From Caulobacteraceae bacterium (GTDB lineage: Bacteria > Pseudomonadota > Alphaproteobacteria > Caulobacterales > Caulobacteraceae), in contig CANGCO010000003.1 of assembly GCA_947452365.1 (NCBI GenBank), positions 23,737 to 87,736 of the forward strand: DNA of 64,000 nucleotides, written 5' to 3'. A model generated the notes under the pieces. That model saw only the letters and a program-made list of their open reading frames with translations. It was not told the DNA's origin and did not search any database. A program made the position numbers and the translations under genes. Below, piece by piece: positions 1 through 64,000 of the stretch (its first letter is position 1; every line of letters begins with the position of its first letter).

Positions 1-93
1 TTGGCGCACCCAGAACGGCAAATTCTTGGTTCGATAGTTTGGACGTCATCATGTCCGTCTCCATTTTACGCAATTTCCGGATCGCTCAGGCCC

Positions 94-516
94 TCAAGCC
101 CCGGTCCGGATCGGAATCTCCCGCACCAGCCTGGCTGGCTCGGGTCTTAGAACATCAATATGCAATAGGCCGTGCTCCATACTGGCTCCCTCGACATCCA
201 TGCCGTCAGCCAGCACAAACGAACGCACAAAGTTTCGCGCCGCTATGCCGCGGTGTAAAAAGGCCCGGTCGGCTGCGGTGCGGTCCTTATCGCCGCGCCC
301 GGTGACCACCAATTGATTGTCCTCGAGCGAGACACTGAGTTGATCAGCGGCAAACCCGGCCACGGCCAAGGTGATCCTCAGCCTGCCCTCACCGCATTCT
401 TCGACATTATAGGGCGGATAGCCCTCAGAGGCGGCCTTGGCCGCGCGCTCGATCAGGCTGCGCGTATGGTCAAAGCCCAGTAAGAAGGGGCTGTCGAACA
501 AGATGGTTCGGTTCAT
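94..516 (-). CDS. Hsp20 family small heat-shock protein
   Basis: ORF with alpha-crystallin-type core (LRITLAVAGFAADQLSVSLEDNQLVVTGRG; AFLHRGIAARNFVRSFVLADGMDVEGASMEHGLLHI); start trimmed to the internal Met. Confidence 0.88.
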   Translation of the reverse strand: MNRTILFDSPFLLGFDHTRSLIERAAKAASEGYPPYNVEECGEGRLRITLAVAGFAADQLSVSLEDNQLVVTGRGDKDRTAADRAFLHRGIAARNFVRSFVLADGMDVEGASMEHGLLHIDVLRPEPARLVREIPIRTGA

Positions 517-700
517 TGGCCAAGTCCTCAAATCCTAAGCGACCGTCCTGCCGCCAAACCCACCCATTCCGGCATAGACCCAGCAGCAACAGGGCTTAGT
601 TGGCCATCCCCCAGCCCGGTTTCAAGACGGGCCGTGTAAGATTGACATCTGGCGGCCTGATCCTAGACTTGCGCCCTGACCGATAAGGGAAAAACACATC

Positions 701-1612
701 ATGGCCGTCGCCGCCCGGGTCAAACCGCTGGATTATTTTGCGCCAGAAGAGTGGGCAAAACTGTCGGCGCGCTCGCACTGGAAAGGCCTGGCCCTGGTGG
801 CGCATGGCTGGGCCGTGATCGGGCTGACCATGGTGGCGGGCGTGCTTTGGCCCATCACCATCCCGCTTGGTATTATGATCATCGGCACGCGCCAGCTTGG
901 CCTAGCTGTGCTGCAGCATGACGCCGCCCACGGGGCCCTGCACCCCAATCTCAAGATCAATGACTGGGTCGCTGAATGGCTGTGTTCGCCGGGGGTACAG
1001 CGCTATCGCGACTATCACCTGCAACACCATAAATATGCCCAGCAGGCCGAGGATCCGGACCTGATCCTATCGGCCCCCTTCCCAATCAGCCCGACCTCCC
1101 TAAGGCGCAAAATCGTCCGCGACCTGACCGGCCAGACCTTTCTCAAACAGCGGTTTGGCCTGCTCTATGCGCGCAAGCCCGGCCAGCCGCTTTGGCCGGT
1201 CTTAAAGGCGCAAATCCTGCGGCAAAAGCGGCTCTTGATCAGCAATGGGCTCGGCCTCTTGGCCTTTAGTCTAGCCGGTTATGCTTGGGTCTATATTGCG
1301 CTATGGCTCGTGCCGATGGCGACCTGGTTTCCCTTGGTCACGCGGCTTCGCAATATTGCCGAACATGCCCTGATCGCCAAGGACGAGCCCGACCCCCTGC
1401 GTCATGCCCGCACGACCCGCGCAAACCTGATAGAGCGGGCCCTGATCGCCCCCTATTGGGTCAATTACCATGCCGAGCACCATATGTTCATGCACATGCC
1501 CTGCTGGAGCCTGCCAAGGGCCCACAAGCTCCTGACCGCCAAGGGCGCGACCAAGGCCATGGAAATAGCCCCAAACTACCGCGCTGTGCTCAGCGCCGCA
1601 GCAGGGGCCTAG
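701..1612 (+). CDS. membrane fatty acid desaturase family protein
   Basis: Histidine boxes HDAAHG, HLQHHKYA, HAEHHMFMH plus hydrophobic segments. Confidence 0.85.
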   Translation: MAVAARVKPLDYFAPEEWAKLSARSHWKGLALVAHGWAVIGLTMVAGVLWPITIPLGIMIIGTRQLGLAVLQHDAAHGALHPNLKINDWVAEWLCSPGVQRYRDYHLQHHKYAQQAEDPDLILSAPFPISPTSLRRKIVRDLTGQTFLKQRFGLLYARKPGQPLWPVLKAQILRQKRLLISNGLGLLAFSLAGYAWVYIALWLVPMATWFPLVTRLRNIAEHALIAKDEPDPLRHARTTRANLIERALIAPYWVNYHAEHHMFMHMPCWSLPRAHKLLTAKGATKAMEIAPNYRAVLSAAAGA

Positions 1613-3147
1613 ACCCCCTCAAACCCGATGGCGCGATTGCGGCCTTTTTCGTCGGTGGCCAAGGTGACAGTGCCGCCCAAGGGGTCTTGATCGATCAGGG
1701 TCTGGACCAGGGTCTGGTCATCGCTCATGGCCGGCAGGCGTTGGCCGTCTGGGGTGCGGGCGATCAATATGGCGCGCGGGGCCTGGCCGCTATAATCGAT
1801 CGTATAGGTCTCAATCTTGGCCGGGCCGGTTGCGGTCTCGGCGACCGGCGGGGCGGGCCAGGCATTGATTTCAGCCTGGATGGCCTTGCTATCGAAATCG
1901 GTCCAGGCGGAAGGCTGGGTCGAATAGACCCCGGCCGAATACTTGGACAAGAAGCCGCCATTGGCCCCGACGAGGCCAAAGGCCCCCGGCCTTGCGCGCA
2001 GGGCCCGCACCATGCTGGCAATGGCATGCATGGAATAATTATTCCCCGCGCCGCCAAAAAACGGCAGGCCGCCGGTCACGGTCAGGCCGCGCGCGTCTTG
2101 CGGACTTAAGCCAAACGCATCGCAAACATTGAACACGGCGACCGGAAAACAGCTATAAAGATCAAATATATCAACCTGATCCATGCCGATTCCAGCCAGA
2201 TCCAGAGCCTGTTGTACGGCCAGCACACTGGCGGGGCTGGCCGACAGGTCCTGGCGCTCAATGATTATCCGCTCCTTCACATCGCCGCCGCCATGCAGAT
2301 AGACCCAGCGATCCTCGGCAATGCCCAGTTCCCGCGCCTTGCCAACGCAGGTGAGCAGAACAGCCGCGCCCTGATTGGCCTGGTCGCGCGAGACCACACG
2401 GCGCGGAAAGGGATCACAGATCAGCCGGTTGCGCGGCGTCACCGTGGCGATCTCCTGCGCCGAAAACACCTCTTGCGACATGGCATGGGGATTGGCGTGG
2501 GCCACATCCGTAAAGGGCGCAAACAAGGCGCCCATTTCCAGACCATAGGCTTCCCGGTCCAGGCCCCGGCGCGCGCGGCGGGCGTTTTCGAACAGGGCAT
2601 AGGCCTGGATTGGCGCGCGCACCCCGTGCTGGATCAGTTCGCCGGTCAAGAGGCCTTCGAGCCCATAGCCACGGTCCTCCATCTGGCCGCCAATGGTCTG
2701 GGACCAGTCGCGGGTCTCGCCGATCGATTGCAGGTGGCGCACGGTAGAAATGGCTTCAGAGCCAAAAATCAGGGCCATATCGGTCTGGCCCGCGGCAATG
2801 GCGTGGCAAAGCTCATGCACCAAATGCTGCGGCCCCTGCCCGCCTGTGACCTCCAAAATCGCCTTTGCCGGATTGGCCCCGATCCGCTCGGCCACTGCCC
2901 TTGGCATATTATCGGCGCAGCCAAACGGCGCGACCGCAACGGGGGTGGAGATTTCAAACTGGCGAATAGCCGCAACCAAATCAATATGGGCCGCGAGATT
3001 TCCGCCCGCCTTGGCATCCTCACACGCCGCCCGCCCAGCCCGCGCCGCCAGCTCAACCGGTGAGGCCGCCGAATAATCTGCCGCCTCAATCCGCTCCGAC
3101 GCCTCACCAACACCAACCAGGATAGGGGTACGATCAAATGTGGTCAT
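1609..3147 (-). CDS. acetyl-CoA acetyltransferase / SCP-x type thiolase family protein
   Basis: MTTFDRTPILVGVGEAS start, thiolase-like DIFDLYSCFP and GGLPFFGGAGNNYSMHAIA motifs; start trimmed from 3261. Confidence 0.78.
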   Translation of the reverse strand: MTTFDRTPILVGVGEASERIEAADYSAASPVELAARAGRAACEDAKAGGNLAAHIDLVAAIRQFEISTPVAVAPFGCADNMPRAVAERIGANPAKAILEVTGGQGPQHLVHELCHAIAAGQTDMALIFGSEAISTVRHLQSIGETRDWSQTIGGQMEDRGYGLEGLLTGELIQHGVRAPIQAYALFENARRARRGLDREAYGLEMGALFAPFTDVAHANPHAMSQEVFSAQEIATVTPRNRLICDPFPRRVVSRDQANQGAAVLLTCVGKARELGIAEDRWVYLHGGGDVKERIIIERQDLSASPASVLAVQQALDLAGIGMDQVDIFDLYSCFPVAVFNVCDAFGLSPQDARGLTVTGGLPFFGGAGNNYSMHAIASMVRALRARPGAFGLVGANGGFLSKYSAGVYSTQPSAWTDFDSKAIQAEINAWPAPPVAETATGPAKIETYTIDYSGQAPRAILIARTPDGQRLPAMSDDQTLVQTLIDQDPLGGTVTLATDEKGRNRAIGFEGV

Positions 3148-3332
3148 GAAGCGCTTCCTTTGGTGTTTTTGTGTTCTGCCCCATTGGTAACCTAGGCCAA
3201 GACCAAACGCCAAGCCGTCCCTAGGGTAAACTTGGCGAGGGAAAAAAGCGGCGCTCAGCACAGCCCGAGACTATCCAGCACACCAAACCCCGTTAAGATC
3301 GACTCCCGCATACCAACAAGGACCCCTGCCCC

Positions 3333-4499
3333 ATGCATTTTGAATTGGCTGAAGAGCACCGCATGCTCCAGGACCTGGTCCAAAAATTTGTGCGCGATGA
3401 ACTAATGCCCCTCGAAACCGCGGTCATGGCGCGCGAAGCATCTGGTCAGGATGCCGCCCTGACCGCTAGCGAACGCGAAAGACTGGACAAGGTGTCAAAA
3501 GACCTTGGTCTTTGGAGTCTGGATGCCCCCGAAAGCGAGGGCGGCATGGCCATGCCCTATGTCGCCCTGGTGGCAGTCAATGAGGCGCTGGGCAGTACGA
3601 TTGCCACCTATACCCTGCCGCCGGACTCGCCCAATCTGCGCATGCTTGCGGCCACGGTGAATGAGCGCCAGCGCGAGGCCTATCTGGCCCCCTATGCGCG
3701 CGGCGAGACCATATCGGCGATCGGGATTTCAGAACCGGGCGCAGGCGCCGATCCGGCCGGCATGCGAACCCGCGCCGTGCGCGACGGCGATGACTGGATC
3801 ATCAATGGCCGCAAGATCTGGATTACGCGCGCGGCCGAGGCCGATTTCACCATTCTGATGGCCACTACCACGCCCGAAGGCAAGGCCAAGGCGGGCATGA
3901 CCGCCTTCTTGGTTGATCGCGACACGCCCGGCTTTCAAGTCGTGCGCCGCATCCCCATGCTGGCGGGCGAGGTGACCTATGAGGTCCTGCTGGAGGATTG
4001 CCGGGTGCCGGACTGGAAGCGGCTCGGCGAAGAGGGCCAGGGCTTTGGCCCCATGCAGATCCGGCTCGGCACGCGGCGGATGGAAATGGCCGCCTGGTGT
4101 ATTGGCGGGGCGCAAAGGGCGCTGGACATGATGCGCGACTATGCCCCGCAGCGCCGCACCTTTGGCCAGCGCCTATCGGAGCGGCAATCGATCCAGTGGT
4201 GGGTCGCCGATGGCGCGACCAAGATTCATGCCTGCCGCCTGATGGCCTATCACTGCGCCTGGAAACTGGATCAGGGCCAGGACGTGCGCACGGAAATCTC
4301 CATGCTCAAGGTCTATGCCACCGAAATGGCGCAGGAGATTATCGATAATGCCATGCAGTGCTTTGGCGCCATGGGCATGACCAAGGAAATGCCGCTGCAT
4401 ATCCTAGCCGGACGGGTTCGTAACATGCGCATCTATGATGGGCCGTCAGAAGTCCATCGCATGGTGGTGGCGCGCAATCTGATGGATACGCGGCCCTAA
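3333..4499 (+). CDS. acyl-CoA dehydrogenase family protein
   Basis: AIGISEPGAGADPAGMRTRA, RRTFGQRLSERQSIQW, YDGPSEVHRMVVAR motifs. Confidence 0.9.
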   Translation: MHFELAEEHRMLQDLVQKFVRDELMPLETAVMAREASGQDAALTASERERLDKVSKDLGLWSLDAPESEGGMAMPYVALVAVNEALGSTIATYTLPPDSPNLRMLAATVNERQREAYLAPYARGETISAIGISEPGAGADPAGMRTRAVRDGDDWIINGRKIWITRAAEADFTILMATTTPEGKAKAGMTAFLVDRDTPGFQVVRRIPMLAGEVTYEVLLEDCRVPDWKRLGEEGQGFGPMQIRLGTRRMEMAAWCIGGAQRALDMMRDYAPQRRTFGQRLSERQSIQWWVADGATKIHACRLMAYHCAWKLDQGQDVRTEISMLKVYATEMAQEIIDNAMQCFGAMGMTKEMPLHILAGRVRNMRIYDGPSEVHRMVVARNLMDTRP

Positions 4500-4520
4500 G
4501 CCAGATCTATGGCGCGCGCC

Positions 4521-6041
4521 CTAGCCCACAGGCTGGGGGGCGTCATCGATCTTGGCCTGGATCGGCATCATGGGCGCATAATCGCGCCAGCCGCCATAGC
4601 GGTAATAGGCCAGGGCCAGTATGGCCGAACTGACCGAGCCGACCGGAAAGCTCCACCAGATTGCGGCCGAGCCAAGCCAGGGCTGGAGCGCGGTGGCAAA
4701 CGGGATGCGAAATGCCCACATGGTCACGGCATAGATCAAGGTTGGGGCAAGGGTAGCGCCATTGGCCCGCACCACCGCTGACATGCCAGACGTAATGGCC
4801 AAGACCACCCAACCCCACAGCACAATACTGTTTATGCTGCGCGCCATGGCCAGGGGCTCGCCGCCCTGGGGCAGAAACAGGCGCAAGGGCAGATCGCCAA
4901 GCAGGTGCACGAGCACGGCAGCCAAAAAGGTCAAGGACACCCCAACCAGACAGCCCTTGATCGCAATCGCCTCAACCCGCTTCCATTGGCCAGCGCCAAT
5001 ATTCATCGCGGCCATGGCTGACATCGAGGCGCCAAGCGCCATGGCCGGCATTTGCACATAACCCCAAAGCTGAGCCGCTGCACTATAGGCCGCCGCCGTC
5101 GCTGCCCCATGCGCATTGACCAGCGATAGCAGCATGAAATAGGCGCCCTGAATGATCAGGGTCTCGAGCGCCATAGGCCCGCCGCGCCGGATCAGCATCA
5201 AGAGCAGCTGCGGGTCTGGCTTCAAATAACGAAGGTCTGGGCCATATAGGGCCACGGGCAAATTACGCCGATAAATATAGACCAGCATGGCGCTAAGCGC
5301 GGTCAGATTGGCAACCAGGCCGCCAATGGCCACCCCGGCTATGCCGAGTTTTGGTGCGCCAAACGCGCCCGTCAGCAAGAGCGGCGACAGCACAAGCCCC
5401 AGCCCGATCCAGACCAGGGTAAAGCGAAACGGCGTGCGCGCATCGCCCGACCCGCGCATCATCATCATGATAAAAATATAAGAAAAAATGCTCGGCAAGG
5501 ACAGGCTCATAAACCGCAAATAGGTCACGGCCATATCGAGCGAGGCAGCCGGCATCTTGACCATGCTTAAGATTTGCGGCGCGAAGATATAGCCTGTCGC
5601 GGCAATCAGTGATGAGACCACCACCACAAAGCTCATAGATGTGCCAACCACCCGCTTGACCGCCTGCATGTCACCGGCGCCGCGCGACTGTCCCACCGCA
5701 ATGCCTGCCGCCGTGCCAACCCCCATAACCATGCCCATCATCATGAACATGAAGACATTGGCATTGACTACAGCCGTCAGGGCGCTGGGCCCCAAGGTAT
5801 GGCTGACCCAGATCGCGCCCCAGGTTCCAGACAAGGCATTGAGCAGATTGGTGGTCAGAAGCGGCATGGCAAACCGCACCAGGGTCGGGGTAATGGCACC
5901 CTCAATCAGCCGCTTGCGGTCGGCGCTGTGTGGGCCGTGGGCATGGCTTGCCGGAACCTGTGGCGGGGTCTTGGTCAATGTCTCGCCTGTCTGCTCGATC
6001 TTGTGAGGTTCATGGCTAAGCTGGTTTTGCGCCCTTGTCAT
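4521..6041 (-). CDS. MATE family efflux transporter
   Basis: about 12 TM segments; PTLVRFAMPLLTTNLLNAL, GSGDARTPF, WGYVQMPAMALGASMSAMAAMNIGAGQ. Confidence 0.88.
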   Translation of the reverse strand: MTRAQNQLSHEPHKIEQTGETLTKTPPQVPASHAHGPHSADRKRLIEGAITPTLVRFAMPLLTTNLLNALSGTWGAIWVSHTLGPSALTAVVNANVFMFMMMGMVMGVGTAAGIAVGQSRGAGDMQAVKRVVGTSMSFVVVVSSLIAATGYIFAPQILSMVKMPAASLDMAVTYLRFMSLSLPSIFSYIFIMMMMRGSGDARTPFRFTLVWIGLGLVLSPLLLTGAFGAPKLGIAGVAIGGLVANLTALSAMLVYIYRRNLPVALYGPDLRYLKPDPQLLLMLIRRGGPMALETLIIQGAYFMLLSLVNAHGAATAAAYSAAAQLWGYVQMPAMALGASMSAMAAMNIGAGQWKRVEAIAIKGCLVGVSLTFLAAVLVHLLGDLPLRLFLPQGGEPLAMARSINSIVLWGWVVLAITSGMSAVVRANGATLAPTLIYAVTMWAFRIPFATALQPWLGSAAIWWSFPVGSVSSAILALAYYRYGGWRDYAPMMPIQAKIDDAPQPVG

Positions 6042-6075
6042 GGCGTTTGACCAGGTGTGGCTGCAATCCCCAAGC

Positions 6076-6609
6076 CTAATCTATCGCCCCAATGCCCGGA
6101 TAACCGCGATACTGGCCGCCTGCATCCATGCCATAACCGACCAGGAAACGGGCCGGCGCTTCCCAAGCGACGAAATCGGGCTGGCCCAGGCGCTCTGTCG
6201 GCCACGGCTTGCGGGCAAAGACCGCGCTTAGGACCTCGCTAGCACCGGCCTTTTGCATAATCTGGACCGCCTGGCCCAAGGATAGGCCGCTATCAAATAC
6301 ATCATCCATCAATAGGACCTGACGGCCTGTGACCGGTCTTTGCAGACCGCCGCGCACCTCGACCTGACCGCTGGATTGGTGGGCATCACCATAAGAGGAC
6401 AGCCAAAGCGCATCAAATTGCGGATGACGGCCGCGGACCGACATGGCCCGCATAAGATCGGCCGAAAACCAAAGCCCGCCCGTCAACAGACAAACACAAA
6501 CCGAATCGTCAGTAATGGCTGGGGCAATACGATCGGCAAGCGTCTCGACATATGCGCTAACGGCTTGGGCGGATAAAAGCGGGGCAATCGTCAAGGAGAC
6601 AAAACTCAT
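6076..6609 (-). CDS. phosphoribosyltransferase (hypoxanthine PRTase-like)
   Basis: PRPP loop VLLMDDVFDSGLSLGQAVQIM; SSYGDAHQSSG. Confidence 0.8.
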   Translation of the reverse strand: MSFVSLTIAPLLSAQAVSAYVETLADRIAPAITDDSVCVCLLTGGLWFSADLMRAMSVRGRHPQFDALWLSSYGDAHQSSGQVEVRGGLQRPVTGRQVLLMDDVFDSGLSLGQAVQIMQKAGASEVLSAVFARKPWPTERLGQPDFVAWEAPARFLVGYGMDAGGQYRGYPGIGAID

Positions 6610-7430
6610 GGTGCGTGAGGTAGGGCGATACCGCGCGCGGGCAGGCCTTGTTCGGACCTAGCATGGCCATCCAAAGCGAATGTGACAGACAGGTCGCGCG
6701 ATTGCACCGGCGGCTCGACCAAGACCGTCGCAAAATACCGCTCCTGGCGCGCCGGAATGCGCACGCCATCCATGCGGCCAATCTGCACCATGACTTCCTT
6801 ACCTTGCGGATCCAGGAGGGCGATGCGCACCGGAGGCAGGTCACGCGCCTCTTGCTCAATATTGCGAATGGCCCCCGAGACCCGAAGGGCCGCGCGGCCG
6901 TCTTGCATGATCCGCACCGCCTTGACCTTTTCAAAAGTCAAGCCCGTCGGATTGATCGCCAATCCAACCAAAGCATAGGCGCTGGCTGATTTTGGCCAGA
7001 CCTCAACCACCTTGGTACGAAACATTGCTGCCATCACCAGGGCACTGGCCAGTACCAGCCCGGCCATAGCCCAGACCAGGCCTGAAAAACGGGCGCTTGG
7101 CTTTGCCGATTTGCGCGACCGACCAGTCAGCCGAGACGAGGCGAACATAGGCGCCCCCACGCCGACGGCACCCGCAGCTTGCCCGGAAAATTCGCCCAGA
7201 TCCTCGGCATATTGGTCACGATCGCGGTCAAGATTTTCTAACGGCGCAGGGGATGTACCGTCCCAAGCCGCGTCAATCTCAGGCGCATCCAACCCACCGA
7301 CTGCGGCCTCTGCATCTTGTGCAAACCATCTTTCACCGCAAGACGCACAGCGCACAGTCCGTCCCGCCGAACCAATCATGTCGTCGGCGACAAAATAGCT
7401 GCTGGCACAAGAGGGACAGGTCAGTATCAT
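6606..7430 (-). CDS. zinc-ribbon (MJ0042-type) membrane protein with DUF3426-like C-terminus
   Basis: MILTCPSCASSYFVADDMIGSAGRTVRCASCGERWFA, single TM, C-terminal beta domain; ATGA overlap with the PRTase gene. Confidence 0.8.
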   Translation of the reverse strand: MILTCPSCASSYFVADDMIGSAGRTVRCASCGERWFAQDAEAAVGGLDAPEIDAAWDGTSPAPLENLDRDRDQYAEDLGEFSGQAAGAVGVGAPMFASSRLTGRSRKSAKPSARFSGLVWAMAGLVLASALVMAAMFRTKVVEVWPKSASAYALVGLAINPTGLTFEKVKAVRIMQDGRAALRVSGAIRNIEQEARDLPPVRIALLDPQGKEVMVQIGRMDGVRIPARQERYFATVLVEPPVQSRDLSVTFALDGHARSEQGLPARGIALPHAP

Positions 7431-7513
7431 GGCAAGCGAATCGGACGCTCCAAAAGCACTATTATCGAGGTCGCCGATTTTTGTCCTTCTGTCCAGCAGC
7501 GCCGGCGAGTCCC

Positions 7514-8260
7514 GTGGTAAATTCCGCCGTCCCCAGTGAAAAGCCGCCGACCGTCCGTTTTCGAGACGTGGGGCTGCGCTATGGGCGCTCGCCAGAGATA
7601 CTACGTGATATCAGTTTCGATCTAGAGCCGGGCAGCTTTCATTTTCTGACCGGGGCCTCGGGGGCGGGTAAGAGCAGTTTGCTCAAATTGATCTATCTGG
7701 CCAATCGCCCGACCCGCGGTCAGGTTCAGATCTTTGGGCAAGATGCGCAAAGAATGCGTCCAAAAGACCTACCCGGCTTGCGCCGGCGCATAGGCGTGGT
7801 GTTTCAAGAGATCTATCTTATGGAACATCTTAATGTGTTCGATAATACGGTCTTGCCCCTGCGTATTGCCGGACAAAACCCGCAAGATTATCGTAATGAT
7901 GCGGCTGAACTGCTAAACTGGGTTGGGCTGGGTCGACGCATGGATGCCATGCCTGAAACCCTATCGGGCGGCGAGCGGCAAAGGCTGGCGATTGCCAGGG
8001 CGGTTGTGGGCCGTCCGAGCATTGTTCTCGCCGATGAACCCACTGGCAATGTCGATCATGAAATGGGCCTGAGAATCTTGCGTTTGCTGGTTGAGCTAAA
8101 TCGGCTTGGCACCACCATCTTGATTGCCAGCCATGATCAGGACCTGGTGGCGCGATCGGGCATGCCGGTTATGCATCTGGATGGGGGCAGGCTATCGCAC
8201 AGCCAATCGCCCTTTCAGCCTGACCTTGGTGCCGAGCCAATGGGCGCGGGAGATATTTGA
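7514..8260 (+). CDS. ftsE: cell-division ABC transporter ATP-binding protein FtsE
   Basis: Walker A GASGAGKSS, LSGGERQRLAIARA, VLADEPTGNVD; GTG start at 7514 chosen; followed by ftsX. Confidence 0.9.
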   Translation: MVNSAVPSEKPPTVRFRDVGLRYGRSPEILRDISFDLEPGSFHFLTGASGAGKSSLLKLIYLANRPTRGQVQIFGQDAQRMRPKDLPGLRRRIGVVFQEIYLMEHLNVFDNTVLPLRIAGQNPQDYRNDAAELLNWVGLGRRMDAMPETLSGGERQRLAIARAVVGRPSIVLADEPTGNVDHEMGLRILRLLVELNRLGTTILIASHDQDLVARSGMPVMHLDGGRLSHSQSPFQPDLGAEPMGAGDI

Positions 8261-9153
8261 TGGCCAAGGCCTTTGATCATCGCCGCTGGATACCCGCCCC
8301 GCTTTTGCCACGCCAAGATGGCCGCGACGCCTCGCTCGTGTTCGTCATTGCCGTATTATGTTTTTTAGCCTGCCTGACCGGGATAGGCGGGCTAGGCGCC
8401 GACCGCGCTGCCCAGGGCTGGGGGCGCCAACTCAAGGGCTCAGCAACCATAATTGTGCGCTCGACCATAAGTCAGGTGCCCGACGCGGTCGCCGATCAAG
8501 CCGTGCAGGTCCTAGGCCAGGTACCCGGTGTCAAATCGGCTATTGCGCAAGACCGGTCAGAGGCTGAAGCCTTACTGGCCCCTTGGCTTGGTCAGGATAG
8601 TGTATTGCAAAACCTGCCCTTGCCGCGCCTCGTCAATGTCCAGCTGGATGTCCTAAAGCCGGCCACATCTGAGAGCATGGCCAATGCACTAAAGGCCGCA
8701 GGCCTGGATGTCACAGTCGATGATCATACGCTCTGGATGAAGGATATTGGCCGAGCCGGAGACATGGCCCGGGGCCTAGCCATAGCGACCTTTGCGCTCA
8801 TGGCCCTGTCCGCTGCCGCTGTGATTACCTTTGCCACCCGTGCAGGGATGTCGATGCGCCATCAGATTGTCGAGCTTCTGCACCTGACCGGCGCCCAGGA
8901 CCGCTTCATTGCCGACCTGTTTCAGACCCGTTTCGCCATCATGGCGTTTTTTGCCGGATTTCTCGGCGCGGGGGCTGCGGCAGGGCTTGCGGCAGTGGTG
9001 CGAACCTTGGGCGGTGCAGAAGGCCTGACGCCGGTTCTGCCCATTGCCTGGACAGATCTATTGATTACCCTGCCATGCCCCGTGGTCGCCGCTCTTGTTG
9101 CGGCCTTGGCGGCCCGCCTGACCACATTGGGCCTATTAAGGGCCATGCCGTGA
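8260..9153 (+). CDS. ftsX: cell-division permease FtsX
   Basis: Overlaps the ftsE stop; four-TM FtsX-like organisation, ATIIVRS...VLGQVPGVKSA extracellular domain. Confidence 0.85.
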   Translation: MAKAFDHRRWIPAPLLPRQDGRDASLVFVIAVLCFLACLTGIGGLGADRAAQGWGRQLKGSATIIVRSTISQVPDAVADQAVQVLGQVPGVKSAIAQDRSEAEALLAPWLGQDSVLQNLPLPRLVNVQLDVLKPATSESMANALKAAGLDVTVDDHTLWMKDIGRAGDMARGLAIATFALMALSAAAVITFATRAGMSMRHQIVELLHLTGAQDRFIADLFQTRFAIMAFFAGFLGAGAAAGLAAVVRTLGGAEGLTPVLPIAWTDLLITLPCPVVAALVAALAARLTTLGLLRAMP

Positions 9154-9767
9154 AAACCATTGCGGCGCTCCTGATCATTTTGATGATCTGGACGGTCGGC
9201 TTGCTGGCCTTTGCCGCGCGCGTGGATGCATTTACCCCCGCTCAGGAACCGGCAATATCCGACGGCATTGTCGCCCTGACCGGGGTCTCGACCGACCGCA
9301 TCCGCGAAGCCATGAAGCTGTTGCAAGAAGGCAGGGCCCAGCGAATGCTGATTTCAGGGGTCAATCCCAAGGCCACCCCCGCCGAGATTCGCAGCGTCGC
9401 CAAGGCCAGCCGCCGGATTTTTAACTGTTGCGTCGATCTGGGTTTTGAGGCGGCCGACACATTGGGCAATGCGCGCGAGATTGCCGCCTGGGTCAAGGCC
9501 AAGCACTATGCCACCTTGATCGTCGTGACCTCGGACTATCACATGCCCCGCAGCCTGATGGAGCTGCGCGCCGCTGCGCCGCAAGTGATCTTGACACCCT
9601 ATGCTGTGCGCACCGGCGAGCTTGACGCCAAGCATTGGTGGCGCACGGCCGAAAGCGCCCGGCGCATGATCAAAGAATACAATAAATATCTGGCCATCCT
9701 ACTACGCGAAGGGTTTCTAAGCCTTGGGCCCAAGGATGATGGCCACCCAAGGGAGCCCGCAGCATGA
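9150..9767 (+). CDS. YdcF/SanA/ElyC family (DUF218) protein
   Basis: GIVALTGVSTDRIREAMKLLQEGRAQRMLISGV ... TSDYHMPRSLMELRAA. Confidence 0.85.
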   Translation: MKTIAALLIILMIWTVGLLAFAARVDAFTPAQEPAISDGIVALTGVSTDRIREAMKLLQEGRAQRMLISGVNPKATPAEIRSVAKASRRIFNCCVDLGFEAADTLGNAREIAAWVKAKHYATLIVVTSDYHMPRSLMELRAAAPQVILTPYAVRTGELDAKHWWRTAESARRMIKEYNKYLAILLREGFLSLGPKDDGHPREPAA

Positions 9768-10477
9768 TCTGGATCCGGTCTGTCCTGTTCACCATCTGGC
9801 TGTTTTTCTGGACCGCCGTCTTGGGCACAGCCTATCTGCCACTTGTGCTTTTGCCGCGCCAATTCATGGCCAGGGCCCTCAAGCTCTGGGCCCATGTCAT
9901 GCTGTTTGGCCTGCGCTGGATCACTGGCGTTCGGATAGAGATCCGCGGACAGCAATATGTCCCGACCGGGGCGGCCCTGATTGCGGGCAAGCATATGGGC
10001 ATGCTCGATACGATTGTGCCCTTTGTCGTCCTGCCCGATGTCTGCTTTGTCATGAAGCGCGAACTGACCTTTATTCCCCTATTTGGCTGGCACGCCATGA
10101 AGGCGACCATGATCTGGATCGACCGCGGTGCCCAGGCCAAGGCCCTGCGCAAAATGGTCAGCGATGCGCAGGACCGGTTTGTGCATGACCGCCAGGTGGT
10201 GATCTTTCCCGAAGGCACCCGCAAAATGCCAGGCGCTGAGCCGGACTATAAGCCGGGCGTTGCCGCGCTTTATCGCGACCTGAACCTGCCTTGCAGCCTG
10301 GTTGCCACAAATTCTGGCCAACACTGGCCCGCCAAGGGCATTTTGCGCCATCCAGGAACCGTGGTGTTTGAATTTCTTGAGCCCCTGCCCGCAGGCTTGC
10401 GGCGCGGCGAGTTCATGAAGGCGATGCAGGTCAAGATTGAGGATGCCTCAAACGCCCTAATGGCCCAAAACCTCTAG
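9764..10477 (+). CDS. plsC: 1-acyl-sn-glycerol-3-phosphate acyltransferase
   Basis: KHMGMLDTIVP (HX4D-like variant), VIFPEGTRKMPG. Confidence 0.85.
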   Translation: MIWIRSVLFTIWLFFWTAVLGTAYLPLVLLPRQFMARALKLWAHVMLFGLRWITGVRIEIRGQQYVPTGAALIAGKHMGMLDTIVPFVVLPDVCFVMKRELTFIPLFGWHAMKATMIWIDRGAQAKALRKMVSDAQDRFVHDRQVVIFPEGTRKMPGAEPDYKPGVAALYRDLNLPCSLVATNSGQHWPAKGILRHPGTVVFEFLEPLPAGLRRGEFMKAMQVKIEDASNALMAQNL

Positions 10478-11025
10478 CCCGCCGCCTCGAGGGCCTGGAC
10501 CCTGACCAGTAGGGCCTCAAGGTGGGAATCGCAAATGCCGTCGGCGCGCAGGTGCTCGACCAGATCGGTCAGATAATCGATATTGCGGCCCGACAGCCCG
10601 CTTGCCCCGGCGATCAACTGGGCCTGGGCCTCAAGGCTAAGGTCACCGGCCCATTGCGGATGTTTAAGATCGGACAAGAACACCAGGGCCTGGACCCTTT
10701 GGCCGTTGGGCAGGCTGACCATGGCCTTGGATTCAAGATAGGTTTCGGTCGGCTGTTCGCGTTCGCACAGATAGGCATAGACATCTGGCCATTGGTCCTT
10801 GGCCACCCGATAGGCCCGCCCGCGCACGGCGCCGCCGGGGGCTAGGCCTAAAACCAATCCCGGGCGCTCATAAGTGCCGCGATGATGCACCGAATAGATA
10901 CAAAAAGCCCGCCTGCGCCCATGGAGTAGGGCCGCACTTGCCTCTACAAAGTCAAAACCTGGCCGCCACATCAGCGAGCCATAGCCAAACACCCACCTCT
11001 CCCCATCGGGGCCCGTCAATACCAT
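10474..11025 (-). CDS. gamma-glutamylcyclotransferase (ChaC-like)
   Basis: WVFGYGSLMWRPGFDF, RAFCIYSVHHRGTYERPGLVLGL. Confidence 0.88.
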   Translation of the reverse strand: MVLTGPDGERWVFGYGSLMWRPGFDFVEASAALLHGRRRAFCIYSVHHRGTYERPGLVLGLAPGGAVRGRAYRVAKDQWPDVYAYLCEREQPTETYLESKAMVSLPNGQRVQALVFLSDLKHPQWAGDLSLEAQAQLIAGASGLSGRNIDYLTDLVEHLRADGICDSHLEALLVRVQALEAAG

Positions 11026-12100
11026 GTCGTCAAACACTCTAGACCCAGAAACCGGTACGACCATGCCCGAGCCCGCTCCCGAGCGCAAACCGCCCAGCCG
11101 GTTCTGGCTCTATGCCCCCTATGCTCTAGTCGGAGTCGCGGCCCTAGGCTGGAGCCTTGGCTGGTGGGTAATGAGCGGTCAGGTCAAGACCGGCATGGAC
11201 AAACAGGCCAATGATCTGCGCCAAGCGGGCTATCAGGTCAGCTGGGCCGGCCGCAAGATTGGCGGTTATCCGTTCCGGGTGGACGTGACCCTGACCGAGG
11301 CCAAATTGTCCGAACCTTCAGGCTGGGGCCTGAGCTTTCCTGTGCTCAAGACCGAGGCCTTTGCCTATAGGCTTGACCATTTGGTACTGGTCGCCCCCGA
11401 TGGCGTCACGGTTAAGCGGCCGGTCGCAGGCCCATTACGGGTGACGGCCAAGGGACTAAGGGCCAGCCTGGTTCAGTCGGGGGTCGCCCTGCCTAGGCTC
11501 GCGGTTGAGGGTGCCGGGCTTGGCTTTAGCCCAGAACCGGGCGCAGGAAACTTTGCCCTCGCCAGCGCTGATAAGCTGGAATTTCACCTGATCCCGGGCG
11601 GCGACAATGAAATGGCCATGCTGTTGCGGCTGGATGGTGGCAAGGCGGCGGGCGGTGGCCTGACCGCGCGCCTGGCGGGAACCAAGCCGGTATCGCTGCT
11701 ATGGGACGCAACCTTGAGCCAAAGGGAGGCCTTTAAGGGCCGGGACTGGCCCAGCGCTGTGCAGTCCTGGACGGCGCTGGGCGGGGCCTTGAGCCTAAAA
11801 CAGGGCGGCGTTTCGCTCGGCGATACTCATATGGGCCTGACAAATGGCCGCCTTACAGTCGGGGCGGATGGCCGCCTTCGCGGAACGCTCGAGGCCAATT
11901 TAAGGCTGGGCGCGCAAGTCTTGCTGGCCATGGGCGATACCGGCCTGATCGATCCCTCCGCCGCCCAGATCGCCGCCGCCGTTGTCCAGGCGCGCGAGGG
12001 CGGCATTGAAGCCAAGGGCGCTCGGGTCAATTTGAGCTTCGAGGCGGGCCGCACCACCATTGGCCCCGTGGCCCTTGGTCAAGCACCAAGGGTCTATTAA
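11024..12100 (+). CDS. DUF2125 domain-containing protein
   Basis: N-terminal TM then SWAGRKIGGYPFRVDVTL... typical of DUF2125 proteins. Confidence 0.75.
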   Translation: MSSNTLDPETGTTMPEPAPERKPPSRFWLYAPYALVGVAALGWSLGWWVMSGQVKTGMDKQANDLRQAGYQVSWAGRKIGGYPFRVDVTLTEAKLSEPSGWGLSFPVLKTEAFAYRLDHLVLVAPDGVTVKRPVAGPLRVTAKGLRASLVQSGVALPRLAVEGAGLGFSPEPGAGNFALASADKLEFHLIPGGDNEMAMLLRLDGGKAAGGGLTARLAGTKPVSLLWDATLSQREAFKGRDWPSAVQSWTALGGALSLKQGGVSLGDTHMGLTNGRLTVGADGRLRGTLEANLRLGAQVLLAMGDTGLIDPSAAQIAAAVVQAREGGIEAKGARVNLSFEAGRTTIGPVALGQAPRVY

Positions 12101-12828
12101 TGGCTAGGGACACAGCCACACGCCTAGACGCCATAGACGCAGCCCTTTTGGCCCTGATTGATGAACGGGCCAGCTTGGCAGGCGCGCTTGATCCCTCGCA
12201 GGCCATATTAACCCTGCGCCGGGTCGCGGCCCTGCCGCGTACCACGGCCCGCCTAGGGCTTATTGTGCGGCTGTGGCGCGAAATCTTGGCCGAGGACCGC
12301 GCGCGTCAAACGGCCAGCCATCTTAGCATCTGGAGCGGCAAGGATGGGGCCCATACGCTTGAACTGGCCCGCCAGACCTTTGGTGCGGCCTCGCCCGCCA
12401 GGCTGGTTGCCAAGGCCGAAGAGGCGCTAGCCGCCGCCAAGACCCCCGGCGGTATTGCGGTCCTGGCCCTGTCAGGCGATCACCCCTGGTGGCTGCGGCT
12501 TTTGGCCGAGCCAGGCTTGCAAGTGTTTGCCGCCCTGCCTGATCTGGCCTCCAGCGGCCCCATGGCCGCCTTGGCCGTGGCGGACCTGACCCCAGAGCCG
12601 ACCGGCGCGGACCAGACCTTTTGGGTGACCGATGCGCCGGGCCCCGTGGCGGCAATTGCTGAAAGCCTAGCCCGCGACGGCGTTGCGGCACATCTGGTTT
12701 GCGAATCGGGCGGCCTTAGACTGTTTAGCCTGGCCGGATTTTATCAGCGCGATGATGTAAGACTGATCCGCGCGCCTGGCCAATTGTCTGGCGTGATCGG
12801 CGCTTCTCCCGAGCCGTTTTACGTGTAA
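12100..12828 (+). CDS. chorismate mutase (AroQ-type N-terminal domain)
   Basis: RLDAIDAALLALIDERASLAGAL...IVRLWREILAEDR; precedes hisC and tyrC. Confidence 0.75.
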   Translation: MARDTATRLDAIDAALLALIDERASLAGALDPSQAILTLRRVAALPRTTARLGLIVRLWREILAEDRARQTASHLSIWSGKDGAHTLELARQTFGAASPARLVAKAEEALAAAKTPGGIAVLALSGDHPWWLRLLAEPGLQVFAALPDLASSGPMAALAVADLTPEPTGADQTFWVTDAPGPVAAIAESLARDGVAAHLVCESGGLRLFSLAGFYQRDDVRLIRAPGQLSGVIGASPEPFYV

Positions 12829-12874
12829 AAAACCCTTTGTTTCATTTGTACCATTTCCAAGGCTATGGACTGCC

Positions 12875-13990
12875 ATGACCATCCCACGCGACCTGACCCA
12901 GCCGACGCCCAAGCCGGGGATTCTCGACATCCATGCCTATAAGCCTGGCCGCGCCACAGCCGAGGGCGTTGCCGATCCGATCAAGCTATCGGCCAATGAG
13001 AATATTCTGGGCTCCAGCCCCAAGGCCAGGGCCGCCTTTGCTGCGGGCATGGACCGGCTGCACCTCTATCCCGATGGCCAAAGCCAGACCCTGCGCGCCG
13101 CGATCGCGCAACGTTATCAGCTCGAGCCAGAACGCCTGACCTTTGGCTGTGGCTCGGACGAGATTTTCGCGCTCCTGAATCAGGTTCTGCTCGAGCCCGG
13201 CGATAATATTGTTCAGGGCCAATATGGCTTTGCTGCCTATGCGATTGGGGCAAGGGCCTGCCAGGCCGAGGTGCGGTTTGCGCCTGAGCCAAACCTGCGT
13301 ATCGATATTGACCAGACCCTGGCCCAGATTGATCAGCGCACCCGGATTGTCTTTATCGCTAATCCTGCCAATCCGACCGGAACCTGGCTAACGGGCGAAG
13401 AGATTGCCCAGCTTCATGCTGGCCTGCCGCCCAGTGTTTTGCTGGTCCTGGACGGGGCCTATGCCGAATTTGCCACCGACCCCGCCTTTAGCGACGGCCT
13501 AGAACTGGCGCGCCAAAACAACAATGTTTTGGTCACGCGCACCTTTTCCAAAATGCACGGACTTGCGTCCTTACGGATCGGTTGGGGCTATGGCTCGGCC
13601 AGCCTGATTGACGCGCTGGAGCGTATTCGCCCGCCGTTTAATACCTCAATCCCTGCGCAAGAGGCCGCCATAGCCGCCTTGGGCGATGATGAGTTTCAAG
13701 CCCAATCCGTGGCCCATATCGAACAATGGCGGCCTTGGCTGGCTCAGCAATTGGGCGGCCTTGGGCTAGAGACAACGCCGTCGGCCGCCAATTTTCTGCT
13801 TGTGCGTTTTCCAAGCCGGGCGGGTGCGACGGCCGCCGAGGCCGAAGCCTTCTTAGCATCGCGCGGGCTTCTCGTTCGCGCTGTTGCCGGTTATGGCCTG
13901 CCAGAGCATTTACGCATCACGGTCGGTCTGGACCCTCACAACCGGGCCCTCATGGCGGCCTTGCACGATTTTATGAGCCATAAGGACTGA
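12875..13990 (+). CDS. hisC: histidinol-phosphate aminotransferase (possibly aromatic aminotransferase)
   Basis: IKLSANENILGSSPKA, TFGCGSDEIF, ANPANPTGTWL, TRTFSKMHGLASLRIGWGYG (PLP Lys). Confidence 0.88.
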   Translation: MTIPRDLTQPTPKPGILDIHAYKPGRATAEGVADPIKLSANENILGSSPKARAAFAAGMDRLHLYPDGQSQTLRAAIAQRYQLEPERLTFGCGSDEIFALLNQVLLEPGDNIVQGQYGFAAYAIGARACQAEVRFAPEPNLRIDIDQTLAQIDQRTRIVFIANPANPTGTWLTGEEIAQLHAGLPPSVLLVLDGAYAEFATDPAFSDGLELARQNNNVLVTRTFSKMHGLASLRIGWGYGSASLIDALERIRPPFNTSIPAQEAAIAALGDDEFQAQSVAHIEQWRPWLAQQLGGLGLETTPSAANFLLVRFPSRAGATAAEAEAFLASRGLLVRAVAGYGLPEHLRITVGLDPHNRALMAALHDFMSHKD

Positions 13991-13992
13991 TT

Positions 13993-14925
13993 ATGACCGG
14001 GCAGCTGTTTGAACGCATCGCCCTTATTGGCTGCGGCCTGATCGGATCCTCCGTGGCCCGGGCGGTGCGCGAGCGCGGGCTTGCGCGCCATCTGGCCATT
14101 TATGATCTGAGCCCCAAGGTTAGGGACCGGGTGCGCGAGCTTGGCCTCGCGGATACGGTGACCGATAATATTGCCGAGGCGGTCACCGGTGCGGACCTGA
14201 TCATTTATGCCACCCCGCCCATGGCCATGGCCGAGGCGGCCGCTGCCGCTGCGCCCCACTATGCCACGGGCGCGGTGATCAGCGATGTCGGTTCGGTCAA
14301 GGGCGCGATTGCCGACATATTGAACAAGGATGCCCCAGAAGGCGTATTTGTCATTCCAGGCCACCCGATTGCCGGAACCGAGCAGTCTGGACCAGATGCG
14401 GGCTTTGCCGCCCTGTTTGACGGCCGCTGGGTGATCTTGACCCCGTCGGACCGCGCCGATGAGGCCTATGCTGTGGCCGTGGCCAAGCTTTCGGCCTTTT
14501 GGCGCGGCCTGGGTGCCCAGGTCGAGCTCATGGATGCGCGTCACCATGACCTGGTTCTGGCCGTCACCAGCCACCTGCCGCACCTGATCGCCTATAATAT
14601 TGTCGGCACGGCCGCCGATCTCGAAGAGGTCACCCAGGCCGAGGTGATGAAGTTTTCCGCCGGCGGCTTTCGCGATTTTACCCGCATCGCCGCGTCTGAC
14701 CCGGTCATGTGGCGTGATGTTTTTATCCTGAACAAGGACGCCGTGCTCGAAATCCTTGGCCGGTTTACCGAGGACCTTCAGGCCCTGTCACGCGCCATTC
14801 GTTGGGGTGAGGCGGACAAGCTTGAAGAGCTGTTTACCCGCACCCGCGAAATCCGCCGCGGCGTTATCGCGCTTGGTCAAGAAGACCCGACCCCCAATTT
14901 TGGCCGCAACCGCGCCAAGGACTAG
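13993..14925 (+). CDS. tyrC: prephenate/arogenate dehydrogenase family protein
   Basis: IALIGCGLIGSSVARAVRERG, SDVGSVKGAI, PGHPIAGTEQSGPDAGFAALFDGRW, HHDLVLAVTSHLPHLIAY. Confidence 0.9.
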   Translation: MTGQLFERIALIGCGLIGSSVARAVRERGLARHLAIYDLSPKVRDRVRELGLADTVTDNIAEAVTGADLIIYATPPMAMAEAAAAAAPHYATGAVISDVGSVKGAIADILNKDAPEGVFVIPGHPIAGTEQSGPDAGFAALFDGRWVILTPSDRADEAYAVAVAKLSAFWRGLGAQVELMDARHHDLVLAVTSHLPHLIAYNIVGTAADLEEVTQAEVMKFSAGGFRDFTRIAASDPVMWRDVFILNKDAVLEILGRFTEDLQALSRAIRWGEADKLEELFTRTREIRRGVIALGQEDPTPNFGRNRAKD

Positions 14926-14928
14926 GGC

Positions 14929-15588
14929 TTAAGGATAAAGCCGCCCTGTCGACCAACCGGTGCCAGAGCGGCTAAAGACCAGCCGCTCGTGCAGACGAAA
15001 CGGCCGGTCGCGCCAAAACTCGATCGACTGGGGCTCTAGGTGAAAACCCGACCAGTGCGGCGGGCGCGCCACCTTGCCCAGGCCAAATTTCAAGCCAAAT
15101 TCCGCAATCCGCTTTTCCAGTGCAAAGCCGTCTCCAAGGGGCTGGGACTGGTCCGAGGCCCAGGCCCCGATCTGGCTGGCGCGGGCGCGGGTGGCGAAAT
15201 AGGCATCGGCATCGGCGTCGCTGACCGCGGTTACTGCGCCGCGAATGCGGATTTGGCGACGCAGCGATTTCCAGTGAAACAGGAGCGCGGCCTTGGGGTT
15301 GGCCGCTAGTTCCTGGCCCTTGGCACTGTGAAGATTGGTGTAAAACACAAACCCGCCCGCATCGACGCCCTTGAGCAAGACCATGCGCACATCGGGTAAA
15401 CCCTCGGCATCAACGGTCGCCAAGGCCATGGCATTGGGATCATTGACCTCGGACGCCTTGGCCGCTTCTAGCCATTCGGCAAACAGGGCCATGGGGTCTG
15501 AGCCGGGATTCAGCGGCGGGCCCGCCGATTGGCTAGCCGCAATATATTCGGCTTCAGAGGGCGAAGCAGGGATTAGGGGTTCGGTCAT
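14929..15588 (-). CDS. pdxH: pyridoxamine 5'-phosphate oxidase
   Basis: [52 protein letters not shown]. Confidence 0.93.
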
Positions 15589-15665
15589 GACACAATCATA
15601 GGCCAGATCACGCCGAGGGCCAGTGCGTTAACCCATCATTGACCATAATATTGCAACCTTGGATC

Positions 15666-16349
15666 ATGACGAATGATGATTTTGCTCTAACCACGCCCAA
15701 GGCCATGGCCATACTCGGCCTCGAGGGCAGCGCGGATCTTGAGGCGATCAAGACGGCCTTTCAAAGCCTGGCGGCATCGGACCATCCCGACCGGCCGGGT
15801 GGTGATCCTGTGCGGTTCAACCGGGTCCTGCTGGCCTATCGCTATCTGCAGTCTGCCTTGCCACGCACAAACGGTCTGGATCAGGGCCTAGAGCTGTTGG
15901 CAATTTCGCCGCAGGAAGCCTGCCAAGGCGGCAAACGGCGCTTGGCCCAACCGATCGGGCCCGATCTGGATGTCATGTTTCCCGCAGGGCTCAGGACCGG
16001 CGAGCGCTTTAGTCTGGCCACTGAGCCGGTCGAGATCGTCATTCGCCCTGAAGGCAATCTTTCGGTAGAGGGCGATGATGTCTGGCTGACTGTGGAGGCC
16101 TCGCACAGCCTACTGCAGAGCGGCGGGCGACTGGAGTTTAGCCTATTTGATCAGCCCTACCGAATCTGGCTTACCAAGGCGCTCGCCCAGGCCCGGCAGA
16201 TCCATTTGCCTGGCCTTGGCCTGCCGGCGCGCGCAGACCATGGCCAAGGCGATGGCTTTGTGCAGCTTGTCACCCGCCCATCAGAGGCCAATGGCACCCG
16301 TGCGCAACAGCGGCGGCGACAATTTATTGCTGACTGGATTGAGCTCTGA
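15666..16349 (+). CDS. J-domain protein (DnaJ/CbpA-like)
   Basis: ILGLEGSADLEAIKTAFQSLAASDHPDRPGGD (HPD motif) and DnaJ C-terminal-like beta domain. Confidence 0.8.
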   Translation: MTNDDFALTTPKAMAILGLEGSADLEAIKTAFQSLAASDHPDRPGGDPVRFNRVLLAYRYLQSALPRTNGLDQGLELLAISPQEACQGGKRRLAQPIGPDLDVMFPAGLRTGERFSLATEPVEIVIRPEGNLSVEGDDVWLTVEASHSLLQSGGRLEFSLFDQPYRIWLTKALAQARQIHLPGLGLPARADHGQGDGFVQLVTRPSEANGTRAQQRRRQFIADWIEL

Positions 16350-16409
16350 TCAGTTCCCGCGCAAACTCAGGCTTTGGGATCGGTAAAAGGTTCGGCTAAA
16401 AGCCCTTTC

Positions 16410-17534
16410 ATGTCACACAATACTTTTGGTCAATTGTTTCGTGTCACCACCTGGGGCGAGAGCCATGGGCCAGCGCTTGGCTGTGTGGTGGATGGTTGCC
16501 CCCCTGGGCTAGCGCTTCGCCCTGAAGACATTCAGGTCTGGCTGGATCGGCGCAAGCCCGGCGGCAGCAAGTTCGTTACCCAGCGCCAAGAGCCCGATTC
16601 GGTGCGCATCTTGTCCGGCGTTTTTGAAGATGAGCGCACAAACGGCCAGGTGACCACGGGCACGCCCATTTCGCTCATGATCGAGAATGTCGATCAGCGC
16701 TCCAAAGACTATTCCGAAATCGCCCGCGCCTTTCGCCCCGGCCATGCCGACCATGCCTATTTTGCCAAATATGGCGTGCGTGACTATCGCGGCGGCGGCC
16801 GATCTTCGGCCCGTGAAACCGCCGCTAGGGTCGCGGCCGGGGCTGTTGCGCGCAAGATCTTGGGCGAAGGCGTGCGCATTCGCGCAGCCCTGGTCCAGAT
16901 CGGCCCGCATGCCATTGATCGCAGCCGCTGGGACTGGGACCAATGTGATCAAAACCCGTTCTGGTGCCCTGATGCGCAAATGGCGGCGCAGTGGGAAGAC
17001 TATCTGGACGGGGTACGCAAGTCTGGCTCCTCGATCGGGGCTGTGGTTGAGGTGATCGCCGAAGGTGTGCCCGCAGGCTGGGGCGCACCGCTCTATGGCA
17101 AGCTTGATGCCGAACTGGCCGGCGCCCTGATGTCCATCAATGCGGCCAAGGGGGTTGAGATCGGGGCGGGCTTTGACAGTGCCACATTGTCGGGCGAGGC
17201 CAATGCCGACCAGATGCGCATGACTCCGCATGGCCCGGTCTTTACCTCCAACCATGCCGGCGGCGTACTGGGCGGCATATCGACCGGCCAAGACCTGATC
17301 GCCCGGGTGGCCTTTAAGCCGACCAGCTCCATCCTGTCACCGCGCCAGACCGTGGACGAAGACGGGCATGAGGTCGATCTGCGCACCAAGGGCCGGCATG
17401 ACCCTTGCGTCGGTATTCGCGCCGTGCCGGTGGTCGAGGCCATGACCGCCTGTGTCCTGGCCGATGCGTTTTTGCGCCACCGCGGCCAGACCGGCGGCGG
17501 CGCCTTTGTGCCGGGCCAGACTGGACGGCGCTAG
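16410..17534 (+). CDS. aroC: chorismate synthase
   Basis: [69 protein letters not shown]. Confidence 0.97.
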
Positions 17535-17601
17535 GCTGATTGGACTTGGAAAACCGGGCGCGCCTTCCTATCTGTTGGGCTGATAATACGGAGCTGTTGC
17601 C

Positions 17602-18300
17602 ATGATTGATCACCGCCCCTTTGCCAAGCTTGGCCATGCCAATCACGGCTGGCTCAATGCCCGCCACCACTTCTCCTTCTCCAGCTATCGTGATCCTAAC
17701 CGAATGAGCTGGGGCGATTTGCGGGTCTGGAATGATGACGAGATCGCTGCGGGCACAGGCTTTGCCCCGCATGGCCATGAGGACATGGAGATCATCACCT
17801 ATGTCCGCACCGGCGCCATTACCCACCAAGACAGCCTGGGCAATACAGGTCGCACAGAGGCTGGGGATGTTCAGGTCATGAGCGCAGGCTCGGGCGTTCG
17901 CCATTCGGAAAACAATCGCGAGACTGAAACCACCACCCTGTTCCAGATCTGGATCGAGCCCAAGACCCGCGGCGGTGACCCGTCCTGGGGCGCCAAGCCG
18001 TTTCCAAAGTCCGATCGCTCTGGCCAATTCATGGCTCTGGCTAGCGGATTTGCGGTGGATACGGATGCCTTGCCGATCCGTGCCGAAGCGCGGGTGCTGG
18101 GCGCGACCCTAAAGGCTGGGCAAAGCACGATCTATGCCCTAGCCCCCGGCCGCCATGCCTATCTGGTTCTGGCGGCTGGCTCTGCGGACCTCAATGGCCT
18201 GATCTTGCAAACCCGCGATGGGGCGGCGGTTCATGATGAGGACACACTGACCGTCACCGCCTTGACCGATGCCGAGCTGGTTCTCGTCGATAGTGTCTAG
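17602..18300 (+). CDS. pirin family protein
   Basis: ARHHFSFSSYRDPNRMSWGDLRVWNDDEIAAGTGFAPHGHEDMEIITYV. Confidence 0.93.
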   Translation: MIDHRPFAKLGHANHGWLNARHHFSFSSYRDPNRMSWGDLRVWNDDEIAAGTGFAPHGHEDMEIITYVRTGAITHQDSLGNTGRTEAGDVQVMSAGSGVRHSENNRETETTTLFQIWIEPKTRGGDPSWGAKPFPKSDRSGQFMALASGFAVDTDALPIRAEARVLGATLKAGQSTIYALAPGRHAYLVLAAGSADLNGLILQTRDGAAVHDEDTLTVTALTDAELVLVDSV

Positions 18301-19163
18301 GCCGCAGGCCAAACCCCGATCTTGGTCAAGGCCGATTTAAACCGGGTTTGCAATTCGCGGCCCGGCAGGGCACTAGCGCCCTCCATCGAGACGGCAAAGG
18401 CCAGATTCTGGTCCTTGGCCTGAACCCGCCCGACCCACCAGCCGACCGAACGCGAGCCGTCGGCAAGGCTGGAACAGGTGCCGGTCTTGCCGCTCATGGT
18501 CGCATCACCGCGCCGCTCATCGACCATGATTTGCTCAACCACCTCGGTGCTCGAGGCCTTGACCGGCAGCTGACTATTATAAAGCCGGGCGATAAATGCG
18601 CTTTGCTGGCGGGTTGAAATGGTTAGCCCGCCGCCGGCCTGGGGCCCAAGCCAGAACTGGTCGACCGGGCCGGCTGGATCGGCCGAGCCATAGTCTAGGG
18701 CCTTTAACTGCTTGGCATAGACATCATGCCCAACCGATCGGGCCAGTTTTTGAAACCAGGGCACCATGGACAGCTTAAACGCCTTGGCCAGATCCGCGTC
18801 CGTCTCCCAGGCCTTGACCGGCTGAGGCTTGCCATCCCAAACCACCACCGCGCTTGGCGTAATCAGGCCCGCATCCAGCCCGATTAAGGCATTGGCGATC
18901 TTGAAGCTGGAACAGGGCGGCAATTGGCGCATGCACACAGCATTGGAGCCATAGGCATAGACCTCGGCCCCGGTCTTGACCTCGCGGATCGAGACACAGG
19001 TGCCCTGACCGCCAAAGCCCTGATCAATGATCGGATTGAGCGCGGCAAAATCAATGCCCTTGGCCCCGGGCACCTTTGCGGGCGCGCAAGAGGCCAAGAT
19101 CAGGGCCACCACCGCAATCTGGCCCAGACGCAGGCGACGAGACAAGATTGCAGTTTGGGTCAT
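18297..19163 (-). CDS. class D (OXA-type) beta-lactamase-like serine hydrolase, predicted lipoprotein
   Basis: PCSSFKIANALIGLD (SxxK), SMVPWFQKLAR (SxV), SGKTGTCS (KTG), Trp-rich GWWVG; N-terminal lipobox LASC. Confidence 0.85.
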   Translation of the reverse strand: MTQTAILSRRLRLGQIAVVALILASCAPAKVPGAKGIDFAALNPIIDQGFGGQGTCVSIREVKTGAEVYAYGSNAVCMRQLPPCSSFKIANALIGLDAGLITPSAVVVWDGKPQPVKAWETDADLAKAFKLSMVPWFQKLARSVGHDVYAKQLKALDYGSADPAGPVDQFWLGPQAGGGLTISTRQQSAFIARLYNSQLPVKASSTEVVEQIMVDERRGDATMSGKTGTCSSLADGSRSVGWWVGRVQAKDQNLAFAVSMEGASALPGRELQTRFKSALTKIGVWPAA

Positions 19164-19174
19164 TCGCTTTCGTC

Positions 19175-19954
19175 CTATTTTCCGGTCCATTGGGGCGCGC
19201 GTTTCTGCGCAAAGGCCATGGGTCCCTCGACAAAATCCGCCGATTTAAACATTGAGGCCACGGCCGGATAGCCAAACTGGCCGCCAATTGCCTCGGCCAA
19301 GGTCACGTCCAGGCCCTTATGAATGGCTTCTTTCGAGGCGCGGATCGACATGGGGCTGCACTCGCAAATCAGGGCGGCCCATTTATGGGCGACCGCCATC
19401 AAATCGGAATGCGCAGCAACTTCATTGACAAAACCGAGGTCTAGGCCCTCTTGCGCCGAAACCCGCCGTCCGGTCAGGATCATGCCCATGGCCCGCTTGA
19501 GGCCAATCTGGCGCGGCAGGCGGTGCAGGCCACCGGCGAGCGCCGCCAAGCCCACGCGCGGCTCTGGCAGGGCGAAAATCGCCTTGTCCGAGGCAATGAT
19601 CAGGTCGCAGGCCAAGGCAATCTCAAACCCGCCGCCCATGGCAATGCCATTGACAGCGGCAATCAAGGGCTTGTTCAGATCAAACCGCGAGGTCAGGCCG
19701 GCAAAGCCCGAGGGCGGCGAGCCCATCTTGCCGCCCGTGGCCTGGTGTTTGAGGTCATTGCCTGCGGAAAAGGCCCGGTCACCGGCACCGGTGACAATCC
19801 CGACCCATTGTTCAGGATCGGCCGCAAACGTGTCGAACACCTCGTGCAGTTCAAAATGGGCTTCAGAATGCAGGGCATTCATGACATCGGGGCGGTTCAG
19901 GGTGATCGTGGTTATGGGCCCTGCGCGTTCGACAGTGACAAATTGATAGGCCAT
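19175..19954 (-). CDS. enoyl-CoA hydratase/isomerase family protein
   Basis: ITLNRPDVMNAL, FSAGNDLKH, AVNGIAMGGGFEIALACDLIIAS. Confidence 0.93.
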   Translation of the reverse strand: MAYQFVTVERAGPITTITLNRPDVMNALHSEAHFELHEVFDTFAADPEQWVGIVTGAGDRAFSAGNDLKHQATGGKMGSPPSGFAGLTSRFDLNKPLIAAVNGIAMGGGFEIALACDLIIASDKAIFALPEPRVGLAALAGGLHRLPRQIGLKRAMGMILTGRRVSAQEGLDLGFVNEVAAHSDLMAVAHKWAALICECSPMSIRASKEAIHKGLDVTLAEAIGGQFGYPAVASMFKSADFVEGPMAFAQKRAPQWTGK

Positions 19955-20011
19955 GGGGTTTCCTTTGATTTTAGGTTCTTGGTTTTGATTCTATTGGGAT
20001 GCGGTAAAGGC

Positions 20012-20539
20012 CTAGACGTCTATCAGGCCCTTTTGATAGCGCTTCCAGTTTTCGACATAGTGCAGGGCCGAGCCGGTCAGCATCTGGATCTGGCCCTCAC
20101 TGACCTCGCGCACCACCTTGCCCGGCGCGCCCATGACCATTGAATTGTCGGGAATTTCCTTGCCCTCAGTGATCAGGCTATTGGCCCCAATCAGGCAGTT
20201 GCGGCCTATTTTGGCCCCATTGAGAATGATCGAGCCAATGCCGATCAGGCTGTTGTCGCCAATCGTGCAGCCATGCAGCATGACCATGTGACCAACCGTG
20301 ACATTCTTGCCAATGGTTAGTGGCATGCCAACATCAGTGTGCAAGACACTACCGTCTTGAATATTAGTGTTTTCGCCGATTTCTATGGGATCATTGTCGC
20401 CGCGCACAGTAACATTGAACCAGATACTGGCGTTCTTTTTCAAAATGACATTGCCCATCACCGCTGCATTGGGCGCTATCCAGTAATCACCTTCTGAAGG
20501 CAGGGACGGTGTCTTGCCGTCCAGGCTATATACAGTCAT
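20012..20539 (-). CDS. gamma-carbonic anhydrase-like hexapeptide-repeat protein
   Basis: [58 protein letters not shown] left-handed beta-helix repeats. Confidence 0.92.
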
Positions 20540-20580
20540 CCGTGCACCTCATATTCAAAATAGTGATCGAAATTAACCCG

Positions 20581-20608
20581 TTGGCAACGGCTATTATATT
20601 ATCATAAT
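20581..20608 (+). promoter_or_regulatory. sigma70-type promoter TTGGCA-N16-CATAAT with -35 inside the palindrome CCGTTG-G-CAACGG (20578-20590)
   Basis: Read directly: -35 matches TTGACA 5/6, -10 matches TATAAT 5/6, spacer 16. Confidence 0.55.
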
Positions 20609-20614
20609 GCAGCG

Positions 20615-20846
20615 ACTCAGCTTGGCTATAGCCATTCTGGGTTCAGGGTCTGGATCTGGCCTCGCCGAGGTTGGACCTGGTCCAATTTGCGGAGCATGGC
20701 GTGTTTCGACTGGCCAAGTTTTACACCTCAATCCCCCGGTTTTCGGGGCTGACTGTGCCGCCACCCGGTACGGCCCCCGGCCTCGGCGACCTACCCACCC
20801 CAGCCTACCCAAAGAGCGGTCCAATGTGGATACGCTCTTTTTTATT
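20615..20846 (+). ncRNA. candidate structured non-coding RNA or long phoH leader (about 230 nt, ends in intrinsic terminator)
   Basis: Promoter-like element at 20581, dense inverted repeats (20660-20670, 20671-20685, 20734-20748), terminator at 20811-20846; no convincing coding content. Confidence 0.45.
20811..20846 (+). terminator. intrinsic terminator AAAGAGCG-...-CGCTCTTT followed by T-tract, about 33 bp before phoH start
   Basis: 8-bp perfect stem with internal TCC/GGA extension and T-run after the stem. Confidence 0.75.
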
Positions 20847-20878
20847 GTCCTTTTCCCTGACCTGATACGGAGAGTCCT

Positions 20879-21649
20879 ATGACCAAACGGGCCCTGAAGC
20901 GAATGGTACGCGAAGGTGAATTTGATGCCGGACAATTTGAAGACGCCAAGGTTAGGCGCTTGCCGGTCGAGCGGGGCTGGTCCCCGATTGGCAGCGCGAC
21001 CCAAAGGGACGAGGATCGCGATCAGGCCTATGTCAAAACCATAAAACCCAAATCGATTGGCCAAAAACAATTGATGGACGCAATTGACGCCAAGGCCCTG
21101 GTTATGGCGCTTGGTCCCGCAGGCACGGGCAAGACCTATCTGGCCATTGCCAAGGCCGTTGAGGCGCTCGAGGCCGGCACAGTTGGCCGCATTGTTCTGT
21201 CGCGCCCAGCCGTCGATGCTGGCGAGTCGATTGGTTATCTGCCCGGCGATATGGAGGACAAGTTGGCGCCCTATCTGCGGCCCCTGTTTGATGCCCTGAC
21301 CGACCGGCTATCCATGAAGCGGGTGCGGGCCCTGATGGCGGAGGGCGCAATCGAGATTGCCCCGGTTGGCTTTATGCGCGGCCGGACCCTGAATAATGCC
21401 TTTGTGGTGCTCGATGAGGCCCAGAACTGCACCTATGCCCAGCTAAAAATGCTGCTGACACGGCTGGGATGGCACTCCACCATGATTGTGACGGGCGATC
21501 CCAATCAGTCGGACCTATTGCCGGGCGTATCGGGACTGGCCGAGGTCGCTAACCGGTTTGAGGCCCTGGACAATATTGCCGTGGTGCGCCTGTCGGATGT
21601 GGATATTGTCCGCCATCCCCTGGTCGCAGAAATGCTCGGCGTCTTATAG
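20879..21649 (+). CDS. phoH: PhoH family ATPase
   Basis: ALGPAGTGKTYLAIAKAVEAL, LSRPAVDAGESIGYLPGDMEDKLAPYLRPLFDAL, GRTLNNAFVVLDEAQNCTYAQLKMLLTRLG. Confidence 0.93.
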   Translation: MTKRALKRMVREGEFDAGQFEDAKVRRLPVERGWSPIGSATQRDEDRDQAYVKTIKPKSIGQKQLMDAIDAKALVMALGPAGTGKTYLAIAKAVEALEAGTVGRIVLSRPAVDAGESIGYLPGDMEDKLAPYLRPLFDALTDRLSMKRVRALMAEGAIEIAPVGFMRGRTLNNAFVVLDEAQNCTYAQLKMLLTRLGWHSTMIVTGDPNQSDLLPGVSGLAEVANRFEALDNIAVVRLSDVDIVRHPLVAEMLGVL

Positions 21650-21658
21650 CCACAAAAC

Positions 21659-21682
21659 CCCTCCCCTGCTGGCAGGGGAGGG
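21659..21682. terminator. strong 11-bp hairpin CCCTCCCCTGC-TG-GCAGGGGAGGG between convergent phoH and DUF3126 genes
   Basis: Perfect 11/11 inverted repeat with 2-nt loop in the short convergent intergenic gap. Confidence 0.6.
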
Positions 21683-21689
21683 TGCTGGC

Positions 21690-21899
21690 CTAGGCGTCTA
21701 GGTCTTCGGCGAGGATGGCCATTTCGAACATGAATGAGCCGTCCTCGTCTTCGTCTTGATAGATCAAGCCGATAAACTCATCTCCAATATAGACCTCGGC
21801 GGAGTCCTTTTGCTTTGGCCGGGCCTTGAGGCTGAGGGTGGCATTGGCAAAAGTGCGCTTGAGATGGGCCTCAATGCGGGCCATGTCCTTGGCGTCCAC
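21690..21899 (-). CDS. DUF3126 family protein
   Basis: 69 aa acidic protein MARIEAHLKRTFANATLSLKARPKQKDSAEVYIGDEFIGLIYQDEDEDG. Confidence 0.8.
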   Translation of the reverse strand: MDAKDMARIEAHLKRTFANATLSLKARPKQKDSAEVYIGDEFIGLIYQDEDEDGSFMFEMAILAEDLDA

Positions 21900-21933
21900 G
21901 GGATAGCTCCTGAAAAAAAGTCCGATTACGGCC

Positions 21934-22764
21934 CTAGATCACATAGTCATAGACCGCGTCAGCAAGGGTATGATCCATGCTCTTAGCAGGCTGATCCCCG
22001 GTGGGGCAATTGACCAAACGCGCAGGCACACCCGCAGCCGTGCAATGCGGCGGCACCGGCTTGAGCACGACCGAGCCTGAGGCAATCTTGGCATAGTCAC
22101 CGATCTGGATATTGCCCAGCACCTTGGCCCCTGCGCCAAGCAGCACGCCGCGGCCGATCTTGGGGTGACGGTCGCCGCGTTCAGCGCCGGTGCCGCCTAG
22201 CGTTACGCCATGCAGCATGGAGACGTCATCACCGATCACAGCGGTCTCGCCGATCACAATGCCTGTGCCATGGTCAAAAAACACGCCCGACCCGATCACG
22301 GCGCCGGGGTGAATATCGAGCTGGAATAATTCAGACACTCGGCTTTGCAAATAATAGGCAAGCGTCTCGCGGCCCCGGCCGTGCAGCCAATGGGCAATGC
22401 GATAGGTTTGCAGGGCCATAAAGCCCTTAAAGAACAAGAAGGGCTGGACATAGCCCTTGCAGGCAGCGTCGCGCTCAAACACGGCACGCAGATCGGCCTC
22501 GGCCTTTTCAACCAGGCTGGGATCAGCAGCATAGGCCTCTTCGGCGATTTCGCGCACGCTCATGGCGGGCAATTCCTGATCACCGAGCTTGCGGGCCAAT
22601 TGATAAGATAGGGCGCAGCCCAGGCCATCATGCTTGAGCACGACCGCATTGACCAAGGAGGCCATGGTCGGCTCGGCCTTGGCCAGATGGGCCGCTTCAT
22701 TGCGCAGGGCGACCCAGACCGAGGTCACGGTTTGTGGCGATACGACTTCAAAGCGCTGTGACAT
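21934..22764 (-). CDS. cysE: serine O-acetyltransferase
   Basis: SRVSELFQLDIHPGAVIGSGVFFDHGTGIVIGETAVIGDDVSMLHGVTLGGTG. Confidence 0.95.
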   Translation of the reverse strand: MSQRFEVVSPQTVTSVWVALRNEAAHLAKAEPTMASLVNAVVLKHDGLGCALSYQLARKLGDQELPAMSVREIAEEAYAADPSLVEKAEADLRAVFERDAACKGYVQPFLFFKGFMALQTYRIAHWLHGRGRETLAYYLQSRVSELFQLDIHPGAVIGSGVFFDHGTGIVIGETAVIGDDVSMLHGVTLGGTGAERGDRHPKIGRGVLLGAGAKVLGNIQIGDYAKIASGSVVLKPVPPHCTAAGVPARLVNCPTGDQPAKSMDHTLADAVYDYVI

Positions 22765-22792
22765 GACGCTGTCTCCCAAGTCCAATAGGTCG

Positions 22793-23431
22793 CTAGTCTA
22801 GCATAAGTTGGGCCAGATCGCTCATAATCTCACCTTCGCGCGCCATATGATAGGCCCGCAAAAGCAGGGTCTGGGTGATCAGGTCACGCATATGTCCTGA
22901 CATGGCTAAGCTCAAGGCTTGTTTAAAGGGCACTCTTGCCAGGGTAATGTCTTCGGTATCGTCGGGCTCCAGCCCCACTGGGCTAAGGGCTGTAGCAATA
23001 TAGCCAATGCCGCTTTCGTCCGTAATCGAATTGGACACATCAAAGGCCAGCACTTTTTGCCAATGCGCCGCCGCCAGCCCCGCCTCCTCGGCCAGTTCGC
23101 GCTTGGCCGAGATCAAGGGATCGATATCGAGCGGCCCGCCACCTTCAGGCACCTCCCAAGAATAGGCTTGCAAGGGAAAGCGATGCTGGCCAACCAGGGT
23201 AATGGTGCCATCGGCATGCAGGGGCAATATGCCTATGGCCAAGTTCTTCATGCCGACCAAGCCATAGAGGGCGGGCTTACCCGTCGGGGCCACGGCGTCA
23301 AATTCGCGCACCGTGATCCAGGGATTGTCATAAATCGGGCGAACCGCGACCCTTTGCCAAGGCCTGCCCTTGGCGGCCATCCAGTCGGGCTTTGAGGTCA
23401 TTTCGGTCTCTGAGGTCGCGGCCTTGGCCAT
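22793..23431 (-). CDS. NUDIX hydrolase (ADP-ribose pyrophosphatase-like)
   Basis: Nudix box GGGPLDIDPLISAKRELAEEAGL; start trimmed. Confidence 0.85.
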   Translation of the reverse strand: MAKAATSETEMTSKPDWMAAKGRPWQRVAVRPIYDNPWITVREFDAVAPTGKPALYGLVGMKNLAIGILPLHADGTITLVGQHRFPLQAYSWEVPEGGGPLDIDPLISAKRELAEEAGLAAAHWQKVLAFDVSNSITDESGIGYIATALSPVGLEPDDTEDITLARVPFKQALSLAMSGHMRDLITQTLLLRAYHMAREGEIMSDLAQLMLD

Positions 23432-23495
23432 TGTTGAAACACGCAGATGCTTATACTTAAGGCTCACGCGCCCGCTTGTCATGAAAGTCTTGCCC

Positions 23496-24113
23496 ATGTC
23501 GCTCAATCTGCCGCCCGAGCCCGAATTTGGCCAAGCTATTGACCTTGTTGAGCGCCAGCAGGGGGTTTTGAACTTTCTGGCGACCCGGCGCTCGGCCTCG
23601 GCCCTCGCCCTGACCGAGCCTGGCCCGGACGCGGCGCAACTCACCGATCTCTTGCGCCTCGCCGCGCGGGTCAGCGATCATGGCAAGCTATTTCCTTGGC
23701 GCTTCATTGTATTACAAGGCAAGGCCAAGGCTAGGTTTGCCGAAGGTTTGCACGATATTGCCAAGACCCGGTCCGATGCGGAGAAGGCACAGACGGCCCT
23801 AGGCAAGCTGATCAATCCGCCGCTTGCCGTGGCCGTCATTTCTAGCCCAAAGCCTGGCAATATCGCCGAATGGGAACAGGTCTTGTCGGCCGGCGCGGTC
23901 TGCGCCAGCCTGGTCAATGCCGCCAGTGCCGCGGGCTTTGGTGCAAACTGGATCACCGACTGGTATGCCTATAACGCGGCTGCGACCACCTTACTGGGTC
24001 TGGATGCGGGCGAGCGGGTGGCGGGCTATATCTATATCGGCACGGCCAAGGACGCCCCGCTTGAGCGGGCCCGACCAAACCTCGACGGCCTGACCACGGT
24101 CTGGGGCAGCTAG
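23496..24113 (+). CDS. nitroreductase family protein
   Basis: RRSASALALTEPGPDAAQLTDLLRLAARVSDHGKLFPWRFIVLQG. Confidence 0.88.
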   Translation: MSLNLPPEPEFGQAIDLVERQQGVLNFLATRRSASALALTEPGPDAAQLTDLLRLAARVSDHGKLFPWRFIVLQGKAKARFAEGLHDIAKTRSDAEKAQTALGKLINPPLAVAVISSPKPGNIAEWEQVLSAGAVCASLVNAASAAGFGANWITDWYAYNAAATTLLGLDAGERVAGYIYIGTAKDAPLERARPNLDGLTTVWGS

Positions 24114-24802
24114 GGTTTCATGGCCTCGGCCACGGCGCGGACAGCCGCCCGCCGTGCGGGCATGGACTTGTCGAGATTGGCCTGCACCTGGGCCAGTATA
24201 TGTGCTGGGGCCAGATCAGGGCGCCCTGCATTAAACGGCGGGGCTGGGGCATATTCGAGCACCAGTTGAATGCCTTGGGCCGCGTCTGCGCCCACCACCT
24301 CAGCAACCACGGTCAGGGCAAAATCGATCCCGGCCGTGACGCCGCCGCCGGTAATAATATGGCCATCGCGCACCACTCGGCCCTCATCGGCAATCGCGCC
24401 AAAGGCACCGAGCATGTCACGCCAGGCCCAGTGACAGGCCGCCCGCCTGCCCTTGAGCAGGCCGCAAGCGCCCAGCGCCAGCGAGCCATTACACACTGAG
24501 GTGACAAACCGCGCGCCCTTGGCCAGCCGCGTGACCTGGCCAATAAATTCAGGGTCGGCCATGGCCTCGGTGACGCCATAGCCGCCCGGCACACAGATCA
24601 TGTCGCAGGCTTCTATATCAGCCAATTTGTGCAGGCTGGAAAACGCGATCCCGCCCTCGGTCTTGACCGAGCCGCCGGTCGCGCTGGCTAGGCTGATCTT
24701 GGCCCCGGGCATGCGGCTAAAGACCTGATGCGGCCCGGTGAAATCGAGCTGGGTCAGGTTGGCAAACAGGGCAAAGACAATATGAAAGCTCTGGTCGGTC
24801 AC
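24110..24802 (-). CDS. DJ-1/PfpI family protein
   Basis: MICVPGGYGV, FVTSVCNGSLALGACGLLKGRRAACHW. Confidence 0.88.
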   Translation of the reverse strand: MTDQSFHIVFALFANLTQLDFTGPHQVFSRMPGAKISLASATGGSVKTEGGIAFSSLHKLADIEACDMICVPGGYGVTEAMADPEFIGQVTRLAKGARFVTSVCNGSLALGACGLLKGRRAACHWAWRDMLGAFGAIADEGRVVRDGHIITGGGVTAGIDFALTVVAEVVGADAAQGIQLVLEYAPAPPFNAGRPDLAPAHILAQVQANLDKSMPARRAAVRAVAEAMKP

Positions 24803-24943
24803 GATCGGGCTCCAAAAGAATTCACGCCCACTTAAACCCAAGGCCGCATTTCTGCCAAGCGCTTGACCTTTGGGGGGCTAGTCCGCCAAATGCGCGCCTG
24901 TTCGCCTGACCCCATCAGGCCAAGTCTATAATAAGGCCACACC

Positions 24944-25747
24944 ATGACCCTTTCCGCTGCGCGCAAGACCATTTTCATTAGCGGCGGAGCCAGCGGTATT
25001 GGCCTGGCCACGGCCAAGCTTTTCGCCTCAAAGGGCTGGTTTGTCGGTCTGGGCGATATTGACCAGGCGGGCCTTGCCGCCGCGGTCAGTGCCCTGGGCA
25101 CAGACAATGCCATGGGCGTGGCCCTGGATGTGCGCCACCCCGCCGACTGGACCTCGGCCCTTGGCGCCTTCGAAAAGGCCACAAACGGGCGGCTAGATGC
25201 CTTGATGAACAATGCCGGCATTGCCCGTTATGGCTGGTTTGAAGACATTGCCGCGGACGAGGCCAATCTCGAGATCGATATCAATATTAAGGGCGTGATT
25301 AATGGCGCCTATGCCAGCCTCGAAGCCCTGAAACGCACGCCCGGCTCGACCCTGATCAATGTCTCGTCCTGCGCTGGGCTTTATGGCGCGTCCAAGCTGG
25401 CCGTCTATGCCGCGACCAAATTTGCCGTGCGCGGCCTATCTGAGTCCCTAGACATCGAGTTCTCGCGCCTTGGGGTCAAGGTGCGCTGCATCATGCCCTG
25501 GTTTGTCGAGACACCGATCCTTGATGCCGGGGCACGTGGGACCAATAAGGCGATCCGCGACGTGCTCAAGGGCGCAAACTTCCCCGTCTATACGGTCGAG
25601 GAAGCCGCCCAAGTGGTCTGGGGCAGCCTAGAGGCCCCAGGCCTGCATCATCTGGTCGGCAAACGCGCCAAGGACCTGCGCTTTGCCGCCCGCTTCTTCC
25701 CGAACGGGATCAGGAAACAGATGAAGGCTGGGCTGGCGGGGTCTTGA
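24944..25747 (+). CDS. SDR family oxidoreductase
   Basis: ISGGASGIGLATAKLFA, NNAGIARYG, YAATKFAVRGLSESL. Confidence 0.94.
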   Translation: MTLSAARKTIFISGGASGIGLATAKLFASKGWFVGLGDIDQAGLAAAVSALGTDNAMGVALDVRHPADWTSALGAFEKATNGRLDALMNNAGIARYGWFEDIAADEANLEIDINIKGVINGAYASLEALKRTPGSTLINVSSCAGLYGASKLAVYAATKFAVRGLSESLDIEFSRLGVKVRCIMPWFVETPILDAGARGTNKAIRDVLKGANFPVYTVEEAAQVVWGSLEAPGLHHLVGKRAKDLRFAARFFPNGIRKQMKAGLAGS

Positions 25748-26777
25748 TGATTGCCTGAGACGTCTCGGTAGGCTTGATGACCGAGACGGCGGGCTGGGCA
25801 GGATCCTGGACCGCCGACTTGACCGCCTTGGGCTCGGCAGGCACAGGCTCGGCCATTGGCGGCACCAGGCTGGCATAGACCGGCTTGGTTGCCAGATCGA
25901 TCGCGGACGGGGCGTCATCGATCTGATCAGGCTGAACATGCGCTCGCCCGCTAAAGCGATAAAACACATGCAGGCCGATCTGGGCCACTTGTAGCAGGCT
26001 TCCGCCCCATTCTGGCGCCACATGGGTGGTGTGGAAATGGGTGGCATTGCCAATACTGGTCATGACCGCGCCGTCCAGCGCTCTTGCCGCTACGCGTTCG
26101 GCGCGGTGCCAAGCGATTGGGTCTCTGCGCGCGTTTTGCGAGCCGTCACAGGCAAAGCTGAACTGGCAGGACTGGCCCGTTTGCGTACGCTGAAACACAA
26201 CACCGCAGATGGTCTTGGGGAAGGCCGGATGGCGCACACGGTTTAGAACCACTTGTGCGACGGCAGCCTGGCCTGAAGGGGTCTCGCCCCGAGCCTCATA
26301 ATAGACCGCGCGGGTCAGACAATCGAGATCGCGTGCATCGCGAAGCGCGTCAGACTGCTGCAGGGGATAGGGCCGCGCGGCGACGGCTGGGGCATAATTG
26401 GCCTGCAAGGCGAGGTGGCGCACTTCCAGCCTGCCGGTGGCAACCCCGTCAATATTGGCGCGCCGCTCTAGCCGGGCGCTGAGGACGGCGGTTTGCAGGT
26501 CGCGGCGCGTGGCGCTCGGGACAAAGCCTGTATCGTGGCGCAGGGCCATTTGCAGGACCGAGCCGGTGGAAGTTTTTACGCCCGCACGCAAGGCCTGATC
26601 GGAAAATCCGCCCGATGCCGCGCCGGCAAGGCGCTCTATCCTGGCATGGGTGGAGACGGCATGGGCCATGCCTCCGGCCAGATAGCTTGCACCAAGCGCC
26701 AATCCAACCACTGATCCCAAAGAAGCAGCGACGATTAGCGCGCGCGAATCCGCACGAGCTCCAGTAACAAACGTCAA
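25710..26777 (-). CDS. cell wall hydrolase (SleB/CwlJ family)
   Basis: LDCLTRAVYYEARGETPSGQAAVAQVVLNRVRHPAFPKTICGVVFQ. Confidence 0.9.
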   Translation of the reverse strand: MTFVTGARADSRALIVAASLGSVVGLALGASYLAGGMAHAVSTHARIERLAGAASGGFSDQALRAGVKTSTGSVLQMALRHDTGFVPSATRRDLQTAVLSARLERRANIDGVATGRLEVRHLALQANYAPAVAARPYPLQQSDALRDARDLDCLTRAVYYEARGETPSGQAAVAQVVLNRVRHPAFPKTICGVVFQRTQTGQSCQFSFACDGSQNARRDPIAWHRAERVAARALDGAVMTSIGNATHFHTTHVAPEWGGSLLQVAQIGLHVFYRFSGRAHVQPDQIDDAPSAIDLATKPVYASLVPPMAEPVPAEPKAVKSAVQDPAQPAVSVIKPTETSQAIIKTPPAQPSSVS

Positions 26778-27086
26778 AACGATCGTGTCCTATATGGCGA
26801 GAGCCAATGCGCTCTCCTTGGTAGTCATTCTCAGGCCCGAATATTCTACTCTAGAACCTAAAAACGGCGGATTAACCGGGTCACGAGATGGTTAAGTTCC
26901 GACTGAGCCAATGTCTATGTCGAGTCGGGATGGGATTGACAAGCTTTTTCGCAGCTTATGGTTAATGCAAATTAATCAAGATTGTTGCAAAAGCAGGCCT
27001 GCCATTTGATTAAAAAGGCGTTTTTGCGGGATATTGAAATCTCTGGCCCACTGGTTTTTTTAGCCTCAAGGCCCTAGGTTAAGCCC

Positions 27087-29249
27087 ATGAGCCGGTCGGA
27101 AAATACCCATCAAGGGCCCCTAGGCGTCGAGGAAGCCTCGGCGCGCTTCGTCCATGATTCGGCCAGTGCCCAGGCGCTTTGGATGCCGCACAGACCTTCA
27201 CGGCCGCAAAAATCAGAGGGCGGGCGAAGGTTCAATCTGGTCAGTGAATACAGCCCTGCCGGCGACCAACCGACCGCCATTGCCGAACTGTGCGAGGGTC
27301 TTCAGCGCGGCGAAAGCGACCAGGTCCTGCTCGGTGTGACCGGTTCTGGCAAGACCTTTACCATGGCCAAGATCATTGAGCAGACCCAGCGCCCTGCCCT
27401 AATCTTGGCCCCCAACAAGACCCTAGCGGCCCAGCTCTATAGCGAATTTAAGAGCTTTTTCCCCGATAATGCGGTGGAATATTTCGTCAGCTATTACGAC
27501 TATTACCAGCCCGAAGCCTATGTGCCTCGGACCGACACCTATATCGAAAAAGACTCCTCGATAAACGAACAGATTGACCGGATGCGCCATGCCGCAACCC
27601 GCTCTGTATTGGAACGCGATGATGTCATCGTGGTCGCCTCGGTCAGCTGCATCTATGGCATTGGCTCGGTTGAGACCTATACGGCCATGACCTTTACCCT
27701 GCAGGTCGGTGACCGGATCGAGGATCGTAAGCTGATGGCCGATCTGGTCGCCCAGCAATATAAGCGCAATGATCAGGCCTTTGAGCGCGGCACCTTCCGC
27801 CGCCGCGGCGATGTGATCGAAATCTTCCCCGCCCACTATGAAGACCGGGCCTGGCGCGTCAGCCTGTTTGGCGACGAGGTCGAGGCGATCAGCGAGTTTG
27901 ACCCCCTAACCGGCAAAAAGACCGCCGACCTGCCCCAGATCAAGATCTATGCCAATAGCCACTATGTGACCCCGCGCCCGACCCTGAAACAGGCCATGGT
28001 CTCGATCAAGGAAGAGCTCAAGGTCCGTCTGGAATGGATGCATGCCAATGGCAAACTGCTCGAGGCCCAACGCCTAGAACAGCGCACCACATTTGATCTG
28101 GAAATGATGGAGACCACCGGCTCCTGCGCCGGGATCGAGAACTATTCGCGCTATCTGACCGGCCGCAGGCCCGGCGAACCACCGCCAACCTTTTTCGAAT
28201 ACATTCCCGACAATGCCTTGCTGTTCACCGATGAGTGTCACGTCACCGTGTCCCAGATCGGGGCCATGTATAAGGGCGACTATAGCCGCAAGTTTACGCT
28301 AGCCGATTACGGCTTTCGCCTGCCGTCCTGTCTGGATAATCGCCCCCTGAAATTTGAGGAATGGGACGCCATGCGCCCCCAGACCGTGCATGTCTCGGCA
28401 ACGCCCGCGCGCTGGGAGCTGGAACGGACCGGCGGGGTGTTTGTTGAACAGGTGATCCGCCCGACCGGTCTGATCGATCCGCCTGTCGAGGTGCGGCCCG
28501 TGACCAAGGACGGGGCCAGCCAGGTCGATGATGTCATTGATGAGTGCCGCAAATGCGCCATGCTCGGCCAACGCGTCCTTGTGACCGTCTTGACCAAGAA
28601 GATGGCCGAGGACCTCAGCGAGTACATGCATGAGCAGGGCCTGCGGGTGCGCTATATGCATTCCGATGTCGACACAATGGAGCGGATCGAGATCATCCGC
28701 GATCTTAGGCTTGGGGCCTATGATGTTTTGGTCGGGATTAATCTGTTGCGCGAAGGCCTCGATATTCCCGAATGTGGTCTGGTCGCTATTCTAGACGCCG
28801 ATAAGGAAGGCTTTTTGCGCTCCGAAACCAGCCTGATCCAGACCATTGGCCGGGCCGCGCGCAATATTGATGGCCGGGTCATACTCTATGCTGACCGGAT
28901 CACCGGCTCGATGGAGCGGGCCATGGCCGAAACCAGCCGCCGGCGGGAAAAGCAGAACGCCTATAATATCGAACATGGCATTACGCCCGAAAGCGTCCGC
29001 CGCGACATCAAGGATATTCTCAACAGCCCCTATGAGCGCGGCGATCGGGTGACAATCCCCGCTGGGGTCTCGGAAGACTCCAAGCCATTCTTGGGATCAA
29101 ATTTCCAGACCACCCTCAAGGACTTGGAAACCAAGATGCGGGCCGCCGCCGCCGATCTGGAGTTTGAGACCGCCGCACGGATGCGCGACGAGATTAAGCG
29201 TTTGAAACTGATGGAACTGGATTTTGCCAAGGATCAATTGGGCGGATAG
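27087..29249 (+). CDS. uvrB: excinuclease ABC subunit UvrB
   Basis: [27 protein letters not shown], full-length with C-terminal UVR motif. Confidence 0.98.
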
Positions 29250-29299
29250 GCTGTTGATATCGGATCGGACCCTACCGCAAGCGCTTGGTCGCAATGGCC

Positions 29300-30421
29300 C
29301 TACCAGGTCATTTCCGTAGACGTTCCGCTAAAGGATAGGTTGTCGTCAAAATCGGAAAAAATCCGCAAGATCTCGGCCGCGGCAATGACCGGCTCTTTTC
29401 CGACCGGGAATCTAAAACCCCAATAGCTTATGATATGGCTGACGACACCCAGCCTTTCACCAAGCTCCTTAAACATGGACGGCGCCGTTAGCAAAAACTG
29501 TCGAAACGCTTGGGGCTCATTGTTTGAGGTCAGCCCAGCATAAGCGTCGTCATAGCGCTTCAAGGTCTCCTCAATATCACCGATCGTTTTAACAATATTG
29601 CGCGCCAAAGAGGCCCGAACCTTAACCAGATTGTCCCGGGTCTCATTGTCCATCGGTCCAGCCGGTTGATACTTAATCATCTGCTTCATAGCAGAATTAA
29701 CCTTAGGTATTGAAGAAAAATGACACCATTTATAGTATAGGAATCCGCGCCAACAAAACAAACCTTCCGAAAATTCAGACGGCTTCATTTGAAGATTAAT
29801 TCGCAATGGATCTAGGTCTTCATCCGCCGTGCTTGATAAGATCTTTGAAACCAACTTATTTGATTTAGAAAAATTTCCGCCGCCAGCACCAAAGGATTTT
29901 GACACGAGCGCATTCACTTCTCGCGCGACAAAATTGTGCATGCGTTCAACATCAGCCTTGGAAATTTCAAAATAGCAATCGGCCGGATAGATCCCAAATC
30001 GCTTCATTTGTTCCCGAAGCAAAAAAGGGTCGAGGGACGGCGTTGCATCCAATAGATCTAGGACCGCTCGATCTCTATTATCACCGGTAAAAGAAACGCC
30101 AAAAGTACTTTGAGCGATGGCCTCAAAATTCTTCTGATTTATGAAAACATACCGGCCGCCCAATTTTAAATCTTTACTATCAATCGGAACTAAAATCTTG
30201 GTTCCAGTTGATCTTTCATCACCAAATAAATCCATCTCATTAATTCTAAGCGTATGTTTAATAATTATAGTTTTATTCAATATATTACTGTTGAAAAACG
30301 GCTTCGCGCTGTATTCAGGATCGGTGCGATTCTTATTCCAGATGGCAACAAGATTAAGCACCCGTGATGTCGACGCGGCATCCTGTAAGGCTAAAAGATT
30401 TCTAACAGCGCGGTCGCTCAC
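29300..30421 (-). CDS. uncharacterised 373-aa protein in AT-rich island
   Basis: Intact ORF without recognisable named domain; local base composition clearly more AT-rich than neighbours. Confidence 0.75.
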   Translation of the reverse strand: MSDRAVRNLLALQDAASTSRVLNLVAIWNKNRTDPEYSAKPFFNSNILNKTIIIKHTLRINEMDLFGDERSTGTKILVPIDSKDLKLGGRYVFINQKNFEAIAQSTFGVSFTGDNRDRAVLDLLDATPSLDPFLLREQMKRFGIYPADCYFEISKADVERMHNFVAREVNALVSKSFGAGGGNFSKSNKLVSKILSSTADEDLDPLRINLQMKPSEFSEGLFCWRGFLYYKWCHFSSIPKVNSAMKQMIKYQPAGPMDNETRDNLVKVRASLARNIVKTIGDIEETLKRYDDAYAGLTSNNEPQAFRQFLLTAPSMFKELGERLGVVSHIISYWGFRFPVGKEPVIAAAEILRIFSDFDDNLSFSGTSTEMTW

Positions 30422-30566
30422 AATGGACCTCAGGTCGGTTAATTCCCAACGGATGAGCTGAGCTTAACACCTGAAACTTACCCAAACAATAATGCTGTAA
30501 AAGTAGGAATTTAGTAATATTAAATACCTAAATTTATCCCAAATGGAAACTCTTTATCTAACAATA

Positions 30567-31754
30567 CTAAACCATTTCCAAAGCCATGGCCGTGGCCTCG
30601 CCGCCACCGATACAAAGACTGGCAATCCCGCGCTTGCCGTTGCTCGCCTGCAGCGCAGAGAGCAAGGTGGTTAGGATACGCGCACCGGAGGCCCCAATCG
30701 GATGACCAAGGGCGCAGGCGCCGCCATTGACGTTCACCTTGTCATGCGGAATGGCCAGGTCCTGCATGGCAATCATGGCGACAACGGCAAAGGCCTCGTT
30801 AATTTCATAGAGGTCGACATCATCGACCATCCAACCAGCCTTATCCAGCACCTTGCGAATGGCAGGGACAGGGGCGGTTGTGAATAAGCCCGGTTCATGT
30901 GCATGGGCGGCGTGAGCAACAATCTTGGCCACCACCTTCAAGCCCAAGCGCTCGGCAACCGAGGCCCGGGTCATGATCAGGGCCGCAGCGCCGTCTGAAA
31001 TCGAGCTGGAATTGGCCGCTGTCACGGTCCCGTCGCGACTAAAGGCAGGCTTTAGGGTCGGGATCTTGGCGAGATCGGCCTTGATTGGCGCCTCGTCCGT
31101 ATCGATGATCTCGACGCCCTTACGCGTAGTGACCTCAACAGCGACGATCTCGCGCTTAAAAGCGCCGCTTTCTACAGCGCGGCGCGCGCGGGTCAGGCTC
31201 TCGACCGCATAGGCGTCTTGGGCCGCGCGGGTAAATTGATAGGCACCCGCGGCTTCCTCTGCAAACACACCCATCAGCTTGCCGGGGCTATACGCATCCT
31301 CAAGCCCATCCAGATACATGCTGTCCGACACCACATCATGGCCAATGCGCGCGCCGGCGCGATGCTTGGCCAGCAAATAGGGCGCGCCGCTCATGCTCTC
31401 CATGCCGCCTGCGACAATAATGTCCGAGGTCCCGGCCGCCAGAGCATCATGCGCCATCATGGCCGCCTGCATGCCACTGCCACACATCTTATTGACTGTG
31501 GTGGCGGTGACGCTAAGCGGCAGGCCAGCGCCAAGCGCGGCCTGACGCGCCGGGGCCTGGCCTAGCCCAGCGGGCAGGACACAGCCCATAATAATCTGAT
31601 CGACCTGATCGCCTTGAAGGCCCGCACGCTCAAGCGCCGCCTTAACCACTGCAGCGCCGAGTGCCGTCGCCTTAACGCTCGACAGACTGCCCTGGAAGCT
31701 GCCCATAGGGGTGCGGGCATAGGCAGCAATGACGATGGGATCAGAAGCGGACAT
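30567..31754 (-). CDS. acetyl-CoA C-acetyltransferase (thiolase)
   Basis: NKMCGSGMQAAMMAHDAL, INEAFAVVAMIAM, NVNGGACALGHPIGASGARIL. Confidence 0.95.
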   Translation of the reverse strand: MSASDPIVIAAYARTPMGSFQGSLSSVKATALGAAVVKAALERAGLQGDQVDQIIMGCVLPAGLGQAPARQAALGAGLPLSVTATTVNKMCGSGMQAAMMAHDALAAGTSDIIVAGGMESMSGAPYLLAKHRAGARIGHDVVSDSMYLDGLEDAYSPGKLMGVFAEEAAGAYQFTRAAQDAYAVESLTRARRAVESGAFKREIVAVEVTTRKGVEIIDTDEAPIKADLAKIPTLKPAFSRDGTVTAANSSSISDGAAALIMTRASVAERLGLKVVAKIVAHAAHAHEPGLFTTAPVPAIRKVLDKAGWMVDDVDLYEINEAFAVVAMIAMQDLAIPHDKVNVNGGACALGHPIGASGARILTTLLSALQASNGKRGIASLCIGGGEATAMALEMV

Positions 31755-31781
31755 GTTTAGCTCCAAAACAAAAACTTAACT

Positions 31782-32978
31782 CTAGGGCCGATAGGCGGCG
31801 ATGGTCGAGGCGATGAAACCGCCGCCAAGCACCCGTTCGCCCTTGGTCGCCGGGTCATAAAGGACGCAGGCCTGGCCCGGCGCAACGCCTTCTTCAGGCT
31901 CATCAAACTGGACCTGGGCCTGCCCGTCGACCATGGCCAAATGGCCTGGCCGAGGCTCGCGCGTCGATCGCACGCGGGCCAATATAGCCTGGCCTTGCTG
32001 CGCGGCCTGCTCCAAACTGGCCTGGTCACCCAACCAGTTGGTTTCTTTTAAAATCAAGGCCGCAGTCAGCAGCGCCTCGCGCGGGCCGACAATGACCTGA
32101 CGACGATCCGCATCAATCTTGACGACGAACAGGGGCTCACCAACCGCAACCGCCAGGCCGCGCCTTTGACCCACTGTATAGCGGGTCACGCCCTCATGCT
32201 GGCCCAATACCCGGCCATCGATATGGACAATATCGCCCGGCACAGCGCCTTGGGGTCTGAGCTTATCGATCAAGGTCACATAGCGCCCCTCGGGCACAAA
32301 ACATATGTCCTGACTATCGGGCTTGTCGGCCACGGCCAGCCCCAGATTGGCCGCAATCGCCCGAACCTGTGGCTTGGGCAAGCCGCCCAAGGGAAAACGG
32401 ACAAAATCGAGCTGGTCTTGGGTGGTGGCAAACAGAAAATAGCTCTGGTCCCTGGCCAGATCGATCGCGCGCAACAGCTTGGCAGGCGCGCCCATAGCTT
32501 GCTCGCGACGCACATAATGGCCCGTTGCCATGGCGGCGGCACCAAGGTCTCTGGCCATGTCCAAAAGATCGCGAAACTTGACCGTCTGATTACAGCGAAT
32601 GCAGGGAATGGGGGTTTCGCCGCGCAGATAGGAATCGGCAAAATCTTCAATCACCGCCTGACGAAACCGGCTTTCATAATCGAGCACGTAATGGGCAATG
32701 CCCATGCGCTCGGCAGCGGTGCGGGCATCATGAATATCTTGCCCGGCGCAACAAGCGCCCTTTTTTTCGATAGCGACGCCATGGTCATAGAGCTGCAAGG
32801 TCACCCCGACCACGTCATAGCCCGCTTCCTTCAACAGGGCCGCCGCCACGGTAGAGTCAACGCCGCCCGACATGGCCACGACAATTCGCGTGCCCACAGG
32901 CAAACCAACGGCTTGCCGCGCGGCCTCGATTGCGCCCGAGGGGCTAGGCGCCTGAAGGGTTTGGTGGAGCATGACCAT
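31782..32978 (-). CDS. mnmA: tRNA-specific 2-thiouridylase
   Basis: [54 protein letters not shown]. Confidence 0.96.
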
Positions 32979-33044
32979 GCCTAAAATCCGATCTTGCGCC
33001 CTATCTAGCGTCTAAAGACCGGTTTGCCGAGGCCCCAGAACGCC

Positions 33045-33970
33045 CTAGCGCAAGAAGTTGAGCAAGGACGAGCTTTTCAGCGCGTTAAATACCTCGGTTG
33101 AGGCCTGGACCGCGGCCTGGGCGCGCTGAACCTTGGATATGGCCTCGGCCTCGTTCACATCGGACACATCGCCAATGACATTATCATAAAAGTCCCGGCG
33201 CTTGTTTTGCGTAGCGAGATTGGTTTGAACATTGGCATTGAGCTGACCATTGCGACCGACTTGGTTGGTCAGGTCGAGCCGGGCCGGGCCGCATCAAAAA
33301 TGGCGATTTGACTGGTGAGAAACGTTTTTTGCGCAACGGTCAAGGGATCGGAGAAATCTCCATTCGCATTGACATAGTCCTGAATATTTTTGAAAGCCGT
33401 CATAATCCCGGTGCCAAGATCGCTCGCTAAAAAGCCGACCTTAATTGTCGAGGCACCATCAAATTGGCTGGTCTGGGCAAGGTCGTCGTTTTGAAAGACA
33501 CTCGGGACCGTTACGGCACCAAGATCAGCAAGATTGGTGACATTGACCGGTTTGGTATCAAATTTTGAACCTGAAAACAGGTATCGGCCTTCGTGCTGAC
33601 CGTTCAAGGCCGCAACAAGGTTTCCAAACTGGATCTGCAATTCCGGCAACAGGTTTATACCGGATGCCAAACCGACAGCGCTCAGCACGGACTGCTTGGC
33701 GGCCGAAACTGCATCCAGCGCCTTGGTCATATACAAGTCTTGTGCATCCAGTTGGCGGCCAAGATCTTCAAGCACGGATATGGAGGACTCGGTCTTGGCG
33801 CGGGCGGTATTATTGGCCGCAAGCGTCTGGGCCTTGCCGCCATAACCCGCCAGGTCCGCGGCGATCTTTCCGGTCGTGACCTGATTTTGAGCCGTCACCT
33901 GGTCGACCAGCTTGGTCATGATGGCGGTCGTCACACCCGTATAGCTATTGGCTGTACCTATCCGGACCAT
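33045..33970 (-). pseudogene. flgL: flagellar hook-associated protein FlgL, interrupted by a frameshift near 33267-33285
   Basis: ORF 33269-33970 encodes the N-terminal part ending ...IAIFDAARPGST*; the adjacent frame encodes LDLTNQVGRNGQLNANVQTNLATQNKRRDFYDNVIGDVSDVNEAEAISKVQRAQAAVQASTEVFNALKSSSLLNFLR*, a typical flagellin-family C-terminus. Confidence 0.8.
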
Positions 33971-33973
33971 GAC

Positions 33974-36094
33974 CTAGCCTCCGACCATGTTTAGAAGAAT
34001 ATCGTAAATGTCTCTCGCCGCCGTTACCAAGCGGGCAGAGGCATTATAGGACTGTTGATAGGTGGTGAGCTTAGCAAGCTCTTCGTCGCGATTAACATCT
34101 TCTTCTGATGAACGACGATTTTCCACCTCGGTCGCGACAGACTGCGCACGGGTTTGATCGCCCTGGGCCAAGGTCGCGCGTTGGGCCAAGGCCCCTGCGA
34201 CTTGAGCTGCATATTGACTAACCGACTTTAGACCGCCCAAAATATTCCCGGCCGGATCAAAACTGACCGCGTTGCTGCTTGAATTGGCAAGGGTCTGAGC
34301 CCCGCGTCCATCGCCTATTCTGAGATTGGCCTGACCGGCCGCGGGCGCAAGATCAAGCTTGGCCAGGGCCAGCTTACCAGGATCGGCCGCAATATCGCTC
34401 CGGATCGAATAGCCAAACAGGCGCGATGCGCGCTGATTGTCACCAATGCCAAACAACTGGCTGATCGATGGGCTGCCCGTACCGCGCGTGGTGGTATCTG
34501 CCTGTACTGAAATAGTGACGGCGGCGGGGCCAAGAGGGGTAAAACGCAATCGGCCAACGGCATCCAAGGCATAGGTGCCATATTTGCCAACGCCAGTATT
34601 GGGATCATTCATCGCCGTCAAGAGATCAGCCATAGAGGTCCCTGAGGGAGTGGTGATGTTAACATCAGCCAAGGTCTGACCATTGGGATCGCTTAAGCGC
34701 AGGCTCAGTACCTTGCCGGGGGTAAATCCCGGGTCACTGGCATTGGTCAGGCCGGTATCATAGGTCGATATGCCACTAGACTGGACCAGGTCATTGAGTC
34801 CGAAAAACTGGCTAAAGCCCTTACCGGCCTTGGTCGCGGGCGTCGTGGCGTCATCCGCGATTGCTATGCCCTTGCCCGCCGCTGCCGACAAGGACAGGGC
34901 ATTATTGACAAAACTCGCTGTTGCGTCTGTACCGAGGGCCGTATTCAAGGTCGCTAAAAAGTTAGCCGGAGTAAAGCTTGTTGGTGCACCGGCACCAACC
35001 GTGATCGTTCCCGCTGTAAAATCGATCTTGACCGACTTGGCGATGAGATTGGTGCTGTTGCTCAAGACCGCAATCGTCGTGGACCCGGTAAATCCAGCAA
35101 TCCCAGAGGTCAGGTCCAGACCGGTATTGCGGCCGGTCAAGGTTTGAAGCGCAGGCACTGCCGAGGCGGCATTATGAGCCCGATTGAGCTCTTCCGTCGC
35201 ATGACTGACCAACTCACCGAGCTGGTTCATAATGGTTGGCAGTTCCTTGTCGCGCAATTGCAGCAGGCCAACCATCTCACCACTGACCATCCGGTCCACT
35301 AAGGGCTTGGTCGTGCCGCCCGGTTCGGTGACTGTGATTTCCCCAAACCCATTGCCCTTGGGCCCATAAGACAGGCTCGCTGGCCCGTTTAGGGCCACTA
35401 GGTTTAGCGAGTCCCCGCCCAGAATACTAACCCCACCGTTTGGCAAGCTGGACACCCGAATATCCATCAATGAGGACAGGGTCTTGATTAAGGCTCCCTG
35501 GGCATTAATCGCCCCGGTCGCGTCGCCATTGGCAGTCCCGGCGCTGCGAATTTCCGCGTTTAGCTTATCAATACCGGCCAAAAGCCCATTTATGGTTTCA
35601 ACATTGGACTTAAGCTGGGCGTCCGCATCAGACTGAATGGCTTGAAGCGAGGTATAGATAGAGCGGCTCTCATTTAGAAAATTAGTAATGTCCGTTACCG
35701 CTCCGGACTTTTTCAATCCGTCAGTCGGGTTCGCCGCTAGGCTATTGAAATCGGCATAGATCCCGTCGAGCTGTTTGAAATAGTTTTGGTCAGCGGTTGG
35801 GTCGCCAAACAGGGCTTGTGCCCGATCGAGCAGGTCAGAGCCAATCTTGGCCTTGCCCAGATCGGCCGCCGCGCCATAGCCAGCGGCTTGGAGAAACGCA
35901 TTTGCGGCCCTGCGGATGCGGGCAATATCAACGCCGGCACCGACACCGTTGGTTTGACTAGCCGTCTGGTCGGCAAGCTTGCGGACATAGCCGGGCGTAT
36001 CGACATTAGCGATATTGTCGGCAACCACCCTCATATTGGTCTGGGCCGCATTCAGTCCCGAGTTTGCGATATTGAGGATGGAATTGATCGACAT
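33974..36094 (-). CDS. flgK: flagellar hook-associated protein FlgK
   Basis: MSINSILNIANSGLNAAQTNMRVVADNIANVDTPGYVRK and C-terminal EELAKLTTYQQSYNASARLVTAARDIYDILLNMV. Confidence 0.92.
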   Translation of the reverse strand: MSINSILNIANSGLNAAQTNMRVVADNIANVDTPGYVRKLADQTASQTNGVGAGVDIARIRRAANAFLQAAGYGAAADLGKAKIGSDLLDRAQALFGDPTADQNYFKQLDGIYADFNSLAANPTDGLKKSGAVTDITNFLNESRSIYTSLQAIQSDADAQLKSNVETINGLLAGIDKLNAEIRSAGTANGDATGAINAQGALIKTLSSLMDIRVSSLPNGGVSILGGDSLNLVALNGPASLSYGPKGNGFGEITVTEPGGTTKPLVDRMVSGEMVGLLQLRDKELPTIMNQLGELVSHATEELNRAHNAASAVPALQTLTGRNTGLDLTSGIAGFTGSTTIAVLSNSTNLIAKSVKIDFTAGTITVGAGAPTSFTPANFLATLNTALGTDATASFVNNALSLSAAAGKGIAIADDATTPATKAGKGFSQFFGLNDLVQSSGISTYDTGLTNASDPGFTPGKVLSLRLSDPNGQTLADVNITTPSGTSMADLLTAMNDPNTGVGKYGTYALDAVGRLRFTPLGPAAVTISVQADTTTRGTGSPSISQLFGIGDNQRASRLFGYSIRSDIAADPGKLALAKLDLAPAAGQANLRIGDGRGAQTLANSSSNAVSFDPAGNILGGLKSVSQYAAQVAGALAQRATLAQGDQTRAQSVATEVENRRSSEEDVNRDEELAKLTTYQQSYNASARLVTAARDIYDILLNMVGG

Positions 36095-36273
36095 CAGCAG
36101 GTCTCCCAAAGCCACGGGGTGATTTTTGCATGGGTCGGCATTTTTTGCCGCCCAAAGGGCGCTTGAGCGGTCAAGATTTCAATGGCCATACAGTTTAACA
36201 TTCTGATTAAACTCATGCTTTCAAAACCCCGAGCTTGATCCAGTCCTTCGGACTTTAAAGGCAATCTTGCTCA

Positions 36274-36289
36274 AGCAAGGGCCATGCCA
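36274..36289 (-). promoter_or_regulatory. sigma54-type promoter TGGCATGGCCCTTGCT upstream of flgK-flgL
   Basis: Minus-strand GG-N10-GC with TGGCAYG-N4-TTGCW consensus fully matched. Confidence 0.65.
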
Positions 36290-36448
36290 AAATCGCCATG
36301 CCCCGGGCGCTAAGCCTGAACAGCAAGGGCCTATTCGGAACGCCGCACCGGCAAGAAACGATCGGGCGGCAAAATCGCGCCAGCAACCAAAAGTTCTGAA
36401 CAATAAATTTATACAATTAAATCAATGAATTAGCGGAACGACCGGACT

Positions 36449-36464
36449 TGGCCTAATCCTTGCT
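36449..36464 (+). promoter_or_regulatory. sigma54-type promoter TGGCCTAATCCTTGCT upstream of fliK-flgD-flgE
   Basis: GG(36450-36451)-N10-GC(36462-36463); about 80 bp before the fliK start. Confidence 0.6.
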
Positions 36465-36541
36465 TGTTATCGGCCGAGCGAGAGAAAACCGTTTCTAACG
36501 CTCCAAACGGAAATCCTTCGGCCTGTGAGCCCGGCTAGATT

Positions 36542-38734
36542 ATGCAAACGGCGAGTAACCTTCTCAGTGCCATCAGTATAGGCACACCTGGCAATCCGCC
36601 CCCTGGCTCGAATTCCGGTGGCGTGAGCGTTAGTGCCACTGACGGACTAGGGCCGCTCGGTGAGGGCGAACCTTCTAGCCCGGCCACGTTTCGTTTTTCG
36701 GACCTATTGGCAGAAGCCTTAGTGCCCGCTCAAACAGACGGACCAGCGGTGCCGTTTCCTGCGCTTGCGACCGCCAGTCCGGCTATTGCCGCGAACCTGA
36801 CAAACAAGCTAAGCGCTTCGATCGCGGCTGGAACCCCCATTTCGGCTCTGGTTCAAGCCCCGGCCCCAGCCGTAACCGGTGACCAAGACGAGGCCGCCGC
36901 TTCAGATGCCTTGATCTCGCCAGGACCAGAATTGGACGAACCCGAAGAGCCTAGGCTCGCCAAGACAGACACAGCCAAACAGCCAGTTCTGCCTGAGGAT
37001 GTCGTCCAGACGCAAATCGCACTGCCGGTCATGTCCATGGTCGCGATGGTCGCCGCTGCGCCCCCGGCCTCTCAGTCACCCACAGCCGATCCTGCAGTCG
37101 CCAGCCCTGCCGCTCCGGCACCGAACGCGCCCTTACCGCCGCTTAGCCCAGACCTTTCGCCTAGGGCAGACGCGGCAAACATCGCAGCGCTTGCAGACGA
37201 CACGGCCCCCCCTGTGGCAGCGGCCTCTGCGCCCGCGACAAGCTTGGCCGCCCAGATCTCGGCCGACAAACTAACCAAGGCAGTCGCGCCGCCGGTCGCA
37301 AATCCGGCGCAGAATGCGCAAACCCAAAACCTGACGCCCGAACCCAGTATTGGCTCCGAACTCTCCACTCAGCCTGCCACATCAGCCCAGCCAATCCTTG
37401 CTTTGGCTGCCCAGGTTGCTCCGCCCGATGGTCCGGTAGAATTGGCGCCTGAGCCGTTCAATTTGGCGCAGCCATCCGCCGCAGCACCCAGCAATGCGTC
37501 GTCGCCTTTACCCAAGAGCACCGTCGAGGCCCAGCCCCTGCCTCAGACCCTTGGCGACTTGATGGCCAAACTCAATATAGATCCGGCTATGCCGCTGGCG
37601 GTTGCTGCGACCACCAAGCCCGTCATTGAGCCGCCCATCAGCACCCAGCCGGCGACCAATATGCCATTGCGCGAGGCCCTAGCCGCAAACCCAAGCCATA
37701 CGGAGCTTGATATACCCCCAGCCCCACCGGCAATAGCCGAGGACGGCATAATCGCGCTCACCAATCCGGTTGAAGCGGTCGCTGGCACCAAGCCTGCACA
37801 GGCACAAGCGCTCGCGTCAGAAACGCCTCTGGCCGCGCCGGTCACTGCCGCCAAGGCCCCAGAAACGGTACCCAAGCCCAACCTAGCGCCTGTCGCCGAA
37901 AATCTTGCCGTGCAACCGCCTATGGCGACCGGTCTAGAGGCCGCCGATAGCGACCAGGCCAGCGCCGTCAACGCCCCGGTCTCGCCAGAGCCGGTGCGGC
38001 AGGCACAGGCGGTAAGGCCAGCGCCAGGGCCGGTTCGGACAGCAGACAATGCTGACCTGCCAGCGACGCAACCGGCGGCCCCAACAAACCTAGCGGGTGA
38101 GCAAGGTCAGGCCAGTCTGGAACAAGATGCCCAGGGCCAGGGCGGTCAGGCGGGCGAGGCACCACGCCTATCGGCCAAGACCGAGACGGCAGCCACCGAT
38201 CTCGAAACCGAGGCCAGGGACGCACCCGTGATCCAACCCCTGGCTGCCACGAGCCAAGCCCAGGCCGCGAGCTCGGATCGCCAAGCGACGGCGACGGCTC
38301 AGACTGTCCCCATGCTGGCAAACGAAATTCTTCGCAAATCTGGTGGGCGATCAGCGCAATTTGATATCAGCCTGACCCCCGAAGGCCTGGGCAAGGTCGA
38401 TGTCCAGATCTCTATTAATCCAAAGGGCGAACTTACCGCCTCAATGGTGTTTGACACGCCCCAGGCCGCCGCCGAATTGCGCGGACGTGCAGCCGAGTTG
38501 CAAAAAAGCCTTGAGCAGGCGGGATTCCAGGTCTCGCAAAATGGACTGAATTTTAGCGATACCAGCCGTCAGGGCTTTGGCTCAGCCCAGCAGCAGGCCC
38601 AGCATAATCAACGCCAAGGCCCAGATCACACACGGGCCTTTACGGAGGCCAGTGACACAGCTGCGCTTACCGATCTCGCGGTCGCCAAGGCCTATACCCC
38701 CTCAAACTCCCGCAGCATTGATGTGAGGATCTAG
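36542..38734 (+). CDS. fliK: flagellar hook-length control protein FliK
   Basis: Long Pro/Ala-rich protein with C-terminal SAQFDISLTPEGLGKVDVQISINPKGELTASMVFDTPQAAAELRGRAAELQKSLEQAGF. Confidence 0.85.
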   Translation: MQTASNLLSAISIGTPGNPPPGSNSGGVSVSATDGLGPLGEGEPSSPATFRFSDLLAEALVPAQTDGPAVPFPALATASPAIAANLTNKLSASIAAGTPISALVQAPAPAVTGDQDEAAASDALISPGPELDEPEEPRLAKTDTAKQPVLPEDVVQTQIALPVMSMVAMVAAAPPASQSPTADPAVASPAAPAPNAPLPPLSPDLSPRADAANIAALADDTAPPVAAASAPATSLAAQISADKLTKAVAPPVANPAQNAQTQNLTPEPSIGSELSTQPATSAQPILALAAQVAPPDGPVELAPEPFNLAQPSAAAPSNASSPLPKSTVEAQPLPQTLGDLMAKLNIDPAMPLAVAATTKPVIEPPISTQPATNMPLREALAANPSHTELDIPPAPPAIAEDGIIALTNPVEAVAGTKPAQAQALASETPLAAPVTAAKAPETVPKPNLAPVAENLAVQPPMATGLEAADSDQASAVNAPVSPEPVRQAQAVRPAPGPVRTADNADLPATQPAAPTNLAGEQGQASLEQDAQGQGGQAGEAPRLSAKTETAATDLETEARDAPVIQPLAATSQAQAASSDRQATATAQTVPMLANEILRKSGGRSAQFDISLTPEGLGKVDVQISINPKGELTASMVFDTPQAAAELRGRAAELQKSLEQAGFQVSQNGLNFSDTSRQGFGSAQQQAQHNQRQGPDHTRAFTEASDTAALTDLAVAKAYTPSNSRSIDVRI

Positions 38735-38737
38735 ACC

Positions 38738-39436
38738 ATGGTTACAACCCCAACCGCCACAAACCCGGCCGCAGCTGCGGCAACAAATCCCGGTACGGCA
38801 GCGGCAACGACAACAATCAATAACAGCCGCGACAAGCTGGTGACCAATTACCAGACCTTCCTGACCCTTTTGACCACACAGCTGAAAAATCAGGACCCGA
38901 CCAAGCCGCTGGATAATAACGAATTTACCCAGCAGCTAACCCAAATGAGCGGGGTCGAGCAGCAACTCTTGTCCAATGAATTGCTCACCAAACTGGTCAA
39001 TCAAGGTTCAGAATCGATCGGTTCCGCCGTCAATCTGATCGGCAAGGTCGCAACCGTGAATACCAATTCCAACATGCTGCAGTCGGGCAAGGCCGATTGG
39101 CGCTATGACCTGCCCGCCGGGATCACATCCGCCAGTATAGAGATCAAGAGCACCAATGGTGCCATCGTCTATAGCGGCGCGATTACCGACCTTACGTCTG
39201 GACGAAAGACCTATAGCTGGAACGGGGTCACCAATACCGGGACAACCCTACCCGCAGGCGGTCCTTATACCGCCACCATCACGACCAACAATTCCAGTAA
39301 TATTAGCGCTAAAATAACGCCATTTATTCAGGGCCTCGTCACTGGCGTTGAGAATGTGAACGGCTCTGTCCTGCTGTCGCTCGGCACAAATAAGGTGCCC
39401 TCGTCGGGCGTCATCGGCGTGGCCAACGACTCCTAA
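38738..39436 (+). CDS. flgD: flagellar hook assembly protein FlgD
   Basis: YQTFLTLLTTQLKNQDPTKPLDNNEFTQQLTQMSGVEQQL. Confidence 0.92.
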   Translation: MVTTPTATNPAAAAATNPGTAAATTTINNSRDKLVTNYQTFLTLLTTQLKNQDPTKPLDNNEFTQQLTQMSGVEQQLLSNELLTKLVNQGSESIGSAVNLIGKVATVNTNSNMLQSGKADWRYDLPAGITSASIEIKSTNGAIVYSGAITDLTSGRKTYSWNGVTNTGTTLPAGGPYTATITTNNSSNISAKITPFIQGLVTGVENVNGSVLLSLGTNKVPSSGVIGVANDS

Positions 39437-39527
39437 ACCCGTCGGCTCGGATTTGTTTCCAAGACTGCCGAATGATCAAACCAGGTCCCAATTTAATGAT
39501 CGGACCTCATCTAGAAGGAAGTAAATT

Positions 39528-40907
39528 ATGGGTATTGGTTCATCCCTGCTTATTGGCGTCTCGGGCTTAACCTCCAATGCTGAGGCCATGTCCACCATTT
39601 CCAACAATATCGCGAATGTGAACACGACGGCCTATAAGAAAAATGGCACCTCGTTTCAACAACTGGTCGCAGGCAAGACCGCCGACGGGGCAACCGGTGC
39701 CTTTAACGGTACCGGAGTCGTTAACAAGATTCGCCAATTCATATCTCAGGCTGGCACACTTCAAAGAACAAACCAGCCCACCGACCTTGCCGTGGCTGGC
39801 AACGGATTCTTTGTCGTCGCGGACAAAAGTACCGGCCTGACGCCTACCGATGTGCGTTCCTTCACGCGCCTTGGGGATTTTCAAGCCGACCCGGCTGGAT
39901 ATCTGAAGAATAGTAACGGCCAATATCTATTGGGTTGGCCCCAGGATACGCTGGGCAATATCGATTATGATATTTCCGACCTTAACAAGCTGGTACCGAT
40001 CAAGGTCACAGGTCTGTCGGGCATTGCAGTTCGCAGCACCTCAGTCAGCGTCGGTGCCAATATCAATGACGCCACGCCGATATCGGCCGGGGCAGCAACC
40101 TATAATGCGACCACAAAAAGCATGGCCCAATATGCAAGTGACCCAACGACAGGGACCAAGCCGGACTTCGAAATCAGTATTCCGGTCATTGATTCAAAAG
40201 GAAACACCCGCAGTCTGACCCTGTCAGTTTTGAAAAAAGGCGCGAATGAATGGTATGCCGAAATACGAGGAAAAGACGCCGAACTGGCTGGTGATAATAG
40301 CGGACTAATCACGTCTGGCCTGCTCAAATTCACATCCGACGGCACATTGGATGCCGCCAATTCAACCCTGTTTGGCGCCGCTGGCACAAGACAATTGACC
40401 ATTGGCGCCTCAAGCGACACGACTGGAATCCGTTGGGCAACCGATCTTGGCGTGGACAGCCTGACCCTTGACTTTAACCTCGCCACCGCATTTCGCCAAA
40501 ACGCCGGCGTGACCCAGGTTACCAATGTCACGACAGACGGCAAGGCCACCGGTAATCTGCAAGAAATTTCGGTAGATTCTTCGGGAACCGTATCGGCGGT
40601 GTTTAATAATGGGGCGGTTGTCGGCCTATCGACCATTGCCTTGGCGACCTTCAATAATTCGGACGGTTTGAGTGTTTCAACGGGCGGCTCGCTGAACCAG
40701 ACTTTTGACAGCGGCAATTTCAACCTCAAGGTTCCGGGCCTGGGCGGTGCTGGCATAGTTGCCAGTCGCCAATTGGAAGCCTCGAATGTTGACCTGACCA
40801 GCGAGTTTACGGGCCTGATCACCACCCAGCGCGCCTATTCCGCCTCGTCAAAGATCATAACCACCGCCGACCAGATGTTGGACGAGTTGATTAGTATCAA
40901 GCGGTAA
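39528..40907 (+). CDS. flgE: flagellar hook protein FlgE
   Basis: N-terminal GVSGLTSNAEAMSTISNNIANVNTTAYKK and C-terminal SNVDLTSEFTGLITTQRAYSASSKIITTADQMLDELISIKR. Confidence 0.93.
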   Translation: MGIGSSLLIGVSGLTSNAEAMSTISNNIANVNTTAYKKNGTSFQQLVAGKTADGATGAFNGTGVVNKIRQFISQAGTLQRTNQPTDLAVAGNGFFVVADKSTGLTPTDVRSFTRLGDFQADPAGYLKNSNGQYLLGWPQDTLGNIDYDISDLNKLVPIKVTGLSGIAVRSTSVSVGANINDATPISAGAATYNATTKSMAQYASDPTTGTKPDFEISIPVIDSKGNTRSLTLSVLKKGANEWYAEIRGKDAELAGDNSGLITSGLLKFTSDGTLDAANSTLFGAAGTRQLTIGASSDTTGIRWATDLGVDSLTLDFNLATAFRQNAGVTQVTNVTTDGKATGNLQEISVDSSGTVSAVFNNGAVVGLSTIALATFNNSDGLSVSTGGSLNQTFDSGNFNLKVPGLGGAGIVASRQLEASNVDLTSEFTGLITTQRAYSASSKIITTADQMLDELISIKR

Positions 40908-41071
40908 AACTGCCCTAGGACCATGACCTGTTTTTACAGCATCTCAAGGGTCAAAGCATGCCGCCAAAGGGGCTACAAGTTAAGGAAGTTTTTACTATGT
41001 TACTTAAGCCGGTATTATTTCAGCTGGTCTAACGTCTAACTCAATGTTGGTGATGAGAAGGGCGAAGAGCC

Positions 41072-41353
41072 ATGTTGCAGCAACACCGCCTCAATAGCCG
41101 AGGCGAAAAATACGTGATTGGGCCGACGGGAGAAGCCTTGACCCTATCTGACCTACCCCCCAGCAATACACGCCGGTGGGTGATCCGTCGCAAAGCCGAG
41201 GTTGTAGCGGCGGTGCGCGGCGGACTTATGAGCTTTGACGAGGCTTGCGAGCGTTATCAGCTGACCAATGAGGAATTTTCCAGTTGGCAGCACTCGATCG
41301 AAAGCCATGGCCTAGCGGGCCTCAGGACCACACGGATCCAGCAATACCGCTAG
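41072..41353 (+). CDS. sciP: CtrA inhibitor SciP (DUF1153)
   Basis: YVIGPTGEALTLSDLPPSNTRRWVIRRKAEVVAAVRGGLMSFDEACERYQLTNEEFSSWQ. Confidence 0.92.
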   Translation: MLQQHRLNSRGEKYVIGPTGEALTLSDLPPSNTRRWVIRRKAEVVAAVRGGLMSFDEACERYQLTNEEFSSWQHSIESHGLAGLRTTRIQQYR

Positions 41354-41373
41354 TTTGGATCCAATAGACCCTT

Positions 41374-41410
41374 AAAAAGGGCCGCATCCTTGGGGGTGCG
41401 GCCTTTTTAT
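41374..41410. terminator. bidirectional intrinsic terminator between convergent sciP and lpxC
   Basis: AAAAAGGGCCGCA...TGCGGCCTTTTT hairpin with A-tract and T-tract on both sides. Confidence 0.85.
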
Positions 41411-42319
41411 TTATCCCGCCTTGGCCAGGGCCATGGGTTGATCCAATGCTGGTATGGTCATGCGCCAGGCATTGGGCTGATCCAGCAGGGCCAAGACCAC
41501 GGCATTATTGATCCCGTGCCCGGCCAAAATGCCTTCAAACCGGCCAAGAATGGGCGCGCCGAGCACATAAAGATCGCCGATTGCATCCAGGGCCTTGTGC
41601 CGCACAAATTCATCGCGCCGACGCAAGCCCTCTGGGTTCAAGACCCGGCCATTATCAATTACAATGGCATTTTCCATCGAGCCGCCGCGCGCCAAACCCA
41701 TGCGGCGCAGGGCCTCAACCTCGTGCAGGAAGCCAAAGGTGCGGCAATTGGAAAGTTCGCGCCGAAATGCGGTTTCATCCATAACAAAATCAACCCGCTG
41801 GCGGCCGATCACTTCGCTATCAAAGGCAATCTCGAAAGCCACCTCGAAACCGTCGGCCGGGGTCAGGCTAGCGCGTTTATCGCCTTGAACTACCTCAATC
41901 GGGGCGAGGATTTCAATATACTGCCGCGGCGCATCCAAAACCCGGCGACCCGCCCGGTCCAGCACTTGAATAAAAGGCTCAGCCGAGCCGTCCATAATTG
42001 GGATTTCCGGACCATCCAGCTCAACCACAACATTATCAATGCCGAGCGCGCACAAGGCGGCCATCAGGTGCTCAATCGTTGAGACGGTCACACCCGCTTG
42101 ATTGCCAATCACAGTGCCAAGCTGCGTCTGAACCACGGCGCGGCCGGACAAGGCAACGCTATTATCGCGATCAGTGATATCGGTACGCACATAGACAATG
42201 CCCGAGCCCGCAGGCGCCGGACGCAAGGCCACCCGTACCTGCGCACCCGTATGCAGGCCGATGCCCGAAAACACTGCAGGGGCTGCCAAGGTATGCTCGT
42301 AATAGGCTGAAAAACTCAC
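41411..42319 (-). CDS. lpxC: UDP-3-O-acyl-N-acetylglucosamine deacetylase
   Basis: AAPAVFSGIGLHTGAQVRVALRPA, STIEHLMAALCALGIDN, GSAEPFI, HKALDAIGDLYVLG; GTG start chosen. Confidence 0.95.
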   Translation of the reverse strand: MSFSAYYEHTLAAPAVFSGIGLHTGAQVRVALRPAPAGSGIVYVRTDITDRDNSVALSGRAVVQTQLGTVIGNQAGVTVSTIEHLMAALCALGIDNVVVELDGPEIPIMDGSAEPFIQVLDRAGRRVLDAPRQYIEILAPIEVVQGDKRASLTPADGFEVAFEIAFDSEVIGRQRVDFVMDETAFRRELSNCRTFGFLHEVEALRRMGLARGGSMENAIVIDNGRVLNPEGLRRRDEFVRHKALDAIGDLYVLGAPILGRFEGILAGHGINNAVVLALLDQPNAWRMTIPALDQPMALAKAG

Positions 42320-42456
42320 TGGCCGACCTTCCGCAATCAAAGCGCCCAACCGGACACTATTGGTACAACTGCGGTGTAGGACGGCTGCTGCAAACCCGCA
42401 AAACAACTCCTGTTTCGGAATGTTTCGTAAGGCTTGCGCAATTCAAGTCAGCAAAA

Positions 42457-44004
42457 TCAGTTTGCCAATCTGCGCAAGAAGGATGGGATTTCCAGATCCT
42501 CTGTCGACTGGGGCTCGAACGTGTCTTCGGGCATGACCTGAGACTGCGTCATTGGCTTTAAGCCCTGTTGGGGCTCTGGCTCTGGCCTTATGGCCGTCAT
42601 TTCTGGCCGTCGGCCGCCACCAAACAGGCCGCGCCAGCCGGGTTTGCCCGGCGAGGTTTGGCCCGAAGGGCGGGCATCAAAACTGCCACCACCGCTCGGC
42701 AAGGATCGATCCGGGCTCGATAGGCCACTCGGCATCGGAGTTAGTGAACGCGGGGCCGGCACTTGCGGTTCTTTTTCGACTGCTGTCGGCGCGGTGGTCA
42801 AAGCAAACCCGTCAACTGCGGCCGACGCCCCCGCTAGGGCCTGGCTAAACAGGTCCCGCTCGCGATCGAGATCAGCCTGATCTTCCATCACGGCGGGCGC
42901 AAGTGGGGCAGGCTGGACCGGTGCAACATACGCCGCCATGACAGGCTCAGCGATCACTGCGGGCGCGGGCTCAGTCCTGAGAACAGGCTCAGGCCGCATA
43001 TCTCCGCGCTGAAGGCGCGGCTCGATCGCCGCGATTGAGGCGCCATCCATGCCGGTGGCCACAACCGAAACGCGGATACGACCCTCAAGCGAGGGATCAA
43101 ATGCAGCACCAAAGATGATATTGGCTTCAGGATCGACCTGGTCGGAAATGGCATTGGCGGCCTCATCGACCTCGAGCAGGGTCATGTCCATACCGCCCGT
43201 GACATTGACCAGCACAGCCTTGGCGCCCTTTAGGGAAATCTCGTCCAATAGCGGATTGGCGATCGCATTTTGCGCCGCCATCATGGCGCGATCTTCACCC
43301 GAGGCTTCGCCTGTTCCCATCATGGCCTTGCCCATCTCGGTCATGACCGTGCGCACATCGGCGAAATCTAGATTGATCAGGCCAGGCAGCACCATCAGAT
43401 CGGTGATTGAGCGCACGCCCGAATGCAGCACCTGATCAGCCATGCCAAAGGCCTCAGCAAAAGTGGTGCGCTCATTGGCAATACGAAACAGATTCTGATT
43501 CGGGATCACAATCAGGGTGTCCACATGACGCTGCAACTCGGCGACGCCAGCATCGGCCATGCGCATGCGATGACGGCCCTCAAACTGGAAAGGCTTGGTC
43601 ACCACACCGACCGTCAATATGCCCCGCTCGCGCGCGCACTTGGCAATAATGGGGGCCGCGCCCGTTCCGGTGCCACCACCCATGCCGGCAGTAATAAACA
43701 CCATATGTGCACCATCTAGGTGCTCGGCGATTTCTGGAAAGGATTCTTCGGCCGCCGACATGCCAATCTCAGGGTGCGCACCAGCGCCAAGACCCTGGGT
43801 CAGCTCCGCGCCCAACTGAATACGTCGGTCGGTTTTTGAGAAGGCCAATTGCTGGGCGTCAGTATTAGCGACAACAAACTCTACGCCCTCAAGGCCGGCC
43901 TCGATCATGTTATTGACCGCATTGCCGCCCGCGCCACCAATCCCGAACACGACAATGCGCGGCTTAAGCTCTGTTGACCGGGGAGCAGACAATTGGATAG
44001 CCAT
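42457..44004 (-). CDS. ftsZ: cell division protein FtsZ
   Basis: [46 protein letters not shown]-terminal peptide [13 protein letters not shown]. Confidence 0.98.
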
Positions 44005-44087
44005 AGAGCCAAACCCTTTTCACCAACCCCGCAGACCTGACCGACGGGAAATACTGTTGGACCGAAATGATTAGTCGTCGAAGGCCC

Positions 44088-44103
44088 TTAACATACCATT
44101 AAC
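44088..44103. promoter_or_regulatory. perfect CtrA box TTAA-N7-TTAAC upstream of ftsZ
   Basis: TTAACATACCATTAAC read directly, 84 bp from the ftsZ start, with a GANTC (GAGTC, 44114-44118) nearby. Confidence 0.6.
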
Positions 44104-44211
44104 TTAGTATTGTGAGTCGCGTTTTCGACCAGCAAATTCATCAATTTTCAGCGGCGGATTCAAGCGCTTGTCAGGCATTTGCAAGGCTGATTGCTGCCGG
44201 ACTCCGTCCGT

Positions 44212-45537
44212 CTAAAGATTATCGCGCAGCCAGGCGGCGATCTTGGTTAAGGGACTGGCAGAGGGGTCCACTGCGCGCGATCCTTTTTGCACACCGGCCA
44301 GGACCCGGCTCGACACCGCTTCGCGCGGGCCAAAGGCGGCACGGTGCAGAACGCCTGCCGCTGCGCAAAAGGCTGGACCGGATGCGGAATCGGCTAGGTG
44401 CGGCACGCGGCGTGGGCGCCCCAGACGCACCGGCCGGTCAAAAATTCGCACAGCGACCTCGCGCACCCCCGCCAATTGGCTAGCGCCGCCGGTCAGAACA
44501 ATCCCAGCCCCGGTCTCAATGACAATATCGGCTGCCTTGAGCCGTTCGCGCAGCAGTTCGAGGGTTTCCTCAACCCGAGGTGCAATAATACCCTTGAGCA
44601 TAGAGCGCGGCGCAACCACCGGCCCGGCCCCTGGATCATCGCCGCGGGGTGGCGCCTCAATCATTTCGCGGTCTTCATTGGCACTGGCAATCGCAGAGCC
44701 GTGCAGGGTCTTGATGCGTTCAGCCCCAGCAATCGAGGTCGATAGGCCCCGGGCAATATCATTGGTCACATGTGAGCCGCCCACGGCAAGCGAGCCGACA
44801 TACACCAAGGAGCCTTGGGAAAATACGGCAACAGAGGTCGATCCCCCACCCATATCGATGCAGACACAGCCCAGATTCATCTCGTCTTCTTCCAAGGCCG
44901 CTAGGGCCGTGGCGAAGGGAGCGGCGACAATTCCCTCAAATTGAAGATGGGCGCGCTCGATACAGTGGCTCAAGATCTGAAAAGCGGTCTCATCAATCGT
45001 CACCACCAACAGTTCCAGCCCGAGCACCCGTCCGGTCATCAGACGGGGATCGCGAATACTGCGCAAACTGTCGACCGACCAGGCGATTGGTAATAAATGG
45101 ATCGGCCTGCGGCCCTGAATTCGCACCTGCCCCAGCGCGGCATTGATGGCGCGCGACAAGTCATTATCCGAAATAGGCCGCGCGCCCAGAGAAACCTGGG
45201 TGCGTATACGATGACTGTTAAGCTGTCCGCCCGATGTGGTGACGGTGACGCCTTGAATATTCAGGCCTGCCATGGTCTCGGCCCGCTCAACGGCCTGGGC
45301 AATCGACTGGGTGGCTTCATCCAGATTGACGATAGATCCGGCGCGCACGCCGCGGGACTGCACATGACCAACGCCCACCGTCTGAAGCGTGCGCTCTTCA
45401 CGGCGGATACCGTCCGCCTTCATGATAAAACAGGTCACTTTGGACGCACCAAGGTCCACCGCCGCGATAACGGGCTGACGGTTGCTTAGGACTTTCAGCC
45501 CTTCCTTGGCCTGACGGCGCTCCTCTAGTCGCGACAT
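44212..45537 (-). CDS. ftsA: cell division protein FtsA
   Basis: VIAAVDLGASKVTCFIMKADG, CIDMGGGSTSVAVFSQG, ETGAGIVLTGGASQLAG. Confidence 0.96.
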   Translation of the reverse strand: MSRLEERRQAKEGLKVLSNRQPVIAAVDLGASKVTCFIMKADGIRREERTLQTVGVGHVQSRGVRAGSIVNLDEATQSIAQAVERAETMAGLNIQGVTVTTSGGQLNSHRIRTQVSLGARPISDNDLSRAINAALGQVRIQGRRPIHLLPIAWSVDSLRSIRDPRLMTGRVLGLELLVVTIDETAFQILSHCIERAHLQFEGIVAAPFATALAALEEDEMNLGCVCIDMGGGSTSVAVFSQGSLVYVGSLAVGGSHVTNDIARGLSTSIAGAERIKTLHGSAIASANEDREMIEAPPRGDDPGAGPVVAPRSMLKGIIAPRVEETLELLRERLKAADIVIETGAGIVLTGGASQLAGVREVAVRIFDRPVRLGRPRRVPHLADSASGPAFCAAAGVLHRAAFGPREAVSSRVLAGVQKGSRAVDPSASPLTKIAAWLRDNL

Positions 45538-45563
45538 TCTGTCGATTTCCTACCCCGTTTTCC

Positions 45564-46484
45564 TCACGTTCCGGCGGGAGCAATTTTATTGCCCCCGTCA
45601 TAGCGCGGCCTAACCACCAGCATGGTTGGGTCCCTCAGATCCAGCCGCGCCAGACCGAGGTCCAGCAGTCTGGAACTCTTATCCAACCGGTCCAGTTGCG
45701 CCAAGGCCTCAGCCTCGCCCGCCGCAGGCAATTGGATCAGACTGCCATCTTTCAATTTTAAGTCCCAACGTCGGCCATCGACCCGTACCATGGCTTCCAG
45801 TCGGCCGGCGAGCCTAGGCCTAGACAGGATTAGGGGCACAAGGCTAGGGGCGGCCAGATCGGCTCCGTCACCAACCACGAGCGGCAAGCCGCCAAATCCA
45901 GCGGCATTGGCCTCGACTATAACCCTGCCCTGGGCATCGATCACGCGGTTAACGCCCTGGTGCTGCCAGACCGCTAGGCGCGGCCGCTCAACCACCGACA
46001 CCACCACCGTATCTGGCAAGAGCCGCACCACCTTGACCTGGCTGACCCAGCCCACCTGCTCGACCGATGTGCGTACAGCCGCCAGATCAATACCCAATAT
46101 AGGCAGGCCCGGGCGCAGATTGCTGGCCCGCAATATGTCTTGCTGCGAAGGAGCCGAGGCCCCGACCACTTGAATGTTTTGGACCTTAAAGCCCCAGACT
46201 GCGGTCTGATCGATCATCTGCTGATGGACCGCTTGACCCATTTTTTGTGGACGATCACCGGTAACGGCCACCAAGAGCACAGCGGAGGCTATGACGCCTA
46301 GGGCAATGCCAAGCGCTGGACCGGTGGAGATATTGGTATTGCGCGCGGCGGCCAGCTTGCCAATCGCGCGAGCCTTGCTGGCTGCGCCCTTGGGCGCAGA
46401 CCTTGGCAGGACAGGTGAGGTCTTGGGCTTGGGACTAGCGATCTGCGTGCGACCCTGCCCCTCCCTTACGCCCGTCGCCATCAA
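45564..46484 (-). CDS. ftsQ: cell division protein FtsQ
   Basis: N-terminal TM, POTRA-like [24 protein letters not shown]; located between ddl and ftsA. Confidence 0.9.
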
Positions 46485-47394
46485 CCTGCTCCACCATCCA
46501 CAAGATCAAATCATCAAAGCCAATGCCCATAAAGGCCGCCTGCTCAGGTGCAAGCGAGGTCGGGGTCATTCCGGGCTGGGTATTGACCTCTAATAAGACC
46601 AAAAGATCGTTAACGTTATCATAACGAAAATCACTGCGGGTCAGGCCCTTACAGCCCAAGGCCTTGTGCGCCAGCTCAGCCATGCGCAGGGCGCGGTCAA
46701 AAACCGCTTGTGGCATAAGGGCTGGCACCTTGTGGATCGATCCGCCCTCGCCGTATTTGGCGTCATAGTCATAAAAGCCCGTCTGCGAAACAATATCGGT
46801 CACGGTTAAGGCGCGGTCGCCCATTACGGCAACGGCTAGCTCTTGTCCGGCAATATAGGGCTCAACCATGACCTCCTCGCCAAAATGCCAGTCGGGGGCG
46901 ATCACGGCCTGGGGCGGGCTATTGGCGCCCTCAAAAACCAGGAAAACCCCGACCGACGAGCCCTCGGCATTGGGCTTGACCACATAGGGCGGGGCCAGCA
47001 CATGGGCCTTGGCCACGTCAAAGCGGTTATAGAGGCCCCCGCCGGGCACGGTCACACCCGCCGCTGCCAAGACCGCCTTGGCCTTGGCCTTATCCATGGC
47101 CAGAGCAGAAGCCAAGACGCCGGAATGGGTATAGGCAAGGCCAAGGGTCTCCAACACACCCTGGACACAGCCGTCCTCTCCCCAGGCCCCATGCAGGGCG
47201 TTAAACACCAGATCAGGCTTGAGGCCGCTCAGGACCTGGGCCACATCCCGCCCCGCATCGATGCGCGCCACGCTTGCGCCCAGACGCTCCAGCGCATCGG
47301 CACATTCACGGCCCGACACCAGCGAGACTTCGCGCTCTGACGACAATCCTCCCATCAGCACGGCAATGTGTCGGCCAGATAGGGGAAGGCTCAT
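46435..47394 (-). CDS. ddl: D-alanine--D-alanine ligase
   Basis: [67 protein letters not shown]. Confidence 0.96.
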
Positions 47395-47425
47395 AGGCTT
47401 GGCTCCAACAGGCAAGGATTCAATT

Positions 47426-48841
47426 TCATTTGGCCGGGGCGCGGAAGCTGGCGGCGCTGTCGGCGGCCATCCAGGCCAGGGCTGACCAGACCGCGACATT
47501 TTGGTCCAATTCGTTGGCCTTAACCTTATCCAGCGTATCATCGGGCGTATGATGCCAGTCAAAATAGTCCAGACCATTTTGGCGCAGGCTGGCAACAGGC
47601 ATGCCAAGCTCGGCCATTTCCTCGACATCCGCCCCGCCGCTGACCGCGTCTTGACGATCATAGACTACGCCCGCAGGCCCAAGGACGCGCATCAGGGCCT
47701 CGGCAAAACCCTCACCGCCCTTGGTCTTGGGCAGGCCAATTTTGAGAACGGGTCCCGCCCCAAAATCGCTTTCGCTGGCAAGGACATGGTTGGCCACTTC
47801 GGGCCCATGGACCTTGGCAAAAGCCTCGCCCGCCTTACCGATTTCCTCGGCACCCCAAAGCACGACCCGTACAGTGCGGCGCGGGCGGAGCGGTTGGTCG
47901 AGGATCAGCTTACCGGCGGCCATGGTGATGGCCACGCCCGCCCCGTCATCAATGGCGCCGGTGCCGAGATCCCAAGAATCCAGATGGCCGCCAATCAGTA
48001 CAACCTCTTGCGGCGCCTCGCGGCCGGTAATCTCACCCACGACAGTGCGGGCCTCAAGCTCTGGGCCAAAGGTCGGGGTCAGCAGCATCTTGACCGTAAT
48101 GGGCACGCCGCGCGCCAGCATGTGCTCAAGCAAATCGGCATCCGGATTGGATAGGGCGGCGGCCGGGATCTTGGGCGCAGCGGGATCATAGGCCATGGTC
48201 CCGGTATGCGGCACACGGTGACTGTCCGTGCCCAAGGAGCGCAGCATATAGCCCACGGCCCCGCGCTTAGCCGCCTCTGAGGCCCCGGCCCCGCGTATGC
48301 GGTAGCCCGCGCCATAGCCAGCGCCGTCCTGGGCGCGGATAATCCGCTCGGTCACCACAACAATCTTGCCGGTCAAGGACCCGGGGGCCTGGGCCAGCAG
48401 GTCGTCATAGCGCTTGAACAAAACGACCGGCGCACTCAAGCCCGCAGCCGGGGTCGCCACCGATCCGCCCAGCGCTGTAATCACCAGTTTTTGCGGAAAG
48501 GGCGCGGTAACCTCGGCCGTTTCCGCGCCGCGCTTCCAGCCCGGCACCTTAAAGCTTTCGACCGTGACCTTGTCATAGCCCAGCGCCTTCATCCGTGCTG
48601 CGCCCCAATCAGCGGCGCGCAAAAGGGCCGTACTCCCCGCCGGGCGCGCACCAATCTCGGTCGTTAGGGATTCGAGTATGTCATAGGCCCCAGAGCCCTT
48701 AAGGGCGGTATCGCGCAATTGACTGGCTACGGCTTCTTGCTTGGCAAACGGCGCATCGGCGGCGTGGGCCAGCGGTGCGGCAAGGATCAGGCCAAGGGCG
48801 AGGACAAGGGACTTTGGCAACATGGCAGGCGCTCCATTCAT
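47426..48841 (-). CDS. M28 family metallopeptidase with PA-like insert, secreted
   Basis: Signal peptide [88 protein letters not shown] overlap with murB. Confidence 0.93.
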
Positions 48842-49758
48842 GACGACACGCCGGGGCGGCCAATGCGTTTGATTTCCCAGTCTAGCGAGATTCCGGTCTG
48901 CGCCAGCACATCGGCGCGTACCGCCTCGCCTAGACCTTCCAGATCGGCTGCAGTCGCCGCGCCGGTATTGATCAAGAAATTGGCGTGTAGGGGCGAGAAC
49001 ATGGCCCCGCCAAATGGCTTGCCGCGCCAACCGGCCTCATCGACCAGTTTCCAGGCGCTGTGGCCGTCTGGGTTTTTAAAGGTTGAGCCGCCGGTCTTTT
49101 CACGGATCGGTTGGCTTTGCTCACGTCGCTCGGTGATTGCGTCCATCCGCTCCAGCACGGCCTCCGGGGCATCGGGCGCGCCTGCAAACAAGGCCCCCGT
49201 AAAAATCAGCCCACCACCTGCCGCCGCTGCACTGCGCCTATAAGAAAACCCCATGTCTTGATTGGTCAGGGTTACAGGCTCCCCCGCCCGGTTAAGGGCA
49301 TAGGCCTCAACCAGCACGTCCTTGGTCTCGGCCCCATAGCAGCCCGCATTCATCCTACAGGCCCCGCCGATCGCCCCGGGCACACCCCGGAAAAACTCAA
49401 GGCCGGCAATACCAGCCTGGGCCGCCGCCTTGGCAAGGCTCGCATCCAGCACGGCCGCACCGGCATAAATCTGGTTATCACCGCGCGGCTCAATCGCGGC
49501 AAACCCCTTGCCGAGCCGGATCACCACCCCCTCGATGCCGCCATCGCGCACCAAAAGGTTGGAGCCAACCCCTATGGCCGTGACCGGAACCGCGGGATCA
49601 AGCGCCTTGAGAAACGCGGCCAAGTCATCGGCGTCTTCTGGCAAGAATAAGACATCCGCCGGACCGCCAACCCTTAGCCAGGTAAACGGGGCCAAGGGTT
49701 CATTGCGCGCTATTCGCCCGCGCACAGCGGGCAGGTGATCATGCCAGCCCATGATCAC
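48838..49758 (-). CDS. murB: UDP-N-acetylenolpyruvoylglucosamine reductase
   Basis: [57 protein letters not shown]. Confidence 0.96.
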
Positions 49759-49761
49759 GGC

Positions 49762-51171
49762 TCAAGCCAAGGCTTCCAATTGTCCCGGCAGGGCATAGGC
49801 CCAGCTGGTAATATCCCCGGCACCCAAGAGGACCACCAGATCACCAGACACGGTCTCCTTGGCCACCATACCCGCCAGATCGGCTGGGCTGGTCAGGGCC
49901 AGAACCCTGCGGTGGCCATAGCGGCCTAGGCCCTCGACCAGGGCGTCGCGGTCAAATCCAGCAATCGGGGCTTCACCGGCGGTATAGACATCGGCGACAA
50001 TCACCACATCGGCATCGTTAAAACAGCTGCAGAAATCGGCAAATAGATCGCGCAGGCGCGTATAGCGGTGCGGCTGGACCACGGCCACCACCTTGCCCAG
50101 GCTGACGGCGCGGGCGGCCTTGAGCACGGACGAAATCTCGACTGGGTGATGGCCATAATCATCAATGACCCGAACGCCCTTGGCCACGCCCGTGGTGGTA
50201 AAGCGCCGCTTGACCCCGCCAAAGCCGGTCAGGCCCGCGCGGATCGCCTCATCCGTCACGCCCAGTTCGCGGGCCACGGCAATGGCGGCCAGGGCATTGG
50301 CCACATTGTGATCACCGGCCATGGGCAGGTGCAGATCAATCAGGCTGGTGACCGTCCCGTCGCGCGGCGAGAACTTGACATCAAACCGCGCGCCCTCTGG
50401 GCCCATAGTGACATTGGTTGCCCGCACCTCGGCCTGGGGGTTAACGCCATAGGTCACAAGCCGCCGGTTCTCGACCTTGGACGCTAGGGCCTGGACCTCT
50501 GGATGATCCAGACAGATGGCGGCAAAGCCATAAAACGGGATGTTTTCGACAAAGTCCTCAAACGCCTTTTTGACCGCGTCAAAATCGCCGTAATGATCCA
50601 GATGCTCAGGATCAATATTGGTCACAACCGCCACGGTGGATTTCAGCTTTAGGAAGGTGCCGTCGCTCTCATCGGCCTCGACCACGATCCAGTCGCCCTC
50701 GCCGACCTTGGCATTGGTGCCATAGGCATTAATGATGCCGCCATTGACCACGGTCGGATCCAATCCGCCGGCATCCAATAGGGCCGCAATCATAGAGGTG
50801 GTGGTGGTCTTGCCATGGGTGCCGCCCACAGCCACCGAGAACTGCAAACGCATCAGCTCGGCCAGCATTTCAGCCCGGCGCACCAGGGGCAGGCGCTTGG
50901 CCCGGCCCGCGACCATTTCGGGATTATCGGCCTTGACTGCTGTCGAATATACAACCGCCGAAGCGCCCTCAACATGGGCTGCATCATGGCCAATAAAGAT
51001 CTTGGCCCCCAGCTTTTCCAGCCGCTCAGTATTGGCACTGGCCTTGGCATCCGAGCCCTGAACCACATAGCCAATACGCAACATGATCTCGGCAATGCCG
51101 CTCATGCCTATGCCCCCTATGCCAATAAAATGCACGGGACCAAGGGCGAAGGGGACGGGGCGTCTGTTCAT
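49762..51171 (-). CDS. murC: UDP-N-acetylmuramate--L-alanine ligase
   Basis: [49 protein letters not shown]. Confidence 0.97.
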
Positions 51172-51228
51172 GTTTCCATCGGTAAATGATTTGTTGCCCA
51201 GGGCAAAGGGGGTGTGCGCCCTTGGGGC

Positions 51229-51726
51229 CTAAGATCTTAAGATTGCCGCCACATATTTAAGCAGCACCATCAGGTGCCTAGGATCAGAGGGTGAGGCTAT
51301 AAAATCGAAATGCTGGTAAAACTGACGCGCGGCCTCATCTTTTGCATGGACGATCAGGGCGCGGATTCCGGCAATGTCGGCAGCATTCAGGGTCCTTTGA
51401 AAAGCATCCTTCAATAGACCCGCACCAAGGCCTTGGCCTTGTCGCCTGTGATCAATTGCCAACCGAGCCAGAACCATGACCGGCACGGGGTGGCGGGCAA
51501 GGCCATTGACCAAACGCTCGGGTGCATCCTCAAAGGCGACCTGACCCACCACCAGCATATAGTAGCCGATCGGCTCGGACCCATCGAGCGCGAGATAGGT
51601 TTGCGAGGCCCTAGCCATCTGTGCCTGCAAGGCATAGCGGATGAGAAAACGGTTCAGGGGCTCTTGGCCACAATCAAACCCCTCGACCGCATGGTGACGG
51701 CCCAGCTTTTCAATGCAAAGCCCCAT
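51229..51726 (-). CDS. GNAT-fold toxin of a TacAT/AtaRT-like type II TA system
   Basis: RASQTYLALDGSEPIGYYMLVVGQV...VPVMVLARLAIDHRRQGQGLGAGLLKDAF; ATG overlaps the stop of the DUF1778 antitoxin gene. Confidence 0.87.
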   Translation of the reverse strand: MGLCIEKLGRHHAVEGFDCGQEPLNRFLIRYALQAQMARASQTYLALDGSEPIGYYMLVVGQVAFEDAPERLVNGLARHPVPVMVLARLAIDHRRQGQGLGAGLLKDAFQRTLNAADIAGIRALIVHAKDEAARQFYQHFDFIASPSDPRHLMVLLKYVAAILRS

Positions 51727-52016
51727 CAGGACGCTGGGTCGCTCTCAAACGGGCTATTGGCCGCAAACATCTTGGCCAGTCTGGGCATGGGCCGGGGCGA
51801 GGCGTCTAGGGCAGTCAGAAAGGCCTGCCATTGGTCTGCATAAAGACCAAAGCCTTGACGATCCGGCAAGGTCTCGGCCGCACGCGCCAGAGCGCTTTGC
51901 AACACAAATTCGCTGACCGAACACTGCAAAGCTAGGGCCGCAGCGCTCAAGGTCAGCTTGGCCTCACGGGTCAGGCGCAGATCAAGTTTTTCCGAACGGG
52001 TCAGGCTAACAGACAT
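51726..52016 (-). CDS. DUF1778 (RHH) antitoxin
   Basis: EKLDLRLTREAKLTLSAAALALQCSVSEFVLQSALARAAETL. Confidence 0.87.
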   Translation of the reverse strand: MSVSLTRSEKLDLRLTREAKLTLSAAALALQCSVSEFVLQSALARAAETLPDRQGFGLYADQWQAFLTALDASPRPMPRLAKMFAANSPFESDPAS

Positions 52017-52070
52017 GGCGCACTCCTCTGCACCAGGCTAGATTAAATGCCCGACATTGTTACGACAAAC

Positions 52071-53156
52071 CTAGCCCGCCGTCTGTTCGACTAGGTCCGC
52101 CAATCGCTCGGCGGCATCGGGCAGGGCCACGCCATGGGCGGCCTTGGCCATGGCGCCCATGGCCGCCGGATCGCCCAATAGACCCTCTAGAGCCTTGGCC
52201 ATGACATCAATGGTCAGATCGTCCTCGGCCAAGACCAAGGCTGCGCCGACATCGCTGAGGAGCTTGGCATTGAAGGTCTGGTGGTCATCCATGGCGATTT
52301 TCAGCGGAATCAGGATGGAGGGTTTTCCAGCGACTGCCAGTTCGCTCACGGTCGAGGCCCCGGCCCGGCCAATCACCAGATGCGCCTTGGCCAGACGGCC
52401 CGCCATGTCGCGAAAAAAGGGTGCAATCTCAGCATCAACCAGGGCATTGGCATAGGCCTTGCGCGCCTCGTCCATCGATTCTGGCCGGGTTTGTTGCTGT
52501 ACCTTGAGGCGAAATCGCAAGGCCTCAGGCAGTTGCCCGATCGCTGCCGGGATCAATTCCGATAAGAGCCGGGCGCCCTGACTGCCGCCCGTCACGAGCA
52601 GGTGAATCTCGCCATCAGGTGCCTGATAGGCCAGATCGGCTAGGCCTCTAATTTCAGGGCGAACCGGATTGCCGACCACCACAGCCCTTGCCTGAACAGC
52701 GGGCACGGCCTTTTCAAGCGTCGGAAAGGCGCTGGCTATGGCCTGGACCCGCGGGGCCAAAAAGCGGTTGACCCGGCCAAGCACGGCATTTTGCTCATGG
52801 ATCATGGCGGGCCGTTTGGCCGACAGGGCGGCCAAAAGGGCTGGCAAGGATGGATACCCGCCAAAGCCAACCACGATGGCGGGCTCGATCACCTTGAACG
52901 CGGCCCTCGCCTGCAACACGCCTTGCAAGACGCTGACCCCCGCCCGCACCATGCCGACCGGATCACCGGGGCGATAGGTGGCCGCAGACAAGGCAATGCG
53001 CTTTTCGGCTGGAAACTTGTCGGCATAGGCCGCGCCGCGCTCGTCCGTGGCCAGCACAACCCGCCAGCCGCGACTGCTCAAGACCTCAGCAAGGGCCTGG
53101 GCCGGAAACATATGCCCGCCGGTTCCGCCCGCAGCAATAACGGCAATTTTTCTCAT
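52071..53156 (-). CDS. murG: undecaprenyldiphospho-muramoylpentapeptide beta-N-acetylglucosaminyltransferase
   Basis: AAGGTGGHMFPAQALAEVL, GFGGYPSLPALLAAL, VTGGSQGARLLSE. Confidence 0.97.
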   Translation of the reverse strand: MRKIAVIAAGGTGGHMFPAQALAEVLSSRGWRVVLATDERGAAYADKFPAEKRIALSAATYRPGDPVGMVRAGVSVLQGVLQARAAFKVIEPAIVVGFGGYPSLPALLAALSAKRPAMIHEQNAVLGRVNRFLAPRVQAIASAFPTLEKAVPAVQARAVVVGNPVRPEIRGLADLAYQAPDGEIHLLVTGGSQGARLLSELIPAAIGQLPEALRFRLKVQQQTRPESMDEARKAYANALVDAEIAPFFRDMAGRLAKAHLVIGRAGASTVSELAVAGKPSILIPLKIAMDDHQTFNAKLLSDVGAALVLAEDDLTIDVMAKALEGLLGDPAAMGAMAKAAHGVALPDAAERLADLVEQTAG

Positions 53157-54328
53157 AAGGCGGGGCTTCCCTGACCATGCGGTTCGCTCTGGGCATAAGC
53201 ACCGGGCCTGCGCCGGGTCAAGGCCAGAGCAAGACCGAGCGTCAAGGCCATGCCAAACATGCTGGAGCCGCCATAGGACAGGAAGGGCAAGGTCATGCCC
53301 TTGGTCGGGATCAGGTTCAGGTTCACCGCAACATTGATCACGGCCTGCTCGCCTAGCAGCACAAACAGACCCGCCGCCGCAGCCTGCCCAAACGAGTCCG
53401 ACAGCTTCATGGCCTTGGAAAGCCCCCGCAACACGATATAGGCAAACAGGCCAATCAGGCCGAGTGAGAAGATCAGGCCATACTCCTCAGCGGCGACCGA
53501 ATAAATGAAATCAGTATGCAGGTCCGGCACATGGCGCTTCATCACGCCTTCACCTGGCCCAATGCCAAACAAGCCGCCATTGGCAATGGCTTCCATGGCG
53601 CGGTCGACCTGATGGGTGTCGGCACTGCCAGGATTTAGGAAACGGTCAAACCGGCTGGCAACATGGCTGAACATGAGATAACCGCCGCCAAGCAAAATCG
53701 CGGCTAACAAAGGTAAGAGCAAGATCCAAATAGTCGGCATCCCCGCAATCCAAAACACAATGGCAAAGGCCGAGGTAATCAGCATGGTCTGGCCAAAGTC
53801 CGGCTGGATGAGCAAAAGGATGCAGGACAAAAATAATAGCCCGCAGGCTATGGTGACGCCAGGAACACCCTGGCCCTTTTGACCTTCGGCAAACATCCAG
53901 GCTGCCAAAACAATCAAGCTTGGCTTCATCAGTTCAGACGGTTGCAGCGAAAACCCGCCCAATTGCAGCCAGCGGGTCGCGCCCTTGGCCGCATGCCCCA
54001 AAAATGGCAAGGCGATCATGATCAGGACAGCAACCAGATAAATGATCGCGCACGCGCGTTTTACCCCGCGCGGGGACAGGGTTGATACGGCCAGCACAAT
54101 CACGGCGCCCAATGCGGCAAATACCGACTGGCGCACGGCAAAATGGAACGGGTCGCTGATATTCATCCGCCCCGCAGCAGCCGGACTGGAGGTAAAGGAC
54201 AAGAGCACGCCCAGTACAATCAATAGTCCGGTCGCGCCCAGGAGCCAGCGGTCGGTGGTCCACCACCAATTGGCCAGGGCCGAACGGTCATCGCGGGAAA
54301 AGGCGTGGTATTGGCTCGGTGCCGTCAT
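53153..54328 (-). CDS. ftsW: lipid II flippase/glycosyltransferase FtsW
   Basis: SEDS family: QPSELMKPSLIVLAAW, FIYSVAAEEYGLIFSLGLIGLF, GMTLPFLSYGGSSMFGMALTLGL. Confidence 0.96.
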   Translation of the reverse strand: MTAPSQYHAFSRDDRSALANWWWTTDRWLLGATGLLIVLGVLLSFTSSPAAAGRMNISDPFHFAVRQSVFAALGAVIVLAVSTLSPRGVKRACAIIYLVAVLIMIALPFLGHAAKGATRWLQLGGFSLQPSELMKPSLIVLAAWMFAEGQKGQGVPGVTIACGLLFLSCILLLIQPDFGQTMLITSAFAIVFWIAGMPTIWILLLPLLAAILLGGGYLMFSHVASRFDRFLNPGSADTHQVDRAMEAIANGGLFGIGPGEGVMKRHVPDLHTDFIYSVAAEEYGLIFSLGLIGLFAYIVLRGLSKAMKLSDSFGQAAAAGLFVLLGEQAVINVAVNLNLIPTKGMTLPFLSYGGSSMFGMALTLGLALALTRRRPGAYAQSEPHGQGSPAL

Positions 54329-54346
54329 GCACAGGTCCCTTCCGCT

Positions 54347-55774
54347 TCAGGCCACAGCCGTATTGGGCGCAAGCGCCAGCAAACCCTGGACCGCCTGGCG
54401 AAAAGCATCGCCCCTAGCCTCGAAATCAGGAAACTGGTCGAACGAGGCACACGCCGGCGATAGCAGGACAACACGCTCTGACTGGTCATTAATCGCCTCG
54501 GCGGCCGCATCAACAAACGCCGCTGCCGTGGCATCAGCAAGTGTGTCACAGCACACATAGGCCACCTTACCATCCAGGGTCTTGGCAAAGGCCTCGGTCG
54601 CCTCACCGATCAGATAGGCCTTGGCAACCTTGTCAAATAGGTCGCTTAACGGCTCAATTCCGCCCGATTTTGGCACCCCGCCCAGGATCCAATGTATGCG
54701 CGGATAGCTGCTCAAGGCCTGGCGCGCCGCATCGGCATTGGTGGCCTTAGAGTCATTGACCAGCCGCACCCCGCCAATAATCGCCACTGTCTCCATGCGG
54801 TGGGCAAGGCCTGGAAAAGACATCAGGCCCTGGGCCGCGTCGTCCTGGGACAGGCCCAAGGCGCGCACAGCGGCATAGGCCGCCGCCGCATTTTGCCAAT
54901 TATGCCGACCGGGCAAGGAGCGGGCCAAGGTCAGGTCCGCCACCTCGACCACCCGGTCGCCCGTGCCATCATACAAGACCCCTTGCAGCACATAGACACC
55001 GCGGCCCATGGACCGGCCCGCCGAAATCGGGCGGATCGTGCGCCGGTTGGCGGCGGTGATTTCGGTGCAGATGCGCTGGCACCAGGCATCATCAACCCCA
55101 ACCACGGCGGTATCGCCCTTGCCTTGATTGAGCAAGATGCGGCGCTTGGCGGCAACATAGCCATCCATGCCACCATGACGATCAAGATGGTCAGGGGTGA
55201 TATTGAGCAGGACCGATACGGTCGGCTTGAGGCTAGACGTCAGATCGAGCTGGTAGGACGAGACCTCCAGCACATAGACCGCGCCGCCATGCATGTCCTC
55301 GAGGCCCAGGACGCCAAGGCCAATATTACCGCCAATCCGGGTATCCTTGCCGGCCATGGCGCAGATATGACCGATTAGGGCCGTGGTGGTAGACTTGCCA
55401 TTGGTGCCGGTAATCGCAACGATTTTTGGCCGCTTATGCTCTGGGGCGGCATTCACTGTGCGGGCAAATAGCTCGATATCACCGAGGATTTCAACGCCTG
55501 CGGCCCTAGCCTTTTCCACCGTCCAGTGCGGACGCGGATGGGTCAGGGGCACGCCCGGTGACTGCATCAGGGCGTCAAACTGGCTCCAGTCGGCGCGGGT
55601 GAGGTCCACCAGTTCAAACCCTTCGCCCTTGGCCGCCTCACGGGCTGCAGGCTTTTCATCCCAAAGCGCGACGCGCGCACCCCCGGCCATGAGGGCGCGA
55701 GCAGCCGTCAACCCGGTACGACCCAGGCCAAACACCGCCACCGACTTGCCTTCAAAACCTATGACCGGGATCAC
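54347..55774 (-). CDS. murD: UDP-N-acetylmuramoylalanine--D-glutamate ligase
   Basis: VFGLGRTGLTAARALMAGGA, AITGTNGKSTTTALIGHI, LVNDSKATNADAA. Confidence 0.97.
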   Translation of the reverse strand: MIPVIGFEGKSVAVFGLGRTGLTAARALMAGGARVALWDEKPAAREAAKGEGFELVDLTRADWSQFDALMQSPGVPLTHPRPHWTVEKARAAGVEILGDIELFARTVNAAPEHKRPKIVAITGTNGKSTTTALIGHICAMAGKDTRIGGNIGLGVLGLEDMHGGAVYVLEVSSYQLDLTSSLKPTVSVLLNITPDHLDRHGGMDGYVAAKRRILLNQGKGDTAVVGVDDAWCQRICTEITAANRRTIRPISAGRSMGRGVYVLQGVLYDGTGDRVVEVADLTLARSLPGRHNWQNAAAAYAAVRALGLSQDDAAQGLMSFPGLAHRMETVAIIGGVRLVNDSKATNADAARQALSSYPRIHWILGGVPKSGGIEPLSDLFDKVAKAYLIGEATEAFAKTLDGKVAYVCCDTLADATAAAFVDAAAEAINDQSERVVLLSPACASFDQFPDFEARGDAFRQAVQGLLALAPNTAVA

Positions 55775-55784
55775 AATCCTGCCC

Positions 55785-56897
55785 CTATCTGAGTTTCAAG
55801 GTGGCCAGCCCGATCAGGGCCAGCACAACGCTAATGATCCAAAACCGGATCACCACGGTCGATTCAGCCCAACCAAGCTTTTCGAAATGATGGTGGATGG
55901 GGGCCATGCGAAACACCCGCTTGCCCGTCAGCTTGAACGAGGCCACCTGCACCATGACCGACACCGCCTCGAGCACAAACAAGCCGCCAATAATGGCCAG
56001 CACAATCTCGTGCTTGGTCACTACAGCCACTGTGCCCAGCGCACCGCCAAGGGCCAGCGAGCCGGTATCGCCCATAAAAATCTTGGCGGGTGGCGCATTG
56101 TACCACAAAAAGCCCAGACCCGCCCCGATCATGGCGCCGCAGAAGACGGCAATCTCGCCGACACCAGGCACGAAATGCAGTTGCAAATACTGGGCAAACA
56201 CATAATTGCCGACCAGATAGGCAATCAGGCCAAAGGCGGCCGAGGCGATCATGACCGGCACAATGGCAAGCCCGTCCAAACCGTCGGTTAGATTCACCGC
56301 ATTGGACGCGCCAACAATCACAAAGGCAGCAAAAGCCATATAGAACCAGCCCAGATCGATCAGCAGACGCTTAAAGATCGGGAAGGCCACCGAGGTCGAC
56401 AGACCTGGCGCTTCAACCGACCGATCACCGAATTGGATCAGGATAAACACCGCCGCCAGGGTCAGGGCGAACTGAAAGATTAGCTTCATGCGGCTCGAGA
56501 CACCGGCCGTGGTCTGCTTAGTCACCTTGGCATAATCATCGAGAAAGCCGAGCAGGCCAAAACCGCTCGTGACCATCAAGACCACCCAGACATGGACATT
56601 GCTCAGATCCGCCCAAAGCAGGGTCGAGACCACAACGCCGGCCAGGATCATAAACCCGCCCATGGTCGGGGTGCCGGCCTTTTCCACCACGTGCCGGGCA
56701 ATGCCATCGGTACGGATCGGCTGGCCCTTGCCCTGACGGGCGCGCATCCAGCGGATAAAGCGCGAGCCCATGGCAATGGCGATGATCTGGGCCGTAAATA
56801 CAGCCATGCCCGTCCTAAAGGTCAGATATTTCATTAGATTCAGGATTGGAATATGGGTCTTGAATTCCGCCAGTCTTTCATAGAGTAGATAAAGCAT
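55785..56897 (-). CDS. mraY: phospho-N-acetylmuramoyl-pentapeptide-transferase
   Basis: [59 protein letters not shown]. Confidence 0.98.
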
Positions 56898-58288
56898 CAG
56901 CCCCGCCCCCCGATATCCATGCTCACCAGCGCCGTCGCAATCCGCGAGGCTTTTGATCCGTTTGAACCCTTGACCATAACCAGATCACCCGGTGCCACCG
57001 CCTCGGTTACTATCCCAGATAGGCGTTCTGCATCCGGGGCGTAGCCGCCTCTTTGAGTCGGTTCTAGGGCCTGCCATAAACAATTCATCAAGGGTCCACA
57101 GCAAAAGACCAGATCAATCCTGGCCGCTGAGATCGCCTCTGAAACCTGGGCGTGAAGGGCCGGACCGGCCTCGCCCAATTCGAGCATATCGCTCAAGACC
57201 GCAATCTTTCGCCCAGTCGCCTTGCGCGCGCCAAGCGTGTTGAGGGCTGCGGTCATTGAAACTGGATTGGCGTTATAGCTCTCATCAATCAGGGTCATTT
57301 CGCCGCCAGCCAAATTGATCACCCGCTCAGCACCGCGCCCAGCGAGGGGCTCGAACTGACCAAGGGCTGCAATGGCAAGATCCTGGTCCAGACCCAGGGC
57401 CTCCAGCATCAAAATGGCCGCAAGACTATTATGGCCCCAATGACTGCCCGCCTGCAGGATCGGGAAAGACACCGTCTTGCCATGTAAGACCGCAGAGACC
57501 AGCGAGCCCGACCCGCTCGGCTGAATATCGAGAAGCTGGGCGGCATTTGTACTGGCCGCGCCAAAGCTATCTACCTTGGCCCCGACCGCGCGAGCCCTCG
57601 CCAGCAGCAAATCAAACCAATGATTATCGGCATTAAGGATTGCAGTCCCGCCCGGCTCTAGCCCGGCAAAGATCTCGGCCTTGGCCAGAGCAACGCCCGC
57701 CTCGCCATCGGCAAAGTTTTCCATATGCACCGGACCAACCGTTGTAATGCAGACCACATGCGGCGCGACCATACGGCTTAGGGGCTCGATCTCACCGGCA
57801 TGGTTCATACCCAGCTCAAATACAGCGCGCTGCGTATCGGCAGGCATGCGCGCAAGGGTCAGCGGCACGCCAATATGATTATTGAACGACTTGACCGAGG
57901 CATGGCCATGCCCGCCCATGGCCAGACCCGTCGCCACGGCCTGGGTTAGGCTGGTCTTGCCGACCGAGCCGGTAATTGCCCCGCGCCGGGCGCCAGAGGC
58001 GCGCTTGCGGGCATAGACGCCCATCTGTTCTAATCCGGTCAAGACGTCGGGCACCTGCACGGCCGAACCCTCAACCGTCTGGCTAACCAGGGCTGCGGCC
58101 GCGCCCTTGGCATTGGCCTGACCAACAAAATCATGCCCATCGCGCACACCGGCCAGGGCAATGAACAAATCACCGGCCTCAAGGTCGCGGGTATCGATGG
58201 CAAGGCCGGTCGCGGCAAAGTCAGGCCCAAGGCCCTGGCCGCCGGTTGCCAGAATAATCTCATCGCGGGTCCAGAGGGGGCGGCTCAT
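56897..58288 (-). CDS. murF: UDP-N-acetylmuramoyl-tripeptide--D-alanyl-D-alanine ligase
   Basis: [39 protein letters not shown]. Confidence 0.95.
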
Positions 58289-59733
58289 TGCGGCGCCTCC
58301 AGCCCAAGTGCAAGCGCGGTTTCACGCACATCGTCGAATGGATGCACCACACCGGCCACGGTCTGGCCCTGTTCGTGCCCCTTGCCCGCCACCACCAAGA
58401 CATCGCCTGAGCGCAGCAGGCTGGCCGCATGGACAATGGCGGCGCGGCGATCACCGATATCCAGCGCCCCCGGTGCGGCAGCAAGGATCGATGCGCGGAT
58501 CGCGGCAGGATCTTCGGAACGCGGATTATCATCTGCAACGATGGCGATATCGGCCAGCCGCGCAGCAATCTCGCCCATTTGTGGCCGCTTGCCCCGGTCA
58601 CGATCACCGCCCGCACCAAACACGACGATCAAGCGGCCTTGGGTATGGGGCCGAAGCGCGGCAAGCACGGTCTCTAGACCGTCAGGCGTATGCGCATAAT
58701 CGACATAGGCCTCACCGCCCTTTGGGCCGGTTCCAACCCTTTGCATCCGACCCGGCGCGCCTTGCAAATGCGCCAGCGCCGCCAAGACGGCTTCTGGGTC
58801 TTCACCCACCGCAATACAAAGCCCTGCAGCGGCTAGGGCATTGGCCGCTTGAAACGCGCCCGCCAGCGGCAGATCAATCGTTGCTTCGCCTGTGCCAAAG
58901 CCCACAACCAGACGCTGGCCTGAGGGGAGGAGCTGGCGTGATTTCAAGGTCAGGGACTGGCCCCGCTCGCCTACCGACAAGACGGTCTGACCGGCCATAA
59001 CGGCGGCGGCGGCAAAACTGCCAAAGGCGTCGCTATCAGCATTGAGCACGGCCGTACCACCCCGCGGCAATAGGGTATCAAACAGCCTGAGCTTGGCGCG
59101 ACCATAGCTGGCCATATCGCCGTGATAATCCAGATGATCCTGGGTCAGGTTCAAAAACGCAGCCGCGCTAAGGGTCACCCCATCGAGCCTACGCTGGTCA
59201 ATACCGTGGGACGAGGCCTCGAGGGCCATATGGGTGACGCCCATATCCGCCAGCCTAGCCATCATTTCGGCGACATCGGCCGCATCTGGCGTGGTCAAGC
59301 CCGGCGGCGTCAATTGCTGACCCATGGCGGTTACACCTAGGGTGCCCATGCTGGCGGCCTTATGGCCAAGGGCCTCAAAGATTTGGCGGCAGAAGGTTGC
59401 CACCGAGGTCTTGCCATTGGTGCCGGTGACCGCAATACAGACCCTTGGCTGGCGCTGATAAAGCGCCTGGGCGGCCAGCGCATAGGCGCGGCGTGGATCG
59501 CTCACCCGGATGACGGGCACGCTCTGGTCAGGAGCCTCTGGCCCGGCCAGTATGGCCGCTGCCCCGGCTGCAATCGCTGCCGGGATAAAGCTGGCACCAT
59601 CGACCTTGGTACCGGGCAGGGCTGCGAACAATACACCGGGCCCAACCTTGCGGCTATCGGCGGTTATGGCCTGGATCAAGGGATCCCGATCGAGCGCTTG
59701 ATGCACCAGTTCGGATAAGGGCCTTGCCATCAT
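58285..59733 (-). CDS. murE: UDP-N-acetylmuramoyl-L-alanyl-D-glutamate--2,6-diaminopimelate ligase
   Basis: AVTGTNGKTSVATFCRQI, LEASSHGIDQRRLDG, DDNPRSEDP (Dap-recognition motif DNPR). Confidence 0.96.
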   Translation of the reverse strand: MMARPLSELVHQALDRDPLIQAITADSRKVGPGVLFAALPGTKVDGASFIPAAIAAGAAAILAGPEAPDQSVPVIRVSDPRRAYALAAQALYQRQPRVCIAVTGTNGKTSVATFCRQIFEALGHKAASMGTLGVTAMGQQLTPPGLTTPDAADVAEMMARLADMGVTHMALEASSHGIDQRRLDGVTLSAAAFLNLTQDHLDYHGDMASYGRAKLRLFDTLLPRGGTAVLNADSDAFGSFAAAAVMAGQTVLSVGERGQSLTLKSRQLLPSGQRLVVGFGTGEATIDLPLAGAFQAANALAAAGLCIAVGEDPEAVLAALAHLQGAPGRMQRVGTGPKGGEAYVDYAHTPDGLETVLAALRPHTQGRLIVVFGAGGDRDRGKRPQMGEIAARLADIAIVADDNPRSEDPAAIRASILAAAPGALDIGDRRAAIVHAASLLRSGDVLVVAGKGHEQGQTVAGVVHPFDDVRETALALGLEAPQ

Positions 59734-61493
59734 AATTCGCCCCCATTTAAGCGCTCGGGCGTAAGGGTGCCGGACAGGGCCAAGGGCAAGGGCGCGACCA
59801 CGCGTTTAATGCCCAGATAGGGCGCAATGCGCTCAATCACCCGTCCTGCGGTCGGGGCCGCCGTCCAGCCGCCCGTGGCAAAGCCATTTGAGGCCTTATT
59901 GCCCTTGGGTTCATCGAGCAGGATCAGAACAAAATACCGGTCAGCCTCCATGGGCCCGTCGGTTGGGAAGACGGCGGCAAAGGTCGAGACCAGCTTGGAA
60001 TGATCGTATTTGCCAGCGATAACCTTATCTGCAGAACCGGTCTTGCCGCCAATCCGATAGCCCGGCGCAGCAAACTCTGCCTGTGTGCCTGTGCCATTGG
60101 TGACATTCAGGCGCATCACATCCAGCACGCTACGGGCCGTGGCCTGCGATATCACCCGTCGACCGGTGGGTACAGCGCCGGGCTCAAGCTTGCGGATGGT
60201 CAAGGGAATAAAGGTCCCGCCATTGAGGACAGCGCCCATGCCCGCCGCAATAGCCAATGGGGTGACCGAAATCGAGTGGCCGAACGATGTCGAGGCAACA
60301 ATATTGGGCGTCCATTGCCGAGGCAGGAGCGGCCTGGTCGTCTCAGCCAACTCGATCGGGGCAGCGGAAAACAGGCCAAACCTGCGGAAATAGTCCTGCA
60401 TGGTGTTTGGCCCCATCGACAAGGCCAGCCGCGAGCTGCCGATATTAGATGAATGCAGAAAAATTTCCGAAAGCGTCATGACCCTGTTTTGCGGATGATA
60501 GTCATGAATGGTTTGACCATTGATCGTGATCGGCGCTGTCGCATCAAAGGTGGTGCTCAGGGTCGCCGCGCCGGTATCGAGGCCCATAGCCACCGTAAAG
60601 ACCTTGAAGATCGAACCCATCTCATAAACCTGCGCCGCCGCGCGATTGCGCAGCAGATCAAGCGAGGTCTGACCGGCAAGATTAGGGTCATAATCAGGAT
60701 AACTGACCATGCCCAAGACCTCGCCCGTATGGATATTGGTCACGAGCCCAACAGCGGCCTTGGCTTGGAATTCACGGGCGGCCTTTTGCACCTCGTCCTC
60801 AAGCGCCGCCTGGATGCGAAGATCAACCGCAAGCGGAACGGCATCGTGATGGGCCGCGCCATTGCGCACCGTCTGGTCAAGCGCCAATTCCGCCCCGGCA
60901 AGGCCCGCGCCGCCCTTGCCCGAATAGCCAATCAGATGGGCCGCTGTTGCGCCGAGGGGATAGACCCGGCGCTCTTCTTCTTCAAAGGATATTCCAGGCA
61001 GGCCGAGATCTTGAATCCGCATCTTTTGCTCGGGCGTCATACCACCGAACAGGAATTCACGGCGCTTGCCCTGCAAGGCCCGCCCAAGCCTAGCCCTATC
61101 CAATTCTGGCAAGGCCACGGCCAGAACCCGCTGGGTTTCGGATGTGTCCCAGATTTCGCGTGGATCGACATAAATGCCAAAATGCGGCAGGTCCACAGCC
61201 AGCATCTGGCCATTGCGATCCACCAGATCACCGCGCGCGCCAGGCAGGGCCATTTGGCCAGCATTTGCATCGGCCGGCCCCGAAAACAGGGCCAGTCGCG
61301 CCGCGCCAAGGGCCAGCAGGAAAAATGCGACCGCAAACAGCGCCATAACCGATGCGACCCTTACCCGGATATCATCCTGAATCTTCCCCGAGACCTTGGT
61401 GCGCTCAAAATCATGCTCGACCCGCCAGACAAACGCCTTGAGCCAACGCCATGCGGGGGGCAGGCGATAATGGGCCAGATCAGCGGGCCTCAA
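59730..61493 (-). CDS. ftsI: peptidoglycan D,D-transpeptidase FtsI (PBP3)
   Basis: GSIFKVFTVA (SxxK), HSSNIGSSRLAL (SSN), GGKTGSADK (KTG). Confidence 0.95.
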   Translation of the reverse strand: MRPADLAHYRLPPAWRWLKAFVWRVEHDFERTKVSGKIQDDIRVRVASVMALFAVAFFLLALGAARLALFSGPADANAGQMALPGARGDLVDRNGQMLAVDLPHFGIYVDPREIWDTSETQRVLAVALPELDRARLGRALQGKRREFLFGGMTPEQKMRIQDLGLPGISFEEEERRVYPLGATAAHLIGYSGKGGAGLAGAELALDQTVRNGAAHHDAVPLAVDLRIQAALEDEVQKAAREFQAKAAVGLVTNIHTGEVLGMVSYPDYDPNLAGQTSLDLLRNRAAAQVYEMGSIFKVFTVAMGLDTGAATLSTTFDATAPITINGQTIHDYHPQNRVMTLSEIFLHSSNIGSSRLALSMGPNTMQDYFRRFGLFSAAPIELAETTRPLLPRQWTPNIVASTSFGHSISVTPLAIAAGMGAVLNGGTFIPLTIRKLEPGAVPTGRRVISQATARSVLDVMRLNVTNGTGTQAEFAAPGYRIGGKTGSADKVIAGKYDHSKLVSTFAAVFPTDGPMEADRYFVLILLDEPKGNKASNGFATGGWTAAPTAGRVIERIAPYLGIKRVVAPLPLALSGTLTPERLNGGEL

Positions 61494-61897
61494 TGGTCTG
61501 ACCCCATGGACGGCGCCGCCGGAACCGGCTGAACACCTGACACCCTCGCCTTGGGCTGGTTCAAGATCGCCACCTGCGACAAGACCTCCGGGCCTATTTC
61601 CTGGCCCGCCCGGATCGGCGCAAGCCCAAGATAGCCCTCGGCGAGTTGGCCAATGCGCTCAGGTTGTTCGAGGTGAGCCACCTCGGCGCGTAGCACCCTA
61701 AGATTGGCTTGCTCGGTCAGAATTTGACGGTCAATCCGGGCGATTTCCACCCGGTCATGACCCGCACCGGCCTTTAGCAAATAGACCGCCAAGGCTAGGA
61801 CCAAAAACACGCCCAGACCCACGACCTCGACCAGCCGAAAGCCGCGAATGCGCCGCTCAAACAGGGCCGAAAGGGAAGCGAGCGCATAATGGCTCAT
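61490..61897 (-). CDS. ftsL: cell division protein FtsL
   Basis: Single TM small protein with coiled coil, between ftsI and rsmH. Confidence 0.85.
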
Positions 61898-62856
61898 GCC
61901 GCAGCCCCCCAGGCGGGGGCGGTCGTGCGGATACCCGCACGGAGCTTGGCCGAGCGCGAGCGGGGATTAACGGCAAGCTCGGCATCGGAAGGCGCGCGCG
62001 CGCCATTAAACACCAGTTCAAAAGTCGGGGCCTTGGCTTGCTGCACCGGCGGCAGGTGACGTGAGCCCCCGGGCAGCCGACCCGCACGCTCGGTAAAGAA
62101 GGCCTTGACGATGCGGTCTTCAAGCGAATGGAAGGTGACGACGGCGAGCCGTCCGCCGGGCTTAAGCACCGCTTCGGCCGCCTCTAGCCCGGCCTCAAGC
62201 TCGGCCAGTTCCTCATTGACGACAATGCGCAGGGCCTGAAACACCTTGGTCGCCGGATGGGTCGGCGCACCCTTGCGCCCACCGACCGCCCGCTCAATGG
62301 TTTCGGCCAGATCCAGCGTCGTGGTAAATGGGGTTTCCGCCCGCCGCCGAACCAAGAAGGCGGTGATCCGCCTTGCGGCCCGTTCTTCGCCATAGACCCA
62401 AAACATCCGCGACAGGGCAGAGGCTTCGGTAAAATTGACAATGTCAGCGGCGGTCGGACCATCGCCGCCCATACGCATATCCAGTGGGCCATCGCGCATA
62501 AAGGAAAAGCCGCGATCGGCCTCGTCCAACTGCATGGAGGATACACCAATATCAAACACAATCGCGTCGCAGGGCACAAGCGCGCGCGCGTCCAAGACCC
62601 CGGCCAATTGCGAGAACCGCGCCTCTACCAGTTCAAACCGGCCCGCCTCGATTAGGGGCGCCGCAAACCGCACGGCGCTTGGATCGCGATCCAGGGCAAT
62701 GACCCGTGCGCCCGCATCGAGCAAGGCGCGGCTATAGCCGCCCGCGCCAAAGGTTGCATCGAGCATGGTCTGGCCGGGGCCTGGCGTTAGGGCTGCGACC
62801 ACCTCGGCCAGCAAGACGGGAATATGGGCGGGGGCGGCAGCGGCCTGGTCGGTCAT
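61894..62856 (-). CDS. rsmH: 16S rRNA (cytosine(1402)-N(4))-methyltransferase
   Basis: [69 protein letters not shown]. Confidence 0.97.
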
Positions 62857-63362
62857 GCGCCCTGCCCCGCCCCATTGGTCTTAAGCCCGACAGCTCTTTG
62901 CTGGGCGCGCAGACCCACCAGACCCTCACGCGCCGCAAGGCGTTGAGCGGCTCGGTGCGCCTGAAACGCCTCGCGCGACCAGATCTGAAACCGGTCGCCC
63001 AGGCCAACAATACTGACCCAGTCGGTTAGGCCAAACATCTCACAAAAGGCTTCTGGCAGGGTGATCCGGCCTGCCGTGTCAAAAGACAGGGGCCGCATTT
63101 CACCCAGGACCGAGGTTTCCAAGGCCAGCCTTAAAGGGTCGCCATAATCGAGCTCAGCCATCACCTTGGTATAGCGCGCGAGCAGGACTGCGCCGCCCGC
63201 CTCGAGGCAATCGGCTTCAAAAGCGGGGAAGCAATAGACGCCGTCAAGGTCTTGCAGCGGGGCCGGTCCTGCGGCGACCGCAGAGGCAAAGGCGCGAAAT
63301 TCCTGCGGCACCAGAATGCGCCGTTTTGAATCCAGTTGTTTCTCGAAGGTTGAGAGAAACAC
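62853..63362 (-). CDS. mraZ: transcriptional regulator MraZ
   Basis: [46 protein letters not shown] start chosen. Confidence 0.92.
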
Positions 63363-63437
63363 CGCGCCCGTCCCTTTTGCCCTTGCCGCACCCCGACACC
63401 TAGGCCCCGGAGCCATGGCACAGTTCTGGCCACAACT

Positions 63438-63462
63438 GGGGTTAACACGGGATGAATTGGGA
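63438..63462. promoter_or_regulatory. MraZ-box-like triple repeat GGGGT-N5-CGGGA-N5-TGGGA upstream of mraZ
   Basis: Three NGGGN units at exact 10-bp spacing on the + strand, 76-100 bp upstream of the mraZ start. Confidence 0.5.
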
Positions 63463-63601
63463 CACAATGACACCAAATGACATTTTGGTCTGTTTTTCAG
63501 AGTTTTTCGTTAAAATCAGGCCAATAGCGGCCACAAACCCCGTCGCGCTATGCGACCCAACGGCCGCTATCGCGTTAACCATATGCTGTTTTAAAGTGGG
63601 A

Positions 63602-64000
63602 TCAGACGGCCTGTAAGCCGGGTTCTGTGCCGCCGCCCCAAGGGGCAGCGCGACGATCATTCCTCTGGACCGGCCATTGCTGGACGGTTCTCGCGACCTA
63701 CCCGGACGTCTCGGGCCGGTGAAGCCCTGCCCCGCACCCTTTAATAAAGAGCCAGGGCTGAACGTCCCTATTCGGTCTTGCTCCAGGCGGGGCTTGCCAT
63801 GCCGTCCCTGTTGCCAGGTCCGCGGTGGGCTCTTACCCCACCCTTTCACCCTTACCCAGGCACAAGGCCTAGGCGGTATACTTTCTGTGGCGCTATCCCT
63901 AGGGTCACCCCCGGCGGGCGTTACCCGCCGCCTTTTCACCGTGGAGCCCGGACTTTCCTCGACCCCTGTTACCAGGGACCGCGACCGCCCGGCCGTCTGA
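63602..64000 (-). ncRNA. rnpB: RNase P RNA component, class A
   Basis: Minus strand contains GAGGAAAGTCCGGGCTCCACGGTGAAAAGG, TAAGAGCCCACCGCGG and terminal ACAGAACCCGGCTTACAGGCCGTCTGA; ends TCAGACGGCC/GGCCGTCTGA form P1. Confidence 0.96.

Follow-up and report, generated by a model that had tools for sequence, protein, structure and literature searches.

The minus strand of the 64,000-nt stretch of Caulobacteraceae DNA analysed here (the window) carries, between positions 49762 and 53156, four genes in the order murG, antitoxin, toxin, and murC. The flanking genes were identified by their Pfam domains as murG on the left (52071..53156, PF04101 and PF03033) and murC on the right (49762..51171, PF01225, PF08245, and PF02875). 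Between them lie a tacA-like gene (51726..52016) encoding a 96-aa antitoxin of the DUF1778/TacA1, ribbon-helix-helix (RHH) type, and a tacT-like gene (51229..51726) encoding a 165-aa GNAT toxin. The antitoxin stop codon and the toxin start codon overlap as TGATG with one base in common, and the pair is separated from murG by 54 nt and from murC by 57 nt. A sequence-only reading had placed a TacA/TacT-like toxin-antitoxin (TA) pair with overlapping stop and start codons at 51229-52016, co-directional between murG and murC, and it was right in all of these respects, down to the exact coordinates. The host genome assembly amounts to 2.6 Mb, in which no second copy of the pair was found. The base composition is slightly atypical (toxin GC3 of 60% vs 66–71% in dcw genes), a deviation too weak to argue for recent transfer from GC3 alone. 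The same cluster also contains a secreted-looking M28/M20-type peptidase gene (PF04389; 47426-49030, minus strand) between murB and ddl; since about a dozen Caulobacteraceae genomes have a homolog at this same place or downstream of murB, this peptidase is a lineage-specific dcw resident.

The antitoxin matches TacA1 (PF08681, E 1.6e-18) in Pfam and the AtaR/KacA chains in the PDB (E 2e-8 to 3e-7). The toxin matches the general GNAT models Acetyltransf_1/7/10 (E about 1e-7 to 1e-8); among solved structures compared by sequence, GmvT is the best match (9e-28), followed by TacT2, AtaT2, TacT3, and TacT, and a profile built from eight toxin homologs matches the PDB toxins with E values of 1e-21 to 1e-39 (best 1e-36 to 1e-39). 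When the predicted toxin model (pLDDT 85) was submitted to Foldseek, the top hit was TacT3 (6g96, E 7.5e-18, TM 0.87), and the best 34 matches were all TacT/AtaT/KacT/GmvT toxin structures, with ordinary acetyltransferases far behind. Tyr137 of the toxin aligns with the Y-to-F positions of crystallised inactive mutants in the PDB, and in Salmonella the TacT2 Y137F and TacT3 Y143F substitutions abolish toxicity (PMC5959882). By this alignment Tyr137 is the predicted catalytic tyrosine and it is intact, so that the degenerate active site which the sequence-only reading had named as evidence against itself is not found. The acetyl-CoA loop (Q96-GQGLG-G101) is mostly conserved among the aligned homologs, as is Arg88. 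PADLOC and the curated NCBIfam cut-offs gave no positive assignment of the pair. The sequence and fold matches place the pair, as a new member, in the TacAT/AtaRT (GNAT-DUF1778) family of type II TA systems; it lies at a permissive site.

Upstream of the antitoxin gene we found a putative operator, TGTCGTAACAATGTCGGGCA (52048..52067, minus strand), composed of tandem TGTCNNgACA-type half-palindromes with an 11-bp period and matching 17/20 positions of the consensus TGTCATGACAWTGTCTGGCA derived from homologs; none of 1000 shuffles reached this score. The element consists of two TGTC…GACA-like palindromes offset by one helical turn, as is typical of RHH operators. An element close to TGTCATGACAWTGTCTGGCA (at least 14/20) is present about 50–67 nt before the antitoxin start in 10 of 15 homolog loci, including the sister species, but this consensus was derived from the same homolog sequences, and the fair test is that of eight later hold-out loci (L137–L144, toxins 54–69% identical), all of which scored 16–19/20. 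Loci with toxins below about 45% identity scored 9–14. The operator is shared with relatives of the pair in Alphaproteobacteria, Gammaproteobacteria, and Nitrospirota-labelled assemblies, and with nine other loci of the family Caulobacteraceae.

The conserved tandem palindrome overlaps the presumed -35 element of the antitoxin promoter. The candidate module promoter (52035..52063, minus strand) consists of a -35 GTAACA (52063-52058), a 17-bp spacer, and a -10 TAGCCT (52040-52035); its -35 is the right half of the first palindrome, which reads GTAACA here, a poor -35, and RTGACA in relatives. The same -35/N17/-10 spacing can be read in the sister species (G004), in G045, and in several homologs. 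A strict E. coli consensus scan gave no promoter, E. coli-type scans being uninformative here. An initial reading of the promoter as TTGTCG-N17-TAATCT was abandoned in favour of the -35 inside the operator, since the sister species does not conserve the -10 of that reading. The operator/promoter of the module, TGTCRTGACAWTGTCKGGCA, also precedes related pairs that lie at unrelated sites or are plasmid-borne, which argues that the module brought its own switch.

The closest relatives outside the genus have toxins of 54–69% identity and are scattered taxonomically. Among 390 Caulobacteraceae genomes searched, other toxin homologs were found in nine, and none of the other family or order loci, inspected with up to 1.5 kb of flank, adjoins ftsW, murG, murC, or murB. 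The closest relatives from named organisms, with toxins of 55-67% identity, are located on plasmids of Nitrosococcus halophilus (pNHAL01), Rhodovastum atsumiense, Phyllobacterium, Methylobacter, and Pannonibacter, and further homologs occur in assemblies labelled Nitrospirota and Dokdonella, those of Betaproteobacteria being somewhat more distant. In the phage collection only distant matches were detected (39% or less), and there is thus no sign of a prophage origin.

The identical arrangement is present at murG–murC in a sister species represented by an independent assembly (CANGEH010000067.1), which rules out an assembly artefact. The two species share 96% identity in the toxin, 88.5% in the antitoxin, 92% in MurG, and 99% in MurC. 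The sister assembly also contains a second partial murG (G004:C209:1-726, locus L085; 93% to the query), probably as a result of strain mixing in the metagenome bin. The comparison of murG–murC synteny that the sequence-only reading had proposed thus places the pair in two species and not in the whole order, and it shows an empty site in two other congeners (MurG 81%, MurC 93%), in which murG and murC are 67 nt apart, counting the stop codon; the remaining congeners were uninformative, their contigs ending in or near the region or their genes being absent from the search results. When filled and empty sites are compared, the last ~45 nt before murC align, and the new sequence begins just past the murG stop codon. 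A target-site duplication was considered as a mark of insertion and set aside, the congeners' junction being too diverged to define one. Between the two filled species the toxin dS is 0.46, similar to the 0.36–0.49 of its neighbours, which fits a single insertion before the two species split. The low dN/dS values (toxin 0.047, antitoxin 0.20) indicate that both proteins have been maintained, the toxin under purifying selection.

The junction itself is variable in the family. Among 44 informative Caulobacteraceae genomes (four further stretches cut by contig ends were excluded from this count), murG and murC are adjacent in 15 (8–207 nt), are separated by 1.07–5.5 kb in 14, and in 15 no murC was found within ~7 kb. 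The earlier statement that murG and murC are normally adjacent is thus correct for 15 of these genomes and fails in about two thirds. The neighbouring spacings are tight, ftsW–murG measuring -22 to 109 nt in 30/30 genomes and murC–murB 478 nt or less in 26/26 family genomes. Within the dcw cluster of Caulobacteraceae, the loose joint is the one between murG and murC. What is inserted there varies by lineage; among the inserts are genes for a MerR regulator, a short-chain dehydrogenase, and an AI-2E transporter, as well as a cytochrome/PQQ dehydrogenase-like pair. Two species of another genus (g14; G033 and G045) have at this junction the AI-2E transporter gene together with ParDE on the strand opposite to murG (ParE, PF05016, at L098:2420-2966 and L100:2395-2685; in L098 a ParD-like antitoxin ORF was seen next to it). 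The differences between lineages and the presence of ParDE imply that TA modules entered this junction at least twice.

A candidate promoter is also located directly before murC (51179..51206, minus strand), with a -35 TTGCCC (51206-51201), a 16-bp spacer containing CAAATC, and a -10 TACCGA (51184-51179) that ends 7 nt before the murC ATG. It contains the motif AAATCNNCTA, which at 7/8 or better ends 10–12 nt upstream of the murC start codon in 15 of the 31 family genomes, whether or not an insert is present. Among random windows taken from these loci, 0.4% attain this threshold, a contrast that is somewhat inflated by the motif having been defined on sequences later counted. In the present genome the motif is weakened (CTA to TTA), and about half of the family genomes lack it. 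The corresponding promoter-like reading is TTGACC-N16-TACCCA in the empty-site congeners vs TTGCCC-N16-TACCGA here. Read as a promoter, this element would start murC transcription at the ATG or within a base or two of it. Caulobacter crescentus commonly uses leaderless mRNAs (375 genes), 349 of its operons have internal starts (PMC4117421), and its housekeeping promoter has a TTG -35 (PMC4287350). Among the papers searched, none reports a murC 5'-end, a leaderless murC transcript, or a TA module inside the dcw cluster. The motif suggests that murC is transcribed from a start of its own, perhaps as a leaderless mRNA, in about half of the family genomes examined. If so, upstream inserts would not cut murC off from transcription, and their tolerance would be explained.

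We propose, with considerable confidence, that the pair is a self-regulated TacAT/AtaRT module, acquired horizontally with its own operator and promoter, and inserted at a permissive transcription-unit boundary between murG and murC. The module would have entered the junction in the common ancestor of the two sister species. We predict that the RHH antitoxin, either by itself or together with the toxin, binds the tandem operator overlapping the -35 and so represses the pair. In AtaRT a 2:1 antitoxin–toxin complex represses and excess toxin de-represses (PMC10135005), and the same scheme may apply here by analogy. Once released, the toxin would stop translation by N-acetylating the aminoacyl group of charged tRNA. 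The commonest target among toxins of this family is Gly-tRNA. Insertions would be tolerated at murG–murC because the site is probably a transcription-unit boundary, with murC appearing to have its own promoter. The broader statement that this joint is in Caulobacteraceae a true boundary inside the dcw operon, with a leaderless murC promoter, and a recurrent landing site for cargo that has received at least two unrelated TA systems, seems to us evenly poised between true and false.

The sequence-only reading had held that the position ties TA expression to the cell-wall operon. In its strict form, the pair would be transcribed mainly within the dcw operon, ftsW-murG read-through setting its level and linking toxin release to wall-gene expression. 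The genes are co-directional, the site has been retained in two species, and neither the 54-nt nor the 57-nt gap showed a convincing terminator in an E. coli-type scan (itself uninformative), so that some read-through from murG into the pair is possible. However, the operator and promoter-like elements are specific to the module and recur at unrelated sites, murC has a promoter motif of its own, the position is not common to any other examined relative, and unrelated genes fill the same gap elsewhere in the family; we therefore consider transcription mainly from the dcw operon unlikely and do not uphold the claimed tie. The further ideas that the pair may stabilise the cluster and that tRNA acetylation may be coupled to murein synthesis have the position as their basis, and a self-contained module at a permissive junction accounts for that position better; the position is a curiosity and not evidence of a link to wall synthesis.

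The slow protein evolution, similar to that of the housekeeping neighbours, might also suggest a domesticated remnant, in which the acetyltransferase is non-toxic and kept for another role or the antitoxin is kept as a regulator, but the catalytic tyrosine, the acetyl-CoA loop, and the conserved arginine are all intact and antitoxin and operator are both retained, which makes domestication improbable. It is very improbable that the pair was selected as a local addiction element guarding the dcw region against deletion or replacement: a second TA type does occupy the same junction in another genus, but so do many non-TA genes, which a permissive site fits better, and the flanking genes are already essential, so that extra protection of the region would gain little. 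The locus shows that an essential and normally compact operon can house a TA module at no obvious cost, at a joint that is seemingly a transcription-unit boundary. The 20-bp operator common to the relatives delimits a compact TacAT subfamily whose members carry their control site along when they move between phyla, and for dcw evolution murG–murC is the joint that breaks first in one family. The insertion site, the operator-defined subfamily, and murG–murC as a weak dcw joint in Caulobacteraceae are mildly new; the TA family itself is known.

The present pair shares with the Salmonella TacAT2/TacAT3 and E. coli AtaRT2 systems the antitoxin-toxin gene order with overlapping or adjacent frames, the GNAT fold (TM ~0.8-0.87) with its catalytic tyrosine, and the TacA1/DUF1778 antitoxin; it differs from them in its toxin, which is ~33-36% identical to theirs, and in its location between murG and murC. 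GmvAT (9ilr/9ils), a GNAT toxin with its own antitoxin and the best single PDB sequence match, differs in that its toxin is ~37% identical; GmvT is reported to be Gly-tRNA specific (PMC9177977). The plasmid pairs of Nitrosococcus halophilus and the other hosts listed above share the DUF1778 and GNAT two-gene layout where annotated, several with the same operator, but are plasmid-borne and outside any cell-wall cluster. ParDE of G033 and G045 is likewise a type II TA system at the same junction, but its toxin is unrelated, its orientation is opposite, and it lies beside an AI-2E transporter gene.
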